A stretch of 64,000 bases of DNA. Source: Mucilaginibacter rubeus. GTDB taxonomy: Bacteria > Bacteroidota > Bacteroidia > Sphingobacteriales > Sphingobacteriaceae. The number at the start of each line of letters is the position of its first letter. Within the stretch, counting starts at the first letter, position 1. The stretch is taken from the NCBI RefSeq assembly GCF_014643835.1, contig NZ_BMKD01000010.1:82479-146478 (forward strand), in the 5' to 3' direction. A program made the position numbers and the translations under genes. Shown here piece after piece: positions 1 to 64,000 of the stretch. The notes under the pieces were generated by a model. It made no database searches and had not been told where the DNA came from. It was given only the letters and a program-made list of their open reading frames with translations.

Positions 1-132
1 GAAATAATTAACTGATTATCAAACCATAATAACGATTGTATCACAAATTGGACTGCCTTTACACTTTATTGCACAGATACTTGTTTACTTCTTTCGCAAC
101 AATGTATAATAAACCGCAAAAAACTTTTGATA

Positions 133-963
133 CTAATCAGTCAGCATATATTCTTTAAGCTTGGCCTGTAGTTTTATGGCCTGCGTAATGAGGGTTTTAT
201 CGTTGATATATTGTTCAAAAGCGACATCGGGGCCGATCAGGTTTTCCTTAAAAATGTCCTTAAATCTGGAGTATTTTAATACCAGGTTCCACTTGTCTTT
301 CAGATACTCAAAAACCTGTTCATCCTCGTCTTTCAGCATCGAATAATTAACAACTACAAATGCATCCCGGGGCAGTGTTTCAATACATTTCAAAATGTCC
401 TGGTTGTAGGCTATCCAAACTTTCAGGTATTCGGTAGCATGATCATTATAAAACTGCACCATGCGGCGGCCGCGGCGAAATTTTGTCCATACCAGTCTTG
501 AAAAATATTTACGCGCCATGTACCTGTTTTCCACCCACTTAAATTCACGCCGTAAAAGTGAACTCACTACCGACTGATAATCGCGCAGGATAACCAGGTA
601 ACAGGCATCGGGCAGCAGTTCTTTATATACATCCAGAAACAGACAGGTCCGCGGGTCTTTCCAACCCCATTGGTCGTATAACTGTTGTTTAACTTTAATA
701 ATGCTTTTGAGCTTTTCCCTTTCGTACAAGGTAAACTGGGCCACATGCTCAACCGTAAGCCCGGTTTTGGGCAGGTTATGGTCGGCCAGGATCTCTTCGT
801 GCATTTTTAAAAATTCAATATCTTCAAAATGCCCTTCCACATTGCCATGGCCACCGGGTACCAGTTTTTCGCCTGTTTGCAGGCCGCATTTGCTCAACCA
901 CTGGGTAATAAGCGAGGTTCCGGAGCGGTGCATCCCGGTAATAATCAGTACTCTTTTTTGCAT
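133..963 (-). CDS. Sulfotransferase family protein
   Basis: Predicted PAPS-dependent sulfotransferase of 276 residues. The N-terminal strand and loop ITGMHRSGTSL (residues 8-18) match the 5'-phosphosulfate-binding loop of the family. VILRDYQSVVSSLL (about 124-137) matches the 3'-phosphate-binding segment, with Arg127 and Ser134/135 as likely ligands. There is no signal peptide or membrane segment, so it should act in the cytoplasm. It lies 25 bases downstream of the APS kinase gene on the same strand, which suggests that the PAPS donor and its user are co-transcribed. The acceptor (polysaccharide, lipid or small molecule) cannot be read from the sequence. The domain call is strong; the substrate is unknown. 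Confidence 0.88.
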   Translation of the reverse strand: MQKRVLIITGMHRSGTSLITQWLSKCGLQTGEKLVPGGHGNVEGHFEDIEFLKMHEEILADHNLPKTGLTVEHVAQFTLYEREKLKSIIKVKQQLYDQWGWKDPRTCLFLDVYKELLPDACYLVILRDYQSVVSSLLRREFKWVENRYMARKYFSRLVWTKFRRGRRMVQFYNDHATEYLKVWIAYNQDILKCIETLPRDAFVVVNYSMLKDEDEQVFEYLKDKWNLVLKYSRFKDIFKENLIGPDVAFEQYINDKTLITQAIKLQAKLKEYMLTD

Positions 964-988
964 AAAATCTTATAAGCGTCCTTTTTTG

Positions 989-1549
989 TCAGGTATAGCT
1001 TGGTATCTTAATAGTCTGCTTAACAGGATGCAGATTGTTTATAATATAATAAAGCAGTGAAGAGGTACTTTGTTGTATGGTATAATTGCAGGTATCAATG
1101 TATAGGTCGGGCTTAACGGGTATATCAAACCTATCGTTAATACCTGTCAGGTTGGGTAGTTTATCAGGATGCCCATCCGGCAGCAACGCCCTTTTGTACA
1201 GGCCTTTAGTATCGCGGCTTATCAACTTGTTTACGGGGCAATCAATGTGAACAATGCTTACATGATCATATTTTTCGGCAAGCTCCTGCCTGACATCGTC
1301 ATATGGATTTATAGCACTCACTATGGTAACAATACCCTGAGCGCTGAAACGACTGGCTACAAAGCCCAGGCGGCGGATGTTCTCGTTCCGGTCTTCCTTA
1401 CTAAAGCACAGATCACGGCACAGTGCCGCACGGTATTCATCACCATCAATAATTTCAATTTTAATACCCAGGCTTGTTAATTCGGCGGCCACACTTTTTG
1501 CCAAAGTAGTTTTTCCCGCACCTGATAATCCGCAAAATAAAAGTATCAT
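989..1549 (-). CDS. cysC: Adenylylsulfate (APS) kinase
   Basis: Phosphorylates adenylylsulfate with ATP to give PAPS, the universal sulfuryl donor. The 186-residue protein has the P-loop GLSGAGKTT (7-15), the APS-binding segment DGDEYRAALCRDL (35-47) and DRNENIRR (53-60), all typical of CysC. The KGLYKRA segment further on also fits. It is a stand-alone kinase, not fused to CysN. No ATP sulfurylase (CysD/CysN or Sat) is visible in the window, so APS must come from genes elsewhere. It is the first gene of a two-gene minus-strand unit with the sulfotransferase. That context points to sulfation of a product rather than only to assimilation. Confidence 0.93.
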   Translation of the reverse strand: MILLFCGLSGAGKTTLAKSVAAELTSLGIKIEIIDGDEYRAALCRDLCFSKEDRNENIRRLGFVASRFSAQGIVTIVSAINPYDDVRQELAEKYDHVSIVHIDCPVNKLISRDTKGLYKRALLPDGHPDKLPNLTGINDRFDIPVKPDLYIDTCNYTIQQSTSSLLYYIINNLHPVKQTIKIPSYT

Positions 1550-1888
1550 GCCTTAATTTTTTTATTTAGTATGCCTTATTGATCAGCTTAACATATTGCT
1601 TAGGATAAGTGAACTTAGGAAATTAATTGGCTGATGAATTTTGTTACATTGTAAATAATCAATTACATGCAACACTGAACAACGGAAAGTCAGGAGAAAA
1701 AAGTAACCAATACCGGCTAAAAATGAAGATTTAATGAATAAATGGATGTATACGGTCAAACACTAACCAACGCTACACTTAACAAAAATGTTACGCTATT
1801 TAATTTATCAGAAATGATTTTGGAGATTATTTGAGGACTCGTTTTTATGATATATTTACTGTGGGCTAAAGAACCTATCACAATAAAC
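1550..1888. other. Intergenic region between divergent genes
   Basis: About 340 bases separate cysC (minus) from the broken membrane gene (plus). It is AT-rich and must hold both promoters, but no consensus TAnnTTTG box stands out on either strand. A short palindrome TTACATTGTAA lies near 1643. No convincing gene was found. Confidence 0.5.
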
Positions 1889-2532
1889 ATGAACGAATTT
1901 TTACTTAACGGGGGTGCCTATGTTGGCAATACCAAAGTCTCCAAACCTTTTGCAGCTTTGAAAGCTGATACTTCTGTACTCAAGATTAACCTTGGTTTGT
2001 TAGGTCAGTTATTTTTCAACGCTGATGATATTGTTCAAATCGAATATGCATCCTCAATTGCCGGCAGCGGCATCAAGATAATACACAACGTATCGTCATA
2101 CCCTAAAAAAGTTATGTTTACAGCAAACATGCCTTACAATGACATAATTGAAAACATAAAAGCAACAGGATTCTTTAATAAAACCGCCAATAACCAGGTA
2201 CAATATTACCAGGTTAAGAAAATGCAGGGGCAGGGCAGAATACCATTTAAAACTGCAGCATTAATTGTGTTTTTAGCGGGCTGGAATATCCCTCTTATTG
2301 CCGGTTCTATAAAAGAAGGGGTTGGCCGTGCTGCAAATTATTCGCTCGTTTCACTCCTGTTCGTTTTTTTATGATCGCACTGACACTTTTTTCACCGGCT
2401 TTCAGGGCATTAGTATTGAAAGAGGATAGAGAAATAAATGACCTGAAAAAGTCTTTATATTTCTTATGGTTTATTGTTACAATTGGCGGCCTCATGTATG
2501 CTATCATAAGCCGGGTACCTTTTAACAAATAA
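1889..2532 (+). pseudogene. Small membrane protein gene with a frame break
   Basis: The first frame runs from ATG 1889 to a TGA at 2372-2374. An upstream in-frame ATG at 1847 is possible but adds 14 non-conserved-looking residues. A second frame starts at ATG 2371, overlapping the stop, and runs to 2532 (53 residues). The first product is a soluble beta-rich domain (about 120 residues, PH-like in feel but not assigned) followed by the hydrophobic stretch AALIVFLAGWNIPLIAG. The second product continues with two more hydrophobic segments. The joint falls at a run of seven T (2364-2370). Read together this gives one protein with three membrane segments. Either the gene is decayed, one T is missing from the sequence, or these are two translationally coupled genes. 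I do not recognise the family. Confidence 0.55.
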
Positions 2533-2543
2533 TCATTAAAAAA

Positions 2544-2921
2544 CTATTCAGCATCCTCGGCAACCGGCTCTTCTTTATCCGGCATAAAAAGTAAAACAAG
2601 CGCCCCTATTTGTAACAGGTCAATTATAACAGCGATGCAGCCTGCATAAAAGTTTGCCTTAAAAGTTGCGGGCAGATTTATAGCGTCAGGCGTTATAGTT
2701 AAGATTAATAAGCCTAATAGCAGCCATTTTGCCCATTTATAACCCCGCCTGATAAATAAAGCCAGTAAAAGTAAAATGCCCAGCGCTATGCACGTTGCTA
2801 AAGCGATTTGAAAAGAAGCCGACCTTCCGCCGTTCAAATAATAATAAACCAGGTACAAAACCGCCGATACGCGGATCATGCCGGATGCTATATTAACTTT
2901 TGATTGCGAGGATAGGGTCAT
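2544..2921 (-). CDS. Four-helix membrane protein, unknown function
   Basis: About 125 residues from ATG 2921; the frame is open to a TTG at 2945, but the ATG gives a cleaner start. Four hydrophobic segments are visible (around VSAVLYLVYYYL, IALGILLLLALFI, WLLLGLLILTI and CIAVIIDLLQIGALVLLF). A conserved-looking RRGYKWAKWLL lies between helices two and three, resembling many small Bacteroidota inner-membrane proteins of unknown role. The tail is acidic (DKEEPVAEDAE). It converges on the broken gene to its left, with only 11 bases between stops. Confidence 0.7.
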   Translation of the reverse strand: MTLSSQSKVNIASGMIRVSAVLYLVYYYLNGGRSASFQIALATCIALGILLLLALFIRRGYKWAKWLLLGLLILTITPDAINLPATFKANFYAGCIAVIIDLLQIGALVLLFMPDKEEPVAEDAE

Positions 2922-3013
2922 TTTAATCAGAATAAATCTTGCCAAAGATCATCATTAACTGCCGATACAGTATATAATTATTTTGTATTTTTGATAGATA
3001 ACTTAAATCTGTC

Positions 3014-4035
3014 ATGCAACGTATCCTGCTGTTTTTGTCTTTATTAGCATTCATTTGTTCTTGTAAAAAACAAGAAGCCTTACCGAATACTATTAAACCA
3101 ACCGACACAAGTAAACATCCAGATAATGGGAACACCCCCGGTGGTAGTACACTGACCGATGTAAATAAAAAATATCAGGTATTGTTTACGGTGGCCGGTT
3201 TTACTAAAGAAGCAACTCCTATCATATCAGCTTTACAAACCAATGCGATAATACCAAACGTGGTTGTCTTACCATCGGATGATAAATATTATGCTAAGAT
3301 CATGTATATTGTTTATGACAGCACAGGTACGCAGGTAAGCCGCCTGGAAGAAAACTTATCGCCAGAAGATAATGGTAAATTATTCAGGATTAATAAAAAC
3401 TTCAGAAGAGAAATAAACAACTCAACACCTTTCGGAACCATAAAAGATTCGCTAAAAGCTGGCGATTACACTTTAATTATCACCGCCGGCACCCAAAAAG
3501 GTAGCTTAAATAAGCTGGGAAAATTTGGCAAATACCTTCGCCCAACGGTTTATTTCCCGAGACTCCACTTTCCGATGCGAAATTTTTTCCCTCCGATGAT
3601 CATAACGTTAATTACAACCTTATGGAAGATGCTTTCTTTTATAAATCTGTATTAAAAGTATCAAAAAACAATATAGAACAAACTATAGTTCCTGAACGCA
3701 TAATTGGACAATTGTCAATAAACATTGAAGACCATACCCCACAAAAGGCAAGCTACTACCGAATCTATATCGATAATGAACTGTACGACTTTAGTATGGA
3801 TAAAGCCCATGCCGAAGGAACAAGAAATAATTTGACCTCATACGTTACGAAAAACTACTCGGGTGAATCAAACTACAGTCTTTCATGTAAAGTACTAAAC
3901 ACCCAAACTCCTGTCACACTAAAAATAGAGGGTTATTCGGGCTTACAGTTATCCGTACGCAAAACAATCCCAAACATACGGATAAATAAAGGGGAAACCA
4001 CTTCCATATCCACAAAACTATTCAGCAACAATTAG
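3014..4035 (+). pseudogene. Lipoprotein gene with a frameshift near 3540
   Basis: The reading frame from ATG 3014 begins with a lipoprotein signal (LLAFICSCKKQ, lipidated Cys about residue 18) and a Pro/Thr/Gly-rich linker. It then holds a beta-rich domain (KYQVLFTVAGFTKEA). Past about 3540 the natural continuation switches to another frame, where GLFPETPLSDAKFF leads directly into the frame ending at 4035 (its first ATG is 3622). The unshifted frame ends at 3655 with unlikely sequence. One missing base between about 3515 and 3550 would restore a single protein of about 340 residues. The function is unknown; it resembles surface lipoproteins of unknown role that many Bacteroidota carry. It is either a sequencing error or a real loss. 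Confidence 0.65.
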
Positions 4036-4042
4036 TTGTGAA

Positions 4043-5065
4043 CTAATGCAGTATCTTAAACATCAGCTCCTTCATCAACTCACCGTGCGGCGCGTTTGAT
4101 TCAACGCCTTTACTTTTCAAATCATATTCGCGCAGATAGCTGATCACCTGGAAAATTTTACCAAGCGGGTAGTTACGGGCGGCCTGCTCATAATCTTTAA
4201 TAAAGTATGGGTTAACGCCCATTTCGCGGGCAAGGTTTTGCGGGGTTTTATCTTTTACGTAATGGTACACCAGCACCTTGCTGAAAAAGTTATTCAGGTT
4301 GCCGAGCACCAAAACAATGGGATTTGATTTGGGATTGGCTTCAAAGTAATTGATGATCTGGTTTACCTTGTAAGCATCTTTTTTGGTGAGGGCTGTTTGC
4401 AGCTCAAATACATTGTACTCCTTACTGATACCAATATTATCCTGGATATGCTTCAGGGTAATCTCCTGCCCGGCGCTAACATTCAGCATCAGTTTTTCGA
4501 GCTCGTTGGCAATTTTAGCCAGGTCGTTGCCCAGGTACTCGGCAATCATGGCCGATCCCTGCTGGTTCATTTTGTAGCCCTTCTCGCTTACATAACCTTC
4601 AACCCAGGCCGGCACCTTATTATCATATAAAGTAGCCGATTCAAAAATAAGCCCGTTCTTTTCTATGGCTTTGTATGTTTTCTTGCGCTTATCAAACTTG
4701 CCGTATTTGTAACAAAAAACAAGAATAGTACTTGGCAGCGGATTTTCAAGATAGCTCAATACAGGGTCGATGCTTTTCTTGTTATCATCGTCCTTCCCCC
4801 ATTTCATGTCCTGTGCCTCTTTTACCAGTACCACCTGGTAATCGGCCATCATGGGGTAACGCTTGGCGGCATTGAGCACGGTCATGATGTCGGTATCCTT
4901 GCCGTAAACCACGGTTTGATTGAAGCCACGCTCATGCTCGGGCAACAAGTGATGCTCAATGTAATTGCTTACCAGGTCGATAAAATAAGGTTCTTCCCCA
5001 TGCAGCAGGTACAGCGGTTTAAACTTACGGTTCTTAAGGTCCTTTAATATCTCGGCAGCAGTCAT
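4043..5065 (-). CDS. holA: DNA polymerase III subunit delta
   Basis: Clamp-loader delta subunit, which opens the sliding clamp during replication. The 340-residue length is normal. The N-terminal segment FKPLYLLHGEEPYFIDLV followed by a variable Walker-like region without a P-loop lysine pattern is typical of HolA. LKNRKFKPLYLL and the C-terminal helical collar domain (LREYDLKSKG) also fit. It starts at ATG 5065 and converges with the lipoprotein gene (7 bases between stops). It is divergent from the nuclease-fold gene at 5428, a pairing I recall from other Bacteroidota (recall, not checked). Confidence 0.93.
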   Translation of the reverse strand: MTAAEILKDLKNRKFKPLYLLHGEEPYFIDLVSNYIEHHLLPEHERGFNQTVVYGKDTDIMTVLNAAKRYPMMADYQVVLVKEAQDMKWGKDDDNKKSIDPVLSYLENPLPSTILVFCYKYGKFDKRKKTYKAIEKNGLIFESATLYDNKVPAWVEGYVSEKGYKMNQQGSAMIAEYLGNDLAKIANELEKLMLNVSAGQEITLKHIQDNIGISKEYNVFELQTALTKKDAYKVNQIINYFEANPKSNPIVLVLGNLNNFFSKVLVYHYVKDKTPQNLAREMGVNPYFIKDYEQAARNYPLGKIFQVISYLREYDLKSKGVESNAPHGELMKELMFKILH

Positions 5066-5427
5066 ATTTCGCAGTCAAAAGTACTAAGTCGAAAGTCAAA
5101 AGTGGAATGTATTTTTAATTAGGGCGATGCAATGATATAAACAGGAAAATTGCTTTTAAAATCTATGTTGACATGAGGCGAATGGATAAGAAATTTTTAC
5201 ACTATTTTTTTCAAATTAATCGAATTACACGAATTTTAAATTTATGTAATTGAAAAATTGGTGTAATTCGATTAATTGTGGTAAGAATGAAGATAATTCG
5301 TGTGGAAATTTTATTGCTATTTTTTCAATGCATCGAATTACCTCAAAGGCGATTTCCCTGATAATATATTTATTAATTTTGAAGCCCGACTCAAGACTCA
5401 TAACTTTCGACTTAAGACTTCGCAAAA
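5066..5427. other. Intergenic region with inverted repeat
   Basis: This is the divergent promoter region of holA and the nuclease-fold gene. It contains AAGTCGAAAGTC-type short repeats at both ends (about 5083-5098 and 5388-5418) and the perfect 17-base inverted repeat described separately at 5214-5277. A 66-codon open frame on the minus strand is made largely of this repeat and is not called as a gene. Confidence 0.5.
5214..5277. repeat. Perfect 17-base inverted repeat
   Basis: AATTAATCGAATTACAC (5214-5230) is exactly the reverse complement of bases 5261-5277, with a 30-base loop. A related half-copy (CTCGAATTAAACGAATTTG) occurs near 5894. It is one of several palindromic intergenic families in this window. 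Confidence 0.75.
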
Positions 5428-5880
5428 ATGCTCCAACCGCTTAACCTGCCACCCTACCCTTTTAAAATAAGCGACGATAACGGCATACTGACCCTTTTTG
5501 ACGAGATCCGTAAGAAAACCATCATCATTACACCTGAAGAATGGGTACGCCAGCATTTTGTACAATACCTCATCAAACAAAAAAACTATCCCCGCTCGCT
5601 GATTAAACTGGAAGGCGGCCTTAAACTTAACACCCTGCAAAAGCGCACCGACATAGTGGTGTTTAATCCCGACGGGCAACGCATTTTAATGGTTGAATGT
5701 AAAGCCCCATCTGTAACTATCGATCAAAAAACATTCGATCAGATTGCCCGGTATAATATGGTTCATAAAGTATCCCTGCTGGCGGTGAGCAATGGCCTGC
5801 AACACTATTATTGTACTATAGATCATGAAAAATGTACTTACCGGTTTATTGAAGAGTTGCCGGGGTATGTGAAGGGCTGA
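5428..5880 (+). CDS. Type I restriction HsdR N-terminal-like nuclease-fold protein
   Basis: A stand-alone domain of 150 residues similar to the N-terminal PD-(D/E)xK nuclease domain of type I restriction R subunits (HSDR_N type). The likely catalytic residues are Asp75 in KRTDIVVF and Glu90/Lys92 in ILMVECKA. EEWVRQHFVQYLI (about 37-49) is the usual helix ahead of the fold. There is no helicase domain and no hsdM or hsdS nearby, so this is not a restriction system. Short proteins of this type are common next to core genes in Bacteroidota. The role is unknown; DNA repair or single-strand processing is only a guess. Confidence 0.8.
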   Translation: MLQPLNLPPYPFKISDDNGILTLFDEIRKKTIIITPEEWVRQHFVQYLIKQKNYPRSLIKLEGGLKLNTLQKRTDIVVFNPDGQRILMVECKAPSVTIDQKTFDQIARYNMVHKVSLLAVSNGLQHYYCTIDHEKCTYRFIEELPGYVKG

Positions 5881-5932
5881 AGCTGTCTGAACTCGAATTA
5901 AACGAATTTGAAGAATTTATGGAATGTGTATA

Positions 5933-5992
5933 GCATTTTCTGCCCTCACTGGCGCAAGTCTTGAGTGTAGGGTAGCGCTATGGCTGACTTGT
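5933..5992. repeat. Interspersed repeat, copy A
   Basis: GCATTTTCTG, GGCGCAAGTCTTG and GACTTGT occur in this order here and again at 63790-63855. The outer parts GGCGCAAGTC and GACTTGTnCC can pair, so it is a hairpin element. This copy has lost the last paired bases. Confidence 0.6.
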
Positions 5993-6005
5993 AACTTCTC
6001 CAATT

Positions 6006-6077
6006 GTCCGTAAGTCCGAAAGATTAAAATTGGCTTGGACTTCCAGACTTACGGACATCTGACTTTCGGACTCACTT
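6006..6077. repeat. GTCCGTAAGTCCGAAAG-type palindromic repeat
   Basis: GTCCGTAAGTCCGAAAG and, about 40 bases on, its approximate inverse (ACTTACGGAC, CTTTCGGAC) can form a long imperfect hairpin. A second member of the family lies at 20905-21015 ahead of trhO. Confidence 0.6.
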
Positions 6078-6102
6078 CCACTCACTTAATAAACCAATTT
6101 CC

Positions 6103-6110
6103 TACCTTTG
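6103..6110 (+). promoter_or_regulatory. Bacteroidota -7 box for tdh
   Basis: TACCTTTG fits the TAnnTTTG consensus of the primary sigma factor of this phylum. Transcription would start near 6117, giving a leader of about 14 bases before ATG 6131. No clear -33 TTTG is present. Confidence 0.5.
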
Positions 6111-6130
6111 CGCGGTAAACTCAATATTGC

Positions 6131-7084
6131 ATGAGCGAAAAGATCTTAGTGATAGGCGCCAACGGCCAGATCGGTACCGAACTGGTAATGGCTTTGAGAA
6201 ATATACATGGGGCCGAAACGGTTATAGCTTCGGATATTAACAGCCCTACCTATGCCATGCGCGGAAGCAGCGGACCATTTGAATTGATCAATGTACTTGA
6301 TAAAGACAACCTGCACCATATATTTGATAAGCACCGCCCCACACAAGTTTACCTGTTAGCTGCCATTCTTTCGGCAGTAGGCGAGCAAAAACCCAAAATG
6401 GCCTGGGACCTGAATATGACCGGTTTGCTGCATGTGCTTGATTTTGCAGTTGAGTTTAAGGTAAGTAAAGTTTTTTGGCCAAGCTCAATAGCGGTTTTCG
6501 GTCCGCATTCGCCGCAGCATAATACTCCGCAGTATTGTGTAATGGATCCTAACACGGTTTATGGTTTTAGTAAATTGGCCGGCGAGCGCTGGTGCGAATA
6601 TTATTTTAATAAATACGGCCTTGATGTACGCAGTATCCGTTACCCGGGCCTGATAGGCTGGAAAGCAAACCCAGGCGGCGGCACTACCGATTATGCAGTA
6701 CATATATTTCACCAGGCGTTAAAAACCGGCAGCTATGAAAGCTTTCTGGCCGAAGGTACCGCCCTGCCCATGATGTATATGGATGATGCCATCAGGGCTA
6801 CCATCAGTTTGATGGATGCACCTGCCGAACAGATCAGCATCCGCTCATCATATAACCTGGCTGGCATTAGCTTCACGCCCGAACAACTGGCAGTAGAGAT
6901 CAAAAAACTGATCCCTAAATTTGAGATCAGTTACAGTAATAACGACCCGCGACAAGCCATCGCCGATAGCTGGCCAAAGTCAATAGACGACAGCTACGCG
7001 CAAAACGACTGGGGCTGGAAACTGGAATATGACTTACCAAAAATGGTGGCCGACATGTTGACCAATTTGAAAACGATAATTTAA
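6131..7084 (+). CDS. tdh: L-threonine 3-dehydrogenase, SDR (epimerase-like) type
   Basis: Oxidises L-threonine with NAD+ to 2-amino-3-ketobutyrate, which KBL then cleaves to glycine and acetyl-CoA. The 317 residues carry the Rossmann motif GANGQIG (9-15), the catalytic Ser in WPSSIAVFG (about 117-124) and YGFSK (Tyr144, Lys148). PGGGTTDYAVHIFHQAL and the PMMYMDDAIRAT segment are typical of the short-chain-dehydrogenase-like threonine dehydrogenases, not of the zinc-dependent Tdh of Escherichia coli. The partner kbl is in the window at 23628 but is not adjacent. A general NAD-dependent epimerase annotation is the less specific alternative. Confidence 0.88.
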   Translation: MSEKILVIGANGQIGTELVMALRNIHGAETVIASDINSPTYAMRGSSGPFELINVLDKDNLHHIFDKHRPTQVYLLAAILSAVGEQKPKMAWDLNMTGLLHVLDFAVEFKVSKVFWPSSIAVFGPHSPQHNTPQYCVMDPNTVYGFSKLAGERWCEYYFNKYGLDVRSIRYPGLIGWKANPGGGTTDYAVHIFHQALKTGSYESFLAEGTALPMMYMDDAIRATISLMDAPAEQISIRSSYNLAGISFTPEQLAVEIKKLIPKFEISYSNNDPRQAIADSWPKSIDDSYAQNDWGWKLEYDLPKMVADMLTNLKTII

Positions 7085-7235
7085 GGTTAAAGGCGAAAGG
7101 ATAAAGGTTAAAGGTTTTTATCCGTCGTTATATAAACAAATATTATATTTACCGCCTTGTCTTTATAAGGCAAAGCTTTGTAATACAACAAGGTTGATCT
7201 ATCACTATCAACCATGAACAATGAACTAAAAAAAC

Positions 7236-7961
7236 ATGGGAAGAGCATTTGAATTCCGCAAAGAAAGAAAGTTTAAGCGCTGGGCCAAAATGGCAGTGCA
7301 GTTTACCCGTTTAGGTAAGGAAATTGTAATGGCTGTAAAAGCCGGCGGCGGCGATGTTAACACCAACTCACGCTTACGTACCGCGGTACAAAACGCCAAG
7401 GCTGTAAACATGCCTAAAGACCGTGTTGAAGCCGCCATTAAACGCGCCAGCAGCCGCGACGAAAAAGATTATGAAGAGCTTGTTTACGAAGGTTACGCAC
7501 CTTACGGTGTTGCAGTGTTGGTTGAAACCGCTACCGATAACACTAACCGTACCGTTGCCAACGTACGCAGCTATTTTACCAAATACGGTGGCTCATTAGG
7601 AAAAACCGGCTCGCTTGATTTTATCTTCACCCGCAAATCGGTTTTCACCTTTGAGCCGGGCGACCGCGACCTGGAAGAGCTTGAATTTGAACTGATAGAC
7701 GCAGGTTTGGAAGAAATATTTGTTGAAGCCGACGAAAATGGCAACGATATTGCAGTAATCCACACAGCTTTTGAAGATTTCGGCAAAATGCAAAAAGCGT
7801 TAGAAGAGATGGGTATCGAAGTAAAATCGGCCAAGCTGGAGCGTATCCCGCAATCATTCCACGCTGTTAGCGAAGATCAGGTTCCTGAAATTATGAAACT
7901 GATTGACCGTTTGGAAGAAGACGACGACGTGCAGGCGGTTTACCATAATATGGCGGAATAA
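7236..7961 (+). CDS. yebC: YebC/PmpR family protein
   Basis: Member of the YebC family, described as a transcriptional regulator and, in some species, as a factor helping ribosomes through proline-rich stretches. The 241 residues start MGRAFEFRKERKFKRWAKMA, the typical opening. It then has the diagnostic sequence KAGGGDVNTNSRLR and RAVQNAKAVNMPKDRVEAAIKRA, and VLVETATDNTNRTVANVR. Length and domain order are normal. It is monocistronic by spacing: the upstream gap has TCAACCATGAACAATGAAC-type repeats and the downstream gap is a palindromic repeat that could terminate transcription. Confidence 0.93.
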   Translation: MGRAFEFRKERKFKRWAKMAVQFTRLGKEIVMAVKAGGGDVNTNSRLRTAVQNAKAVNMPKDRVEAAIKRASSRDEKDYEELVYEGYAPYGVAVLVETATDNTNRTVANVRSYFTKYGGSLGKTGSLDFIFTRKSVFTFEPGDRDLEELEFELIDAGLEEIFVEADENGNDIAVIHTAFEDFGKMQKALEEMGIEVKSAKLERIPQSFHAVSEDQVPEIMKLIDRLEEDDDVQAVYHNMAE

Positions 7962-7973
7962 GAGCCCCACACA

Positions 7974-8051
7974 ACCCTCCCCGGAAGGGAGGGCTTTGAA
8001 TACATACATTAAAAATAAAAGTCTCCCCTTCCGGGGGAGATTTAGAGGGGG
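7974..8051 (+). repeat. Two-part interspersed repeat, plus-oriented copy
   Basis: Part A is a perfect hairpin (CCCTCCC 7975-7981, GGGAGGG 7987-7993). Part B (8017-8051) begins AAAAGTCTCCCCTTCC and contains GGGGGAGATTTAGAGG. The same A-then-B arrangement occurs in opposite orientation at 43301-43416, where part B lies inside a coding region. Part A may also serve as terminator for yebC. Confidence 0.75.
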
Positions 8052-8056
8052 TCGAT

Positions 8057-8272
8057 ATGCCACTATTCAACACACGTAAAGGAGAAAAAAAAGTAAAGGT
8101 TACCTTTGCTAACGGCCTTCTTTTTGTGGAAACTGATGGTGGCAAGCCGCAGGCTTTTCCGCTGGAATGGTTTCCACAGTTATTAAACGCTACCGATGAG
8201 GAACGTGAAGACTGGGGCCAAACCGAAAAAGGCATCCGTTTTAACAAGCTGGGTGTAGATGTAACATTATAA
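8057..8272 (+). CDS. DUF2442 domain-containing protein
   Basis: A 71-residue protein of the DUF2442 type, recognised by VKVTFANGLLFVETDGG and the segment FPLEWFPQLLNATDEERED followed by GIRFNKLGVDV. Members are often linked to toxin-antitoxin or DUF4160 pairs, but no DUF4160 partner is present here. The start directly follows part B of the interspersed repeat (6 bases after it), so its promoter lies in or ahead of the repeat. It is followed after 90 bases by the repeat protein on the same strand. No function is proposed. Confidence 0.8.
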   Translation: MPLFNTRKGEKKVKVTFANGLLFVETDGGKPQAFPLEWFPQLLNATDEEREDWGQTEKGIRFNKLGVDVTL

Positions 8273-8360
8273 GATTTGAGATATGAGACGTGAGATATGA
8301 GACAAGGCTCTAAACCTTCAATTATCTCAAATCTCCTATCTCAAATCTCCTATCTAAACA
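8273..8360. repeat. GAGATATGAGAC / TATCTCAAATCTCC short-repeat hairpin
   Basis: TTTGAGATATGAGACGTGAG and later CTCAAATCTCCTATCTCAAA form an imperfect inverted repeat directly ahead of the repeat-protein gene. Similar short-word repeats (TTAGAGGTTAGAGATTAG) lie at 30650-30668 after rlmD. Confidence 0.5.
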
Positions 8361-8362
8361 AA

Positions 8363-9499
8363 ATGGTTTTTGAAGAATTTTTAAAGAAGAAAAGAATTGA
8401 CCTTGCCGCCCTGCAACAGGGCGAACCTGCTTTGTTTTCTGAATTTAAAGATCACTTTGAACAGATGGGCGAAAAAAGCTTCGACCATACCAAAAAATAC
8501 TGGTTTAATAAACTAAGGCGGCGGTTCCCGGTTCCGCTTGAAGTTAAAACCGAAAAAGCACATATCAAAAACCCGCTGGCCGAACAAACCATAACCGAAA
8601 GTTTAACAGAACCCGCTACGCCGGCCAAAGTTGGCTTTACGCCGAAGTTCCGTCCGGCTGCACCAAAACCTACGGCTCCAGCCGAAGAATCTATACAACG
8701 GGCAGTTGCACCCCCAACGTCAGAACCTTCATCCCCTGAAATTGCCTCCAAACCAGCGTTCAAACCTCGCTTTAACCCGGCTATGGCAAAAGCTAAACCA
8801 GCAGTGAGCGAAGCATCACCTGAAAACGAAAAGGAACAACAAGCTGGGGCTCCTGCTACAGAAACACCTGCACCAACTGCCAAACCTGGCTTTAAACCAC
8901 GTTTCAACGCTGCCATGGTAAAACCCAAACCAGCTGAAACAGAAACACAGGCAGAAAACAAAAAGGAAGAAACTCCGACAACTCCACCTGCGGATGCACC
9001 AGCAGCTAAAATGGGATTTAAACCACGCTTTAATGCCGGTATGGTAAAACCCAAACCGGTAGAAAATGAAGCGCCTGCTGAAGAGACAAAAGAGGATGCT
9101 CCGCCTGAAGAGCCTCAAACGCCGGTAACCGAAGCACCTGCTCCTAAAATGGGGTTCAAACCTCGTTTTAACGCGGCCCTGATGAAACCTAAACAGGCTG
9201 AATCGGAACAACCAGTTGAAGAGGCAAAACCATCAGCCGAGATTCCGCAACCAACGATTGAAGAAGTAAAACCGGGTTCTGAACCTCCCGCACCAAAGCT
9301 TGGCTTTAAACCACGCTTTAATGCAGCTGCAATGAAGCCGACAGTTCCTGAAGCCGAAGCATCCGCAGAAGATAAAAAAGAGGATACTCCAACTAAAGAA
9401 CCTCAGTCGCCGGCTAAAGAAACTCCCGCACCTAAATTGGGATTCAAGCCACGTTTTAACGCCAAAAATCTTCCTAAAAAATCAGAGGGAGAAGAATAG
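8363..9499 (+). CDS. Repeat protein with seven GFKPRFN-type motifs
   Basis: From ATG 8363 the product is 378 residues; the frame is open 22 codons further up, through a repeat, so I chose the ATG 8363. Residues 1-65 form an alpha-helical, basic N-terminal domain (VFEEFLKKKRIDL, HTKKYWFNKLRRRFP). The rest is seven copies of a basic motif of the form xGFKPRFNAxMxKPKP, separated by 25-35 residue linkers rich in Glu, Ala and Pro. Codon use differs among the copies while the motif is kept. There is no signal peptide or membrane segment. Arginine, lysine and aromatic residues suggest nucleic acid or ribosome binding, which is inference. I do not recognise a named family. Confidence 0.75.
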   Translation: MVFEEFLKKKRIDLAALQQGEPALFSEFKDHFEQMGEKSFDHTKKYWFNKLRRRFPVPLEVKTEKAHIKNPLAEQTITESLTEPATPAKVGFTPKFRPAAPKPTAPAEESIQRAVAPPTSEPSSPEIASKPAFKPRFNPAMAKAKPAVSEASPENEKEQQAGAPATETPAPTAKPGFKPRFNAAMVKPKPAETETQAENKKEETPTTPPADAPAAKMGFKPRFNAGMVKPKPVENEAPAEETKEDAPPEEPQTPVTEAPAPKMGFKPRFNAALMKPKQAESEQPVEEAKPSAEIPQPTIEEVKPGSEPPAPKLGFKPRFNAAAMKPTVPEAEASAEDKKEDTPTKEPQSPAKETPAPKLGFKPRFNAKNLPKKSEGEE

Positions 9500-9523
9500 G
9501 TTAATAACTTTCAACAAATTTAT

Positions 9524-9652
9524 TGTCATTTCGATAGAGGAACGAGTGAGAAATTATACACCTTGCATAGCCGACATGCTTATCGGACTTGCGTGGTGTA
9601 TAAGCTCTTTCGCCCCAACGCTATTGCCCACCTCTGCTCAATCGAAAGGACA
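9524..9652. repeat. Palindromic interspersed element
   Basis: Outer arms TGTCATTTCGAT (9524-9535) and ATCGAAAGGACA (9641-9652) pair with one mismatch. Inner arms TTATACACC (9554-9562) and GGTGTATAA (9595-9603) pair perfectly. It lies between convergent genes. The opening resembles the TCATTGCGAGG-type elements common in this phylum. A 64-codon open frame inside it is not called. Confidence 0.7.
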
Positions 9653-9758
9653 TTTTTTATTTAAAGCAATTTTCATTTTGTTTAGCGTGACCGCCCTGTA
9701 TAATATGCGATTGCTTCGTCTTCCCTTCTCAATGATATGATTTTTATGTTATCCGCCT

Positions 9759-10556
9759 CTACTTACTATGCGAAAACAACCAATGCAACAGATCAGGCTC
9801 GTTGAACGCATTATCCCAGCTGTTGTGTCCTACACCTGGATATAGCGTAAACCGCGGCTTGCCTCCCGCCTCTTTAATAGCATCAACCATTACCTGCGAG
9901 TGATCGGCAGGTACTACCGGGTCATTATTACCGTGAAAGATCCAGAGCGGAACTTTTTTAGCGTATTTCTTTGCGTTCAGCGTATTATCGCCGCCGCAAA
10001 TGGCAAAGGCTGCTGCAAATACATTAGGTTCGCGGCCAATGATTTCAAATGTCCCCATACCACCCATGCTAAGGCCTCCCACATAAACTTTGTGCTTATC
10101 AACAAATGGCTTATCTAAAAACTGGTCAACCAGTCCCATCAACATGATCATCGCCATTGTTGGCGGCGCATTTTCCTGGAAAATAAATTTGCGCTTATTG
10201 GTTGCCGAATCCGTAACCTGCTTTACATTGCTCCAGTAACTTTTTGCCGGGCATTGCGGAAAAACAACGATAGACTCGTATAACTCCCTGCAGCTGTCCT
10301 GTAAGAACCGTTGTGCCCCATAAGCCAGTTGCGACTCATTATTGTTTCCCCGTTCGCCCGAACCGTGTAATACAAACAATAAAGGGTACTTTTGACCCGG
10401 ATTAAAATGCTTTGGAAATAAAATTCGGTATGGTAGTGTGTCTACTTTAAAAATAAAGCTGCCCCTGTCAAACGAGGTCAAATTTTGGGACTTGGCTAAA
10501 AAAGAGAATGCTAAGAGTAAGCTTAGCATTCCTGTAATTCGTATTGTTTTGATCAT
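9759..10556 (-). CDS. Secreted alpha/beta-hydrolase (carboxylesterase/PHB depolymerase-like)
   Basis: A 265-residue protein with a signal peptide (about residues 1-23, ending LAKSQ). The fold has LHGSGERGNN as oxyanion segment, the nucleophile elbow GLSMGGMG, an Asp in HGNNDPVVPADHS and a His in PGVGHNSW. It is the last gene of the minus-strand PUL, 102 bases after the glycoside hydrolase. It may remove acyl groups such as succinyl or acetyl from a glucan, but this is inferred only from position. It could also be a general esterase or dipeptidyl-peptidase-like hydrolase. Confidence 0.8.
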   Translation of the reverse strand: MIKTIRITGMLSLLLAFSFLAKSQNLTSFDRGSFIFKVDTLPYRILFPKHFNPGQKYPLLFVLHGSGERGNNNESQLAYGAQRFLQDSCRELYESIVVFPQCPAKSYWSNVKQVTDSATNKRKFIFQENAPPTMAMIMLMGLVDQFLDKPFVDKHKVYVGGLSMGGMGTFEIIGREPNVFAAAFAICGGDNTLNAKKYAKKVPLWIFHGNNDPVVPADHSQVMVDAIKEAGGKPRFTLYPGVGHNSWDNAFNEPDLLHWLFSHSK

Positions 10557-10658
10557 GGGTTAAAATGCTTCTTTGTTTTGCAACCGACGTAATTACCGCC
10601 GTTGCTTTAAAACAAATTTAACCTCTTTAACGGCCTTTTGTTTATTTTTTATGCCGAA

Positions 10659-12011
10659 TTAATTTTTCACGATAGCAGGGCTTTCAAAACCCAGTTTTTT
10701 CAAACCACCCTGAACCTCGGGGCAGCTCATGAAAAGTTTCCAGAGCAAACCGGTCCGGTAGTTTTCAATCATCACAATGATCGGGCCCTGATCGATGGCT
10801 AAATAGGAGTTGGCGTACCAGTTATGCGACTCGCTGAAGGCATCGGTAAAGCCATACTCGCCCCAGATCTTATCGCCTAGGTCATAATAAAAATGACGCA
10901 AGGCTTTCATCGAATATTCCGGGGTATATGGGAATGCGGATAACGCGGCCGTAGGCGTAATTACGCCGAGGTCGTTAGTTGGCGAATGTGCATTGTACCC
11001 CTCAAAGTTATCACTGGCAGTTAAGCCCCAGCAATTTTCACCATAGCCTTTAAATTTTTTAGGATTATCAACGCAGTAAGCATGATTGATCAAAGTATGA
11101 TTTTTATTTTGTTCCCAGTAGTCGGCATACTCGTCCTTTAATCCCTTAGGATTAAGGCCGAGGAAAGAATATTGCGAGAAGAATAGCGGACCGCCGTAAT
11201 CAAAACCAAGCGGCAATTTAAAACCGTAAAAAGTTTTTCCGTTTTTAAAGAAATCGCTTTGCGCCCAACCATTATGGTAAACATTGGCACTAACGGGGTA
11301 ACGTTCGGCAGATGCGGCAAGCACGTAAGTGATCAAACATTCGTTAAAACCGTGGATCGGGAAATTCATGGCCCAGCCATTGTTGGGGCTCCAGTGCCAA
11401 TAAAGGTAGTCGCGGCCATCGCGGGTGTACCAGTTCCATTCCATTTCACCCCACATCCAGCTAATCACATCACGGATGCGACGTTCTTTGGGCGCATCGC
11501 CGTTGAAATATTGCCTCGCACACAATAAACCCTGGAAAAGATAAGCTGATTCAACAATATCACCACCATCATCCTTACGGCCAAAACGGATCACTTTACC
11601 GGTTTCGCCGTTTAACCAGTGCGGGAAAGCGCCGTGAAAAGCATCGGCCTTGTATAAAAAGTTAACGATCTTAACCATACGGTCAACCGCCTGCTCATGG
11701 GTGATCCATTTGCGGCTATCGGCCACAATGAGCGACATGATGCCAAATCCCGAACCGCCGGTAGTCACCACCTCGTTACCGTAATCAAAAGAAGTGTTGC
11801 TGCGCTCACGGGCCAGACCGCTCACCGGGTGACCAAAGTCCCAGAAATAACGAAACGTTTGGCGCTGCACCACATCCAGCAAAGCGCTATCGGTAAGGTT
11901 TTTTATAATACCAACGGGCTTAATGCCGTCTTCTGATTTTTTTGTTTGCTTTTGGGCAAAGGCGCAAATGGCAGCCAATATAAATACCGGAGTAATAAAT
12001 AGTTTTTTCAT
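10659..12011 (-). CDS. Glycoamylase-fold glycoside hydrolase, GH144-like (beta-1,2-glucanase)
   Basis: A 450-residue secreted enzyme (signal peptide to about residue 19, AICAFA-Q). It has the glycoamylase-like (alpha/alpha) barrel of PF10091, with TFRYFWDFGHPVSGLARERS, GGSGFGIMSLIVA, FPHWLNGETGKV, GGDIVESAYLFQGLL and SESHNWYANSYLAIDQGPI. The GH144 endo-beta-1,2-glucanases (CpSGL of Chitinophaga) and the Parabacteroides sophorosyl hydrolase belong to this fold. This sequence looks like them in length and motifs. It is in the PUL with SusC/SusD, so its substrate should be an imported oligosaccharide, most likely beta-1,2-linked. The family name is from recall; the linkage is inference. Confidence 0.8.
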   Translation of the reverse strand: MKKLFITPVFILAAICAFAQKQTKKSEDGIKPVGIIKNLTDSALLDVVQRQTFRYFWDFGHPVSGLARERSNTSFDYGNEVVTTGGSGFGIMSLIVADSRKWITHEQAVDRMVKIVNFLYKADAFHGAFPHWLNGETGKVIRFGRKDDGGDIVESAYLFQGLLCARQYFNGDAPKERRIRDVISWMWGEMEWNWYTRDGRDYLYWHWSPNNGWAMNFPIHGFNECLITYVLAASAERYPVSANVYHNGWAQSDFFKNGKTFYGFKLPLGFDYGGPLFFSQYSFLGLNPKGLKDEYADYWEQNKNHTLINHAYCVDNPKKFKGYGENCWGLTASDNFEGYNAHSPTNDLGVITPTAALSAFPYTPEYSMKALRHFYYDLGDKIWGEYGFTDAFSESHNWYANSYLAIDQGPIIVMIENYRTGLLWKLFMSCPEVQGGLKKLGFESPAIVKN

Positions 12012-12050
12012 AAAGCTATTTGCATTTGGATATGAAAAACAGGGTTTTCA

Positions 12051-12094
12051 TTAAAAAAAGAGAGGTTGCCCGTTAAACCCAACAAGGCAACCTC
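12051..12094 (-). terminator. Hairpin plus T-run between SusD and GH144 genes
   Basis: On the minus strand the perfect 9-base stem GAGGTTGCC (12086-12094 read on minus) / GGCAACCTC (12062-12070) is followed by CTTTTTTTAATG. It looks like an intrinsic terminator or attenuator inside the PUL, so the susCD part may be transcribed more than the enzyme part. Confidence 0.65.
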
Positions 12095-12128
12095 ATCATC
12101 AATCAACTGTGTGTATTTTATTGGCTAA

Positions 12129-13610
12129 TTAATAACCAGGGTTTTGTGTTAATGCGCCACCGCTCAGGTCAATTTCATTTTGTGGCACCGGCCAAACTTC
12201 GTTTTTGCCGGCTTTCCAACCGCGTGAGCCAAAAACTTCGGTACCCCTACCCTGACGGATCACGTCGAAATAACGTTCAAATTCCATAGCCAGTTCAACC
12301 CTTCTTTCCTGGTATATAGCTTTACGAAGGGTTGCCTGATCGGTTGTAATTACTTTTGGCAAAATAGCATTGTTTCCTGCACGGGCACGGGCGCGAACCT
12401 GCTCCAACGGAATTAACGCAGCAGCAGAATTTCCAAGCTCGTTATTAGCTTCGGCGTTCATCAGCAATACATCCGCATAGCGTAAAACAATTTTATTTTG
12501 CTGACAACCTTCATTAAAGCCTGATACATACAGGCTGAAAGGCACATACGATTTCTGATTATACATCGGGTTATCGCCTGTTGCCGGGATCTTATCACCT
12601 TCAGGCGTCGTTTCGCCCCTGAAAATGATGGTAGCGTCACGTCGCGGATCGCCGGTTTCATAAGCTGCCGCCAGCTCCGGACTTGGCACATTAAAGCCCC
12701 AGCCACCACCGGTAACGCCACGTACACCCTGTACCTGCGAATATTGTGAGTTTGACGCATCCGGATTATTAGGGATCAATGCGCACTGGATTTCAAATAT
12801 CGATTCCTGATTGTTTTTATGATTGGTGCGGAACATTTGTTCGTAATTTGGAAACAACGAATAGCCCATGCCCATTACCTGGTTGGTGTAATTCAATACA
12901 TCGCTCCACTTTTTCAGGTACATAGCAACTTTTGCATGCAACGCAATAGCGGCACCTTTTGTAGCGTGACCGATATCGGCAGAGCTGTAAGTTTGCGGCA
13001 ATACATTAGCGGCATCGGTTAAATCTGTTTCAATAGCAGCCCAAACCTGTGCTTTTGCTGTACGCGGCAAATTATATTCAGATGCATCTTTAGGTAAGGT
13101 TAAGCGCAATGGCACATCACCAAAAGCCCTAACCAACCTAAAATATGAATATGCCCTGATAAACTTAGCTTCGGCCAGATACCTTGCCTTTAAAGTTTCA
13201 TCCATGGTGATACCAGGCACGTTGGTCAAGATCTGGTTAGCAAAGTTGATGTTCTGGTACTGACCTTTCCAGAAACCACCCAGTTGGGCATCCCCCGCAG
13301 TAATGGTAAATTTGTGATAGTCATTAAAGAAAGTGGCATCACTGGCGGTACTGCCTTTTTCTACATCGTCAGAACCCATGCTCTCTACAGCAATAGGTGC
13401 AAAGGCGATGTTGTTCCACTCGCGCAGGTTAGCATACATGGCGCTAACCGCTTTTGTGGCATCATCCTGGGTTTTGAAAAACTGGGTGGCCGCAGTATTT
13501 TGAGCCGGATCGACATTTAAGAAGCTTTTTTTACAGCTTTGAAACGATATAATTGAAGCGATAAGACCTAAAGCAACGACCTTACGCGAATATTTTGTAC
13601 TATTTTTCAT
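12129..13610 (-). CDS. SusD/RagB-family glycan-binding lipoprotein
   Basis: Outer-membrane lipoprotein of 493 residues that covers the SusC channel and binds the glycan. The signal region ends ISFQSCKKSFL (lipid Cys about residue 26). The body has the usual SusD helices: FKTQDDATKAVSAMYANLR, YLAEAKFIRAYSYFRLVRAFGDVPL, and in the C-terminal half VLLMNAEANNEL and IYQERRVELAMEFERYFDVIRQG. It follows the SusC gene with an 11-base gap, as in nearly all such pairs. No glycan specificity can be read from it. Confidence 0.93.
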   Translation of the reverse strand: MKNSTKYSRKVVALGLIASIISFQSCKKSFLNVDPAQNTAATQFFKTQDDATKAVSAMYANLREWNNIAFAPIAVESMGSDDVEKGSTASDATFFNDYHKFTITAGDAQLGGFWKGQYQNINFANQILTNVPGITMDETLKARYLAEAKFIRAYSYFRLVRAFGDVPLRLTLPKDASEYNLPRTAKAQVWAAIETDLTDAANVLPQTYSSADIGHATKGAAIALHAKVAMYLKKWSDVLNYTNQVMGMGYSLFPNYEQMFRTNHKNNQESIFEIQCALIPNNPDASNSQYSQVQGVRGVTGGGWGFNVPSPELAAAYETGDPRRDATIIFRGETTPEGDKIPATGDNPMYNQKSYVPFSLYVSGFNEGCQQNKIVLRYADVLLMNAEANNELGNSAAALIPLEQVRARARAGNNAILPKVITTDQATLRKAIYQERRVELAMEFERYFDVIRQGRGTEVFGSRGWKAGKNEVWPVPQNEIDLSGGALTQNPGY

Positions 13611-13621
13611 CTTTATATTGA

Positions 13622-16600
13622 TTAAAAAGTAACGTTAACACCAAAATTATAGGTAGCAAACAACGGATACACACTTGCATCAATACCACGGCTGCCTACA
13701 TCACCACCAATCTCCGGCGAGAAGCCTTTGTAACCAAACAGGTTGATGGCGTTCTGTGCGTTTGCATAGATCCTGACTTTTGAAATATTCAGTTTCTTCA
13801 GGAAGTTCCCAGGGATGGTATAGCCCAGCTGTGCATTTCTCATCCTGAAGTATGCACCGCTTTCAACATAGAAAGAGTTAGGGGCGGCATTGCTGTTTTT
13901 ACCGACGTTTACTGAAGGGTAGGTATTTGAAGTACCTGCTCCATGCCAGCGGTGTTCGTAAAAGTCTTGCGTGAAGTTTTCATTACCGAAACGGTAAGCG
14001 ATATTGGCATTATAAACACTTACACCGGCAACGCCCTGAAAATCTAATGCAAGGTCGAAGTTTTTATAGGTGAAAGAGGTGTTTATACCATAGTTGTATT
14101 TTGGCAGCGGGCTACCCAGTGCAACGCGATCGCGGCTATCCAATATGCCATCGTTATTGGTATCCTGGTAAATGAAATCGCCAGGGGCAGCACCTGGTTG
14201 TTTTGAGGCGGCAACCTGCTGTGCTGTTTGGAAAATGCCTGTTACTTTGTAGCCATAAAACTGGCCTATCGGCTGGCCAACCACGGTGCGGGTAGCCAAT
14301 GCGCCGTTGGCAATACCTTCGCCACCATCATAAATCGGGTTTTGGCCGGTTATTACATTAAGGACCTTATTAGTATTAATACCGAGGTTACCGCTGATAC
14401 TATAAGTGAAATCCTTTGACGGATTATCTCTCCATCCTAATGAAAACTCCCAACCTTTATTCTGGATAGTTGCCTGGTTACCTATCAATGAACTGTTACT
14501 TGTACCTAATGAACCAGCCACTGGAATTGCGAAAATAGCATGTTCAGTTTTACGATCGTAATAATCACCTTCGAAAGTAAGTTTGCCATCAAACAAGCCG
14601 CCCTCGATACCAAAATCTGACGACGCAGTGTTTTCCCAAACGATAGATGGAGGTACTATGGAGTTAATACTTGCACCCGGATAAGTTTTAAGCGGGTTAC
14701 CAAATAAGCCAGTAAGGTAAGGGTCGGTGGCAATAACTTGTACTGTCGGGTTAATAGGCACACCAGAGTTGCCTATCTTTCCCCAGCTTCCACGAACCTT
14801 TAATGAACTGAATACCTTCTGATTTTTCATAAAATCCTCGTTGGTAATTACCCAACCGGCACCAATTGACGGGAAATTACCATAAGTATGCTGGCCATAA
14901 AACTGCGAGGCACCATCATGACGAATGGAGGCGTTCAACAAATATCTGTCTTTAAACGAGTAATTGACACGTGCAAATTGTGATAATGCGCGGTTGTGAG
15001 CCTGACTGCCGGGAGTTGGAAAGAAATTTATATTGGCGGTATCCGGAAATGAACTCCTGATACTGCCGTTTTTTACATACGGAACATTATCGGCCTTACC
15101 ATCTATTTGTTTAGTTCGGTAATTTTGAGCACTGTAACCCACCAGGGCTGTAATTTTATGATCCTTTATTTTAACATCATAGGTTAATGTATTTTCCCAG
15201 ATCCAGTTACGTACATCAGTATGGTTGATGTCCAGATTGGTTTTATTACTTTGTTGTTTTAAGGTAGCAAAGTATTGAGGAGAATATCCCCGTACTTCAT
15301 TCTGGCTGATATCGCCGCCAAAGCTCGACTTAAATTTGAAGTTTTTAAGGAAGGTAACTTCGCCATAAGCGTTATAAGTAAAACGCTTGTTTTTTGTGCG
15401 CTGATTAAAGAAATCAATAGTAGCCTGCGGGTTATAGTTATTACCATCGCCGGTTCCATAGTCGTTAGGATCGCCATAACTGCCATCGGCTTTGCGTACG
15501 GGTAGTGTAGGGGCCGCGCCAAATAACTGGTGAAAGATATCGCCATTCACATCGCGCGATACATCAGACAGGCCACTTGCAGTGTAACCGAATTTTAAGT
15601 TTTTAGTTGGCTTAAAATCATTTGACAAGTGAACGGTGTAACGCTGATAATTGTTGGTTTTGGCTAATCCATCCTGGTTAAGGTAACCAAACGAATAGTT
15701 GTAAGTATACTTATCGGTACCACCGCTTATTGAAGCCTCATGGTTTGTAGTAAATGCCTTGCGCAATATTTGTTTATACCAGTCAGTTCCTTTACCGTAT
15801 GATGAAGGATTGCTGAATATCGGATCGCCACCATTTAATGCCGAAAGCTCATTTACCGCAGTGGCATATTCATTGGCATTTGCCATTTTTACCTGGTTGG
15901 TAACAGCCTGCAAACCTACATAGCCATTATAATTAATAACCGGTTTACCTTTTGTACCACGTTTAGTACCTATCAAAACTACACCGTTAGCTGCACGGAT
16001 ACCGTAGATAGCTGTACTTGACGCGTCTTTCAAAATGCTGAAGCTCTCGATATCCTGCGGGTTAAGGAAGCTGATATCATCATACCAAACGCCGTCAACA
16101 ACAAACAGCGGTTTGGTATTACCATAAATAGTACCTAAACCACGAATAGTAATATCCGGCGATTTACCCGGCGTACCATTATTGGTAATTTGTACACCTG
16201 ATACTTTCCCCTGTAAACCGCTCAATGCGTTAGGTGAAGCTTGTTTGGCAACATCGGCGCCTTTAACAGTAGCTATCGAACCGGTTACGTCAAGCTTTCG
16301 CTGCGTACCATAACCGATAACAACTACCTGTTGCAATTCGTTGGTTTGCGGCTGCAAGGCTACGTTTATGGTTGTTTGCCCGTTAACAGCAACCTCTTGG
16401 GTGGCATAACCTATATAAGCAATTGATAAAGTTGCATTGCCAGGGACCTTGAGCGTAAAAGCTCCGCTTACATCTGTTTGGGTACCTATAGTTGTTCCTT
16501 TAACTGAAACAGACACACCTATTAAAGCTTCGCCTGTTTTTCCGTCAGTTATTTTACCTTTTAATGTAACGTTTTGTGCAAACGCCGCGTCATAGCAAAA

Positions 16601-16645
16601 CAACAGTAACAACATCAACCCTGAAATAGTAAATATTCTTTTCAT
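13622..16645 (-). CDS. SusC/RagA-type TonB-linked outer membrane transporter
   Basis: A 1007-residue TonB-dependent transporter that moves oligosaccharides across the outer membrane. Signal peptide (to AFAQ, about residue 24), then a CarboxypepD_reg-like domain (TLKGKITDGKTGEALIGVSV), then the plug with VVIGYGTQRKLDVTGSIATV and the SusC-type SFSILKDASSTAIYGIRAANGVVLIGTKRG. The barrel ends in FGVNVTF. There is no FecR or sigma-factor neighbour. The neighbouring propeller regulator fits sugar control. Together with SusD it is the import pair of this PUL. Confidence 0.95.
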   Translation of the reverse strand: MKRIFTISGLMLLLLFCYDAAFAQNVTLKGKITDGKTGEALIGVSVSVKGTTIGTQTDVSGAFTLKVPGNATLSIAYIGYATQEVAVNGQTTINVALQPQTNELQQVVVIGYGTQRKLDVTGSIATVKGADVAKQASPNALSGLQGKVSGVQITNNGTPGKSPDITIRGLGTIYGNTKPLFVVDGVWYDDISFLNPQDIESFSILKDASSTAIYGIRAANGVVLIGTKRGTKGKPVINYNGYVGLQAVTNQVKMANANEYATAVNELSALNGGDPIFSNPSSYGKGTDWYKQILRKAFTTNHEASISGGTDKYTYNYSFGYLNQDGLAKTNNYQRYTVHLSNDFKPTKNLKFGYTASGLSDVSRDVNGDIFHQLFGAAPTLPVRKADGSYGDPNDYGTGDGNNYNPQATIDFFNQRTKNKRFTYNAYGEVTFLKNFKFKSSFGGDISQNEVRGYSPQYFATLKQQSNKTNLDINHTDVRNWIWENTLTYDVKIKDHKITALVGYSAQNYRTKQIDGKADNVPYVKNGSIRSSFPDTANINFFPTPGSQAHNRALSQFARVNYSFKDRYLLNASIRHDGASQFYGQHTYGNFPSIGAGWVITNEDFMKNQKVFSSLKVRGSWGKIGNSGVPINPTVQVIATDPYLTGLFGNPLKTYPGASINSIVPPSIVWENTASSDFGIEGGLFDGKLTFEGDYYDRKTEHAIFAIPVAGSLGTSNSSLIGNQATIQNKGWEFSLGWRDNPSKDFTYSISGNLGINTNKVLNVITGQNPIYDGGEGIANGALATRTVVGQPIGQFYGYKVTGIFQTAQQVAASKQPGAAPGDFIYQDTNNDGILDSRDRVALGSPLPKYNYGINTSFTYKNFDLALDFQGVAGVSVYNANIAYRFGNENFTQDFYEHRWHGAGTSNTYPSVNVGKNSNAAPNSFYVESGAYFRMRNAQLGYTIPGNFLKKLNISKVRIYANAQNAINLFGYKGFSPEIGGDVGSRGIDASVYPLFATYNFGVNVTF

Positions 16646-16894
16646 AGTGGTTAATAAATAATACGGATTGAAAAAATAATTGGTTTATTGATTTGCAAAG
16701 CTGTACAGATAATCAGCCTTTAACAAATATTGTAACTCAACATTAATACATCTGTATAAGAATACTTTCTCAAGAAATGTTTTTACCAAGCGTAACAAAC
16801 TATTTAACAACGAGTTAAGAGCATCAATACTACTACACAATGTGCAAAGCAGTTAATACCTCAAATTGACACAATGAGAGGTAATGATGTAGTG

Positions 16895-19789
16895 TTAAAG
16901 CTCGATGAGAAACTCGGTGAGATTCTTGTCATGCTCCAGATTTAGCTTTTTACGCAGCCGGTAACGACGAATTTCGACACCCCGCAATGAAATATTGAGC
17001 AGCGATGCCATCTCCTTACTGCTCATATTCATGCGCAGGTAAGCGCATAATTTAAGGTCATTGGGTACAAGGTCCGGATGACCGGCTTTTAATTTTTTAA
17101 AGAAATTTTCGTGCGCTTCATTAAAACTGGTTTCAAATATGTTCCAGTCACGCTCATCGCTCATACCTTCATCAATCACTTTCTGGATGCGGCGCAATTG
17201 TTCGTCGGCCAGCTTTTTACCATCTTCTCCTTTGAGGTGAGTTAGCTCGTCGCTTATCTTTTGCAGCAGCTCGTTTTTGTAAACTATGTTCATGGCCGAA
17301 TTTGCGAGTTCACGGCTTTTACTGGCCAGGTCGGCTTGCAGCTGCTCGTTCTTTATATTGATGATGTGCTGCTCATTGGCTATAGCTTCCTGCTTCAAAA
17401 ATTCTTCCTTCTCTTTCTGCAGCTTTTGTTGAATCTGCTGCTGATGTTTTTTCAATTTAAGCCCGTAGTAATACCTGATCACATAAAATAGCAATACAGC
17501 CAGCAACACATAAAACACCAGCGCTATTTTTCCGGCATACCATGGCGGCAATACCGTAAAAGTTATTGTTGAAACAGCAGATTGGTACTGATCATTCACC
17601 TTAGCCCTCACCTTAAAACTATAGGTACCCTGGTTAAGGTTGGTAAACTCTTTTTGGCTTTGCGGCGTCCATTCGCTCCATTGATGCGAATAACCTTCCA
17701 GATAATACTGAAACCTTATTTTGGCTTGCGTATAGTAAGGCAAAGAATAGCTTATGCGGATGTTGTTTTCGGCGTAAGGAACCTCAATATTGTTACTCTG
17801 TTCTGCTGCTTCAGTTATCAACGATACCTTATCGGTAACATTCTCTATCCTCCTGATCAAAACATCAGGTATTTTGATCCTATTGGGCAGTTGGGCATCT
17901 GCATCGTTTAATATCACAAACCCGTCATCAACACTTATCAAATAGGTTGAGTTGTTGATACGGTTAATGGTTTCATAATGCTGTACCATCTGTCCGTTCA
18001 GGATAGAAAACCTGTTGGTATCGATGGTTAGCTTCCCGGTAACAGACATATCGGCCAAACCAACCCTGCCCTGGTTAATGAACCAGTATTTTTTACCTAT
18101 AGCCTTAATGATCTTACTTGAGGTGGCAAATGTGCCCAGTTTGCTGTTAAGCTGCTGATATTTATAAAACCTGTCGGTAATATCGTCATACATATAAAAA
18201 CCCAAATCTGACGAGAAAACCGTGCGGCTATCGAGATCAAATACATTAATGTTGTAACTACCCGGCAAACCATGTTTTTGGTCGTAATAAACGTGCGATA
18301 CCACAGTGCGCTGATCGGCGCTTAAAGTGAGTTTATAAATACCCTTATAAGCGTGGCTTACCCAAATTTGACCTTTGGCATCACGTTCAACATAGCGTGA
18401 AGGTTCACTGAAACCGGCTAATTTATAGCTGAATTGCCAATTGCCCGCGGCATCTTTCCGGTAGATCACCAAGCCGGTATAAGTGCCCTGCATGAGCATA
18501 TCGGGGGCCATTTTCTTAATAGTCCATCCGCCCGTCACATCCGAGATCTTTTTTATGGAAGCTCCGTTTACCTGGTAAGTTCCGTCGTTATGGCCGCAAA
18601 GCAACCTGTTATCCTGTAAGGACAAATCCCACACCTGCCCCTGCGAGCCGGGGATCAGCTTAAAATCAAAGGTTTGAAATGGGCTGTTATGGCTATCAGG
18701 CAGCCAATCGCTGTAAAACAAGCCCTGGTTAGTGCCGAGATAGATCTTTTTATCAAAAATGATGCTGGAATAGACCGTACCGAATTTGCCCGTTTTGTCG
18801 AAATAAAAATACAAAGGCGAGTTAACCTCAATTCTATCGATACCATTATCAAGTCCTGCCCAAAGGTTTTGGCTGGCATCGGTATAAAGGCTTAATACGG
18901 TATTGTTTTGCATACCGCTGGCTTTATTGATATGCTGCACTACACGACCGGCAGTATCAACTATCACAATACCATTAAGAATGGTACCATAGGCGAAATA
19001 CTTATCGGCGATGGCCGCGCCGTTATTCAGCTGGTAGGTTTTTAAAAAATCATTTGCCTGGCTCACCCATGGCTTAACTGTTTTACCATCGTAGATAAAT
19101 AAACCATTTTTTGCCGTACCAATGAGATATTTACCCTGTTGAAATGGCAAAATAGATAACACACCACTTGCGCCTAAAATACTGCTGCCTTCAATATATT
19201 CAAGCTTTAAACCTTTAAGCTCAAAAAGCCCTTTTGTTAATTGCTCTACAAAAAAGCGGCTACCACATTTAAAAAGGAACAAATACGGCTCATGTGTTTT
19301 TACCACTTCAATTTTACCAGCCGAATAAATATAGATAGCCCCGAATGATTGGAAAAGCACCCTGTTGTTATCGCAATATATTTTCCAGATCTCTTCGGTT
19401 ACCGGTAAAAAGTTTTTCGGTACCAGGTTAACGAGTGAGGTGTATTTTAAAATGCCCTTACCATCGTTATGCCAGTAGCCAAACTCACCGTATCCGCCGG
19501 CATACACCCTGCCCTTGCCATCAGCACTAACTGAGCGTACAATTAAACCATTAGGCATGTGGTACTGCTGCCAGTATTTACCATCAAAGGTGAGCAGGCC
19601 TTCGGCATTACCAAAGTACATGATATCGTGCTCATCGCGCGTTACCGACCAGTTTTGGTTACCAAACTGGTAAAGCGCCTTGGTATAATTTTGCACATAC
19701 GGAACACCTACGCTCTTAATATCTACCGACCAGGCCGGCCAAACCGATATAAAAGCAAGAACGATAATAATACACAAGGTTTTACGCAT
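16895..19789 (-). CDS. Periplasmic propeller / Y_Y_Y / LuxR-type transcription regulator
   Basis: A 964-residue one-protein sensor. After a signal or anchor segment (about 1-22) comes a two-component-regulator-type beta-propeller of about 640 residues, with repeats such as NLWAGLDNGIDRIEV. Next is a Y_Y_Y-like domain (about 680-745; YYLEGYSHQWSEWTP) and one membrane helix (ALVFYVLLAVLLFYVI, about 755-775). A coiled coil rich in Gln, Lys and Glu follows. The C-terminal LuxR-type helix-turn-helix is at about 903-964 (MSSKEMASLLNISLRGVEIRRYRLRKKL). No histidine-kinase or receiver domain is present, so it is not a classical HTCS. It is encoded just ahead of susC (250-base gap) and probably activates it when its propeller senses the sugar. 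Confidence 0.9.
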   Translation of the reverse strand: MRKTLCIIIVLAFISVWPAWSVDIKSVGVPYVQNYTKALYQFGNQNWSVTRDEHDIMYFGNAEGLLTFDGKYWQQYHMPNGLIVRSVSADGKGRVYAGGYGEFGYWHNDGKGILKYTSLVNLVPKNFLPVTEEIWKIYCDNNRVLFQSFGAIYIYSAGKIEVVKTHEPYLFLFKCGSRFFVEQLTKGLFELKGLKLEYIEGSSILGASGVLSILPFQQGKYLIGTAKNGLFIYDGKTVKPWVSQANDFLKTYQLNNGAAIADKYFAYGTILNGIVIVDTAGRVVQHINKASGMQNNTVLSLYTDASQNLWAGLDNGIDRIEVNSPLYFYFDKTGKFGTVYSSIIFDKKIYLGTNQGLFYSDWLPDSHNSPFQTFDFKLIPGSQGQVWDLSLQDNRLLCGHNDGTYQVNGASIKKISDVTGGWTIKKMAPDMLMQGTYTGLVIYRKDAAGNWQFSYKLAGFSEPSRYVERDAKGQIWVSHAYKGIYKLTLSADQRTVVSHVYYDQKHGLPGSYNINVFDLDSRTVFSSDLGFYMYDDITDRFYKYQQLNSKLGTFATSSKIIKAIGKKYWFINQGRVGLADMSVTGKLTIDTNRFSILNGQMVQHYETINRINNSTYLISVDDGFVILNDADAQLPNRIKIPDVLIRRIENVTDKVSLITEAAEQSNNIEVPYAENNIRISYSLPYYTQAKIRFQYYLEGYSHQWSEWTPQSQKEFTNLNQGTYSFKVRAKVNDQYQSAVSTITFTVLPPWYAGKIALVFYVLLAVLLFYVIRYYYGLKLKKHQQQIQQKLQKEKEEFLKQEAIANEQHIINIKNEQLQADLASKSRELANSAMNIVYKNELLQKISDELTHLKGEDGKKLADEQLRRIQKVIDEGMSDERDWNIFETSFNEAHENFFKKLKAGHPDLVPNDLKLCAYLRMNMSSKEMASLLNISLRGVEIRRYRLRKKLNLEHDKNLTEFLIEL

Positions 19790-19833
19790 AGGATGTAGCG
19801 GCTCAATTTGCTAAAGTAGTGTTTGTACCCGAC

Positions 19834-19867
19834 AAAATAAAAAAGCCTACCCTTGAGGATAAGCCTT
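19834..19867 (-). terminator. Intrinsic terminator after trhO
   Basis: On the minus strand a 10-pair stem (with three G-U pairs) formed by 19857-19866 and 19843-19852 is followed by TTTTTTATTTTG. It sits 25 bases past the trhO stop and ahead of the PUL regulator. Confidence 0.6.
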
Positions 19868-19891
19868 ATATAATTAATTGTGCCACAGCTG

Positions 19892-20848
19892 TTATGCTAT
19901 TGGCTGCAGTTTGTTTTTACTCACATTTACCGGTTGAGGTACTTTTACATAATACCCGGTACCATCATAAACCCGTTTACGCGGATGCTCTTTACAAGCA
20001 TCGCTGCAGCAGCCGTCCATAGCGGTTCCGCATTCATCGCACTGGGTAAAATGCTCGTTGCACTCGGGATTGGCGCAATTGATCATTTTTGGTGTGGTTT
20101 TGCCGCAATTTAAACAGGTTGAAATAACAACCGGGTTCACGGTGTTTACATCAACCGAAAGGCGGTTATCAAATACATAGCATTTGCCCTCAAAATCCTC
20201 GCCGCCGGCTTCTTTACCATATTTAATGATGCCGCCATGCAACTGGTACACTTCGGGGAAACCTTCGTGCAACAATAAGGCCGATGCTTTTTCGCATTTG
20301 ATGCCGCCGGTGCAATAAGTCAGGATCTTTTTATCCTTATATTGCGCCAGCTCATTGATCATTGCCGGAAAATCACGGAAGTTTTCAATATCAAGGGTTA
20401 CCGCATTTTTGAACTTGCCTAACGAGTGTTCATAGTTTGAGCGCACATCCAAAACAACAACATCGTCCCTGTCTTTCATAGCCAAAAACTCTTTTGGCTC
20501 CAGGTGTTTGCCGGTTTTTTGTTTAGGGTCGATGACATTAGGGTCACGGAGACCTGAGTGTACAATTTCTGACTTATAACGCACATGCATTTTTACAAAG
20601 GAAGGCGTATCTACTTCATCAATTTTAAAGTCGATACCGGCAAAACGCTCGTCGGCGTGTACAGTATCCATATAAGTTTTACATGCCTCAACAGTACCCG
20701 AAACAGTACCGTTAAGCCCTTCATCGGCCACAATAATGCGCCCGGTTAAACCTAAGCTTTTGCAAAATTTTAAATGATCGGCAGCAAATTGCTCCGCATT
20801 AGCTATTGTCGAATAACAATAGTATAGTAGGGTATTATACATTTTCAT
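19892..20848 (-). CDS. trhO: tRNA uridine(34) hydroxylase (rhodanese-like)
   Basis: Catalyses the oxygen-dependent hydroxylation of U34 in some tRNAs. The frame is open to 20893, but MKMYNTLLYYCYSTIAN at ATG 20848 (or 20842) is the normal opening for this family. It has an N-terminal UPF0176 domain (IVADEGLNGTVSGTVEACKTYM) and a rhodanese domain with the active loop CTGGIKCEKAS. The Cys-rich tail (CLNCGKTTPKMINCANPEC and CDECGTAMDGCC) probably binds zinc. Length is 318 residues from the chosen start. It lies between repeats and is probably monocistronic. Confidence 0.92.
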   Translation of the reverse strand: MKMYNTLLYYCYSTIANAEQFAADHLKFCKSLGLTGRIIVADEGLNGTVSGTVEACKTYMDTVHADERFAGIDFKIDEVDTPSFVKMHVRYKSEIVHSGLRDPNVIDPKQKTGKHLEPKEFLAMKDRDDVVVLDVRSNYEHSLGKFKNAVTLDIENFRDFPAMINELAQYKDKKILTYCTGGIKCEKASALLLHEGFPEVYQLHGGIIKYGKEAGGEDFEGKCYVFDNRLSVDVNTVNPVVISTCLNCGKTTPKMINCANPECNEHFTQCDECGTAMDGCCSDACKEHPRKRVYDGTGYYVKVPQPVNVSKNKLQPIA

Positions 20849-20904
20849 AAAATCATTGATACTGCTGCAAACAGTGTTAAATGAGCGGCGCAAAGATACG
20901 AACT

Positions 20905-21015
20905 TTGTTCGTAGTCCGAAAGTCTGAAGTCAGAAAGTCCGTAAGTAAGAAGTCAACCATTAAATCAAGAGCAAAAACTTTCGGACTTAAGCGGACTTTC
21001 CGACTTCCGGACTCC
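20905..21015. repeat. AGTCCGAAAGTC-type palindromic repeat
   Basis: GTCCGAAAGTCTGAAGTCAG, AAAGTCCGTAAGT and, after about 35 bases, ACTTTCGGACTTAAGCGGAC and TTTCCGACTTCCGGACT form a long imperfect inverted repeat. Its sister is at 6006-6077. It lies between the trhO start and the DUF5686 stop. Confidence 0.6.
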
Positions 21016-21016
21016 C

Positions 21017-23497
21017 CTACCTTATCCCGTAAAAGATCCTGAAGCCCTGGATGTATTTTTTATCGCCGGCGTAGGAGATACCATAGTCAACACGGAAAAT
21101 TAGGCGCTGTACGCCTACGTAAAACTCGCGGTAATTGCGGTTATTTTTCGTGGTGAGGTAGTTGGCACCGATAATTTCTTCAAGCTTCCACTTTCTTAAC
21201 AGCGGGATATGATTAAATAGTGAACCTGCAAAGTTATGTTGGTAATGCGCCTCTAAAAACGCACCGTTGGTACTATAGGTATAAAAAGGCAGGAAGTGGA
21301 AACTACCTACATAGGTAGGATCAAAAGTGGTACCCTGATTACCTAAAAAGTGGTTATAATCCATGTAGTACAGGTTGTTGTTATTGAAAAAGCCTCCGCC
21401 CGATACTTTAAATGATGAATAGCCCGAAAGACCGACACGGATATGGTCCTGCGAAAGATCGACAGAGGCAAAATCGTAATCTACATCCGAGCCGATGATA
21501 TTTTTAAACCCTTTACGGTAGTTTACCGTTAAGGTTGGATATTTTGACGGCAGGTTAAACTTGCCGGTGGGCCGGGTTTCGTACCGCTGATCAAAAGTAA
21601 AAGTAGCCGACGCGTTAAATACAAGCGCCTGATTGTCAGGAAACAAAAAGGAATGGTCATCAGCCGGAGTACCCGGCGGAGCTAATGGATTATTTGATGT
21701 AAACTGGCGATCTTTAATATCCTTTATCTTGCTAAAAGACGTATTGTAAAGCTGCGAACGACTTGAATACGACAAACCTCCTTTTAAAAACACGCCGTTT
21801 AACACTTCGCGCTGATAGCCGAAATCGCCATAATGGCTTCGGTAATATTTAACATAGTTATTTTCGCTCAGAAGCGTACTCAGCGTGTTGAAATATAACG
21901 AACGCGTGCCTACATTGTTAAGATCAAGCACATCGCTGCCAAAATCAGCATAAAACTTAGCGTTATGGAAAGGATCGTTCTTATACTCAAAACCTATGTT
22001 GGCGCTGAAGATTTTGTTAGAGAAACCATAACGCAAGGCGGGTGTAATTGTCAATGAATGAAAATCATCAATGGTACGGATATAGCTTACCTTTGCATTA
22101 ATGCCAAAGCCCTCAACCGTGTTGTAATAAAAGGTTTGTATAAACGGAAAAATATACAATGAATCCCTGTTGCTTTTATTGCTGGCAGCATAACCAAAAA
22201 TCAGGTAGCCAGGATAGTTGATATGATTTTTATGATGCTGAAGCGAATCCAGATAAGTATCCGTCTTTTTATATTCTTCAAAGGCATCCTTTTTTTTGTA
22301 ATCACGATCCTCAAAAGCAGTTAAGGGTATGGGCCTCGCATCGGCCCAGTAGCCCGGCTTTTTACTATTAGCTACCGTATCAATTTTCAGGATCTCACCG
22401 GTAAAAAAGTTATCAGGAAATGTCGGGTTGATTTTATAGTTATTATAAACAGCCGCATAATATCCGCCAAATTTAAATCCGAAGACGGCCCCTTTAAAAC
22501 TGTATTGGGTTGATGCAGGCATCCATACGCTATCGGTTATGGCTACGTATTGCTGCCTGATCTTTAATGTATCAACCAGATTGAGGTTGCTCGTTTTATT
22601 TTCAACAAACAGGTCAACGCTGTAAATGCGCCAGTCGCCGTCAACAATATAAATATCGCCCTGAAAATACTGACCATGCCCGCGTTTCGGAATCACCTGG
22701 ATTTTGTGGATGGTATGGCCATTTTCAACTGAGGTTCCAAGCAATTTGTAATTATAAAACCTGGGACCATATGAAGCAACCGGAGAAACAAAGCCACGGG
22801 TAGCTAACCCGTTTATAGTAAATACATTCTGGTAAAAATTAGCCTGTAGATCAGATGCCTTTTTGTAGCCAAATGCTGTATTCTGGCCAGCCATCCGGTT
22901 GGCGATAGTAATCTCCCGTACCTTGTTTGGTTTTTGAAAATTGTATTCAGATATTGATTCGGACTGGTAGAGTATCCCCCTACCGTTTGTATCCAAATCG
23001 AGCGTTTTCCTTACCTCCTGGCCCAACAATGATTTAGGTACGCTCAGTAATTTTTGTACACCTTTGATATAAACAGCACAGGAGTATGAAGTGGCCTCCT
23101 CAATATAGTATTTGCGCTTTTTCAGCACTTGCTTCATGATGGTATCGGCAGCATCCCGGTTTTTACGATAGGTTTCGGCTACCCTGTTGGTGGCAAATAC
23201 TTCATCGGCCATTTGTACATTATGTTCCTGATCCTGATCTGTTATGGTGACCTGCTCTATCTTTTCAGTATATCCAACATAGCGATATATGACATTATAG
23301 GTACCGGGAGCAAGTTTAAACTGGTAAATTCCGTTTTCGTTGGCGGTAGTACCATAGGTGGAATTACGGATATAAATAGAAACAAAAGGAATGGCCTGTC
23401 CATCCTTATCGGTTATTTTTCCTGTCAAAAGCGATTGCTGCGCGGAGGCCGTTATTACGCTTAAAGCAATGGCCAATAGTAGTATATATTTTCTCAT
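21017..23497 (-). CDS. DUF5686 and carboxypeptidase-regulatory-like outer membrane protein
   Basis: An 826-residue predicted outer-membrane protein. Signal peptide (to SAQQ), then a carboxypeptidase-regulatory-like domain (SLLTGKITDKDGQAIPFVSIYI, ANENGIYQFKL). The rest is the DUF5686 region and a C-terminal beta barrel ending FRIFYGIR. The family is very common in Bacteroidota and usually of unknown role; it is near TonB-type transporters in its architecture but has no plug. The nearest neighbour is trhO after a repeat, so no function is suggested by context. Confidence 0.85.
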   Translation of the reverse strand: MRKYILLLAIALSVITASAQQSLLTGKITDKDGQAIPFVSIYIRNSTYGTTANENGIYQFKLAPGTYNVIYRYVGYTEKIEQVTITDQDQEHNVQMADEVFATNRVAETYRKNRDAADTIMKQVLKKRKYYIEEATSYSCAVYIKGVQKLLSVPKSLLGQEVRKTLDLDTNGRGILYQSESISEYNFQKPNKVREITIANRMAGQNTAFGYKKASDLQANFYQNVFTINGLATRGFVSPVASYGPRFYNYKLLGTSVENGHTIHKIQVIPKRGHGQYFQGDIYIVDGDWRIYSVDLFVENKTSNLNLVDTLKIRQQYVAITDSVWMPASTQYSFKGAVFGFKFGGYYAAVYNNYKINPTFPDNFFTGEILKIDTVANSKKPGYWADARPIPLTAFEDRDYKKKDAFEEYKKTDTYLDSLQHHKNHINYPGYLIFGYAASNKSNRDSLYIFPFIQTFYYNTVEGFGINAKVSYIRTIDDFHSLTITPALRYGFSNKIFSANIGFEYKNDPFHNAKFYADFGSDVLDLNNVGTRSLYFNTLSTLLSENNYVKYYRSHYGDFGYQREVLNGVFLKGGLSYSSRSQLYNTSFSKIKDIKDRQFTSNNPLAPPGTPADDHSFLFPDNQALVFNASATFTFDQRYETRPTGKFNLPSKYPTLTVNYRKGFKNIIGSDVDYDFASVDLSQDHIRVGLSGYSSFKVSGGGFFNNNNLYYMDYNHFLGNQGTTFDPTYVGSFHFLPFYTYSTNGAFLEAHYQHNFAGSLFNHIPLLRKWKLEEIIGANYLTTKNNRNYREFYVGVQRLIFRVDYGISYAGDKKYIQGFRIFYGIR

Positions 23498-23597
23498 ATG
23501 TTACTTATGCGTAATACTTTAGAGCTTAAAAATGTTTTATTATCTACTTAATAATTATTTAAGGTTTAATAAACCTTATCAAATGCCCGCGAATGCT

Positions 23598-23605
23598 TAA
23601 TTTTG
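23598..23605 (+). promoter_or_regulatory. Bacteroidota -7 box for kbl
   Basis: TAATTTTG fits TAnnTTTG, 22 bases ahead of ATG 23628. Transcription would start near 23612. No clear -33 TTTG is present. Confidence 0.45.
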
Positions 23606-23627
23606 CCCTCTTTAAAACACGCATGCT

Positions 23628-24818
23628 ATGTACAACACACTAAAGCCGGTTTTGCAACAGGAGTTAACCGAAATTGAAAATGCCGGGTTATACAAAAAGG
23701 AACGGATCATCACTTCGCCCCAGGGCGCAGATATTACTGTTCAGGGCGGTGCCGAAGTAATTAACTTTTGCGCCAATAACTACCTCGGCCTATCGGGTAA
23801 TGCCAAAGTGGTACAGGCCGCCAAAGATGCCATGGATACGCATGGTTACGGTTTATCGTCTGTACGGTTTATATGTGGTACACAGGACATACACAAAGAG
23901 CTTGAAAAAAAGATAGCTGAATTTTTGGGCACTGAAGATACCATACTTTACGCTGCGGCTTTTGATGCCAACGGCGGCGTGTTTGAACCTTTATTTAACG
24001 ATCAGGACGCTATTATATCTGACGAACTGAACCATGCTTCGATCATTGACGGTGTGCGCCTTTGCAAGGCCCAGCGCTACCGTTACAGGCACGATGATAT
24101 GGCCGACCTGGAAGAAAAATTAAAAGCTACGCAGGAACTGCGTCATCGAATCATCGTTACCGATGGCGCTTTCAGCATGGACGGCACCATTGCCCAGTTA
24201 GATAAGATCTGCGACCTGGCCGATAAATACAACGCGCTGATCATGATCGATGAGAGCCATTGTTCGGGCTTTATGGGCAAAAATGGCCGCGGTACGCATG
24301 AACATCATAATGTGATGGGAAGGATTGATATCATCACCGGTACATTAGGTAAAGCTTTGGGTGGCGCATCGGGTGGTTTTACATCTGGTCGTAAAGAAAT
24401 TATTGATATGCTACGCCAGCGCTCACGCCCGTATTTGTTCTCAAATACTTTGGCACCAGCAATTACCGGTGCTTCAATTGCGGTACTGGATATGTTAAAC
24501 GAAACCACAGAGCTTCGCGACAAACTGGAAAGCAATACGCAATACTTCCGTCAAAAAATGACCGAAGCTGGTTTTGACATTAAACCCGGCGTGCATCCTA
24601 TAGTCCCGGTTATGTTATATGATGCCAAGCTGGCCCAGGAGTTTGCTGCAAAAATGCTTGACGAAGGTATTTATGTAATAGGCTTTTACTATCCGGTAGT
24701 ACCGCAAGGTAAAGCAAGGATCAGGGTACAGATCTCGGCAGCGCATGATATGCACCATTTGGATAAAGCTATTGCAGCGTTTACTAAGGTGGGTAAGGAA
24801 CTGGGAGTGCTTAAATAG
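23628..24818 (+). CDS. kbl: Glycine C-acetyltransferase (2-amino-3-ketobutyrate CoA ligase)
   Basis: PLP enzyme that splits 2-amino-3-ketobutyrate with CoA into glycine and acetyl-CoA. The 396 residues are the normal length. Motifs: [12 protein letters not shown] (48-58), [38 protein letters not shown] (207-223, Asp208 and His211 near the cofactor), and the PLP lysine Lys242 in [14 protein letters not shown]. It pairs functionally with tdh at 6131, but the two genes are 17 kb apart. It is followed by pheS on the same strand with its own -7 box between. Confidence 0.95.
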
Positions 24819-24821
24819 TCG

Positions 24822-24829
24822 TATATTTG
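24822..24829 (+). promoter_or_regulatory. Bacteroidota -7 box for pheS
   Basis: TATATTTG matches TAnnTTTG; it lies just past the kbl stop and about 100 bases before ATG 24932. The long leader could hold control elements, but I found no obvious hairpin or Phe-rich leader peptide. Confidence 0.4.
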
Positions 24830-24931
24830 CTGCCCTGCGCACAAATATCAATCTATAACAGCTATCTCCTTAGCCACCAATAATCAGGGAGCAGAGATAA
24901 CAACAAAAAGAATTACAAACAATACATTATA

Positions 24932-25966
24932 ATGCAAGCTCAGATAGACCAATATACCGCCGAGATCAATGCTTTTTCGCCAGCTAATGCTGATGAACTG
25001 GAGGCGTTCCGTATTAAATTTTTAGGCACCAAGGGTATTATTAAAGACCTTTTTGAGCAGTTTAAAAGCGTTAGTCCGGAAGAGAAACGCACTTTCGGAA
25101 AGGTACTTAACGAGTTTAAACAACTGGCCGAGGCTAAGTATAACGAGCTGAAGGAAAACATTGGCACAGGCACGCAAAGCATAGGCAATGATCTTGACCT
25201 TACTTTACCCGGCGATGGCTTTACTGTTGGCTCACGCCATCCGTTGTCATTGGTGCGTAACGAGATCATCGATATCTTTAAGCGCTTAGGCTTCGTTGTT
25301 GCCGAAGGTCCGGAAATTGAAGATGACTGGCATAATTTCTCGGCCCTGAACTTCCCCGAAGAGCACCCGGCACGTGACATGCAGGATACCTTCTTTATTA
25401 AAAAGAATAATGGTAAAGATGATATTGCGCTGCGTACCCACACCTCATCGGTACAGGTACGGATGATGGAAGCCGGCAAACCACCGTTCCGTGCAATTAT
25501 GCCGGGCAGGGTTTATCGTAACGAGGCTATTTCGGCCCGCGCGCATTGCTTTTTCCACCAGGTTGAAGGTTTGTATGTTGATGAGAATGTATCTTTCTCT
25601 GATCTGAAACAAACCCTTTACCACTTTGTGCAGGAGCTTTATGGCGAAGGTACAAGGGTACGTTTCCGTCCGTCATACTTCCCGTTCACCGAGCCATCAG
25701 CCGAGATGGATATTTCGTGTACCATTTGCGGCGGTGCCGGTTGTAACATGTGTAAACACAGTGGCTGGGTGGAAATTTTAGGCTGCGGTATGGTTGATCC
25801 TAACGTTTTGGAAAACTGCGGTATCGACAGTAAAAAATATACAGGCTTTGCCTTTGGTATGGGTATGGAGCGTATCGCCAACTTAAAATATGTAATCCGC
25901 GACCTGCGCCTGTTTTCAGAAAACGATGTACGTTTCCTTAAACAGTTCCAAACTGAAATGTTATGA
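24932..25966 (+). CDS. pheS: Phenylalanyl-tRNA synthetase alpha subunit
   Basis: Catalytic subunit that charges tRNA-Phe. The 344-residue length is normal for the bacterial alpha subunit. The N-terminal coiled-coil (about 1-85) includes RIKFLGTKGIIKDLF. The class II core has the motif 2 region FRAIMPGRVYRNEAISARAH with HCFFHQVEGLYVDE, FRPSYFPFTEPSAEMDI, and motif 3 GFAFGMGMERIANLKY. The stop overlaps the next gene start (ATGA), so the two are coupled. No pheT is present in the window. Confidence 0.96.
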   Translation: MQAQIDQYTAEINAFSPANADELEAFRIKFLGTKGIIKDLFEQFKSVSPEEKRTFGKVLNEFKQLAEAKYNELKENIGTGTQSIGNDLDLTLPGDGFTVGSRHPLSLVRNEIIDIFKRLGFVVAEGPEIEDDWHNFSALNFPEEHPARDMQDTFFIKKNNGKDDIALRTHTSSVQVRMMEAGKPPFRAIMPGRVYRNEAISARAHCFFHQVEGLYVDENVSFSDLKQTLYHFVQELYGEGTRVRFRPSYFPFTEPSAEMDISCTICGGAGCNMCKHSGWVEILGCGMVDPNVLENCGIDSKKYTGFAFGMGMERIANLKYVIRDLRLFSENDVRFLKQFQTEML

Positions 25967-26376
25967 GGAAACTCACTATAATATTATTGGTAGTTATCGG
26001 TTGCTTTTCGTGCGGAAAAGCAACCGATAATGTACCGAGTGTACCTGTTAATTTCCAGGCCGCATTGGGCACACCGGCATTGAGCCCCCTTAACGTTGCG
26101 GGCGGCGCGGTGGCCGTTAATGGTTATGGTGTGTCCGGATTGATCATTTACCGTAAAGTGAACGGCACTTATGCGGCCTACGACCGGTGTAGCAGCTATC
26201 AGCCCGAAAAAAAATGCGCCGTAACAATTGACAATACAGGCTTTACGGTAACCGATCCCTGCAGCGGTTCAAAGTTTAGCCTTGAAGATGGCACACCGGT
26301 AAAAGCCCCGGCCACAAAGGCATTAAGAACCTATAGGGTAGCTGTTACCCAGTTTGAAATTCAAGTAACTAATTAA
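25963..26376 (+). CDS. Rieske-fold-like lipoprotein without normal cluster ligands
   Basis: A 137-residue protein with a lipoprotein signal (VIGCFSCGKA, lipid Cys14 or Cys17). The body matches the Rieske fold used in many Bacteroidota membrane proteins (AYDRCSSYQPEKKCAVTID and DPCSGSKFSLEDG). Canonical Rieske proteins have Cys-x-His and Cys-x-x-His. Here only Cys76, Cys85 and Cys100 remain, both histidines are absent, and the CPCHG element is DPCSG. It therefore probably does not hold a normal 2Fe-2S cluster. It overlaps pheS by four bases and the TetR gene begins at its stop. Confidence 0.75.
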   Translation: MRKLTIILLVVIGCFSCGKATDNVPSVPVNFQAALGTPALSPLNVAGGAVAVNGYGVSGLIIYRKVNGTYAAYDRCSSYQPEKKCAVTIDNTGFTVTDPCSGSKFSLEDGTPVKAPATKALRTYRVAVTQFEIQVTN

Positions 26377-26957
26377 TGGAAGCCGATAAAATAAAAGACA
26401 GCATTAAGCGGGCAGCACAGGAACTTTTCCGCAAATTCGGGTACCATAAAACCAGTGTTAACGAGATTGCCAAAAAGGCAAAAATTGCCAAGGCAACCAT
26501 CTATAAATACTTCGATAGCAAGGAGGCCGTATTACACGTACTGCTGATGGACTACATCAAAGCCAGTGTTGACGACCTGGTACAAAGCAATTGGAATGAT
26601 ATTGATGAAGAGGTTTATCTCAATAACCTCATTATGAAAACCTGCCGCCTCTCCTACACCGTTTGTAATGAATTTATCGGCTGGGATTTCATCCGCGAGT
26701 CAACTAACTCACAGGATTTTTTAAAGAACCTATCTAACGAACTGGAAGAACTGCTCATGGCATCGTTTATCCAATTGCCCGGCATCCGCAAGCACGAAAC
26801 TTACCAACAGCGCTTACGCTTCCTGATCAAGTGCAGTAAAAGCATCGTGTTTAGCTTTGCATTTACTTCGGTAAGTGATTCGGACGTGCGCAAGAATTTT
26901 GTTTCTTTTCAGAAAGAGATTTTGCCTTATTTAGTTAAGGCTGCGGTTTCGGTTTAA
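26376..26957 (+). CDS. TetR/AcrR family transcriptional regulator
   Basis: Repressor of 193 residues with an N-terminal DNA-binding domain: IKDSIKRAAQELFRKFGYHKTSVNEIAKKAKIAKATIYKYFDSKEAVL (about 6-53), with the TetR helix-turn-helix TSVNEIAKKAKIAKATIYKYF. The C-terminal ligand domain is helical and specific to this protein. The start codon overlaps the stop of the Rieske-like gene by one base, so pheS, this lipoprotein and the regulator may be one transcript. No efflux pump is near, so the target is unknown. It converges with the next gene (stops overlap by four bases). Confidence 0.9.
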   Translation: MEADKIKDSIKRAAQELFRKFGYHKTSVNEIAKKAKIAKATIYKYFDSKEAVLHVLLMDYIKASVDDLVQSNWNDIDEEVYLNNLIMKTCRLSYTVCNEFIGWDFIRESTNSQDFLKNLSNELEELLMASFIQLPGIRKHETYQQRLRFLIKCSKSIVFSFAFTSVSDSDVRKNFVSFQKEILPYLVKAAVSV

Positions 26958-27382
26958 TCAGCCCAAGGCTCAACCATTAACAGAATATTATGCAAGGCAG
27001 TATGAGCATATCCGTTACCGGTATGTAAAATATGGCAGTTACCCTCTTTATCAAAAATGGATAACTTATCCCATTCTGTTTTGATCTTGTTTCTATTGGT
27101 TTGAAAAGCTTCTATTTTTTTAATATCCTTAAAATCGATCCTGAAGATCTTTTCCCCACTATAACCTACCACCTGTCTGGTACAAAGTAATGTCCATTGT
27201 TTTGAAGGTTTCGTAAAGAAAAGCACCGGAATTCCGCTTAAATCTTCTTTTAAATTAGATTTCAAGTACGCTTTTATTGATTCAGAAAGCTCATCGAAAA
27301 AAAATGTGTAGTCGTTCGAAACTTCATATTTATCGAACCTCCATTTTATTCTACCCAATATATATTCATCGGTCTTTTTCAT
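26954..27382 (-). CDS. Hypothetical protein
   Basis: About 142 residues from ATG 27382. It is a soluble mixed alpha/beta protein with no signal peptide: KKTDEYILGRIKWRFDKYE, FFFDELSESIKAYLKSN, VLFFTKPSKQWTLLCTRQVV, GEKIFRIDFKDIKKIE and ILHTGNGYAHTALHNILLMV. I do not recognise a family. The tail-to-tail overlap with the TetR gene is short. Nothing in the neighbourhood gives a role. Confidence 0.7.
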   Translation of the reverse strand: MKKTDEYILGRIKWRFDKYEVSNDYTFFFDELSESIKAYLKSNLKEDLSGIPVLFFTKPSKQWTLLCTRQVVGYSGEKIFRIDFKDIKKIEAFQTNRNKIKTEWDKLSIFDKEGNCHILHTGNGYAHTALHNILLMVEPWAD

Positions 27383-27465
27383 AAGAGATAAAACTATCAA
27401 AAATAATGGCCTGAATTATGATGTAGAAAAGTCAGATTTCAAATTGAAGAAAAATTTCAATTATT

Positions 27466-27482
27466 ACTTTGAAATGCAAAGT
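27466..27482 (+). promoter_or_regulatory. Operator-like palindrome 1 for creD
   Basis: ACTTTG-AAATG-CAAAGT: perfect 6-base arms with a 5-base spacer. Its first TTTG (27468-27471) is exactly 20 bases ahead of the TATATTTG box at 27492-27499, so the palindrome overlaps the -33 element. Confidence 0.65.
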
Positions 27483-27491
27483 ACTTTACAT

Positions 27492-27499
27492 TATATTTG
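27492..27499 (+). promoter_or_regulatory. Consensus Bacteroidota promoter for creD
   Basis: TATATTTG fits TAnnTTTG, with a TTTG -33 element 20 bases upstream (27468-27471). Transcription would start near 27506, giving a leader of about 65 bases to ATG 27573. Confidence 0.6.
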
Positions 27500-27536
27500 T
27501 CACAGGCTTAAGCAAAGCCTTTCTTTTTAATTATAA

Positions 27537-27553
27537 ACTTTGAAATACAAAGT
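27537..27553 (+). promoter_or_regulatory. Operator-like palindrome 2 for creD
   Basis: ACTTTG-AAATA-CAAAGT: same arms as palindrome 1, centres 71 bases apart. It lies between the predicted transcript start and the creD start codon. Confidence 0.6.
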
Positions 27554-27572
27554 ACTTTATATCCAAGCAATC

Positions 27573-28907
27573 ATGATAGAGGAACAATCACCAAAACAAA
27601 CAACATTGGGCTGGCTCAGGGAGTCGGCAACATTTAAATTGATCTTTATCGGGCTATTGGCGCTTTTACTCTTAATTCCATCAGCCTTCGTCCAAAACCT
27701 GGTGACCGAACGTGCAGTCAGACAGGGTGAAACGGCCAAAGAGGTATCAGAAAGCTGGTCGGCCAGCCAGATTATCAAAGGCCCGATATTGGTTATCCCT
27801 TATAAAAAAGGAATAAATATGACCGACACCACTAAGCAGGCGCTTATAGAAAACCTGTATATACTCCCCGACAACCTTCACATTAAGGCAGGCCTTACAA
27901 CACAGCTTAGGCACCGGGGCATTTTTGATGTAGCTGTATATAATACGCAGGTAAAAATAAGCGGCAATTTTGCCAAACTTGATCTCTCCTCACTCGGTAT
28001 AAATATAAACCAGCTCCTTTTAAATAAAGCCAGGTTTGAATTTAGTGTGAGCGACCTGAAAGGTTTGAAAAGCAACCCGGTTATAAAAACCACTCAACCC
28101 ATACTTGGCGCCGAGCCTTCATTTGAATCCGTATTTGGCAATGGTTTGCAAGCCGGTGTTGACCTTTCAGCAATAAACAATAACGAAATTCCATTTGATT
28201 ACACGCTTGATCTGAAAGGCAGTGAAGGATTAAGCTTTTTACAAATGGGTAAAACTACCGATGTGCGGGTAAATGGCAACTGGAGCAGCCCGAGCTTTGA
28301 TGGCAATTTCCTCCCCGATGATTCTAAAGTTGATACCAGCGGCTTTAGCGCCAGCTGGCGGATGATGTATTACAACCGGCCATTCCCGCAACAGTGGACC
28401 GGTCAGCAAAAAACGTTGGATAACGACAAAAAACTGGAAGAGGCCACTTTTGGTGTAAAACTTCGCCTCCCGGTTGATCAGTACCAGAAAACCATGCGTA
28501 CCAGTAAGTATGCTATATTCATTATCCTCCTTACCTTTATATCTCTCTTTTTAACTGAGGTTATCCGCAAACAACCGATACATATGTTCAACTACATATT
28601 GATTGGCGCGGCTATGGTTATTTACTATACGCTGCTGTTGTCGTTTTCTGAGCAGGTTGGCTACAACATAGCTTATCTTATTGCCTCTATGTCAACCATA
28701 GCACTTATATCCGTATTTATATCATCCCTGCTAAAAAACGGGAAGGCGGCGTTACTGTTCGCTTTTATTTTAGCGGTGTTTTATGCCTTTATTTTTGTCA
28801 TCATTCAACTGGAAGATCTTGCCTTAATGGTTGGCAGTATCGCGCTGTTTATCATTATAGCCGTGTTGATGTACTTTTCGCGCAAGATAAATTGGGATAA
28901 AAATTAA
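27573..28907 (+). CDS. creD: Cell envelope integrity protein CreD
   Basis: Inner-membrane protein of the CreD family (444 residues from ATG 27573; the frame is open to 27540 but only from a TTG that lies inside operator 2). One N-terminal membrane helix (LIFIGLLALLLLIPSAFVQNLV), a periplasmic domain with ASWRMMYYNRPFPQQWTGQQ, then five or six C-terminal helices such as IILLTFISLFLTEVI and YILIGAAMVIYYTLLLSFS. In other bacteria it is linked to beta-lactam response and envelope stress. In Bacteroidota it is usually next to a winged-helix regulator; none is adjacent here, though two matching palindromes are in its promoter. Confidence 0.9.
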   Translation: MIEEQSPKQTTLGWLRESATFKLIFIGLLALLLLIPSAFVQNLVTERAVRQGETAKEVSESWSASQIIKGPILVIPYKKGINMTDTTKQALIENLYILPDNLHIKAGLTTQLRHRGIFDVAVYNTQVKISGNFAKLDLSSLGININQLLLNKARFEFSVSDLKGLKSNPVIKTTQPILGAEPSFESVFGNGLQAGVDLSAINNNEIPFDYTLDLKGSEGLSFLQMGKTTDVRVNGNWSSPSFDGNFLPDDSKVDTSGFSASWRMMYYNRPFPQQWTGQQKTLDNDKKLEEATFGVKLRLPVDQYQKTMRTSKYAIFIILLTFISLFLTEVIRKQPIHMFNYILIGAAMVIYYTLLLSFSEQVGYNIAYLIASMSTIALISVFISSLLKNGKAALLFAFILAVFYAFIFVIIQLEDLALMVGSIALFIIIAVLMYFSRKINWDKN

Positions 28908-28990
28908 GCATTGCATATACCAATCAGCAAAGTTTTCATAAATCTTTACTGATTGGTAATTAAACCTTATACCGATTTGGTTTTTAGTTT

Positions 28991-29020
28991 AAAAATTACT
29001 ATGTTAGCATAGTAATTTTT
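28991..29020 (+). terminator. 13-base perfect hairpin after creD
   Basis: AAAAATTACTATG (28991-29003) and CATAGTAATTTTT (29008-29020) with loop TTAG, then TTGTTTT. Either the terminator of creD or an operator for the small open frame that follows 7 bases later. The AT-rich stem makes it a weak terminator. Confidence 0.5.
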
Positions 29021-29026
29021 TGTTTT

Positions 29027-29137
29027 ATGAGCCGCGAACTAACAGAACTTTCCGACCTGATTGATGAGCAATTTGAGATAGAAGATATTACCGTTGACGA
29101 TAATATGGTTAACTATCTGCTAAGTTTATTTGCTTAG
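29027..29137 (+). CDS. Possible 36-residue small protein
   Basis: Open frame of 36 codons with strongly acidic composition (MSRELTELSDLIDEQFEIED...). It begins 6 bases after the hairpin at 28991-29020. It could be a real small protein or the remnant of an antitoxin-like gene. There is no homolog I recognise and no good ribosome-binding site, so I give it low confidence. Confidence 0.3.
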   Translation: MSRELTELSDLIDEQFEIEDITVDDNMVNYLLSLFA

Positions 29138-29226
29138 AGATCCTGCTTAAGATCGTAACGTCTTTTAAAGGCGACCGGCTTTCTTTTGTCCCTCCTCTCC
29201 CATTTTCAGGATTAAATAAATAGGGT

Positions 29227-29234
29227 TAACTTTG
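29227..29234 (+). promoter_or_regulatory. Bacteroidota -7 box for rlmD
   Basis: TAACTTTG fits TAnnTTTG; it ends 7 bases before ATG 29242, so the transcript would be nearly leaderless. That is unusual enough that a downstream start or upstream promoter is possible. Confidence 0.4.
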
Positions 29235-29241
29235 CAGCCTG

Positions 29242-30648
29242 ATGAGTAAAGCTAACAAACCAAAGTTTTTTGAGAACGTACAGATCATTGACATTGCCGA
29301 AGAAGGCAAAGGCGTAGGCAAAGCCGATGACTTTGTGCTTTTTGTAGATAAGGCCGTACCCGGCGATGTGGCAGATGTACAGGTATACCGTAGTAAGAAA
29401 AACTTCGGCGAAGGCAAGATCACCGAATTAAAACAAGCTTCTGAATACCGAACGCAAGCTTTTTGCGAGCATTTCGGCACCTGTGGTGGCTGCAAATGGC
29501 AGCACATGACCTACGAGGCCCAGCTTAAATTCAAACAAAAATCGGTTGTCGATGCTTTAAGCCGTTTGGCCAAGATCAACGTTGAAGGTATCATGCCTAT
29601 CGTGCCTTCGCCGGCCGATAGATATTACCGCAACAAGCTTGAATTTACCTTCTCCAACAAACGCTGGCTTTACGATGGTGAAAACAAAGAAGATGGTACA
29701 CTGAACATGAATGCTCTGGGTTTTCATATTCCGGGCAGGTTTGATAAGATCCTGGACGTAAACCATTGCTATCTGCAGGCCGAACCATCCAACGGCTTAC
29801 GCAATGAGATCCGTGATTTTACCATTCAACAGGGTTATACGTATTACGATCTGCGTAATCACAGCGGTATGCTCCGCAATTTGGTTGTACGTACCTCATC
29901 AACCGGCGAGATCATGGTGATTGTAGTTTTCGCTTACGCAGAACAAAGCGAGATTGATAACCTGATGAGCCACATTGACGCCCGTTTCCCGGAGATCACT
30001 TCCTTACTCTACATCGTAAACCAGAAAAAAAATGATACCATATTCGACCAGGATGTGATCGCCTTTAAAGGGCCCGAATACATCCACGAAGAAATGAACG
30101 GCATCAAGTTCCGTATAGGGCCTAAGTCATTTTACCAGACCAACTCTGTACAGGCACTTCGTCTGTATGAAATAACCCGCGATTTTGCGGGCTTTAAAGG
30201 CGATGAATTGGTTTATGACCTTTACACCGGCGCCGGCACCATTGCCAACTTTGTTGCCGGTCACGTGCGTGAAGTTGTTGGTGTTGAGTATGTACCAACT
30301 GCTATTGAAGATGCTAAGGTAAATTCGGCCATTAACAATATCACCAACACCAAGTTTTATGCGGGTGATATGAAAGATGTATTGGTGGCCGATTTCGTAG
30401 CTGAGCATGGCAAGCCGGATGTGATCATTACCGACCCACCACGTGCAGGCATGCACCCTGATGTAGTAGCCCGCTTAATGGAAATTGAAGCTCCTAAAAT
30501 TGTTTATGTAAGCTGCAATGCCGCCACCCAGGCCCGTGACCTGCTGGTGCTAAAAGAAAAATATGATACGGTTAAAATTCAGCCGGTAGATATGTTTCCG
30601 CATACCCAGCACGTGGAGAATGTGGTGTTGCTTGTTTTGAGAGATTAG
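29242..30648 (+). CDS. rlmD: 23S rRNA (uracil-C5)-methyltransferase, RlmD family
   Basis: Methylates uridine at C5 in 23S rRNA using SAM. The 468 residues have an N-terminal TRAM domain (VQIDIAEEGKGVGKA, GDVADVQVYRSKKNF), an iron-sulfur cluster segment CEHFGTCGGCKWQH, and the SAM-binding loop DLYTGAGTIANFVAG. The catalytic cysteine lies in YVSCNAATQARDL, after TDPPRAGMHP. RlmD, RlmC and TrmA share this fold and cannot be fully told apart from the sequence alone. The downstream gap holds TTAGAGGTTAGAGATTAG short repeats. Confidence 0.9.
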   Translation: MSKANKPKFFENVQIIDIAEEGKGVGKADDFVLFVDKAVPGDVADVQVYRSKKNFGEGKITELKQASEYRTQAFCEHFGTCGGCKWQHMTYEAQLKFKQKSVVDALSRLAKINVEGIMPIVPSPADRYYRNKLEFTFSNKRWLYDGENKEDGTLNMNALGFHIPGRFDKILDVNHCYLQAEPSNGLRNEIRDFTIQQGYTYYDLRNHSGMLRNLVVRTSSTGEIMVIVVFAYAEQSEIDNLMSHIDARFPEITSLLYIVNQKKNDTIFDQDVIAFKGPEYIHEEMNGIKFRIGPKSFYQTNSVQALRLYEITRDFAGFKGDELVYDLYTGAGTIANFVAGHVREVVGVEYVPTAIEDAKVNSAINNITNTKFYAGDMKDVLVADFVAEHGKPDVIITDPPRAGMHPDVVARLMEIEAPKIVYVSCNAATQARDLLVLKEKYDTVKIQPVDMFPHTQHVENVVLLVLRD

Positions 30649-30763
30649 AGGTTAGAGGTTAGAGATTAGTTTTTCTTAGCGTATGGTTCATTGTTGATAG
30701 TTCATAGCTATGATGTTTAAGAATCGGTACGATCACAAAAACAAATCGGTGTAATCCCAAAAA

Positions 30764-30800
30764 AATCAACGAAATCAGCGTAATCAAAAAAATCAACGGT
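30764..30800 (+). repeat. AATCAACGAAATCAGCG repeat, plus copy
   Basis: AATCAACGAAATCAGCG... ending AACGGT immediately before ATG 30802. A copy in the opposite orientation (AATCAACAGAATCAGCA... on minus) lies at 39735-39771, upstream of lptB. About 30 of 37 bases agree. It is another member of the intergenic repeats. Confidence 0.6.
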
Positions 30801-30801
30801 C

Positions 30802-31197
30802 ATGAACCCTGAAGAACTGCTTAACGAAGGAAATGAACGCAACAAACCGGCGGCTGATAGTCCGCTGATAAGTTTGGAGCGTGACCTGAAATATTTTAAC
30901 GACTCAATTAAAGAAATAGCCGAAGAGATCATTAACGAAGGACTCTCTTCCTACCCTATTTTCATAGCTCATCAGCACGAACTTAGTTTAGGCGAATTAA
31001 TCCTTGATCGTCATGATTTAAACTCGGAATGGAGTATTCATGCTTCTACATTGGAAGAATTTGTAGAACGAGACGTTATAAAGCCTGTACTGAAAGAACG
31101 CTTTGTTAACAGCTACAAAGATCCGTACCAATTTATGTGCGTATTTGTAGTGGTTCCCGAAGGCGCAAACTTTGTGTTTTTCCCTTACGCTAAGTAA
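30802..31197 (+). CDS. Hypothetical protein
   Basis: A 131-residue cytoplasmic-looking protein. The N-terminal third is acidic and helical (MNPEELLNEGNERNKPAADS, SLERDLKYFNDSIKEIAEEII). Then comes a compact domain with FIAHQHELSLGELILDRHDLNS, ASTLEEFVERDVIK and FVVVPEGANFVFFPY. I recall similar unnamed proteins in Bacteroidota but cannot name a domain. It lies between rlmD and the phosphoribosyltransferase gene on the same strand. Confidence 0.75.
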   Translation: MNPEELLNEGNERNKPAADSPLISLERDLKYFNDSIKEIAEEIINEGLSSYPIFIAHQHELSLGELILDRHDLNSEWSIHASTLEEFVERDVIKPVLKERFVNSYKDPYQFMCVFVVVPEGANFVFFPYAK

Positions 31198-31305
31198 GTT
31201 TTATTTATATAAATTTGAGACGTGCGGGAAATAAACCTAATGTAGTTTTATCACCATTCCGCATAAAAGCTCTTTTAAAAAGAGCAACAAATAATGCTGA
31301 TAAAA

Positions 31306-31818
31306 ATGCCTGAAAAAAAGCTTCTCATATTAAATAAGCAACAGATCCAGCAAAAGCTCGACAGGATGGCCTACCAGATACTGGAGGACAACTTTGACGA
31401 GGATGAAATATTGATAGCCGGTATCCTGCCGCGTGGCAACCACATTGCCGAGCGCCTGAAAACCATCCTCGATGGCATTGCGCCTTTCAAAAGCCGCCTG
31501 CTTACTATCGAACTTGAAAAACAAAGCAGCAGCTTAAGCGCCAATATTGATTTTGAGGTAGAAGAATGCAGTAATAAAGTGGTGATACTGGTTGATGATG
31601 TGCTGAACAGCGGTAAAACCCTTGCTTACGGCTTTGGTGTATTTTTGGATGTTCCGCTGAAAAAGCTCCGTACCGCGGTATTGGTTGACCGCAATCATAA
31701 AAGTTTCCCTATCACTACGGATTTTGCCGGTGTAGCCCTTTCAACCGTTATCAAAGAGCATGTTGATGTAGTGCTTGACGAAGAAGACGGTGAAGAGGAT
31801 GCGGTTTATTTAAGGTAG
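31306..31818 (+). CDS. Phosphoribosyltransferase family protein
   Basis: About 170 residues; ATG 31306 gives MPEKKLLILNKQQIQQKLD, and an ATG at 31294 adds four residues. It has a type I PRTase fold with the PRPP-binding motif VVILVDDVLNSGKTL. The strand GILPRGNHIAERLK and the hood region match PyrR or hypoxanthine-type enzymes (PyrR-like). The base or role is not determined by the sequence. It may be a bifunctional pyrimidine regulator as in the PyrR family, but no pyr genes are nearby. Confidence 0.8.
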   Translation: MPEKKLLILNKQQIQQKLDRMAYQILEDNFDEDEILIAGILPRGNHIAERLKTILDGIAPFKSRLLTIELEKQSSSLSANIDFEVEECSNKVVILVDDVLNSGKTLAYGFGVFLDVPLKKLRTAVLVDRNHKSFPITTDFAGVALSTVIKEHVDVVLDEEDGEEDAVYLR

Positions 31819-31873
31819 GATGAATTCTGTCTTATTCAACTGGTTTTTATTCAATAAATCATTTTATAGAGAT

Positions 31874-31902
31874 CGTCATTACTGTAAGAAGTACGAAGCA
31901 AT
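31874..31902. repeat. Degenerate TCATTGCGAGG-type half repeat
   Basis: CGTCATTactgtaaGAAGTACGAAGCAATCC resembles the left arm of the palindromic element at 59716-59809, with an insertion. No matching right arm was found. Confidence 0.4.
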
Positions 31903-31970
31903 CCGGCATAAGCAGAGCAGCAACACAAAGGTTATGACACTTTCCTCTTCTTGGTTTTTATAATTAAAAA

Positions 31971-32135
31971 ATGGCAGAAAAGATTAATTATACAAGAGAC
32001 TGGTGGGAAAATTTATCTGAAGCTGAAAAACGGCATATTGATGCAGGTATAGCCGATGCCGAAAATGGCAGAACTGTTTCTGCAGAAGAGTTCTGGGATA
32101 AATTAAAAGGACAAAATGAAGATTTATATTCTTAA
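31971..32135 (+). CDS. Antitoxin-like small protein
   Basis: A 54-residue acidic protein; ATG 31971 to TAA 32135. LSEAEKRHIDAGIADAENGRTVSAEEFWDKL resembles the C-terminal half of addiction-module antitoxins that sit ahead of RelE/ParE toxins (IDAGLADxxAGRxVxxxE). The next frame starts at ATG 32116 inside its end, reads MKIYILNFGRSFG and then stops after 33 codons within a repeat. This looks like the start of a toxin gene cut by an insertion. The function is inferred from resemblance only. Confidence 0.55.
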   Translation: MAEKINYTRDWWENLSEAEKRHIDAGIADAENGRTVSAEEFWDKLKGQNEDLYS

Positions 32136-32138
32136 TTT

Positions 32139-32225
32139 TGGGCGTTCCTTCGGCCGGGCTTTGCACTTATACTGCACAGGCATTAGCCACTTGGCCGGTA
32201 CCCGTTTCAATCCCTAACGCAAAAA
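32139..32225. repeat. Interspersed element starting GGGCGTTCCTTCGG
   Basis: GGGCGTTCCTTCGGCCGGGC ... CGTTTCAATCCCTAACGCAAAA resembles an intergenic element I recall from Sphingobacteria (recall only). It follows the antitoxin-like gene and interrupts the following frame. No second copy was found in the window. Confidence 0.4.
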
Positions 32226-32234
32226 GAAGGCTCT

Positions 32235-32741
32235 TTAAATACTCGCCCCCAACGCCTCTTCGAGCTTCTCAACCGACATATCAATCCCTTCAACAATATT
32301 TGTTGCCTGCAGGTAGAAACCTTCACGCTCGGCCAGTTTGCCGGTGATAAATTCTACCAGTTCATCGCCTTTTTTCCCTTGCAATACCGGACGAATGGTT
32401 TTGCTGTTCTCCAACCTGTCGGCCAGGGTTTTGGGAGATAGTTTTATGTAGAGGGTTTTACCGTTGGCATTCATCCAATCCATGTTATCAAAAAAACAAG
32501 GCAATCCTCCGCCGGTTGATACCACGGTATTTTCGGCATATTCAGTTTCTTTCAATACCTGCGATTCCAGTTTACGGAATGCATCCTCGCCAAATGAGGA
32601 AAAATATTCGGCTATGCTCATGCCTGCTTTGGCTTCGAGCACATGATCAAGATCAATAAATTCGTAGCCCCATTTGGCGGCAAGTTTGCGGCTCCAGGTT
32701 GTTTTGCCACACCCCATAAAGCCCACAATAAAATATTTCAT
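32235..32741 (-). CDS. aroK: Shikimate kinase
   Basis: Phosphorylates shikimate in chorismate synthesis. The 168-residue protein has the P-loop GFMGCGKTTWSRKLA (8-22), the shikimate-site DLDHVLEAKAGMSIAEYF and FRKLESQVLKE, and the VSTGGGLPCF segment. LADRLENSKTIRPVL fits the lid region. It is the last gene of a minus-strand operon, 10 bases after the ABC permease. This is an unusual partner but the spacing implies co-transcription. Confidence 0.95.
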   Translation of the reverse strand: MKYFIVGFMGCGKTTWSRKLAAKWGYEFIDLDHVLEAKAGMSIAEYFSSFGEDAFRKLESQVLKETEYAENTVVSTGGGLPCFFDNMDWMNANGKTLYIKLSPKTLADRLENSKTIRPVLQGKKGDELVEFITGKLAEREGFYLQATNIVEGIDMSVEKLEEALGASI

Positions 32742-32751
32742 AAAAATTTCT

Positions 32752-33810
32752 TCAGCTTAATTTTACCCGAGGGTCAATCCAAACATAGATAACATCCACT
32801 AGGATACTGATCACCACAAATATAAACGCGATAAACAATATAGAGCCCATCACCACCGGAAAATCCGACATTTCCAAAGCATCAACAGTAGCTTTGCCTA
32901 ATCCGTTATAACCAAAAATGTATTCCACAAAAAACGAACCTGCCAAAAGCGACGCAAACCAGTTGGCAATGGCGGTAATTACCGGATTCATGGCATTTTT
33001 AAGCGCGTGACGATAAATAATCGTCCGGTTACTTAATCCTTTCGCTTTGGCAGTTCGGATGTAATCCTGCCCCAAAACATCGAGCATGGCGTTACGGGTA
33101 AGCTGCACAATGATAGCCAATGGCCTTAAGCCTAAAGTGATAACCGGTAATATTAGGTTTTTAAGTGTAATCACTTCGCCTTTAAACGGATCATAGCTAT
33201 ACAAACTGCCCGACATGTTTAAATGCGTGTAATTACTCAGCACAAAACCAAAGATCCAGGCAATAATGATCCCTGCAAAAAAAGAGGGCGCAGAAATGCC
33301 CAGTGTTGAAAAACTAATAGCCAGCTTATCAATCCAGGTATCTTTGTTCACCGCGCTTGCCACGCCCAAAAAAACACCGATAATGACAGCGAAGATCATA
33401 GCGGCAGCTGCAAGCACCAATGTATTCGGGATCACTTCCATCAATAACGAAGCTACATCCTTACGGGTTTGGTACGAACGTCTCAGGTAAGGCCATTTCA
33501 GTGCAAGTACTTTACTCTTGCTTACCGGGAACAGTTTTACATAGCCGTAGCGCTGTTGCTCGTCAGCCGTATTAAGATGGATACCTAATGGGGAAAGATC
33601 ATTCAGATAATAGGCAAATTGCACCGGTACTGGTTTATCCAGCCCAAACTCTTTGCGTACGGCCTGAAGCGATTGTACGTCGGCGCGCTGCCCCTGGGTC
33701 ATACGGGCAGGGTCGACAGGTAAAATATTGAACAGGAAAAAAACAACAAACACTACCCCCAGCATTACTGCCAGCCCATATAGTAATTTGCGGAGCAGGT
33801 AAGGGATCAT
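32752..33810 (-). CDS. ABC transporter permease (DppB/OppB type)
   Basis: Inner-membrane permease of 352 residues with six or more helices: MIPYLLRKLLYGLAVMLGVV at the N-terminus, and the EAA-type loop DYIRTAKAKGLSNRTIIYRHALKNAM, which contacts the ATPase. It is of the dipeptide/oligopeptide permease family. An insert of unusual sequence lies after residue 65. No ATPase, second permease or binding protein is adjacent. The other parts must be elsewhere. It starts 4 bases after the BT_3928-family gene stop. Confidence 0.9.
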   Translation of the reverse strand: MIPYLLRKLLYGLAVMLGVVFVVFFLFNILPVDPARMTQGQRADVQSLQAVRKEFGLDKPVPVQFAYYLNDLSPLGIHLNTADEQQRYGYVKLFPVSKSKVLALKWPYLRRSYQTRKDVASLLMEVIPNTLVLAAAAMIFAVIIGVFLGVASAVNKDTWIDKLAISFSTLGISAPSFFAGIIIAWIFGFVLSNYTHLNMSGSLYSYDPFKGEVITLKNLILPVITLGLRPLAIIVQLTRNAMLDVLGQDYIRTAKAKGLSNRTIIYRHALKNAMNPVITAIANWFASLLAGSFFVEYIFGYNGLGKATVDALEMSDFPVVMGSILFIAFIFVVISILVDVIYVWIDPRVKLS

Positions 33811-33814
33811 TTTG

Positions 33815-34978
33815 CTATTTCTGTAAGTATTCCTTTACTATGTCTTCGTATTTAGGCACCGAATGATAATGCCACTTATTAATAACGGTGCCATTCTTAA
33901 TTAACAAAACGCCCGGATTGGAACGCACCATTGATTTCAGCGGAACACCGTCTGCATAAAAGATCTCGCTGATCAGCTTATGCTCTTTGGCAAACGCTTT
34001 GGCATCGGCTGCGGAATTTGAGGTGAGTAGCACGGTACGGATATTATAATTATCGGTTAAATTGATTGCCAATGCGTTGAGACGGTTGATCGCATCTTTA
34101 TCTGTTTCGCTCAAATCATAGGCTACAATGAACAGGCTATAAAAAGGGCTCGAAAGTAATTCTTTGGTATAGTCGTTCCGCTGTTCATCCTGGATAGCCA
34201 GGTCACGAATTTTAGGCTCATATCCCTTTTTCACCAGGCGGTTTTCCGGGTCACCAACAACTTCCCAACTGGCGTCCTTCCAGATATTACTTTTAAGATA
34301 TTCCTTATCGTTCATTACCCTGGTAGCGCCAGTCTTTTTGTTTTTGAGGTGATAGGTAAGTTCAAACTCGTCAAGAGGCGCACCAGGCGGGATCTTCATT
34401 TCATCGGGTAGGTTAGCACCTATTTTATATGGCAAAAAATCAATGACCGGCGAAAAGTTGTAGGTGTATACGCCGATGCCAACCGAAACTACGGCAGCGC
34501 AGATCAACCACTTATCGCCAACCTTCGCGCTAAATAATGGCTTAATTTCTTTGCGCTTTACAAACAATACCAACACCAAAGCAAGCAAAACCATATCCTT
34601 ACTAAAGGACTGCCATGGTGTTAAGGGAATGGCATCGCCAAAGCAGCCGCAGGTTTGCACCACTTTAAAAAAAGCCGAATAAAATGTAAGGAAGCCAAAA
34701 AAGATGATCAGCAATAACAATCCCCAGGCAACCTTAACAGCGCGGGCACCAATGAGCAAGGCGAAACCCAGCAACATTTCAAGCGCGCATAACACAATAG
34801 CCATCGTAAGCGCAAGCCCATTGAGGAAAGTCATATGAAAAACCTCAAAATACTCAACCAGCTTATACGAAAAGCCCAGCGGATCATTGGCTTTGATCGC
34901 TCCCGAAAATATAAACAATAAGCCCACCAATAAGCGTGGGATCCATATTACAGCGCTATTTGATGATGTATTTTTCAT
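33815..34978 (-). CDS. BT_3928-family DoxX / thioredoxin-like membrane protein
   Basis: A 387-residue fusion. The N-terminal half is a DoxX-like membrane domain of four helices (LVGLLFIFSGAIKANDPLGFSYKL, FLNGLALTMAIVLCALEMLLGFALLIGA, GLLLLIIFFGFLTFYSAFFKVVQTCGCFGDAIPLTP). The CGCFGD motif is typical. The C-terminal half is a thioredoxin-like domain without the active-site cysteines (LFIVAYDLSETDKDAINRLNAL, HKLISEIFYADGVPLKSM, PGVLLIKNGTVI). In Bacteroidota it follows DUF1599 and precedes other core genes, as here. The role is unknown; quinone or respiratory redox homeostasis has been suggested for relatives. Confidence 0.85.
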   Translation of the reverse strand: MKNTSSNSAVIWIPRLLVGLLFIFSGAIKANDPLGFSYKLVEYFEVFHMTFLNGLALTMAIVLCALEMLLGFALLIGARAVKVAWGLLLLIIFFGFLTFYSAFFKVVQTCGCFGDAIPLTPWQSFSKDMVLLALVLVLFVKRKEIKPLFSAKVGDKWLICAAVVSVGIGVYTYNFSPVIDFLPYKIGANLPDEMKIPPGAPLDEFELTYHLKNKKTGATRVMNDKEYLKSNIWKDASWEVVGDPENRLVKKGYEPKIRDLAIQDEQRNDYTKELLSSPFYSLFIVAYDLSETDKDAINRLNALAINLTDNYNIRTVLLTSNSAADAKAFAKEHKLISEIFYADGVPLKSMVRSNPGVLLIKNGTVINKWHYHSVPKYEDIVKEYLQK

Positions 34979-34983
34979 AAGCT

Positions 34984-35532
34984 TTATTTGCCCAGATGTA
35001 TATTAAGCTTGATCAGCGCGAAAACGGCATAGTTCAGCATATCCTGGTAATTGGCTTTTACACCTTCTGAAGCTTCTGTAAGGCCCTGATTATCTTCTAT
35101 CTGTTTTACGCGGAGCAGTTTCATCAGTATCAGATCTGTCAATGAACTTATGCGCATATCGCGCCATGCTTCGCCGTAATCATGATTTTTGGCAAACATC
35201 AGCTCTTTGGTTTCATTCACCTTCTCGTCAAACATCTGGCTCACATGATCAGGGTTAAGCTCGGTCGACATTTCGGGGCCGCATTCCAGCTGCATCATGG
35301 CTATCACACAATAGTTAACAATGCCGATGTATTCGCCGGTGATATCATCGCCCACTTTTGAAATTTTTTTCTCTTCTAAAGTGCGGATTCGCTGGGCCTT
35401 GATAAAAATCTGATCGGTAATGGATTGCGGACGGAGGATGCGCCATGCGGTGCCGTAATCGCGGGTCTTTTTCATGAAAAGGCCTTTACATATATTAATT
35501 ACGCCTTCGTATTCTGCTGCTGTATTAGTCAA
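34984..35532 (-). CDS. DUF1599 (nucleotide-modification-associated domain 1) protein, two copies
   Basis: A 182-residue protein with two tandem DUF1599 repeats: KKTRDYGTAWRILRPQSITDQIFIKAQRIR (about 21-50) and MFAKNHDYGEAWRDMRISSLTDLILMKLLRV (about 107-137). The start is a TTG at 35532; an in-frame TAG lies just upstream, so no ATG start is possible for the full first repeat. The DYG-AW core is shared by both copies. It is the first gene of the minus-strand operon (then BT_3928, permease, aroK) and is divergent from folP. Function unknown. Confidence 0.85.
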   Translation of the reverse strand: MTNTAAEYEGVINICKGLFMKKTRDYGTAWRILRPQSITDQIFIKAQRIRTLEEKKISKVGDDITGEYIGIVNYCVIAMMQLECGPEMSTELNPDHVSQMFDEKVNETKELMFAKNHDYGEAWRDMRISSLTDLILMKLLRVKQIEDNQGLTEASEGVKANYQDMLNYAVFALIKLNIHLGK

Positions 35533-35601
35533 AAGATGCTATGTTTTGTTTGTTGTAACGTTGTAAAGCTTAAATGTTGGGAGGTTTTGAAGCCTGCGCC
35601 T

Positions 35602-35621
35602 GTAAAGTTAGTTAACTTTAC
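35602..35621. promoter_or_regulatory. Perfect palindrome between DUF1599 and folP
   Basis: GTAAAGTTA (35602-35610) and TAACTTTAC (35613-35621) with a 2-base spacer. It lies 8 bases ahead of the folP -7 box and 70 bases from the divergent TTG start, so it could be an operator for either. Confidence 0.5.
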
Positions 35622-35628
35622 CATATTA

Positions 35629-35636
35629 TAACTTTG
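35629..35636 (+). promoter_or_regulatory. Bacteroidota -7 box for folP
   Basis: TAACTTTG fits TAnnTTTG, 16 bases ahead of the GTG start at 35653. A transcript start near 35643 would leave a leader of about 10 bases. Confidence 0.5.
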
Positions 35637-35652
35637 CAACACTTAACTAACC

Positions 35653-36507
35653 GTGACTAAAAATACATTTTTCCGTAAAAAAGTTACACTTAATGCCGGG
35701 GGCCGATTGATTGATCTTTCATCACCAAAAGTAATGGGCATTATCAATATAACCCCCGATTCGTTTTTTGCCGATAGCCGCAAACCCGGCGTTGATGAAG
35801 CCTTAAAACAAGCAGAAAAAATGCTGACTGATGGTGCAACATTTTTGGACGTCGGCGCGTATTCATCACGCCCCGGAGCGGTTGATATTTCAACACAGGA
35901 AGAAACAGACAGGTTATTGCCTGTTGTTGAAGCTATTGCTGCCCAATTCCCGGAAGCTATCATGTCGATAGATACTTTTCGGGCAAAGGTTGCCGAAGCG
36001 GCAATAAAAGGCGGCGCGCATATTATCAATGATATATCAGGCGGCATGCTTGATGGTGACATGTTTGCTACTGTTGCCCGCCTGCAAGTGCCATATATTT
36101 TGATGCACATGAAAGGCACACCGCAAACCATGAACCAACTGACCGAATATGATGATGTATTTCGCGAAGTGTTTGATTATTTTCTCTCGAAATACAGCGA
36201 ATTAAAACGGCTTGGCGTACATGACGTGATCCTCGACCCGGGCTTTGGCTTTGCCAAAAAAGCGGAGCATAGCTATGAACTGATGAGCCGGATGAATGAA
36301 TTTAATATGTTGGGTTTACCGGTGCTTACTGGTATCTCCCGTAAAAGGATGATCTACGGTTTACTGGGGAATACGGCGGAAGAGGCGTTGAATGGTACTA
36401 CAGCTTTAAATACTATTGCATTGACGAAAGGTACCAATATTTTGAGGGTACATGATGTGAAAGAGGCCGTGGAGGCGGTGAAGATTTGGGAGGCTTGCCA
36501 GATTTGA
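35653..36507 (+). CDS. folP: Dihydropteroate synthase
   Basis: Condenses 4-aminobenzoate with hydroxymethyl-dihydropterin diphosphate in folate synthesis, the sulfonamide target. The start is a GTG at 35653; no ATG is available before 35734, which would delete part of the first strand. The 284 residues show VMGIINITPDSFFADSRKPG (26-45), GATFLDVGAYSSRPGA, IMSIDTFRAKVAE, HIINDISGG, ILDPGFGFAKKAEH and LTGISRKRMIY. Length and order are normal. It is divergent from the DUF1599 operon. Confidence 0.94.
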   Translation: MTKNTFFRKKVTLNAGGRLIDLSSPKVMGIINITPDSFFADSRKPGVDEALKQAEKMLTDGATFLDVGAYSSRPGAVDISTQEETDRLLPVVEAIAAQFPEAIMSIDTFRAKVAEAAIKGGAHIINDISGGMLDGDMFATVARLQVPYILMHMKGTPQTMNQLTEYDDVFREVFDYFLSKYSELKRLGVHDVILDPGFGFAKKAEHSYELMSRMNEFNMLGLPVLTGISRKRMIYGLLGNTAEEALNGTTALNTIALTKGTNILRVHDVKEAVEAVKIWEACQI

Positions 36508-36508
36508 G

Positions 36509-36651
36509 CTACGGCGGCCGGGAGGCCGCTTGATAGTTTGGCACTCGGCAGGAGTCGAGCGCCGGCGCCTTTTGTTTATTCCCCAACATACACCACGCTG
36601 ACGCTCGGCTCTTGCCGAGTGTCGACTATTTCGCGGCCTCCCGGCCGCAGT
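36509..36651. repeat. REP-like palindrome, left copy
   Basis: Outer arms 36515-36529 (CGGCCGGGAGGCCGC) and 36633-36647 pair perfectly over 15 bases. Inner arms 36543-36560 (ACTCGGCAGGAGTCGAGC) and 36604-36621 pair over 16 of 18 bases. It begins two bases after the folP stop. It shares order and motifs with the right copy at 37219-37362. Confidence 0.8.
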
Positions 36652-36666
36652 AACCAAAACAAAAGG

Positions 36667-37194
36667 TCACTCATCAACCTTAAACACAGAGTCAGGATTA
36701 GCGCTACTATACACATATGCTATCGGATCATTAACGATCATCGCTTCAACCGGGTTATTATGGATATACTCTGCCTTCTGGTCAAATACTTTGGCAGTTA
36801 TTAGTTCAGTAGGATGCATGGTCTTTTGCCAAAATTGATATTCGCTGTTTTGTTGAGTGCTGTTCGCGAAGTACCTGAACATGTAAAGCAGCCATTCTTT
36901 TCTGCTTTCCGTATAGCTATTAGTTATCAATGCTATAATACGCTTAGCTGTATAACTTTTGAGGTCTCTTATAATTTGCGGAAGTTTTGCTTCCTCCCAT
37001 TCAATAATCAAATGAATATGGCTACTCATTATACAATAAGCATACACCTTTAAGCCCTTGTTTTTTCTGCAAAATTCCAGGTTATTTAAAAACTCTTCGC
37101 AATATTCAGACCGGGTGAAAATATCTATCCAGCCAACTATCGTGAGGGTTACGAAAAACGGGCGATCTGTATTGGCTTTTCTGAATTCTGATAT
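36667..37194 (-). mobile_element. REP-associated tyrosine transposase (RAYT), start codon lost
   Basis: Y1/IS200-like single-strand nuclease family (RAYT). The in-frame coding region runs from 37194 to 36667 (175 codons): SEFRKANTDRPFFVTLT, IVGWIDIFTRSEYCEEF, then the HUH metal motif MSSHIHLI and the catalytic-Tyr region EYIHNNPVEAM. The first in-frame codon after a stop is ATA at 37192-37194, where homologs have ATG (recall). The only usable in-frame starts are GTG 37047 and ATG 37029, both of which remove the first strand. It is flanked by two REP-like palindromes, forming one unit from 36509 to 37362. Probably inactive unless an unusual start is used. Confidence 0.8.
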
Positions 37195-37218
37195 GATTTA
37201 GGTTTGATTTTAGGCTTT

Positions 37219-37362
37219 GACTACGGCCGCCAGAGGCCGCTTGATAGTCGATACTCGGCTGGAGCCGAGCATCAGCGTGTTTTTTTTATATATTTTTTTA
37301 TTATTCCGCCACCGCTCGGCTCCAGCCGAGTGGTAACTATCCCCAGGCCTCCGGCCTGCTAC
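37219..37362. repeat. REP-like palindrome, right copy
   Basis: Inner arms ACTCGGCTGGAGCCGAGC (37253-37270) and 37314-37331 pair perfectly over 18 bases. Outer arms GGCCGCCAGAGGCCGC (37225-37240) and CAGGCCTCCGGCCTGC (37344-37359) pair imperfectly. GAGGCCGCTTGATAGT is shared with the left copy, in the same orientation. Confidence 0.8.
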
Positions 37363-37394
37363 TCACTATAACAACTTTATATTTTTCTTGCTTC

Positions 37395-38936
37395 TTAATT
37401 CTTAAAGTCCTGATTCTGAAAAGCCCCCTCCATCATTTTCAAAATAGCGTCCACATATTCCCTGTCATTAGCCAGGCGTGGTACCTTATGCTGACCGCCT
37501 AATTTTCCTTTTTCTCTCATCCAGTTAAAGAAAGTACCATCAGGTGCGCGGCGTACCATCGGGCGGCGAAGGGCCAGGTCTTTAAAACGTTTGGCGTCGT
37601 AGTCAGAATTGATACGGCGCAGGGTTTCATCCAACAGGTCAACAAAACGCTCAAACTCGGCCGGTTTCTTTTCAAATTCAATAATCCACTCATGGGCACC
37701 GCATTCATTGCCGTTAAAATAAACAGGAGCTGCCGTGTATTCCCTGATAACGGCACCGGTTTGTGAACAGGCTTCGTCCAATGCACGTTCGGCATTGTCA
37801 ATGATTACCTCCTCGCCAAAGGCATTGATAAAATGTTTGGTACGACCTGTGATCTGGATCCTGAACGGCGAAAGCGACGAAAACTTAATGGTATCCCCTA
37901 TCATGTAGCGCCACAGGCCCGCATTGGTTGATATGATGAGCGCGTAGTTTTTGTTCAGTTCCACCTCATCAAGGGTAAGCGTTTCAGGGTTTTCATCGTG
38001 AAGGTTTTCGATCGGTAAAAACTCGTAAAAAACACCGTAATCAAGCATCAGCAGCATATCGCCGGGCTCTTTGGTATCTTGTATGCCGAAGAAGCCTTCG
38101 GAAGCGTTATAATTTTCGAGGTAATACATATCCTCGTGAGGGATCAGCTTTTTAAACTGCTCGCGGTAAGGTGTAAAATTCACCGCGCCATGGAAATACA
38201 TTTCCAGGTTGGGCCAAATTTCAAGCAGGTTATTTTTGCCGGTGATCTCCAGGATGCGTTTAAATAACACCAGGTTCCAGGTGGGTACGCCGCTGATACT
38301 GGTAACATTAACATCCTTGGTAGCATGGGCTATCTTCTCAATTTTTTCCTCAAAGTTTTCGAGCAGGGCGATGTCTAAATGCGGTGTACGGTGAAATTCG
38401 GCCCACATGGGCAGGTTTTTCATGATCACCGCCGAAAGATCTCCAAAGGAAGTATCCGGACTTAACTGACTGATCTGGTGACTGCCCCCAAGTGTTAGGA
38501 TCTTCCCCGTAAACATACGGGCGTTAGGCTGATTATTGAAATAAATGGTAAGTAGGTCCTTACCGCCTTTAAAGTGGCATTCTTCCAACGCTTCTTCACT
38601 TACCGGGATAAATTTGCTCCTGTCGCTGGTAGTACCTGATGATTTGGCAAACCAACGGATCTCTGAAGGCCACAGCACATTTTTTTCACCTTTAAGCATC
38701 CGCTCAATGTAAGGCTTTAACGTATCGTAATTTTGTATAGGCACCCGTTCCTTGAACTGGTTCAGGTTTTCGATACTTTTATATTGGTATTTTTTTCCCC
38801 ACTCTGTATTTTCGGCAACCGATACCAGTTGCTCAAACCATTCTTCCTGCACTTCATTAGGGTACTTCATAAAAAGCTCTATCTGGTGGATACGCTTTTT
38901 CATGAACCAGGTAAATACGGAGTTAAAGAGGGTCAT
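37395..38936 (-). CDS. GH3 auxin-responsive-promoter family protein (acyl-amido synthetase-like)
   Basis: A 513-residue protein from ATG 38936 (the frame is open to 38987 but enters lptB). It belongs to the bacterial GH3 family, an acyl-adenylate-forming fold related to plant acyl-acid amido synthetases: WFAKSSGTTSDRSKFIPVSEEAL, LENYNASEGFFGIQD, WRYMIGDTIKFSSLSPFRIQITGRTKHFINAFGEEV. The C-terminal domain has RAPDGTFFNWMREKGKLGGQHKVPRL. Such proteins are universal in Bacteroidota, often beside lptB, but their substrate is unknown. The gap to lptB is 7 bases. Confidence 0.9.
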   Translation of the reverse strand: MTLFNSVFTWFMKKRIHQIELFMKYPNEVQEEWFEQLVSVAENTEWGKKYQYKSIENLNQFKERVPIQNYDTLKPYIERMLKGEKNVLWPSEIRWFAKSSGTTSDRSKFIPVSEEALEECHFKGGKDLLTIYFNNQPNARMFTGKILTLGGSHQISQLSPDTSFGDLSAVIMKNLPMWAEFHRTPHLDIALLENFEEKIEKIAHATKDVNVTSISGVPTWNLVLFKRILEITGKNNLLEIWPNLEMYFHGAVNFTPYREQFKKLIPHEDMYYLENYNASEGFFGIQDTKEPGDMLLMLDYGVFYEFLPIENLHDENPETLTLDEVELNKNYALIISTNAGLWRYMIGDTIKFSSLSPFRIQITGRTKHFINAFGEEVIIDNAERALDEACSQTGAVIREYTAAPVYFNGNECGAHEWIIEFEKKPAEFERFVDLLDETLRRINSDYDAKRFKDLALRRPMVRRAPDGTFFNWMREKGKLGGQHKVPRLANDREYVDAILKMMEGAFQNQDFKN

Positions 38937-38943
38937 AGGGTTA

Positions 38944-39684
38944 TTATTGAGGAAAAACCTTTCGTTTAAGCACAAAGTTTGCCCCAAGATACACTTTCCT
39001 CACCATTTCATTCTCAGCCAATACCTCGGGCACGCCTGATTCTAATATTTTACCTTCAAAAAGCAGGTATGCGCGGTCGGTAATCGACAGCGTTTCCTGC
39101 ACGTTGTGGTCGGTTATTAATATACCGATGTTGCGGGTACGCAGTTTGGCCACCATCGCCTGGATCTCCTCTACCGCGATCGGGTCAACCCCGGCAAAAG
39201 GCTCATCCAACAGGATAAAGTTTGGCTCGGCAGCAAGCGCGCGGGCTATTTCTGTACGGCGGCGCTCACCACCCGATAGCAGGTCGCCCCGGTTTTTACG
39301 CACTTTGTGCAAGCTAAACTCATCGATCAGTTCTTCCAGCTTATCTTTTTGCTTTTCTTTAGACATATCGCCCATTTCCAGCACGGCCTTGATGTTATCC
39401 TCAACCGAAAGCTTCCTGAATACCGACGCTTCCTGCGCCAGGTAGCCTATGCCCTTTTGGGCACGGCGGTACATGGGGTCCTGGGTTATGTTTTCATTAT
39501 CCAGGTGAATAGTGCCTTCGTTAGGTTTTATCAAACCTACTATCATATAAAATGATGTGGTTTTACCCGCGCCGTTAGGCCCAAGTAAACCAACAATTTC
39601 GCCCTGTGCCACATCAAAAGACACGTCGTTAACAACGGTACGCTGCTTGTATTTCTTAACTAAATTATCTGCTCTTAGTATCAT
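38944..39684 (-). CDS. lptB: LPS export ABC transporter ATP-binding protein
   Basis: ATPase that drives extraction of lipopolysaccharide from the inner membrane with LptF/G. The 246 residues contain the Walker [20 protein letters not shown] (32-50), the signature [17 protein letters not shown], Walker [17 protein letters not shown] and the switch His in [11 protein letters not shown]. Length is normal. It is first in a two-gene minus-strand unit with the GH3 gene. The following 150 bases hold ATGAACC-type short repeats and the AATCAACAGAATC repeat. Confidence 0.93.
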
Positions 39685-39734
39685 TTTTTGTCTGAACCAT
39701 GATTTATGGGACTCATGGATTACCCTGATATTTA

Positions 39735-39771
39735 ACCGTTGATGATTTTGATTTTGCTGATTCTGTTGATT
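39735..39771 (-). repeat. AATCAACGAAATCAGCG repeat, minus copy
   Basis: Opposite-orientation copy of the repeat at 30764-30800, upstream of lptB. ATGAACCATGATC-type short words adjoin it. Confidence 0.5.
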
Positions 39772-39840
39772 AAAATTTCAGACTATGAACCATGATCTAT
39801 CAACCATGAACCAAGCCAACTAATCTCCAATCACCAACCT

Positions 39841-41544
39841 CTAATCTCCAAATCGTATCCCCTTCACATTCAACTGTATGGTTCTTCTTTCGCGCCAAAC
39901 ATTTTCTTCTATCGAATAGCACATTTCGAACGGAACACCCGGCCTTAATTGTTCCAGGTACTGGCCGTGGTTAAAGGCTATGCAATCAAATGCTGCCGAT
40001 CCTTCCTGCATTACGCTCATTTTAATGTGCGAGCCGCCAACCAAACCCGCGTTACCACTAACATACACATTTTTACTTATGAAAACCGGCGCCATATTTT
40101 CGGGTCCGAAAGGAGCAAATTGGCTCAGGATCCTGAAAAATTTTGGTTCTATCTGGCTTAAACGTAATTCGGCGTCAATTTGTATTTGCTGTATCAATTG
40201 TTCGGGTTTTATGGTAGAGCTTACCACCTCTTCAAACCTTTCAATAAAAGCTTCAAGGTTTTCGGGGGCCATGGTAAGGCCGGCCGCATACTTATGCCCT
40301 CCAAACTGGATCAGCAGGTCCTTGCAGCCACAAAGCGCTTCATACAGATCATATCCTAAAACCGAACGTGCCGATCCGGCTACATGCCCGTTTGAGCGGG
40401 TAAGCACAATGGTAGGGCGGTAATATTTTTCGGTAAGGCGCGACGCCACAATACCTATTACCCCTTTATGCCAGTCTTCATTAAACACAACGGTTGATTT
40501 ACGGGCAATCAATACCTCATCGCTTTCTATCATGCCAAGCGCTTCGTCGGTAATGTTAAGATCGTGTCCTTTTCGCTCGGTGTTACGCACATTGATCATG
40601 GCGCTTTTTTCTTTGGCAACGTCTTTATCGGTAGCTATCAGTAATTCAACCGCATGTTTGGCGTCGTCTATCCTGCCGGCTGCATTAATGCGCGGACCCA
40701 GCGAAAATACTACATCTGATATAGTATATGTCCCTGTCTTGCCTGCTATCTCCATTAAAGCTTTAACGCCTATACACGGATCGGTATTTATTTTTTGCAG
40801 GCCGAAGTGAGCCAGCACCCTGTTCTCGCCGGTGATATGAACTATATCACATGAGATGCTGATCACCACCAGGTCGAGATAGCAGTTTACTTCTTCAACC
40901 GGGATATCATTCTTTTCGGCATAGGCCTGGATCAGCTTGAAGCCAATGCCGCAGCCGGATAATTCCTTATATGGATATTCGCAATCTTCGCGTTTGGGGT
41001 CAAGCACCGCTACCGCGTTCGGGATAGATGCTCCGGGTAAATGGTGATCACAGATGATAAAATCAATGCCTTTTTCATTGGCATAGTCAATTTTATCAAC
41101 TGATTTAATGCCGCAGTCCAGCGCTATGATCAGGGTAATACCGTGCTCAGCAGCATAGTCAATTCCCTGGGTAGATATCCCATATCCTTCTTTATAACGG
41201 TCGGGGATATAATATTCAATATTGGTATACAACTTTCTGAAGAAACTGTAGGTTAGCGCGACAGCTGTGGTGCCATCCACATCGTAATCACCGTAGATCA
41301 TGATCTTTTCGCCTGTTGTCATAGCCTGCTCAATACGGAGGATGGCCTTTTCCATATCCTTCATCAGGAATGGGTCATGCAGGTGCCGGTGATCGGGCCT
41401 AAAAAAATAGCGGGCATCTTCAAAGGTGGTAATACCACGCTGCACAAGCATAGCGCTTAGTACGGTATCAATGTTGAGTTGGGCGGCTAATTTTATTACA
41501 TCATCATGGTTTGTATTATCCTTTAGCGCCCAACGTTTATTCAT
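39841..41544 (-). CDS. recJ: Single-stranded-DNA-specific exonuclease RecJ
   Basis: 5'-3' exonuclease of the DHH family in recombination and repair. The 567 residues show motif DYDVDGTTAVALTYSFF, the catalytic DHH motif in FIICDHHLPG, GCGIGFKLI, SLGPRINAAGRI and the DHHA1 domain with FGGHKYAAGLTM. The C-terminal OB-type domain (YVSGNAGLVGGSHIKMSVMQ) is present. Length matches the family. It is divergent from the MBL hydrolase with overlapping promoter boxes. Confidence 0.95.
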   Translation of the reverse strand: MNKRWALKDNTNHDDVIKLAAQLNIDTVLSAMLVQRGITTFEDARYFFRPDHRHLHDPFLMKDMEKAILRIEQAMTTGEKIMIYGDYDVDGTTAVALTYSFFRKLYTNIEYYIPDRYKEGYGISTQGIDYAAEHGITLIIALDCGIKSVDKIDYANEKGIDFIICDHHLPGASIPNAVAVLDPKREDCEYPYKELSGCGIGFKLIQAYAEKNDIPVEEVNCYLDLVVISISCDIVHITGENRVLAHFGLQKINTDPCIGVKALMEIAGKTGTYTISDVVFSLGPRINAAGRIDDAKHAVELLIATDKDVAKEKSAMINVRNTERKGHDLNITDEALGMIESDEVLIARKSTVVFNEDWHKGVIGIVASRLTEKYYRPTIVLTRSNGHVAGSARSVLGYDLYEALCGCKDLLIQFGGHKYAAGLTMAPENLEAFIERFEEVVSSTIKPEQLIQQIQIDAELRLSQIEPKFFRILSQFAPFGPENMAPVFISKNVYVSGNAGLVGGSHIKMSVMQEGSAAFDCIAFNHGQYLEQLRPGVPFEMCYSIEENVWRERRTIQLNVKGIRFGD

Positions 41545-41551
41545 ATCTTTG
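41544..41551 (+). promoter_or_regulatory. Bacteroidota -7 box for MBL hydrolase
   Basis: TATCTTTG fits TAnnTTTG, 77 bases ahead of ATG 41628; it overlaps the recJ start codon. Confidence 0.35.
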
Positions 41552-41592
41552 CAGCTTGAAACAGTAAATATACTTATGCTCTGTTAAAGAGC

Positions 41593-41600
41593 CAAAGGTA
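41593..41600 (-). promoter_or_regulatory. Bacteroidota -7 box for recJ
   Basis: CAAAGGTA on plus is TACCTTTG on minus, fitting TAnnTTTG; the transcript would start about 40 bases ahead of the recJ ATG. Confidence 0.4.
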
Positions 41601-41627
41601 CATTCAAAATCTGATACTACGTTTACT

Positions 41628-42398
41628 ATGGAATTTTTTGCTTTAGGTGAGGGCTCATATTCGGTTGATGCAACCAAGAAATTTATCCCGTTCAATCCCG
41701 AAACCGATAACCCCAAAGATCGCCCGGCTTCGTTGTTTATTCACGTTAACCCCTTCCTCATCAAAACAAAAACCGATCTGATTGTATTGGATACCGGTCT
41801 GGGCTTTAAAGATACCCGCGACGAGCTCATGCTGCACCAAAACATCCGTAATGCGGGTTTCGATCCGGATGACGTAACCCTGGTGATGATGTCGCACCTG
41901 CATTATGACCACTCTGGCGGTTTGGTAGTTGAGCGGAACGGTAAATTAGTACCCAGCTTCCCGCAGGCCGAACATGTGATCAATAAACAGGAATGGGAGT
42001 TTGGGATCAGCGGGAAAGGCTCATCATACCATGTTGAAATATTTGAAGCATTACAGGCCGGAGCTAAGATAACTTTCGTTGAAGGCAGCGGTGAGTTTAA
42101 ACCAGGGATCAGGTATGAACATTCGGGTGGTCATTGCCCGGCGCATCAGGTATTTTGGTTTGATATAGAAAGCGAAAAAGTATTTTTTGGCGGTGATGAG
42201 CTTCCCGAACCAGAGCAACTGTTGAGGAAATTCATAGCCAAATACGATATGGACGGCCGCAAGGCTATGATGCTGCGCGAAGAATATGGTAAAAAGGCTG
42301 CCGCCGAAGGATGGAAATGCCTGTTTTACCATGCTAAATCATTCACTATCGGAACCGTTGAAACAGAAGGAGACCATTTTAAGGTTAAACCGGCTTAA
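41628..42398 (+). CDS. MBL-fold metallo-hydrolase
   Basis: A 256-residue metallo-beta-lactamase-fold enzyme with the metal motif MMSHLHYDHSGGL (His, His, Asp, His; about 88-100). Other ligands are His168 or near in HSGGHCPAHQVF, and the Asp in FGGDELPEP. No signal peptide is seen, so it should be cytoplasmic. The glyoxalase II or quorum-quenching lactonase group is possible; the sequence does not decide. The stop overlaps the receiver gene stop by four bases (convergent). Confidence 0.88.
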   Translation: MEFFALGEGSYSVDATKKFIPFNPETDNPKDRPASLFIHVNPFLIKTKTDLIVLDTGLGFKDTRDELMLHQNIRNAGFDPDDVTLVMMSHLHYDHSGGLVVERNGKLVPSFPQAEHVINKQEWEFGISGKGSSYHVEIFEALQAGAKITFVEGSGEFKPGIRYEHSGGHCPAHQVFWFDIESEKVFFGGDELPEPEQLLRKFIAKYDMDGRKAMMLREEYGKKAAAEGWKCLFYHAKSFTIGTVETEGDHFKVKPA

Positions 42399-42814
42399 TT
42401 TTCGGCAGCTACCTCAAAAAGTTCTTTTATCTTTTCAACGTTGAGCGGCTTGGAGATAAAATCTTTAACCAACGGATATGAACGCGCTTTGTTAATATCG
42501 TTGCTGAAAACAGATGATGAAATAATATAGATCTTGCTTTTGCCCAGGGGATCGAGGTTGAGGCGCTTATACTCATCCAAAAATTCCCAGCCATTCATAA
42601 TGGGCATATTAATATCAAGCAAAATATAATCGGGTAGTTTATTAGGGTCTTTTCTCTGGATATCAGAAAGTTGCTCAATCGCATATTTTCCGTTCAGGCA
42701 GGCCATAATTTCTGTATTAAGTAAAGCTTTCTTTATCAGTTTTATGGAGATAAAGTTATTTATCTCATCATCATCAACCAGCAATACACTTATGGCTTTA
42801 TTGTTAACATTCAT
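42395..42814 (-). CDS. Single-domain response regulator
   Basis: A 139-residue receiver domain with no output domain. VLLVDDDEINNF gives the acidic pocket (residues 15-17), the phosphorylated Asp lies in YILLDINMPIMNGWEFL, the Ser/Thr position in IISSSVF, and the Lys in FISKPLNVEKI. Such lone receivers pass signals by protein contact. No histidine kinase is adjacent, so its partner is unknown. It converges with the MBL gene. The 175-base gap upstream is AT-rich and shows no clear promoter. Confidence 0.92.
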   Translation of the reverse strand: MNVNNKAISVLLVDDDEINNFISIKLIKKALLNTEIMACLNGKYAIEQLSDIQRKDPNKLPDYILLDINMPIMNGWEFLDEYKRLNLDPLGKSKIYIISSSVFSNDINKARSYPLVKDFISKPLNVEKIKELFEVAAEN

Positions 42815-42991
42815 ATCTAAAATTTAAGCGCGTTGTTTTATACGAGACCACAATTCAAAAGGTTATATTCCTTATAGTTGTAAATTATAAAAAACAATAC
42901 ATTAAAACGGCTCCGCAACGTGAATATTTTATTTAATCTGGCCAATTAAATAAAGTTCAAAAAAACACGGAACAGGAATTAGCCATTGAAT

Positions 42992-43366
42992 TTAAAAGGC
43001 GTAGTCATGCTCCACCCGGCAAATGCGTACTTTATAATTCAGGTACCATTTATCGCGCCCCTGCTGCTGGGCAAACAGGTGCCGGGCATTAGCTTTCCAG
43101 TTCTTAATAGCTTCTACCGACTGCCAATAAGACACCGTTATTCCAACATTGTTACGCGCCGATTCAACGCCCAGAAAACCTTCCTGCTGCCGGGCCAGTT
43201 CAACCATTTCAACAGCCATATCGCTATAGCCTTGCTCTACACCGGTACGTAGGGATGTAAATATTACCGCATAATAAGGGGGCTGTGGTGTTTGAGCGAT
43301 AAGCTCTTCTAAATCTCCCCTAAAGGGAGAGACTTTTGAATTACCTTCAGGATTAGCTGAACTCAT
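42992..43366 (-). CDS. Antibiotic-biosynthesis-monooxygenase-fold protein with repeat-derived N-terminus
   Basis: A 124-residue protein. The ABM-like ferredoxin fold covers PPYYAVIFTSLRTGVEQGY, AVEMVELARQQEGFLGVES, GITVSYWQSVEAIKNWKANA. The first 36 residues are not part of the fold. Codons for KVSPFRGDLEEL (43301-43337) are part B of the two-part interspersed repeat also found at 7974-8051. The start ATG 43366 lies between parts A and B. There is no internal ATG, GTG or TTG that would start the fold cleanly. Function as monooxygenase or heme-degrading enzyme is not shown. Confidence 0.75.
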   Translation of the reverse strand: MSSANPEGNSKVSPFRGDLEELIAQTPQPPYYAVIFTSLRTGVEQGYSDMAVEMVELARQQEGFLGVESARNNVGITVSYWQSVEAIKNWKANARHLFAQQQGRDKWYLNYKVRICRVEHDYAF

Positions 43367-43416
43367 AATATATATTTGTGTGAAAAATAAAAACCCTCCT
43401 TGTTTAGGGGAGGGTT
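43301..43416 (-). repeat. Two-part interspersed repeat, minus-oriented copy
   Basis: Part A is the hairpin 43392-43416 (AACCCTCC / GGAGGGTT). Part B is 43301-43337, 27 or more of 34 bases like 8017-8051. Both parts are in the same relative order as the copy at 7974, read on the minus strand. Confidence 0.75.
43392..43416 (-). terminator. Hairpin after gcvP
   Basis: Stem AACCCTCC/GGAGGGTT with loop about 9 bases, followed on minus by TTTTTATTTTTC; 11 bases past the gcvP stop. It is also part A of the two-part repeat, so a repeat serves as terminator. Confidence 0.6.
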
Positions 43417-43426
43417 GATTTAAAAG

Positions 43427-46318
43427 CTATTCAATCACGCTTTCTTCAAACTCATACTCTTCCAGCGGGGGGCATGAGCAGATCAGCGTTCTGTCGCCAT
43501 AAGTGTCATTAACCCTGCCCACCGAAGGCCAGAATTTATTGGCAGCCACGTAAGGCAGCGGGAATGCCGCTTTTTGACGGGTATAAGGATGCTCCCACTC
43601 GTTGCCGGTAATTACAGCTACAGTATGTGGCGCATTTTTTAACGGATTGTTTGTTTTATCAGATAAACCATCAACCACATCGGCAATTTCATGACGGATA
43701 GAGATCATGGCATCGCAAAAACGGTCGAGCTCATGCTTAGGCTCTGATTCAGTCGGCTCAACCATTACCGTACCCGCAACCGGGAATGATACGGTTGGTG
43801 CATGGAAACCATAATCCATTAAACGTTTAGCAATATCCGTAACCTCGATACCTGCCGATTTAAATGAGCGGCAATCCAGGATCATTTCATGCGCGCAACG
43901 GCCATTAGCACCAGCATATAGTACAGGGTAATGTTCCTGTAACCTGGCTTTAATGTAGTTGGCATTCAGGATAGCATAACGGGTAGCGTTAGTCAAGCCT
44001 TCGGCACCCATCATGGCAATGTAAGCATGTGATATGATGAGGATAGATGCAGAACCCCATGGCGCTGCAGAAACAGCATGGATTGATTTACCTCTGTCGA
44101 TATCAACCACAGCATGACCCGGCAAATAAGGAACCAAATGTTTTGCAACACCGATCGGGCCCATGCCGGGGCCACCGCCACCGTGAGGGATACAGAATGT
44201 TTTATGCAGGTTGAGGTGACAAACGTCGGCACCGATATTGGCCGGACTTGTTAAACCTACCTGCGCGTTCATGTTAGCACCGTCCATATAAACCTGGCCG
44301 CCGTTTTCATGAATAATTTCGCAAATTTCAATGATGCTTTCTTCAAATACGCCGTGAGTTGATGGGTAAGTAACCATCAGGCATGAAAGCTCGTTTTTGT
44401 ATTGCTCAGCTTTGGCGCGCATGTCGGCAACATCAATGTTTCCGTTATCATCGCACTTAACCACCACTATCTTCATGCCGGCCATAGCTGCAGATGCAGG
44501 GTTGGTACCGTGTGCCGATGAAGGGATCAGAGCAATATTACGGTGGCTATCGCCCCTGTCATTGTGATAAGCGCGGATTACCATTAAACCGGCGTATTCG
44601 CCTTGCGCACCGGCATTTGGCTGCAGGCTCATGGCTGCAAAACCGGTGATTTCGCTTAGCCAATTGTTGATCTCATCAAACAGCTGCATATAACCGCCAA
44701 CCTGGTCGGTTGGGGCAAATGGATGAATTTTACTGAACTCGGCCCAGGTAACAGGTACCATTTCGGTGGTAGCGTTCAGTTTCATGGTACAAGAGCCTAA
44801 AGCTATCATAGAGTGGCAAAGCGAAAGATCTTTCGCCTCCAATGATTTGATATAACGCAACATTTCATGTTCAGACCGGTGGGTATTGAACAGACTGTGC
44901 GTTAAATATGCAGAAGTACGCTGAAGTTCTGTAGGAATAACAGTTTCAAGGCTTGCATTAACGCCATCGAAATCAACATCGTTAAATGTTTTACCCTTAA
45001 CTTTGGCAAAGAACCTTACCATGGTTTTGATATCCTCAACCGAAGTGGTTTCATCAATTGCTATAGTTACTATTGAACCTTCGTAGTTAAGGTTCATTTC
45101 GTTATTTAATGCTTCCGAATGGATAGGACCAACAAGGTTCCCCACATCAAACTTAACAGTATCAAAGTAAGCATCGTTCAATTGCTCATAGCCAAGCTGC
45201 CCTAAGGTTTTGGCTAATAATATTGCTAAGCCGTGAATGCGCTCTGCTATAAGCTTAATACCATCCGGACCATGATATACGGCATACATACCAGCCATAA
45301 TAGCTAACAGTGCCTGTGCGGTGCAGATATTTGATGTAGCTTTATCGCGGCGAATGTGCTGCTCGCGGGTTTGCAGGGCCATGCGCAGGGCATAATTATT
45401 GGCGCTGTCGATAGTAACGCCGATGATGCGGCCCGGGATAGAACGTTTATACTCTTCTTTAGTAGCGAAGAAAGCAGCATGCGGGCCGCCAAAACCCATC
45501 GGTACACCAAAACGTTGCGATGAACCAACAACGATATCGGCACCCCACTCGCCCGGAGGGGTTAATAGCGCAAGACTCATGATATCGGCAACAACGGTAA
45601 GCTTAATACCTTTTTCATGACCTTTTGCAGCAAAATCGGCGTAGTTATAAACCGCGCCATTGCTGGCAGGATATTGTACAATAGCGCCAAACATATCGTC
45701 GGTTAATTCAACGGTACGGTGGTCGCCTATTCTCAGTTCAATGCCATAAGGCTCTGAACGGGTTTTTAAGATATCAATAGTTTGCGGGAACACTTCTTCG
45801 GAAACGAAGAAAACGTTGGCGCTGTTGTTTTTACGCAAGGTATATTGCATAAACATAGCCTCGGCAGCGGCAGTACCTTCATCAAGCAATGAAGCATTGG
45901 CAATTTCCATACCGGTAAGGTCGATAACCATGGTTTGGAAGTTTAACAAAGCCTGCAGGCGGCCCTGTGCAATTTCGGCCTGGTATGGGGTGTACTGCGT
46001 GTACCATCCAGGGTTTTCAAGAATATTGCGCTGAATAACGCCCGGTACAATCACATCATAGTAACCTTTGCCGATGAATGACTTGAAAACTTTGTTTTTT
46101 GAAGCCGTTTGCTTTAAGGTGTTCAGGTAATCGAACTCGCTTTTTGCCGCGGGCAGGTTAAGCGGTTTGGCAAGCCTGATCTTTTGCGGTATGGTTTGCT
46201 CTATTAATTCATCAAGCGTACTTACACCGATGGTTTTTAACATTTTGGCCGTGTCGGCCGCGCTTGGAGCAATGTGCCTCGACTGAAACTGCTCCTGATA
46301 GGTTGTATTCAACTTCAT
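43427..46318 (-). CDS. gcvP: Glycine dehydrogenase (decarboxylating), P protein
   Basis: P protein of the glycine cleavage system: decarboxylates glycine and passes the aminomethyl group to the H protein lipoyl. The 963 residues are the fused single-chain form. Typical segments: [67 protein letters not shown]; in the C-terminal half [17 protein letters not shown] with the PLP lysine, and [20 protein letters not shown]. It connects with tdh and kbl as a route from threonine to one-carbon units. No gcvT or gcvH is in the window. Its promoter is at 46347-46378. Confidence 0.97.
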
Positions 46319-46346
46319 GAATTAATCGTCCCTCTTAAATTTACCG

Positions 46347-46378
46347 CAAAGGTACGATTTTGCAACATGAGTAACAAT
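46347..46378 (-). promoter_or_regulatory. Promoter of gcvP
   Basis: On minus, TACCTTTG (46347-46354) fits the -7 box, with ATTG (46375-46378) as -33 element after a 20-base spacer. The start ATG is at 46318, so the leader is about 22 bases. Confidence 0.55.
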
Positions 46379-46445
46379 TAGCTAATATGATATTGACAAT
46401 GCATTTACAGGAAAAAAATGTAATTTGGCTCTTGAATACCTAAAC

Positions 46446-49409
46446 ATGACGGGCAGGCGAGTTTTACTTTTTATCACGATTTTTCTTTTTATCAGCTTTA
46501 AAAGCTTTTCAGCTGTTTTCACGGTAACCAGTAATGCTGATTCGGGGCCGGGTACCTTGCGCGAAGCATTAACGCTTGCCGCGGCCAATGGCAGCGCTAC
46601 CAAAGATTATATTTATTTTAATTTACCGGATTTGAGTGAAGCGGGAAGGACGATAACAATGTTAACCCAATTGCCGGATGTTTCATCAAACCTAATTATT
46701 GACGGCAGCACGCAACCGGGTGATAAATTTGGCATAAGTGACGCTAAAGTTGCACTTTTTCAAACGGCCGATTATACACAGGAGGTCTCGGGCTTGTTCA
46801 TTCATGATCAAACTGATGTAGCCGTACTTGGCTTATATATTAAGTGCGCAACCTATACAATTACGCAAACCAACTATTTCTGGCAAGGTATCAATATAGA
46901 AAACAGTAAAAATATACAAATTGGCCAGGCAGGAAAAGGTAATATTATCGTTGGATTTTATTTCCCGATAGCTACTAACTTTGACCATAAAAGTCAAACC
47001 TGTGAAAACATCTCTTTAAAAGATAATATCTGCGACATTGAAATTGACGGAATTACCACATCACCCAATTTACAATATAACCAAGGCGCTTATTTTTTCT
47101 TTCTTGCCGGACAAATAGACATTGGTGGCACGACTGGCGAAGGTAATTTATTTGCCAATGGTTTGACCATTTATCAGTGGAACTCCTACGATGATTCACC
47201 GCCTGCTAATTTTCTGATCAGGAATAACAAGGTCGGTGTAAATTACCTGGTTAACGATATTATACCCTCATGTATTGGGCTTAACATAGGAAGTGGAAGT
47301 CCTGCCGGAAAAAACACTATTACTATAGCGGATAACGAGCTAGCGGGTTTCCAGGGACCTTTATTTGCCTCTAATTGTATCGGTAAACTCACCATATTAA
47401 GAAACTATATTGGTATAGATAAAACGCTCACTCATAAGCTAAATATACCGGGTGCAGGAATAGCTGTTTTTTACTATCAGGGTGATGTGCAAATAGGCAC
47501 TACCGACCCTAAAGATGCCAATGTAGTTGGATATTGTAAACCATTACAATTAACAGAAACTCTTAAGGTGTCTTTTAACAAAAACAGTTTTTTTTGCGCC
47601 AAAGATTTTTACCCCATTTACAGCTATAGCCTGTACAGTCCGCTGCCGCAGGCAAGCATCACTAATGTTACCAATAACAGCATTGGCGGTACCGCAACTC
47701 CACACTCATCTATCGAATTATTTTATGCAGATGACTGTGGCACTTGTTCTCCCAAAACATATTTTGCATCAACGATTGCCGATAATAACGGAAAATGGGT
47801 TTACAACACCCATTTAACCGGCTCGGTTTTAGCTACCGCAACCATAAACGGAACCACGTCCGAATATACGCAACCCTCTTTGTCGGCCAATGTAGATGAC
47901 AGTCAAATAAATAAGCACACACCCGATTGCAATGGAAGTAACGGTTCAATAACTAATATCAGGGTCACCTCCTTTACCCAGCCAACTGATATTTATACCT
48001 ACACATGGACAAATAGCCAAAATCAGGTCGTTGGTCATAATCTAGACCTCAACGAGGTACCAGAAGAAACGTATACCTTAAAAATTACCGGCCCCGGCTG
48101 CGGCACGATAACAACTGCCCCTATAACGCTAAAGTCAAAAACAATAACGATTGATTTAACAAACATCCATAAATCAAATGCAGGCTGTAATGGACCAACC
48201 GGTTCAATTACCGGCATAACCGCGCCAAACGCAACCCATTATCAATGGATAAATAAAATCAACAACCAAATTGCAAGTAATTCAAGCGATCTTAGGGATG
48301 TTGGACCTGGTACTTATCAGCTGATTGCAAGCAATGATTTTAGCTGTAGCGAGAAAAGTCCGGAATACACTATTGATGCTACTCCTGCAACCGTCTATCC
48401 AAATTATAACACTAATATTAACAACAGTTGCACAGGTGAAAACAACGGCTCAATTACCGTAATACCTACAGATAACCTTGTTAAAACAGCACGCTGGATT
48501 GACGCCGAAGGGCAACCTGCAGGTACGGGGTTAAATGTCCCAAACCTTAAACCCGGCACTTATAAAGTTTACTTTACCGATGCCAGCGGCTGCGAAACAC
48601 TTTATCCGCATGATTTTACCGTTAACGAAATTGATCCCTTGCAAATAGTGGCAAACTCAGAAACCCGTACCGATGATCAATGCGGATTAAATACGGGGGG
48701 TATAAAAAACATTCAGGTTAAAGGCGGCACACAGCCCTACACCTATTTATGGCTTAATGTAGCCGGTGAGCATTTAGTTACATCGCAAGATCTTACAGAC
48801 GTCGGTGCCGGGGATTACACGCTGCAGGTTCAGGACGCCGGTGGTTGCGGCGTTATGGCAAGTCGCATTTATACTGTTTTAAATGAAAACAGCAGCATAG
48901 ATGCGCCGGTAATTGCCCCCTTGCAATTATGCGCTCCGGGCGAAGCTTTGCTATCCGTCAGTTCTCCATCTGCCGGGAATACCTATCGTCTTTATGATTC
49001 GCAAACAAGCACTCAATACCAGGATGAACAAACCAATGGCATCTTCAAAATCAAAGCAAATCCCAATAGCACTTATTATATAAGCAAGGTTAGCGGCCAG
49101 TGCGAAAGCGAACGAACCCAGGCGCAAATAACCATCAGCTTATCTGCTATTGATATCCCAAACGCGTTCACACCTAATGGCGACGGTAAAAATGACTACT
49201 GGAAAATAAACAATGCTCAAAATTATCCGCAGGCAATAGTCCAGATATTTACCAGGTACGGGCAAAAAGTATTTGAATCAAAAGGGTATAGCGTACCGTT
49301 TGACGGAACTTATAATGGCACCAAACTTCCTTCGGGAGTGTACTATTATATTTTAAATCTCGGTAAAAGCTGCAATTTGCTCTCAGGCAGTTTGTCAATC
49401 ATCAGGTAA
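46446..49409 (+). CDS. Secreted T9SS type B protein, beta-helix plus four SprB-like repeats
   Basis: About 987 residues from ATG 46446 (ATG 46425 possible). Signal peptide ending FKSFSA, then the conserved opening VTSNADSGPGTLREAL, then a right-handed beta-helix region of about 400 residues (KNIQIGQAGKGNIIVG, IDIGGTTGEGNLFANG). A small domain follows (ATPHSSIELFYADDCGTC). Four SprB-like repeats (about 475-780) have the pattern C...NGSI...YxW...GTYxLxVxDxxGC. The CHU_C/T9SS type B sorting domain is at the end (IPNAFTPNGDGKNDYWKINN, GVYYYILNLG). It is expected to be exported by the Por secretion system and cell-surface-bound. It is the first of three tandem paralogs. Confidence 0.88.
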   Translation: MTGRRVLLFITIFLFISFKSFSAVFTVTSNADSGPGTLREALTLAAANGSATKDYIYFNLPDLSEAGRTITMLTQLPDVSSNLIIDGSTQPGDKFGISDAKVALFQTADYTQEVSGLFIHDQTDVAVLGLYIKCATYTITQTNYFWQGINIENSKNIQIGQAGKGNIIVGFYFPIATNFDHKSQTCENISLKDNICDIEIDGITTSPNLQYNQGAYFFFLAGQIDIGGTTGEGNLFANGLTIYQWNSYDDSPPANFLIRNNKVGVNYLVNDIIPSCIGLNIGSGSPAGKNTITIADNELAGFQGPLFASNCIGKLTILRNYIGIDKTLTHKLNIPGAGIAVFYYQGDVQIGTTDPKDANVVGYCKPLQLTETLKVSFNKNSFFCAKDFYPIYSYSLYSPLPQASITNVTNNSIGGTATPHSSIELFYADDCGTCSPKTYFASTIADNNGKWVYNTHLTGSVLATATINGTTSEYTQPSLSANVDDSQINKHTPDCNGSNGSITNIRVTSFTQPTDIYTYTWTNSQNQVVGHNLDLNEVPEETYTLKITGPGCGTITTAPITLKSKTITIDLTNIHKSNAGCNGPTGSITGITAPNATHYQWINKINNQIASNSSDLRDVGPGTYQLIASNDFSCSEKSPEYTIDATPATVYPNYNTNINNSCTGENNGSITVIPTDNLVKTARWIDAEGQPAGTGLNVPNLKPGTYKVYFTDASGCETLYPHDFTVNEIDPLQIVANSETRTDDQCGLNTGGIKNIQVKGGTQPYTYLWLNVAGEHLVTSQDLTDVGAGDYTLQVQDAGGCGVMASRIYTVLNENSSIDAPVIAPLQLCAPGEALLSVSSPSAGNTYRLYDSQTSTQYQDEQTNGIFKIKANPNSTYYISKVSGQCESERTQAQITISLSAIDIPNAFTPNGDGKNDYWKINNAQNYPQAIVQIFTRYGQKVFESKGYSVPFDGTYNGTKLPSGVYYYILNLGKSCNLLSGSLSIIR

Positions 49410-49526
49410 CCATACAGCATTTCACTATTTTGATGTTGTTTATTGTATAACCACCACCTGATCAATATAATATTCACAGTGTACTTACAGCAAAAAAGTG
49501 TATTTTGCAGCTGATTACCTAAATCA

Positions 49527-52500
49527 ATGTTTGTTAAGAAATTATCACTTTTAGTACTACTAATATCGATCTTGTTTTGCAATGTAGCCTCAGGCGCTAC
49601 ATTTATAGTAACCAGCAATGCCGATACCGGTCCGGGAACGCTGCGCGAGGCTTTAACCAACGCCGCGGCTAATGGCACTGCAACGCCTGATATCATCCAG
49701 TTTAAATTACCGGGAACGCTTGTATCTGACCGCACCATCAGGTTAAAAAGCCAATTGCCCGCGGTAACTTCAAATTTAGTAATTGATGGTACAAGTCAGC
49801 CCGGTATAGCCTTTGGCGTGTCTGATGCAAGGGTTATCATCGAACCTGAAACTTCGCCGGCCTACTTTAACTGCCTTTTCATTAACGGTGATATTAACAG
49901 CGGCGGGGCAACGGCAAAAAGCATCGGGATTTATGGGTTATATATCCGCAATTTTGCCCGCATTACCAGCTTTGCCAATCCTGACCTCGGACAGGGTTCG
50001 GGCATTGTGATCCAGGGCGATGCTTCGGCTATTATTATAGGCGCGCCGGGTAAAGGCAACGTCATATGCGGCAACATCAACGGCATTGTTAACAACTCTT
50101 ATTACTATAATAACGGGCTTGCCGATATTCTTATTCAAAGCAATATCATAGGTTTATTGGATGATGGCTATACCGCGGCAAGCAATATTAACGGTGTTAA
50201 CCTGGTACTGAGCAAAACAGCCACCATAGGTGGTACAGCTGCTAACATGGGCAATGTTATATCGGCCAATGTTACTAATATTAATATCATACGCGGATAT
50301 AATTTCAATGTTACCCCAAGCGTTGTTGACATTCAAAACAATAAAATAGGTACGGATTATACCGGGAAAAAAGATTTTAAAAACATCCTGCTGTTTCAGC
50401 AGAGCGCCTTTATCAAAGCATACGGCATTAACGTAACTACCGATTATACCACCGTGAACATTAATGCCAATATCATATCGGGTCAGCGTTATTGCGGCAT
50501 TTATATTGAACGGGCCACATTCAATATCACGGGCAACAAAATTGGTACTGATATCACCGGTACCGCCAACCTCGGGAATGGCGAAGGCATCAGGGCCGGC
50601 GAGAGCTCATCGGGTACCATTGGCGGCCCGCTTGCTACCGATAAAAATTACATTGGTTACAATCAGTACGGCATCGAAGCTCTTAACAGCGCCCATACAT
50701 TGATAACCCGAAACAGCATTTTTTGCAACAGTGACTATGGCATAAGCGCCATCAGTAATTATTATACAGTCCCCTATGTGCAGGTGCTTAATTTCGGCAG
50801 CACAGCAGTATCTGGGATAGCTACACCAAACTCGGCTATCGAGCTTTTCTTTTCGGACGATTGCGGAACGATATGCCAGGGTAAAACCTATATTACTACC
50901 GTACAGTCTGACGGGAGCGGTAAATGGTCTTACTCAGGAGCTATCAGTAAGGCTGTAATAGCCACGGCAACTGATGCTAATAAAAACACCTCGCCTTTTT
51001 CATCATTGGTGATCAGGGAAAGTGATATTGTAATAAAAAATTACACTTGTGCATACCAGGGTAGTATTACCATACAGCAAAACCGGAGCGGCCTGTTATA
51101 CCATTGGGATAAAAAGGAACAAAATGGCAGTCTTGCATCCGTTGGCGATGGTCAGAGTATAAAAAACCTTTTACCAGGCACTTACCAGTTAACAGCACAA
51201 TACCCAGGCGGCTGCCAGAAAGTTACGCAGCTTTTTGAGGTAAAAGATTCGCGGATCAAAATACAGAATGTAATTGTGCCGGTACCGGAATGCCGTCAGA
51301 AACAATTTCCGTTTGATGTGAACTTTACAGGAGGTACAGGTAATATCACTTTTGCGTGGAAAGATAAGAATGGTAATATCGCGGCAACAAGCAAGTCGGC
51401 CTCTTTACCCCAAGGCACTTACACGGTAACCATTTATGACGAGGCCGGCTGCGCTGTAACCTCAAGCCCGGCTGTAAACATTAAAGCCAAACCAGGTCCT
51501 GATTATGACCTTTCAACCATGACGGTAAAATCTGCTCAATGCGGGGTAGCCGACGGCAGCATAAAAAACATTACACCCATCCCCTCAGGGATAGGTACAC
51601 TTACCTACAAATGGCTGGATGCCGCGGGCAAAACCGTTAGGACTTCAAAAGATCTGGTAGGAGTCAAAGGCGGTACCTATACCCTCGTACTCACAGATCA
51701 AAGCGAGTGCAGTCCTTATTCTACCCCGCCGATAACTATTTCAGAAACAAATTCGGTAATTTTTTATGGTGGTGTTGTAACCCCCGCGAAATGCGGTGAA
51801 AATAATGGTGCTATAACCGGGGTTTCAGCACCAAATGCCGATAAATTTCAATGGTACGATCCACAAGGTAACCCAATACCTACTAACCCTGCAAACCTGG
51901 ATATTTCTCCCCTCGCCGACGGCACATACCGGCTGAACGCGTTAAATACTCAAACGCAATGCAGCAACGATGCCTATTTTACGGTTAACCGTTTGGCACC
52001 CGAGGTATTTACCATTAAAAACCTTATTAACACACCTACTACCTGCGGGCTCAACAATGGCAGCCTGCATATTGATTTTGAGGGAAGTATAAAGCCAAGT
52101 TCTTATCAATGGGTTGATGCAGCCGGTACAACAGTAAGTTACGGTACCGATGTTCCAAACGCCGCCCCCGGTTCATATACGCTTCATGTAACCGATAAAA
52201 ACGGATGTGCTTCTGTATTGGGCACCTGGGTAATACAGGCAACCCCTTTGTTACAATTTTCGGCAAATAATGCCCCGGTAGCCAAAACAGATGAGTGCGA
52301 CCAGCTATTGGGCAGCATTACAGGCATCGATGTTTCCGGCGGTGTGCCTCCATATAAATTTATCTGGACCGACGCCACCGGCAATACCGTGGGGAACGAT
52401 AAAGATTTAACAAATGTGGGCAAAGGCACTTATTCATTGACAGTTACTGATAACACTACCTGTGCAATTCCGTTACCATTCAGCAAGGAGGTTGGCAACC

Positions 52501-53021
52501 AAAAATTCATTCCTGATGCACCGGTATTAAACGACCAAAGGATCTGTCTGCCCGGAAAAGTAGGCCTGTCTGTTTTAAACAAAACTACAGGCATGTATAA
52601 TTTATATGCCGATGCTACATCAACAACGCCGCTTCAAACCAGTAATACCGGCAATTTTGAAGTATTAATAACCGAAACCAGTGATTATTATATCTCATAC
52701 AGCATAGGATCATGCGAAAGCCCGCGCACCAAAACACATATCGAAGTTGTATTGGTCGATGTAAAATTCTCCAATACCATAACCCCCAACGGCGATGGTA
52801 TAAACGATTACTGGAAGATAGAAGGCCTTGAAAAATTCCCCGGCACTTTAGTTCAGATCTTTAACCGTTACGGAAAAAGGGTGTTCGAGTCAAAAGAATA
52901 CGCCACACCATTTTCAGGGCAGTTTAATGGCTGGCTGCTGCCTTCGGGAGTGTATTACTATATCATTAACCTAAATACTCCTTGTAAGCTGCTATCGGGC
53001 AACCTTACATTGATCAGGTAA
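49527..53021 (+). CDS. Secreted T9SS type B protein, beta-helix plus six SprB-like repeats
   Basis: Second of the three paralogs, 1164 residues, signal peptide to about residue 23. Same order as its neighbours: VTSNADTGPGTLREAL, beta-helix (IIIGAPGKGNVICGN), an ATPNSAIELFFSDDCGTIC domain, then six SprB-like repeats, and the sorting domain (TITPNGDGINDYWKIEG). The region from about 490 to 1020 holds the repeats, each about 75-85 residues. The upstream region resembles that of the first paralog, so the duplication included its promoter. It probably acts on the cell surface in adhesion or gliding; nothing fixes the role. Confidence 0.88.
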   Translation: MFVKKLSLLVLLISILFCNVASGATFIVTSNADTGPGTLREALTNAAANGTATPDIIQFKLPGTLVSDRTIRLKSQLPAVTSNLVIDGTSQPGIAFGVSDARVIIEPETSPAYFNCLFINGDINSGGATAKSIGIYGLYIRNFARITSFANPDLGQGSGIVIQGDASAIIIGAPGKGNVICGNINGIVNNSYYYNNGLADILIQSNIIGLLDDGYTAASNINGVNLVLSKTATIGGTAANMGNVISANVTNINIIRGYNFNVTPSVVDIQNNKIGTDYTGKKDFKNILLFQQSAFIKAYGINVTTDYTTVNINANIISGQRYCGIYIERATFNITGNKIGTDITGTANLGNGEGIRAGESSSGTIGGPLATDKNYIGYNQYGIEALNSAHTLITRNSIFCNSDYGISAISNYYTVPYVQVLNFGSTAVSGIATPNSAIELFFSDDCGTICQGKTYITTVQSDGSGKWSYSGAISKAVIATATDANKNTSPFSSLVIRESDIVIKNYTCAYQGSITIQQNRSGLLYHWDKKEQNGSLASVGDGQSIKNLLPGTYQLTAQYPGGCQKVTQLFEVKDSRIKIQNVIVPVPECRQKQFPFDVNFTGGTGNITFAWKDKNGNIAATSKSASLPQGTYTVTIYDEAGCAVTSSPAVNIKAKPGPDYDLSTMTVKSAQCGVADGSIKNITPIPSGIGTLTYKWLDAAGKTVRTSKDLVGVKGGTYTLVLTDQSECSPYSTPPITISETNSVIFYGGVVTPAKCGENNGAITGVSAPNADKFQWYDPQGNPIPTNPANLDISPLADGTYRLNALNTQTQCSNDAYFTVNRLAPEVFTIKNLINTPTTCGLNNGSLHIDFEGSIKPSSYQWVDAAGTTVSYGTDVPNAAPGSYTLHVTDKNGCASVLGTWVIQATPLLQFSANNAPVAKTDECDQLLGSITGIDVSGGVPPYKFIWTDATGNTVGNDKDLTNVGKGTYSLTVTDNTTCAIPLPFSKEVGNQKFIPDAPVLNDQRICLPGKVGLSVLNKTTGMYNLYADATSTTPLQTSNTGNFEVLITETSDYYISYSIGSCESPRTKTHIEVVLVDVKFSNTITPNGDGINDYWKIEGLEKFPGTLVQIFNRYGKRVFESKEYATPFSGQFNGWLLPSGVYYYIINLNTPCKLLSGNLTLIR

Positions 53022-53196
53022 TTTTTTAACAATATCATGAATAACCTGCCGCTCCGTTTTGCGGCGGGCATATTATATTATAAAGGATATTAAACAAAAA
53101 TCGTAACTTACTGGCAGGCAATATCAACCAATATTAACGAACCAGTTTATTGCCCAAATCAATTTATAAACTAACATTCCAGATTGTGTTGCCGCC

Positions 53197-55554
53197 ATGA
53201 AACACAAGTTGTTTCTGTTTACGCTATTTTTATTGCTGACCTGTTTAAATGCAGAGGCCACGGTATTTACCGTTACGAGTAATGCCGATGCAGGAACAGG
53301 CACACTGCGTGAGGCCCTTACTAATGCAGCAGCCAACGGCACAATTCAGCAGGATATTATTAATTTTAACCTGCCGGGCAGCGTGACCATCACACTTTTT
53401 ACGCAGCTCCCCGAGGTTACCTCCAATTTAATTATCGACGGCAGCACGCAGCCGACACCCAAACTCAGCAGAAGTGACGCCAGGGTTTATATCATACCCG
53501 ATATAAGCTATACTTTTCCGGGGACTAAGGCAGCAGCCCTGTTGATGACCGAAGTTACCAATGTGGAAATATATGGCTTATGCATAAAAGGTTACAGCAG
53601 CAAACTCACAAACTTTAACGGCAACCTGCTTTTCACCGCTATATCGGCTTACGATTGTACCAATATTACCATAGGCGCACCGGATAAAGGAAATGTTTTT
53701 TGCGATAACATCTACGGTGTGTATTGCGGCACCAACTCACTAACCGACTCAAAGAATAATGATAATATCAATATCCAATCAAATTTTATTGGTTATGACG
53801 AATCGGGAACAAATGTTGTTGAATTAGGGTATGCACTTGATATAACCGCCGATAACTCATTAGTGGGTGGCCCTACCTCCAAAGAAAGAAACTATTTTGC
53901 TACCGCGATAGCCTTAAACGGAACTGATAATAAGTTTATCAACAACTCACTTTCACTTGATGTGAACGGTCAGGATAACCGCGTAAACGGGGCATCCATA
54001 CTTGTACGGTTTCAGGGAAGCAATACACAGGTAGCCGACAATGATTTTTGTTCTACACAATTTCAGTTTATATCTGTAAACAGCTTCACTTTTATGCGTA
54101 ATAAGCAAAGCAGTATACCGGGTAATTCGGGTATGTACTTATTTAAATGCAATAATGCTTTTATTGGCGATGATAATGATGACGATATCAATATCTTTAG
54201 TAACGACGGCGGCGCTTTCTATGCGGTCGAGTCAACCAATATTACTATAGCCAAAAACAGTATCTCATGTAATACAACACCATACCTGATATCAAGTGGC
54301 ACAGCCATTCCCGACATTAATATAGTTGTAAACAGTGCCGCCGAATTTTCAGGAACGGCATCGCCCGGAGCCGCTATTTATATTTATAATGACAATACAG
54401 ATTGTTCTGTTTGCAACCCGGTACAGTACCTGGTTACGGTTGTTGCAGATGCAGCGGGTAACTGGAAGTTTACCGGCGATTTTCACAATAAAAAACTGGT
54501 GGCAAATGCTACATTTAATAACAGTTCGTCTGAATATACCCAACCGGTCATTTCGACATCGGCCGCCGATTATGTGAAAGTTAATCCTACTTGTTTTAAA
54601 AACAACGGATCTATTACCCTGCAAAACTTAAAGAACGTTATCGGGGTTGACTGGTATAATGACCAGGATCAATTAGTACAGTCCGGCGGCCCTAAACTGG
54701 ATGGCGTTGGCGTTGGCACCTATTACGCCAAATGCTATAACGGAAATTGTTTTGCCAAATCTATTCTCATCACCTTAACCAGTTCAAATCCAGGCATTGA
54801 TGATTCAGGGCTTCAAAAAGTGAATGCTTCCTGCGATGCGGCAAATGGCAGCATCAGTAATTTAAAGCTTATCAATACAAACGGCGGTACACCACCATTA
54901 AGGTGGACAAATGAAGCCGGAGATGTAATACGCAACACACTGGATATCGACGGGCTTCCCGGCGGAACATATACGCTAACCATAGATCCGGACGGCTGCG
55001 CTGTGCCCTATCACATTACCCTGCTTAACCAGGAGCTTGTCATCGATCCACCTGTGATAAGCAGCTTTCAATTGTGCGGCCCGGGCGAAACAATAATACC
55101 AGTAAAAAACCCAATAGCAACGTCAACCTACAGGCTTTATGATAGTGAAACCAGCACTACTCCGCTTGATGAAGAGCCTAATGGCAAATTTAAAGTAAAC
55201 GTTACCGCCAACCGAAGCTATTATATAAGCCGTTTTAGCAACGCTTGTGAAAGCACCCGCACAAAGGTTGATGTAAGCGTGGGCCTTTCAAACCTTAATA
55301 TTGCCAATGTAATTACCCCAAATAACGACGGTATCAATGATTACTGGCAGATAGCCGGTATGGAGAACTATCCGGCGGCCACCGTAAAAATATTTAACCG
55401 GTATGGCAAAAACGTTTTTAACTCAATAGGATATAGCCACCCGTTTAACGGTACCTATAATGGCAAACCATTACCTGCGGGCAGCTATTATTATATTATT
55501 AACCTCAGCTCGGGCTGTGGCTTATTATCGGGCAGTTTAAGCATTATCCGTTAG
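53197..55554 (+). CDS. Secreted T9SS type B protein, beta-helix plus two SprB-like repeats
   Basis: Third paralog, 785 residues, signal peptide to about residue 22 (NAEA-TV). Opening [16 protein letters not shown] and the beta-helix ([15 protein letters not shown]) are as in the others. The small domain ([21 protein letters not shown]) is present, but only two SprB-like repeats (about 465-610) precede the sorting domain ([17 protein letters not shown]). Its 18 last bases overlap the end of pdxJ on the opposite strand. Its upstream region is not like those of the first two, so its promoter has diverged or been replaced. Confidence 0.88.
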
Positions 55555-56268
55555 CGATAATTGCCTCAGGTACATTTGGATAGTATTTTCCAAACCATAA
55601 TACAAGGCATCGCTTACCAGGGCATGACCAATGCTTACTTCGAGCAGACCGGGTATATTTTCTGCAAAATATTTCAGGTTATGTAAATCCAAATCGTGCC
55701 CGGCGTTAAGGCCTAATCCCGCCTGTTGCGCAACTTTTGCAGCCTCGATATATGGAGCAATAGCAAGCTCTTTCCCCTGCGGAAAATGAGTAGCATAGCC
55801 TTCGGTATAAAGTTCTACACGGTCGGTACCGGTTTTGGCGGCGCCCTCAACCATTGCAGGTATTGGATCAACAAAAATAGATACCCGGATGCCGGCTTCT
55901 TTAAATACCGATATCATATCTTTTAAATAATGATAGTTAGTGATAGTATCCCAGCCATGATTAGAGGTGATCTGCCCTAAAACATCAGGTACCAGGGTAA
56001 CCTGCTCGGGTTTATTGGCAAGCACAAGGTCGATAAATTTTTGTTCCTGGCAATTTCCTTCAATATTAAACTCGGTAGTAACAATTTTCTTAAGTTCAAA
56101 CACATCGTTATAACGAATGTGGCGCTCATCGGGTCGGGGGTGCACCGTTATTCCCTGCGCGCCAAAACGTTCGCAGTCTTTAGCAACCTGGATCAGGTCG
56201 GGATTATTGCCCCCCCGCGAATTACGAAGGGTGGCTATTTTGTTGATGTTGACAGATAGACGGGTCAT
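55537..56268 (-). CDS. pdxJ: Pyridoxine 5'-phosphate synthase
   Basis: Condenses 1-deoxyxylulose 5-phosphate with 3-amino-2-oxopropyl phosphate in de novo B6 synthesis. The 243-residue TIM-barrel enzyme starts [19 protein letters not shown]. It has [78 protein letters not shown] and [16 protein letters not shown]. Length is normal. It is convergent with the third paralog. Confidence 0.95.
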
Positions 56269-56323
56269 ACTTCAAAGTTATAGATCATTTAGATAAGTTG
56301 GCAGATATATTTAACTTTAAACC

Positions 56324-56700
56324 ATGAAGCCTAAACAAGTCATTATCGAACTGGGCGTACTGTTTGCCATATATGCGCTGGCCTTTTTTTGTTGGCCTGC
56401 CTTTTTTGAAATAGTAAAAAGAAGCGTAATCTATGATTTCAATTGCACGGTACCTACTTTGTAATGTCAGCCTCACCGTGGGATTATTTAGTAATATGGA
56501 CTTTTTCATCCATAAGTACATTAGTTTATTTTAGCAGGGCCATTATCCGAGGTTATAAAAACAATATTGTGAATGCCATCTTAATTGGCAGCAACTTTCT
56601 GTTAAGCATTACATTGATAAAGGTTTACCGTATGATTTTGATTTTGGAACAACCCATGAATGCAAAGTCGCCGGGGTGGCACCCCCGCTTTCGGGATTAA
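56324..56700 (+). pseudogene. Small membrane protein gene with a frame break
   Basis: ATG 56324 starts MKPKQVIIELGVLFAIYALAF and the frame ends at 56464. The other frame has LHGTYFVMSASPWDYLVIW and runs on to 56700 with two more hydrophobic segments. Inserting one base near 56440 would give YDFQLHGTYFVMSASPWDY. This resembles the LHDTYFVI motif seen in small membrane proteins of Bacteroidota (recall). The whole gene would code for about 125 residues with four membrane segments. Either decayed or miscalled. Confidence 0.6.
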
Positions 56701-56828
56701 ATAGCATGCCGGCACCAAAAGTAGAACATCCGCATTTTGGTAGTTATATGTTTATCCTATAACCATTTTTATGTTGATATTAGTTGTAAGTAGTATAATT
56801 ACCGGTAAAAGCTGGCAAACAAATACTC

Positions 56829-57827
56829 ATGAACAAACACATTCTTAAAATAACGCTATCACTTTTTATTCTACTGCTTCTTTGCCGCGAAGCATCAGCG
56901 CAAACCATCTACCGTAAAATCGGGAATTACAAGGCTTACTATGGCTGGGCGCACAACTATCCGCAAGACTGGATGATCCTTCGCCGCTTTGATAATGAGG
57001 GGCGCAATTACCTGTTGATGGTGAACCCGCAAACACTGGAAACCAAAATAAACGAAAGCAGCTTTTACCAGATCAAACCCATGACGATGGAGCAGGCGCG
57101 TGAGTTTTTTAAAAGTACGCCTTATCAAAAGGCGCTCAGTAAAGCCGAAAAACAATCTGTCAACATTCAGGACGCAGGCATCGAAAGCGGCATCCCCAAA
57201 CAAACAGGCATCAGCCTTACCGCCGACCTTTGCCCATCGCACCGCCCGCTGGATAAACGCATTTTCACTGATATTTTCACTGAATTTAAAAAGGTAGAGC
57301 GCCCTGTACCAATAGCGCTTTCCATAACCGGCATCTGGATGCGCCAGCACCCGCAGGACCTGGACTGGCTAAAACAAATGCAGGCCAACCGTGAGATCTA
57401 CATCACCTGGATCAATCATTCCTTCAATCACCGGGTTAGCCTGAAAGCTCCGCTTAAAGAAAACTTTTTACTTGAACCAGGAACAGATATTAGTTATGAA
57501 GTACTGGAAACAGAACAGGCCATGCTGCGTAATGGGCTATTACCATCCGTATTTTTCAGGTTTCCCGGCCTGGTATCTGATCAGCAACTGGTATACCGGA
57601 TTACCGGTTTCGGCTTGATCCCGGTTGGTACCGATGCATGGCTGGCTAAAGGCCAACAACCCCAAAATGGCAGTATTGTGCTCATACACGGAAACGGCAA
57701 TGAACCTGTGGGCGTTAACGATTTCATTAAACTATTGCAGTCAAAAACACGATCAATTGCCGGAAAGCAATGGTTACTGTATGATTTACGCGAAAGTGTG
57801 GATGAAGAGTTTAGTGAAGCGCCATGA
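56829..57827 (+). CDS. Secreted polysaccharide deacetylase
   Basis: A 332-residue protein with a signal peptide (to ASAQ, about residue 25). The NodB-like domain starts at SLTADLCPSHRPLDKRIF with an Asp of motif 1. The zinc-binding motif NHSFNH (HxxxH type) lies at about 197-202, and FFRFPGLVSDQ is motif 3 of the family. The ISLTADLCPS opening differs from the common TFDDG, so the substrate may be unusual. The first 110 residues are extra and contain no recognised domain. Deacetylation of peptidoglycan or chitin-type glycans is only a guess. Confidence 0.75.
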   Translation: MNKHILKITLSLFILLLLCREASAQTIYRKIGNYKAYYGWAHNYPQDWMILRRFDNEGRNYLLMVNPQTLETKINESSFYQIKPMTMEQAREFFKSTPYQKALSKAEKQSVNIQDAGIESGIPKQTGISLTADLCPSHRPLDKRIFTDIFTEFKKVERPVPIALSITGIWMRQHPQDLDWLKQMQANREIYITWINHSFNHRVSLKAPLKENFLLEPGTDISYEVLETEQAMLRNGLLPSVFFRFPGLVSDQQLVYRITGFGLIPVGTDAWLAKGQQPQNGSIVLIHGNGNEPVGVNDFIKLLQSKTRSIAGKQWLLYDLRESVDEEFSEAP

Positions 57828-58203
57828 GGGAAGCCGGCAGTGCGCAGTGGCAGTTAGCAGTGCAAATGCGCAGACTTACCAAGTTTAGTTTTTAAGTTTT
57901 TTGAGTATGATACCCTAAAATAAAAGCCCCATAGCACTCGCTGCATGGGGCTTTAAACCTAAACCTTATCACAAATCCGGGTTTGGATACCCGTAATTGA
58001 ATTGTAAATATAAACATGATTTTTAATAATTTCATGGGCTTTGTTACAATTTAATTCTTTTGCACCATATAACATCCATTTATATAAATCTCATATTTTT
58101 TTCACCTTAATTTAACAGTATATTCACAATAGAGGCCTGCATCTATCTATGAGCTTTCTCTCAAGATTTACGCTATAAGAAGCAGCAATGACCTTTTAAT
58201 TAT
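57828..58203. other. Intergenic region with terminator
   Basis: About 375 bases between convergent genes. It contains CAGTGxGCAGT-type short repeats near 57838-57876 and the terminator hairpin at 57922-57955. The rest is AT-rich and shows no gene. Confidence 0.5.
57922..57955 (+). terminator. Bidirectional-type terminator hairpin
   Basis: AAAGCCCCAT (57923-57932) and ATGGGGCTTT (57945-57954) are a perfect 10-base stem with a 12-base loop. A-rich and T-rich flanks suit either strand, but only the deacetylase transcript runs into it from near. Confidence 0.75.
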
Positions 58204-59115
58204 CTACTCATTCAACATAAACTTGTCAATCCCGTATGCCGGTTGCCACTTATCTCCAGGTTCAAAATAATGCCAAAGCAGGGCCGATACTTTTTTGATC
58301 AGCAATCCGGCTTCATTGTCGGGTGTCCAACTGGTATCCTTGTTATGATTAGTAATGATCGAAAACACATAATCTCCATGCGGGGCATTTACCAGCACAG
58401 TTTCCGACCTTGATTCATCAACCGCCCCCTGTTTGGAAATGGTATGTACATAAGGTGGAATTTGCGACAACGCGTGCTCATCCCAGTAAATGCGGCCCAT
58501 GTTACGGTACATCCGCTCGCTGGCTGCCGGGCTTACCGCCTTCCCTTCGCGGATCATGGCGAACAGGCGGCACATTTCGCGCGGGGTACTTACTCCCCAA
58601 CCATAGATCCTGCGGATAGCTTCCCTGCCCGGCACACGCGAATTTACCCGCATTACCTTAAAGTCATTTTGATTGAGCCAGTTGTTGATATACTCGCCGC
58701 CCACCAGCTTTTGCAGCCACAAACTTGCGGTATTATCGCTCATGGTGATCATGAGCATAGCCACTTTACTCAATTGTACAGTGTCTTTATCTTTGAACGA
58801 GCCCAGCAAATCCTCACCTGCATAAAGCAATGAATCGCGGTAAACTAATTTTTGATTATACTTCAGCTCACCTTTTTCTATCTTATCCATCACCCCGCAT
58901 TGAATGCTCACTTTGATCATACTGGCTGTAGGGAACAGCGTATCTGCATTGATCTCCGCCGTTTTGCCGTTTTTCAAATTATGTACATAGATGCCAACCT
59001 GGCCCTGAAAACCTTTGATAGCTTCATTTAATTTAGCGCTGAGTTTACTGTCGGTTTGTGCAAATGCCGGTGCTGCTAACAATGTCAACAACAGTAAGGT
59101 AAGTTTATGTTTCAT
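58204..59115 (-). CDS. Class A beta-lactamase-like secreted serine hydrolase
   Basis: 303 residues from ATG 59115 (frame open to 59145), signal peptide to AFAQ. It has the class A fold: the SxxK motif is SMIK in PTASMIKVSIQCG and the SDN motif is in TMSDNTASLWLQ. The usual ExxLN after the omega loop is absent; RVPGREAIRRIYGWG stands there. The third motif is KQG instead of KTG. It may be a divergent beta-lactamase or a peptidase or esterase. Homologs of this type, with GREAxRxxYGWG, are known to me in this phylum (recall). Activity against beta-lactams should not be assumed. Confidence 0.75.
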   Translation of the reverse strand: MKHKLTLLLLTLLAAPAFAQTDSKLSAKLNEAIKGFQGQVGIYVHNLKNGKTAEINADTLFPTASMIKVSIQCGVMDKIEKGELKYNQKLVYRDSLLYAGEDLLGSFKDKDTVQLSKVAMLMITMSDNTASLWLQKLVGGEYINNWLNQNDFKVMRVNSRVPGREAIRRIYGWGVSTPREMCRLFAMIREGKAVSPAASERMYRNMGRIYWDEHALSQIPPYVHTISKQGAVDESRSETVLVNAPHGDYVFSIITNHNKDTSWTPDNEAGLLIKKVSALLWHYFEPGDKWQPAYGIDKFMLNE

Positions 59116-59200
59116 GTAATGGCGATCTAAAAAATGAAAATACAAATTTTAATATAACAGGCAATCACTCCTTTATATTTGCTAAAACATCCGTTAGCCC

Positions 59201-59656
59201 ATGAACCAATTTGTTGATATTACCAACCGCAAAGTGTTATACCGCTTAATGCTCAACCTGCGGCCCGAAGCAGCGCCACTTTGGGGCAAAATGAAACCGC
59301 AGCAAATGATCGAACACCTTATTGACCAGGTTCAGTATACTAACGGTGTAAAAATACCAGCCTGGGATGGCCCGGATGATAATACAGCGGCACGTAAACA
59401 CTCCGCCGTTTATACCGATGCCGAAATACCCCGTAATATCTTTTTGGAAGAATTGGCTGATACCTTAATCTACCCTAATTTGGAAACTGCTATTAATCAG
59501 CTCATGAAAGAACTTGACACTTTCGACAGGTATTTCAATACCCCCGATGTTAAAGTGATCCACGGTGCCTTCGGCCCTATGGATTATTATGAGTGGATCA
59601 TATGGCACGGAAAGCATTTTACGCATCATTTGAAGCAGTTTGGGGTGATAGACTGA
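59201..59656 (+). CDS. DinB-like (DUF1569) protein
   Basis: 151 residues, four-helix DinB/YfiT-like fold: FVDITNRKVLYRLMLNL, GKMKPQQMIEHLIDQVQYTN, and HGAFGPMDYYEWIIWHGKHFTHHLKQF. The His residues in the last helix (EWIIWHGKHFTHH) with His in MIEHLID suggest a metal site like that of the superfamily. Function unknown; thiol-dependent enzymes and DNA-damage genes have been placed in the fold. It is divergent from the beta-lactamase-like gene, with about 85 bases between. Confidence 0.85.
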   Translation: MNQFVDITNRKVLYRLMLNLRPEAAPLWGKMKPQQMIEHLIDQVQYTNGVKIPAWDGPDDNTAARKHSAVYTDAEIPRNIFLEELADTLIYPNLETAINQLMKELDTFDRYFNTPDVKVIHGAFGPMDYYEWIIWHGKHFTHHLKQFGVID

Positions 59657-59715
59657 TAGTAAATCGGCATCAAATATTAACTTTGTTGTTCTTCAGAAAT
59701 TTAAAAGAAGAAAGA

Positions 59716-59809
59716 CGTCATTGCGAGGTACGAAGCAATCCCAAACTATACAGAGGGGCTTGCACTGCTGACCTGCACATCGGGGATTGCCTCGTACCTC
59801 GCAATGACG
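59716..59809. repeat. TCATTGCGAGG-type palindromic repeat
   Basis: CGTCATTGCGAGGTACGAAG with CAATCC (59716-59742) and its reverse complement at 59784-59809 pair over 26 bases with one mismatch. A 41-base loop lies between. It sits directly ahead of lpxK. Confidence 0.85.
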
Positions 59810-59825
59810 GCCCGCAAAATCATTT

Positions 59826-60869
59826 ATGAAATTCCTCCGCTGGCTTTTAATCCCGTTTTCGCTGATCTATGGCCTGGTTACGGCTATTCGCAACTGGTGT
59901 TATGACCGGGGAATTTTCAAAAGCACTGGTTTTGACATGCCGCTGATCGTAGTCGGCAATCTGGATGTTGGCGGTGCTGGCAAAAGCCCTATGACCGAAT
60001 ATTTGATCAGGCTGTTGAAGGATAATTATAAAATTGCCACGCTTAGCCGGGGCTACGGTCGTATTACCAAAGGTTTTTTGCTGGCATCTGGCGAAAGCAA
60101 AGCCTCAGATATCGGTGACGAACCTGCGCAGTTCAAACATAAATTCCCGGATCTTGATGTTGCCGTTTGCGAAAAGCGGGTTGATGGCGTTGAGCAGTTA
60201 AAAGACGATCATGATCTTATTATTTTGGATGATGCGTACCAGCACCGCGCGCTTGAACCGGGCATGAGCATTTTGCTTTTTGATTACAGCCGTGTTAACG
60301 AACCTCATTTCCTGCTCCCGGCGGGTAACCTGCGCGAACCATTCGGCGGGCGTAAAAGGGCGGATGTCATCATCATCAGTAAATGTCCGGCTTCACTTAG
60401 CGACTTGGAACAAGGCCGTGTGATTAAACGGGTCAAACCATATCCGCACCAGTCGCTATTTTTTACCACCATAAACTATCTGCCGGCCCAAACTATCTAT
60501 GGGGCCCCGGTTACAAATGCCATCGACGATCAAACCACGGTTTTCCTGCTTACGGGAATAGCTAATCCAAAACCGTTATTGTCGCATCTGAAAAAGCAAA
60601 CACCCCTGGTTGTTCATCATAATTATCCCGACCATCACCGTTTTAGCTTAAAAAATATCAGTAAACTTGCCGATGAATTTTCGGCCTGTGCATCACAAAA
60701 AAAAGTGATCATCACAACAGAAAAGGATGCACAGCGTTTAGGGGAACAGGACCTGCTTGCGATGGTTAAAAAACTGCCCATTTTGGTGCTGCCCATAGGC
60801 ATTAGTTTTTTAAATAACGGGCAACAACAATTTGACGAATTAGTACAAACATATGTTAGACAATATTGA
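59826..60869 (+). CDS. lpxK: Tetraacyldisaccharide 4'-kinase
   Basis: Phosphorylates the 4' position of the lipid A precursor at the inner membrane. The 347 residues have an N-terminal membrane helix (KFLRWLLIPFSLIYGLVTAI), the P-loop region GNLDVGGAGKSPMTEYL (about 43-59), LSRGYGRITKGF and DDAYQHRALEPG. It is the first gene of a three-gene unit: it overlaps punA by 17 bases, and punA and the porin gene share one base. The inserted repeat just upstream lies where a promoter is expected. Confidence 0.93.
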   Translation: MKFLRWLLIPFSLIYGLVTAIRNWCYDRGIFKSTGFDMPLIVVGNLDVGGAGKSPMTEYLIRLLKDNYKIATLSRGYGRITKGFLLASGESKASDIGDEPAQFKHKFPDLDVAVCEKRVDGVEQLKDDHDLIILDDAYQHRALEPGMSILLFDYSRVNEPHFLLPAGNLREPFGGRKRADVIIISKCPASLSDLEQGRVIKRVKPYPHQSLFFTTINYLPAQTIYGAPVTNAIDDQTTVFLLTGIANPKPLLSHLKKQTPLVVHHNYPDHHRFSLKNISKLADEFSACASQKKVIITTEKDAQRLGEQDLLAMVKKLPILVLPIGISFLNNGQQQFDELVQTYVRQY

Positions 60870-61668
60870 AGGCACCGCCCGGTATATCAAAAACCGGATA
60901 GGCGATTTTGAACCCGAAGTGGGTATAATTTTAGGTACCGGCCTTGGTGGCCTGGTAAAAGAAATTGAAGTTGAAAAACAACTCATGTATTCCAACATTC
61001 CTGATTTCCCTATCTCAACATTAGAGTTCCATTCGGGCAAGCTGATTTTTGGTACCCTTGCAGGTGTTAAAGTGGTGGCCATGCAGGGCCGTTTGCATTA
61101 TTACGAAGGCTACAATATGCAGCAGATCACCTTCCCGGTTAGGGTGATGAAATACCTGGGCATCAAAACGCTGTATGTATCAAACGCCAGCGGCTCGCTT
61201 AACCCCGATTTTAAAAAGGGTGACCTGATGATCATTGAAGATCATATTAACCTACAGCCTCAAAACCCGCTGGTTGGCCGCAATTATGAAGAGCTTGGAC
61301 CACGGTTCCCTGATATGAGCGAACCTTACCGTCATGATATGATCGAAAAGGGTTTAGCCATCGCTCAGAAAAATAACATCACCTGCCATAAAGGGGTATA
61401 TGTAGCCGTAACCGGCCCTAACCTGGAAACCCGTGCCGAATACAAATACCTGCGTATCATTGGCGGCGATGCCGTTGGCATGAGCACCGTGCCCGAGGTT
61501 ATTGTTGCTAATCACATGGGGATCCCGACGTTTGCTATTTCGGTATTAACAGATGAAGGCTTCCCGGAAGTGCTTAAGCCCATAACATTGGAGGAGATTA
61601 TTGCTATTGCGCAGGAAGCCGAGCCCAAAATGACCCTGATACTTAAAGAACTGATAGCCGGTAATTAA
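60853..61668 (+). CDS. punA: Purine-nucleoside phosphorylase
   Basis: Phosphorolyses purine nucleosides. The 271 residues match the trimeric PNP family: GIILGTGLGGLVKEIEVE (phosphate loop), FPISTLEFHSGKLIFG, MQGRLHYYEGYNMQQITFPV, YVSNASGSLNPDFKKGDLMI, AVTGPNLETRAEYKYLRIIGGDAVGMSTVPEVIVANHM. Length is normal. It overlaps lpxK and is followed at once by the porin gene (TAATG). There is no obvious link between purine salvage and lipid A, but this order is repeated in other members of the phylum (recall). Confidence 0.94.
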   Translation: MLDNIEGTARYIKNRIGDFEPEVGIILGTGLGGLVKEIEVEKQLMYSNIPDFPISTLEFHSGKLIFGTLAGVKVVAMQGRLHYYEGYNMQQITFPVRVMKYLGIKTLYVSNASGSLNPDFKKGDLMIIEDHINLQPQNPLVGRNYEELGPRFPDMSEPYRHDMIEKGLAIAQKNNITCHKGVYVAVTGPNLETRAEYKYLRIIGGDAVGMSTVPEVIVANHMGIPTFAISVLTDEGFPEVLKPITLEEIIAIAQEAEPKMTLILKELIAGN

Positions 61669-63767
61669 TGCGCCAAAAGCTCAAATATATTTTTTTATTG
61701 CTGATGTGCCTGTCGGTACAGGCCGCTTTCGCACAGTATGGCAACCGCACTAACCCGCGTAACCTGCCTACCCGTGATACCGCGCGCCGGCAGGAAAAAC
61801 AAATGACCGACGATCAGCTGCTGGACAGTTTAAGGCGAAAGGAAGAAAACAAAAAAGATTCGGTAGTTTTTAGCTCCAAATTTATCCGCGTTACCAACGA
61901 GCGTTTGCTGAATGATAGTACACAACTGTTTCCGATTGATACGGGCATTACGAATTTCGAGATCTATAGCCCGCTTATTGATCCGCGCAGTCCCCGAATT
62001 CATTTAGGTAATATTGGTTTGTCACAACGGCCTCTGCTTTTTGAGCCCAGCAGGACCATAGGCTTTGACCTGGGCTTGCATGCGCTTGATATTTACGCTT
62101 TAAAGCCTCAGGATATTAATTATTATAACACGCGTGTACCTTATACCAAGCTTACATTATATAATGCCTTTGGCGGCTCGGCCATTCAGTTGTTCAATAT
62201 CGTTCATACGCAAAATATAAAACCCAACTGGAATATTGGTTTTAACCTTAATTTCAACGGATCAAGGGGTTTCTACAATTTTAACAATGTGCTTGGCCAA
62301 AACGTGAGCGATTTGAATGCTTCTATTTTTACGTGGTACGAATCAAAAAGCAAACGGTATAACCTGCTGGCCAACCTTTTGTTCAACAATCTTAAGGCCC
62401 CCGAAACCGGCAGCATTCTCAACGATTCGGTATTTACCAGTACCAATGTAAACAACGCCTTTTCAAAAGACAGGGCAGCGGTACGTTTACCGTATAGTTA
62501 TGAAAACTGGAACGATAAGGGCCTTTACATTAAGCAGTTTTATTATTTAGGCCGGATAGATAGTTTGAATAAGGGGAAGGACAATTCAAAGATCCTGCCT
62601 ACCCAACGCGTGTCACATACCCTTCATGTATCAAACAGCAGGTACCTGTACAAGCAAAGCGGTGTTGATACCTATAATGTATTCCCTGACTATTATTACA
62701 GCAATAACCGGTCAAGGGATTCAACAGTCGTCACGCATATTCAAAATGAGTTTTCGTATAGCTTTTATCTGCGAAGTAAATCGGTAAAATTTGTAAAGAA
62801 CGAGCTTAAGCTTGACCTCGGCCTTGTGCATGATTTTTATTCGTACAACCAGTATGTTAGCGATACCACCCTTAACCAGTATGGTGCAAAATATATTCAT
62901 CAGGATAAAGTACAGCACAATACTTTCCAGGACATTACGCTGAAAGCTAAATTGGGCTACCGTTTCAGCGATCGTATAGCCCTTGATGCCGATTTCAGGC
63001 AAATTGCCCAGGGCCGCGACTTTGGCAATTATTTATATGATGCCAAACTTACCCTGGCAGGCGGCAAAAAAACCGGCAAGATCATTTTAGAAGCCTATTC
63101 ACAAAACAGCTCGCCCCCGCTGGTTTATAATAACTGGATCTCCAATCATTATATTTTTCATAATGATTTCAGCAATCAAAAAACAACCAGCGCATCGTTT
63201 AATTACATTAACAACGCCCTGCAAATTGATTTAAAAGCCGAATACTTTTTGATCAGCAATTACCTGTATTTTTCAGCGCAGGATGGCGGTACCGATGTGC
63301 GCCCGGCTCAGCTTAACAACTCTATCAACCTGTTAAAAGTAAGTTTGGGTAAAAACTTCACTTACCGGAGCCTGCATTTTGATAACTATGTAGTATATCA
63401 AAAAACCGACTATCAGAATACGCTTCGTACCCCGGAAGTATATGCTTACAGCAGCTTATATATTAACAGGGTTTTGCTTAATGTACTGCATGCCAGTATG
63501 GGTATAAATGGAAGGTATAATACAGAATATGTTGCCCCTTCATATGCCACGGGATTGGGCCAGTTTTATAACGGCGCGAACGTAACGTTTTCATCATACC
63601 CTATATTTGGCGTATTTTTCAAAGCAACCTTGCAGCGTACCAACCTGTTTGTTGCTTATGATTACATCAACCAGCGTGCCTGGAGTAAAGGCTATTACAC
63701 GGTTAACCGTTACCCACAACAGGATGCCATCCTGAAATTCGGCGTTTCATGGACATTTTATAATTAA
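61668..63767 (+). CDS. Putative porin (outer membrane beta-barrel)
   Basis: A 699-residue outer membrane protein of the putative porin family (PF14121 type, recalled). It has a signal peptide (to AFAQ), a disordered basic and acidic segment (TARRQEKQMTDDQLLDSLRRK), and a large beta-barrel region with many alternate aromatic strands (LYSYNQYV, QQDAILKFGVSWTFYN). The last residue is preceded by a typical final strand. It is the last gene of the lpxK operon. No substrate is suggested. Confidence 0.85.
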   Translation: MRQKLKYIFLLLMCLSVQAAFAQYGNRTNPRNLPTRDTARRQEKQMTDDQLLDSLRRKEENKKDSVVFSSKFIRVTNERLLNDSTQLFPIDTGITNFEIYSPLIDPRSPRIHLGNIGLSQRPLLFEPSRTIGFDLGLHALDIYALKPQDINYYNTRVPYTKLTLYNAFGGSAIQLFNIVHTQNIKPNWNIGFNLNFNGSRGFYNFNNVLGQNVSDLNASIFTWYESKSKRYNLLANLLFNNLKAPETGSILNDSVFTSTNVNNAFSKDRAAVRLPYSYENWNDKGLYIKQFYYLGRIDSLNKGKDNSKILPTQRVSHTLHVSNSRYLYKQSGVDTYNVFPDYYYSNNRSRDSTVVTHIQNEFSYSFYLRSKSVKFVKNELKLDLGLVHDFYSYNQYVSDTTLNQYGAKYIHQDKVQHNTFQDITLKAKLGYRFSDRIALDADFRQIAQGRDFGNYLYDAKLTLAGGKKTGKIILEAYSQNSSPPLVYNNWISNHYIFHNDFSNQKTTSASFNYINNALQIDLKAEYFLISNYLYFSAQDGGTDVRPAQLNNSINLLKVSLGKNFTYRSLHFDNYVVYQKTDYQNTLRTPEVYAYSSLYINRVLLNVLHASMGINGRYNTEYVAPSYATGLGQFYNGANVTFSSYPIFGVFFKATLQRTNLFVAYDYINQRAWSKGYYTVNRYPQQDAILKFGVSWTFYN

Positions 63768-63789
63768 TAGGATCATCGGATACTAAAAA

Positions 63790-63855
63790 GCATTTTCTGG
63801 CGCCTTTTCTGGCGCAAGTCTTGTGTGGCTGGCATGAGGGTGGATGACTTGTGCC
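63790..63855. repeat. Interspersed repeat, copy B
   Basis: Second copy of the GCATTTTCTG / GGCGCAAGTC element. GGCGCAAGTC (63811-63820) and GACTTGTGCC (63846-63855) pair over 10 bases with one G-T. It lies after the porin gene. Confidence 0.65.
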
Positions 63856-63875
63856 TTTGGGACAGCAAGACATAT

Positions 63876-64000
63876 TGTCTCGTCCTAAAAAAAGTTTACA
63901 GTTTAACTGCTAAATCCTGTTATACGTTTACAATATTAATTAATCCTAAAATAGGTTTACAAAATCACATTTTGAGGTTTATAATAACTTTTCCATGTTC
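63876..64000 (+). mobile_element. Possible left end of an IS21-like element
   Basis: TGTCTCG at 63876 is followed by three 18-base units TCCT(n7)GTTTACA at 63883, 63915 and 63944, spaced 32 and 29 bases. Multiple terminal repeats of this kind are known from IS21-family ends, and TGT is the usual terminal sequence. The transposase genes would lie beyond the window. The call is inference. Confidence 0.4.

Follow-up and report, generated by a model that had tools for sequence, protein, structure and literature searches.

A probable REPtron with a two-hairpin repeat unit between folP and a GH3-family gene of Mucilaginibacter rubeus

The stretch of DNA analyzed here (64 kb; the window) contains a locus best explained as a REPtron, consisting of a gene predicted to encode a RAYT of TnpA-Y1 subclass 2.6 (RAYT group 5) and its cognate REPs, a reading to which we give a probability of about 0.85. 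Four copies of a repeat of about 55 nt, matched by a family model (R1), lie at window positions 36507 to 37360 in the order + − RAYT + −. Unit 1 (36507 to 36567, + strand, read from H1 to H2; 60.7 bits, with unit 1 itself in the R1 training set) is the outer unit on the folP side, and unit 2 (36596 to 36655, − strand; 59.5 bits) has its H1 towards the RAYT stop codon. Beyond the RAYT coding sequence (36667 to 37194, − strand), unit 3 (37219 to 37277, + strand; 58.0 bits) has its H1 towards the RAYT start, and unit 4 (37307 to 37360, − strand; 57.1 bits) is the outer unit on the GH3 side. The site is bordered on the left by a gene for a folP-like pterin-binding enzyme (35653 to 36507, + strand; PF00809, 251 bits) and on the right by a GH3-family gene (37395 to 38987, − strand; PF03321, 233 bits over 37398 to 38942). 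No further match to the family model was found in the 64-kb window at E values up to 1.

The first-pass annotation had reported two structured palindromes flanking a RAYT-family gene and had read the whole as a REPtron. The structures are present at the positions that it reported, but each is an inverted pair of ~55-nt units, giving four units in total, and the REPtron reading is supported by dispersed copies, by the association of the repeat family with RAYTs in the genus, and by the NCBIfam name of the protein, with the repeat being a two-hairpin REP in four units. The shared core GAGGCCGCTTGATAGT is exact in both blocks (36522 to 36537 and 37233 to 37248), and, read directly from the sequence, the inner arms pair over 16 of 18 positions on the left and 18 of 18 on the right, as had been described. 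With up to three mismatches, GAGGCCGCTTGATAGT has five matches in the window (0.37 expected; 0 of 100 shuffles reached five). Folded as single-stranded DNA, the two blocks had z values of −10.5 and −8.3, and equal stability was reached in 0 of 200 shuffles. That the palindromes reflect chance or local duplication and belong to no family is already refuted by the genome-wide copies in the nearest relative, the hits in a further 11 genomes within the genus, and the covariation of the stems, and we give this explanation practically no weight.

Each REP unit consists of a hairpin (H1), an unpaired linker with a near-invariant ATA, and a second hairpin (H2), whose stem contains an A.C mismatch and whose loop is NGGA. 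In unit 1, H1 reads GCGGCC-GGGA-GGCCGC, the linker is TTGATAGT, with ATAG at 36533 to 36536, and H2 reads CTCGGC-AGGA-GTCGAG. H2 of unit 3 has perfect arms and the mismatch A37253.C37270, and arm letters of that unit are GAT/ATC in the window versus GAC/GTC in the orthologous unit of the nearest relative, a compensatory change in the pairwise alignment. H1 of unit 4 is of a second type (CAGGCC-GGA-GGCCTG).

Both stems of the unit covary. Covariation was scored over six pairs in H1 and nine pairs in H2, in an alignment of 146 matches (144 distinct) from 80 sources, drawn from REP places of four genomes and from RAYT loci, with a few loci omitted. Paired cells made up 95.4% of the total, compared with 85.8% in shuffled alignments and 30 to 42% in slid controls, and 164 cells showed double changes, compared with 44.9 (sd, 5.3) after shuffling; 0 of 500 shuffles were as high in either measure, a significance that the shuffles overstate since the aligned rows are related, whereas the slid controls retain that relatedness. 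The number of base pairs with any double change was a weaker count (9 versus 6.3 shuffled; 10 of 500 shuffles as high), and further pair types numbered 29 versus 23.4 (1 of 500 shuffles as high). The outermost H1 pair was unpaired in 29 of the 146 sequences. The tag was ATA in 143 of 146 (ATAG in 99, ATAA in 41, and ATAT in 3; 3 had other letters); it is of the ATA type, and the GT[AG]G found at the 5′ hairpin foot of canonical GTAG-family REPs is not present. Among the 140 sequences with both mismatch letters present, the H2 mismatch was A.C in 132, G.C in 5, and A.T in 3; the H2 loop was NGGA in 127 of 146 sequences, and the H1 loop ended in GA in 139.

The RAYT frame is open on the − strand from a TAA at 37200 to 37198 to a TGA at 36669 to 36667, and the coding sequence comprises 175 codons from an ATA at 37194 to 37192. 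Matches to NF047646 (REP_Tyr_transpos, the NCBIfam model for REP-associated tyrosine transposases; 90.5 bits, cutoff 80) and PF01797 (Y1_Tnp; 37 bits, cutoff 23) bear out the assignment of the gene to the RAYT family, but its first codon is not a standard start, and it lies on the − strand. The predicted protein contains SHIH at residues 58 to 61 (HUH residues H59-I60-H61), WQ at 122 and 123, YIHNNP at 143 to 148 (tyrosine Y143), and SS at 163 and 164. Residues H59, H61, W122, Q123, and Y143, the Y1 HUH core, were invariant in 18 aligned sequences, an alignment that omits many rows, including L176 and L178, which have a stop in the given frame. In the features given in the openly readable text on subclass 2.6 and RAYT group 5 (PMC6006769), the protein agrees in phylum (Bacteroidota kin), length (175 residues versus 179 in print), the WQ and YIH[QN]NP motifs, an HUH-to-tyrosine distance of 82, and a C-terminal SS. 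Unlike the NH[LIV]H motif described there, the window and four of five aligned relatives have SHIH, with NHIH in G035; the departure affects the letter preceding the HUH residues, not a catalytic residue. Judged from these motifs, the protein fits TnpA-Y1 subclass 2.6 (RAYT group 5) except for SHIH. A PDB sequence search returned nothing significant (IS200-type transposases at E values of 0.14 to 0.17, with an unrelated protein above them in one search), and the AlphaFold model of the RAYT was weak (pLDDT, 58). Phage records contained no RAYT match and plasmid records contained five (best, 57.7%), so that the records searched gave no sign of RAYT travel on phages or plasmids.

The start position (37192 to 37194, − strand) is ATA in the window, compared with ATG in 18 of 18 other homologues, one of which (L166) carries a stop at codon 13 and was kept in the 19-row tree described below. 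No ATG, GTG, or TTG occurs in frame upstream of the ATA, and the longest open reading frame (ORF) initiated by one of these codons in the RAYT frame is truncated (126 amino acids). No stop or frameshift was found inside the gene. Between the window and M. gossypii, dN was 0.043 and dS 0.469 (ratio, 0.091; the same comparison gave 0.075 for folP and 0.015 for the GH3 gene), and three amino acid changes fell on the window branch, five on the M. gossypii branch, and six could not be polarized. The low dN/dS and these branch counts indicate that purifying selection acted on the protein until recent times; the start alone looks damaged. The ongoing constraint suggested by the first-pass annotation is qualified by the absence of an ATG start in the window, although the RAYT dN/dS is 0.09.

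Given ATA in place of ATG, the window gene is probably newly silenced or weakly translated. A stronger version, compatible with the REPtron reading, is that the locus is already dead, the RAYT being a pseudogene and the repeats relics; we consider the chances of this evenly balanced. The replaced start and the lack of an in-frame ATG, GTG, or TTG upstream point that way, as do three relatives (G018, G022, and G028) that retain REP units at the folP-GH3 site without the gene. The intact frame, the dN/dS of 0.091, and the few changes on the window branch argue the other way; ATA is able to start translation weakly, which would leave some product possible, and the ATA may be a sequencing error. 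The base differences from the M. gossypii gene (L059; window positions 36670 to 37194) are spread unevenly, with 6, 21, and 27 in the first, second, and last thirds, and may reflect past recombination.

Copy numbers of the REP were obtained from the genomes of relatives. The nearest genome compared was that of M. gossypii Gh-67 (G001; 20% of the sampled 31-mers of the window in common), which has a folP-GH3 locus with an ATG-started RAYT 91 to 92% identical to that of the window. Model R1, which derives from 19 units found in the window or in G001 and can miss more diverged REPs elsewhere, matched at least 36 copies in G001 at E values below 1e-8, as well as four weaker ones; the count is a lower bound, with 150 of 1,486 first-look candidates scored. 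Four of the 36 strong copies are at the RAYT, and at least 32 lie at 19 other places, mainly in intergenic DNA and as inverted pairs. The first-pass annotation had proposed a search for further genomic copies and for their avoidance of coding regions; both were found in this relative, where 1 of the 19 other places has its midpoint inside an ORF of at least 150 amino acids and 3 of 19 inside one of at least 100.

Across G001, G014, G032, and G018, 126 units were found in 77 clusters. Inverted pairs with a gap of up to 45 nt numbered 46, comprising 42 in − + order (H1s inward) and 4 in + − order; the latter were the two RAYT flanks of G001, the folP-GH3 site of G018, which has no RAYT, and the junction within a tandem duplicate in G032. 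Wider gaps occurred in three pairs, one in − + order (97 nt) and two in + − order (118 and 176 nt). The inner units on either side of the RAYT, read as − RAYT +, have the polarity of the dispersed − + pairs, with the gene lying between the two units. Apart from the RAYT locus of G001, the four genomes contained 75 REP places (19, 19, 21, and 16, respectively), whose midpoints fell inside an ORF of at least 150 amino acids in 7 cases, compared with 87% of control positions, and inside one of at least 100 amino acids in 17 cases, compared with 89 to 91% of control positions.

For 12 of the 19 REP places in G001 other than the RAYT locus, an orthologous REP place is present in one or more of G014, G018, and G032 (in one case by a single flank), which indicates that many REP copies are old. 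Other places differed among relatives. At L236, the matching place in G014 and G018 has no REP; at L270, the REP is present at the matching place in G028 and absent from G001 and G032, and the G014 gap has no model match. At L292, the G014 place holds a broken piece of REP, which makes loss likelier there than an empty site, and G032 and G018 have other repeats at that place. Exact insertion boundaries were not obtained at L236, L292, or L270, where the flanks contain too many indels. A RAYT remnant was sought between the wide + − REPs of L241 and L275 and rejected, there being no RAYT match; another dispersed intergenic repeat of about 100 nt, TGTCATTGCGAGG...CGCAATGACA, sits between the two REPs in both. 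That repeat, which occurs in several relatives, was also seen in L118, L119, L146, and L239, and its ends have no exact copy in the window. In addition, comparison of G001 L285 (positions 1500 to 1712) with L280 revealed a different two-hairpin element, GCTCGTTTGCAACGAGC ... GCGATTGCATCGC, between the two units of a REP pair in G001; the corresponding pair in G018 lacks the insert. The element resembles those adjoining the RAYT of G002 in L086 and may be the REP of one RAYT family that inserted into the REP of a second family.

G014, G018, and G032, at least one of which shares each of the 12 places with G001, have no cognate RAYT. This persistence is what would be expected if the REPs were kept by the host for another job, such as transcription termination, mRNA 3′-end protection, or protein binding, with the RAYT as a passenger. 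The top REP scores in two genomes without a cognate RAYT (G014, 68.7 bits; G018, 68.0 bits) compared with G001 (67.2 bits) agree with this explanation, as does the scarcity of places between divergent genes (9 of 75, compared with 39 tandem and 27 convergent), although the orientation control consisted of only 17 gaps. However, a terminator needs no strand-specific unpaired ATA tag, purine loops, or one-sided A.C mismatch, the REP family goes with the RAYT across the genus, and the same design occurs with other stem letters beside RAYTs of other groups. We consider a host function with a passenger RAYT unlikely and favor the REPtron reading.

Among 60 genomes, RAYTs related to that of the window were found in G001 (92% identity), G005 (74%), G019 (72%), G035 (62%), and G031 (59%), all other hits being at most 51%. 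Each of these five genomes has one RAYT of at least 59% identity, that is, a single full-length gene per REP family, and no near-identical second copy was seen among the 60. REP hits at E values of up to 1e-4 occurred in 12 of the 60 genomes, all within the same genus (37 genomes), in a scan of 90 scored candidates per genome under stricter filters than those of the G001 count. Within the genus, REP hits were present in 5 of 5 genomes with a RAYT of at least 59% identity and in 7 of 32 without (Fisher test, P = 0.0018, uncorrected for kinship). G031 is a doubtful member, with one weak REP hit, flanking units seen by eye, and a RAYT grouped with those of Pontibacter and Dyadobacter in the tree; without it, the counts were 4 of 4 and 8 of 33 (P = 0.0075, also uncorrected for kinship).

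The seven genomes with REPs and no close RAYT (G007, G014, G018, G022, G023, G028, and G032) keep 4 to 35 copies each, so the persistence of REPs does not need a close RAYT. All seven carry other RAYTs (best hits, 32 to 47%), which may act in trans on these REPs; for one such RAYT in each of five of the genomes, flanking hairpins with different letters were seen by eye. Other RAYTs of the genus (44 to 47% identical; flanks of L066 to L070, L072, L075, and L083) have their own flanking hairpins, and in several of these H1 is richer in AT (AGCT-GAA-AGCT type).

A RAYT beside GH3, with folP on the other side where in reach, was found in the window, M. gossypii, G019 (L160), and the metagenome-assembled genomes L156 and L157 (in L156, the match was to GH3 only). 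By reading, G018 and G022 have a + − pair after GH3 without a RAYT, a fused piece is left in G028, and no REP was found at the folP-GH3 site of G014, G032, G029, G011, or G005. From this pattern, relatives without the RAYT at the site appear to have lost the gene while keeping REPs; alternatively, the + − pair at the site may predate the gene. The RAYT of G005 adjoins dnaA and has three REP units by eye, and those of L158, L159, L161, and G035 lie at places without a folP or GH3 match. Of 10 close loci, 5 (the window, L155, L157, L160, and L062) have the full array of four units, and 8 have inward-facing units on both sides of the RAYT, with G005 read by eye. In a tree of 19 RAYTs, ten rows grouped together (window, L155 to L161, G005, and G035; support, 96/93) with their inner order left open, so relocation of the gene is indistinguishable from transfer.

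Close RAYTs with adjoining REPs at different loci (folP-GH3, dnaA in G005, and others), together with the match in polarity between − RAYT + and the dispersed − + pairs, would also suit a classical IS200/IS605-type transposon in which the RAYT and its two inner flanking units move together. The score against the IS200/IS605 model was well short of its cutoff (NF033573, 22 bits; cutoff, 55), each RAYT-bearing genome among the 60 has one copy of the clade with no near-identical second copy seen, and the genus tree, as noted, does not separate relocation from transfer. Such a transposon is improbable here compared with a REPtron.

Beyond the genus, the best 80 of 236 related stretches, from Bacteroidota as far as titles tell, were scanned for mismatch hairpins. 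Within 300 nt of the RAYT, hairpins with an A.C mismatch, which reads as G.T on the opposite strand, numbered 91 in these 80 loci, compared with 18 for each of the next three mismatch kinds and with 22 A.C hairpins farther off in 2.4 times as much DNA. At least one A.C hairpin lay within 300 nt in 46 of the 80 loci; by identity of the RAYT, these were 16 of 16 at 55% or more, 14 of 28 at 50 to 55%, and 16 of 36 below. The 34 loci without one under the strict rule include Pontibacter L167, L169, and L170, where two hairpins were seen by eye. In a rerun of the same 80 loci with slightly different margins (89 A.C hairpins; ATA sought in the 11 nt before the foot), 72 of the 89 had ATA, 58 had an upstream hairpin of 5 bp, and 50 had both, whereas random positions had them at 17%, 17%, and 3%. 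Both features accompanied 1 of 18, 1 of 19, and 0 of 18 hairpins with other mismatches near RAYTs, and of 26 A.C hairpins away from RAYTs, 12 had ATA and 2 had both. An ATA-tagged A.C hairpin was within 350 nt at 38 of the best 80 loci, on both sides at 20, and in 43 of 58 flanks the nearest such hairpin had its H1 towards the gene. RAYT groups differ widely in their stem letters, which indicates that the REP design is kept while its letters change.

Taken with published systems, the locus is of a known kind, and its REP is better defined and of unusual two-hairpin form. For Bacteroidetes genes of subclass 2.6, the openly readable text of PMC6006769 describes flanking atypical structures with genome copies, found by manual inspection, that lack GT[AG]G and have weaker secondary structure. 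The window locus shares the atypical flanking structures and their genomic copies; unlike the structures of that main text, its units form a strongly covarying two-hairpin design with an ATAG/ATAA tag. According to the available text of PMC8266576, Escherichia coli TnpA-REP depends on a GTAG tag and on a bulge in the stem, the C of which is contacted, and IS200/IS605 enzymes use a 5′ guide to select where they cut. The window locus resembles the E. coli REPtron described there (TnpA-Ec with y and z REPs) in its 5′ tetranucleotide beside a hairpin, its mismatched C on the 3′ side, and its inverted pairs, whereas E. coli has GTAG at the foot and an AA-GC bulge where the window has ATAG about two nt off, a single A.C, and the extra H1. 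By analogy, ATAG followed by an A.C hairpin is the E. coli logic in other letters, from which the added H1 differs. Pseudomonas fluorescens REPINs, as characterized in the accessible parts of PMC3116915 and PMC8049555, are likewise dispersed, extragenic inverted doublets with a single-copy RAYT, but belong to another RAYT group and number hundreds of copies compared with tens here.

Composite structures and gene loss are not new as such, both being present in the text available from PMC3733652. That source reports RAYT-like genes bordered by inverted repeats that are longer and in some cases double, the loss of the REPtron in strains of E. coli, and, in Pseudomonas putida and P. fluorescens, hundreds of copies of degenerate GTAG-1 units joined to another stem-loop. 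The TIRtrons among these resemble the window locus in combining RAYT-like genes with longer flanking inverted structures, some of them double palindromes; most TIRs are called unrelated to tagged REPs in the accessible text of PMC3733652, whereas a tag-like linker and a fixed two-hairpin design are present here. In openly readable texts, supplements and subscription papers aside, no description of the H1-ATA-H2 unit was found.

From the family of the protein and the anatomy of the locus, we infer that the RAYT binds, cuts, and moves the REPs. In this reading, a genome has a single RAYT of this clade, which in several relatives has been passed on together with its site, and the substrate of the enzyme would be the ~55-nt unit folded in single strand, with an H1 of GGCC-NGA-GGCC type and a linker whose last letters, ATAG or ATAA, stand about two nt from the H2 foot. 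When a replication strand is single-stranded, the enzyme would bind H2 via its loop, the mismatched C, and the ATAG guide and would cut a nearby CT-like dinucleotide through Y143, after which REP pairs (REPINs) would be copied or moved into intergenic DNA. The dispersed − + pairs would be the nonautonomous form; at the RAYT, two units facing inward in the same way bracket the gene, and one further inverted unit lies outside each. In a more speculative extension, which is possible though doubtful, the substrate of a Bacteroidota RAYT is composite, made up of a companion hairpin and a second hairpin guided by ATAG, in which A.C replaces the E. coli bulge. The bracketed gene would then be the parent and the − + REPINs its gutted derivatives, the REPtron itself, in addition to the REPIN, would have moved between loci, and the window would represent a stage just after loss of the start and before the deletion found in G018, G022, and G028.

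RAYTs have been called domesticated transposases (PMC8049555, in its accessible text), and what maintains them and their REPs is an unsettled question. A unit with a defined tag and mismatch offers an exact, testable substrate for a group whose REPs appear in the available text of PMC6006769 only as atypical, and the two-hairpin unit suggests that a tag plus a stem irregularity is the design kept while letters change. A natural test of REP decay without the enzyme is offered by a genus where several relatives lack the RAYT at one known site and still keep its REPs.

Other repeats were observed in the window. Five 109-nt repeats occupy positions 8737 to 9391, four of them 63 to 72% like the reference copy, inside a 401-codon open frame (8294 to 9496, + strand) predicted to encode a Pro/Ala/Glu-rich protein with repeated GFKPRFNA motifs. 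An AT-rich inverted repeat (31 nt; spacer, 2 nt) is present at 5214 to 5277.
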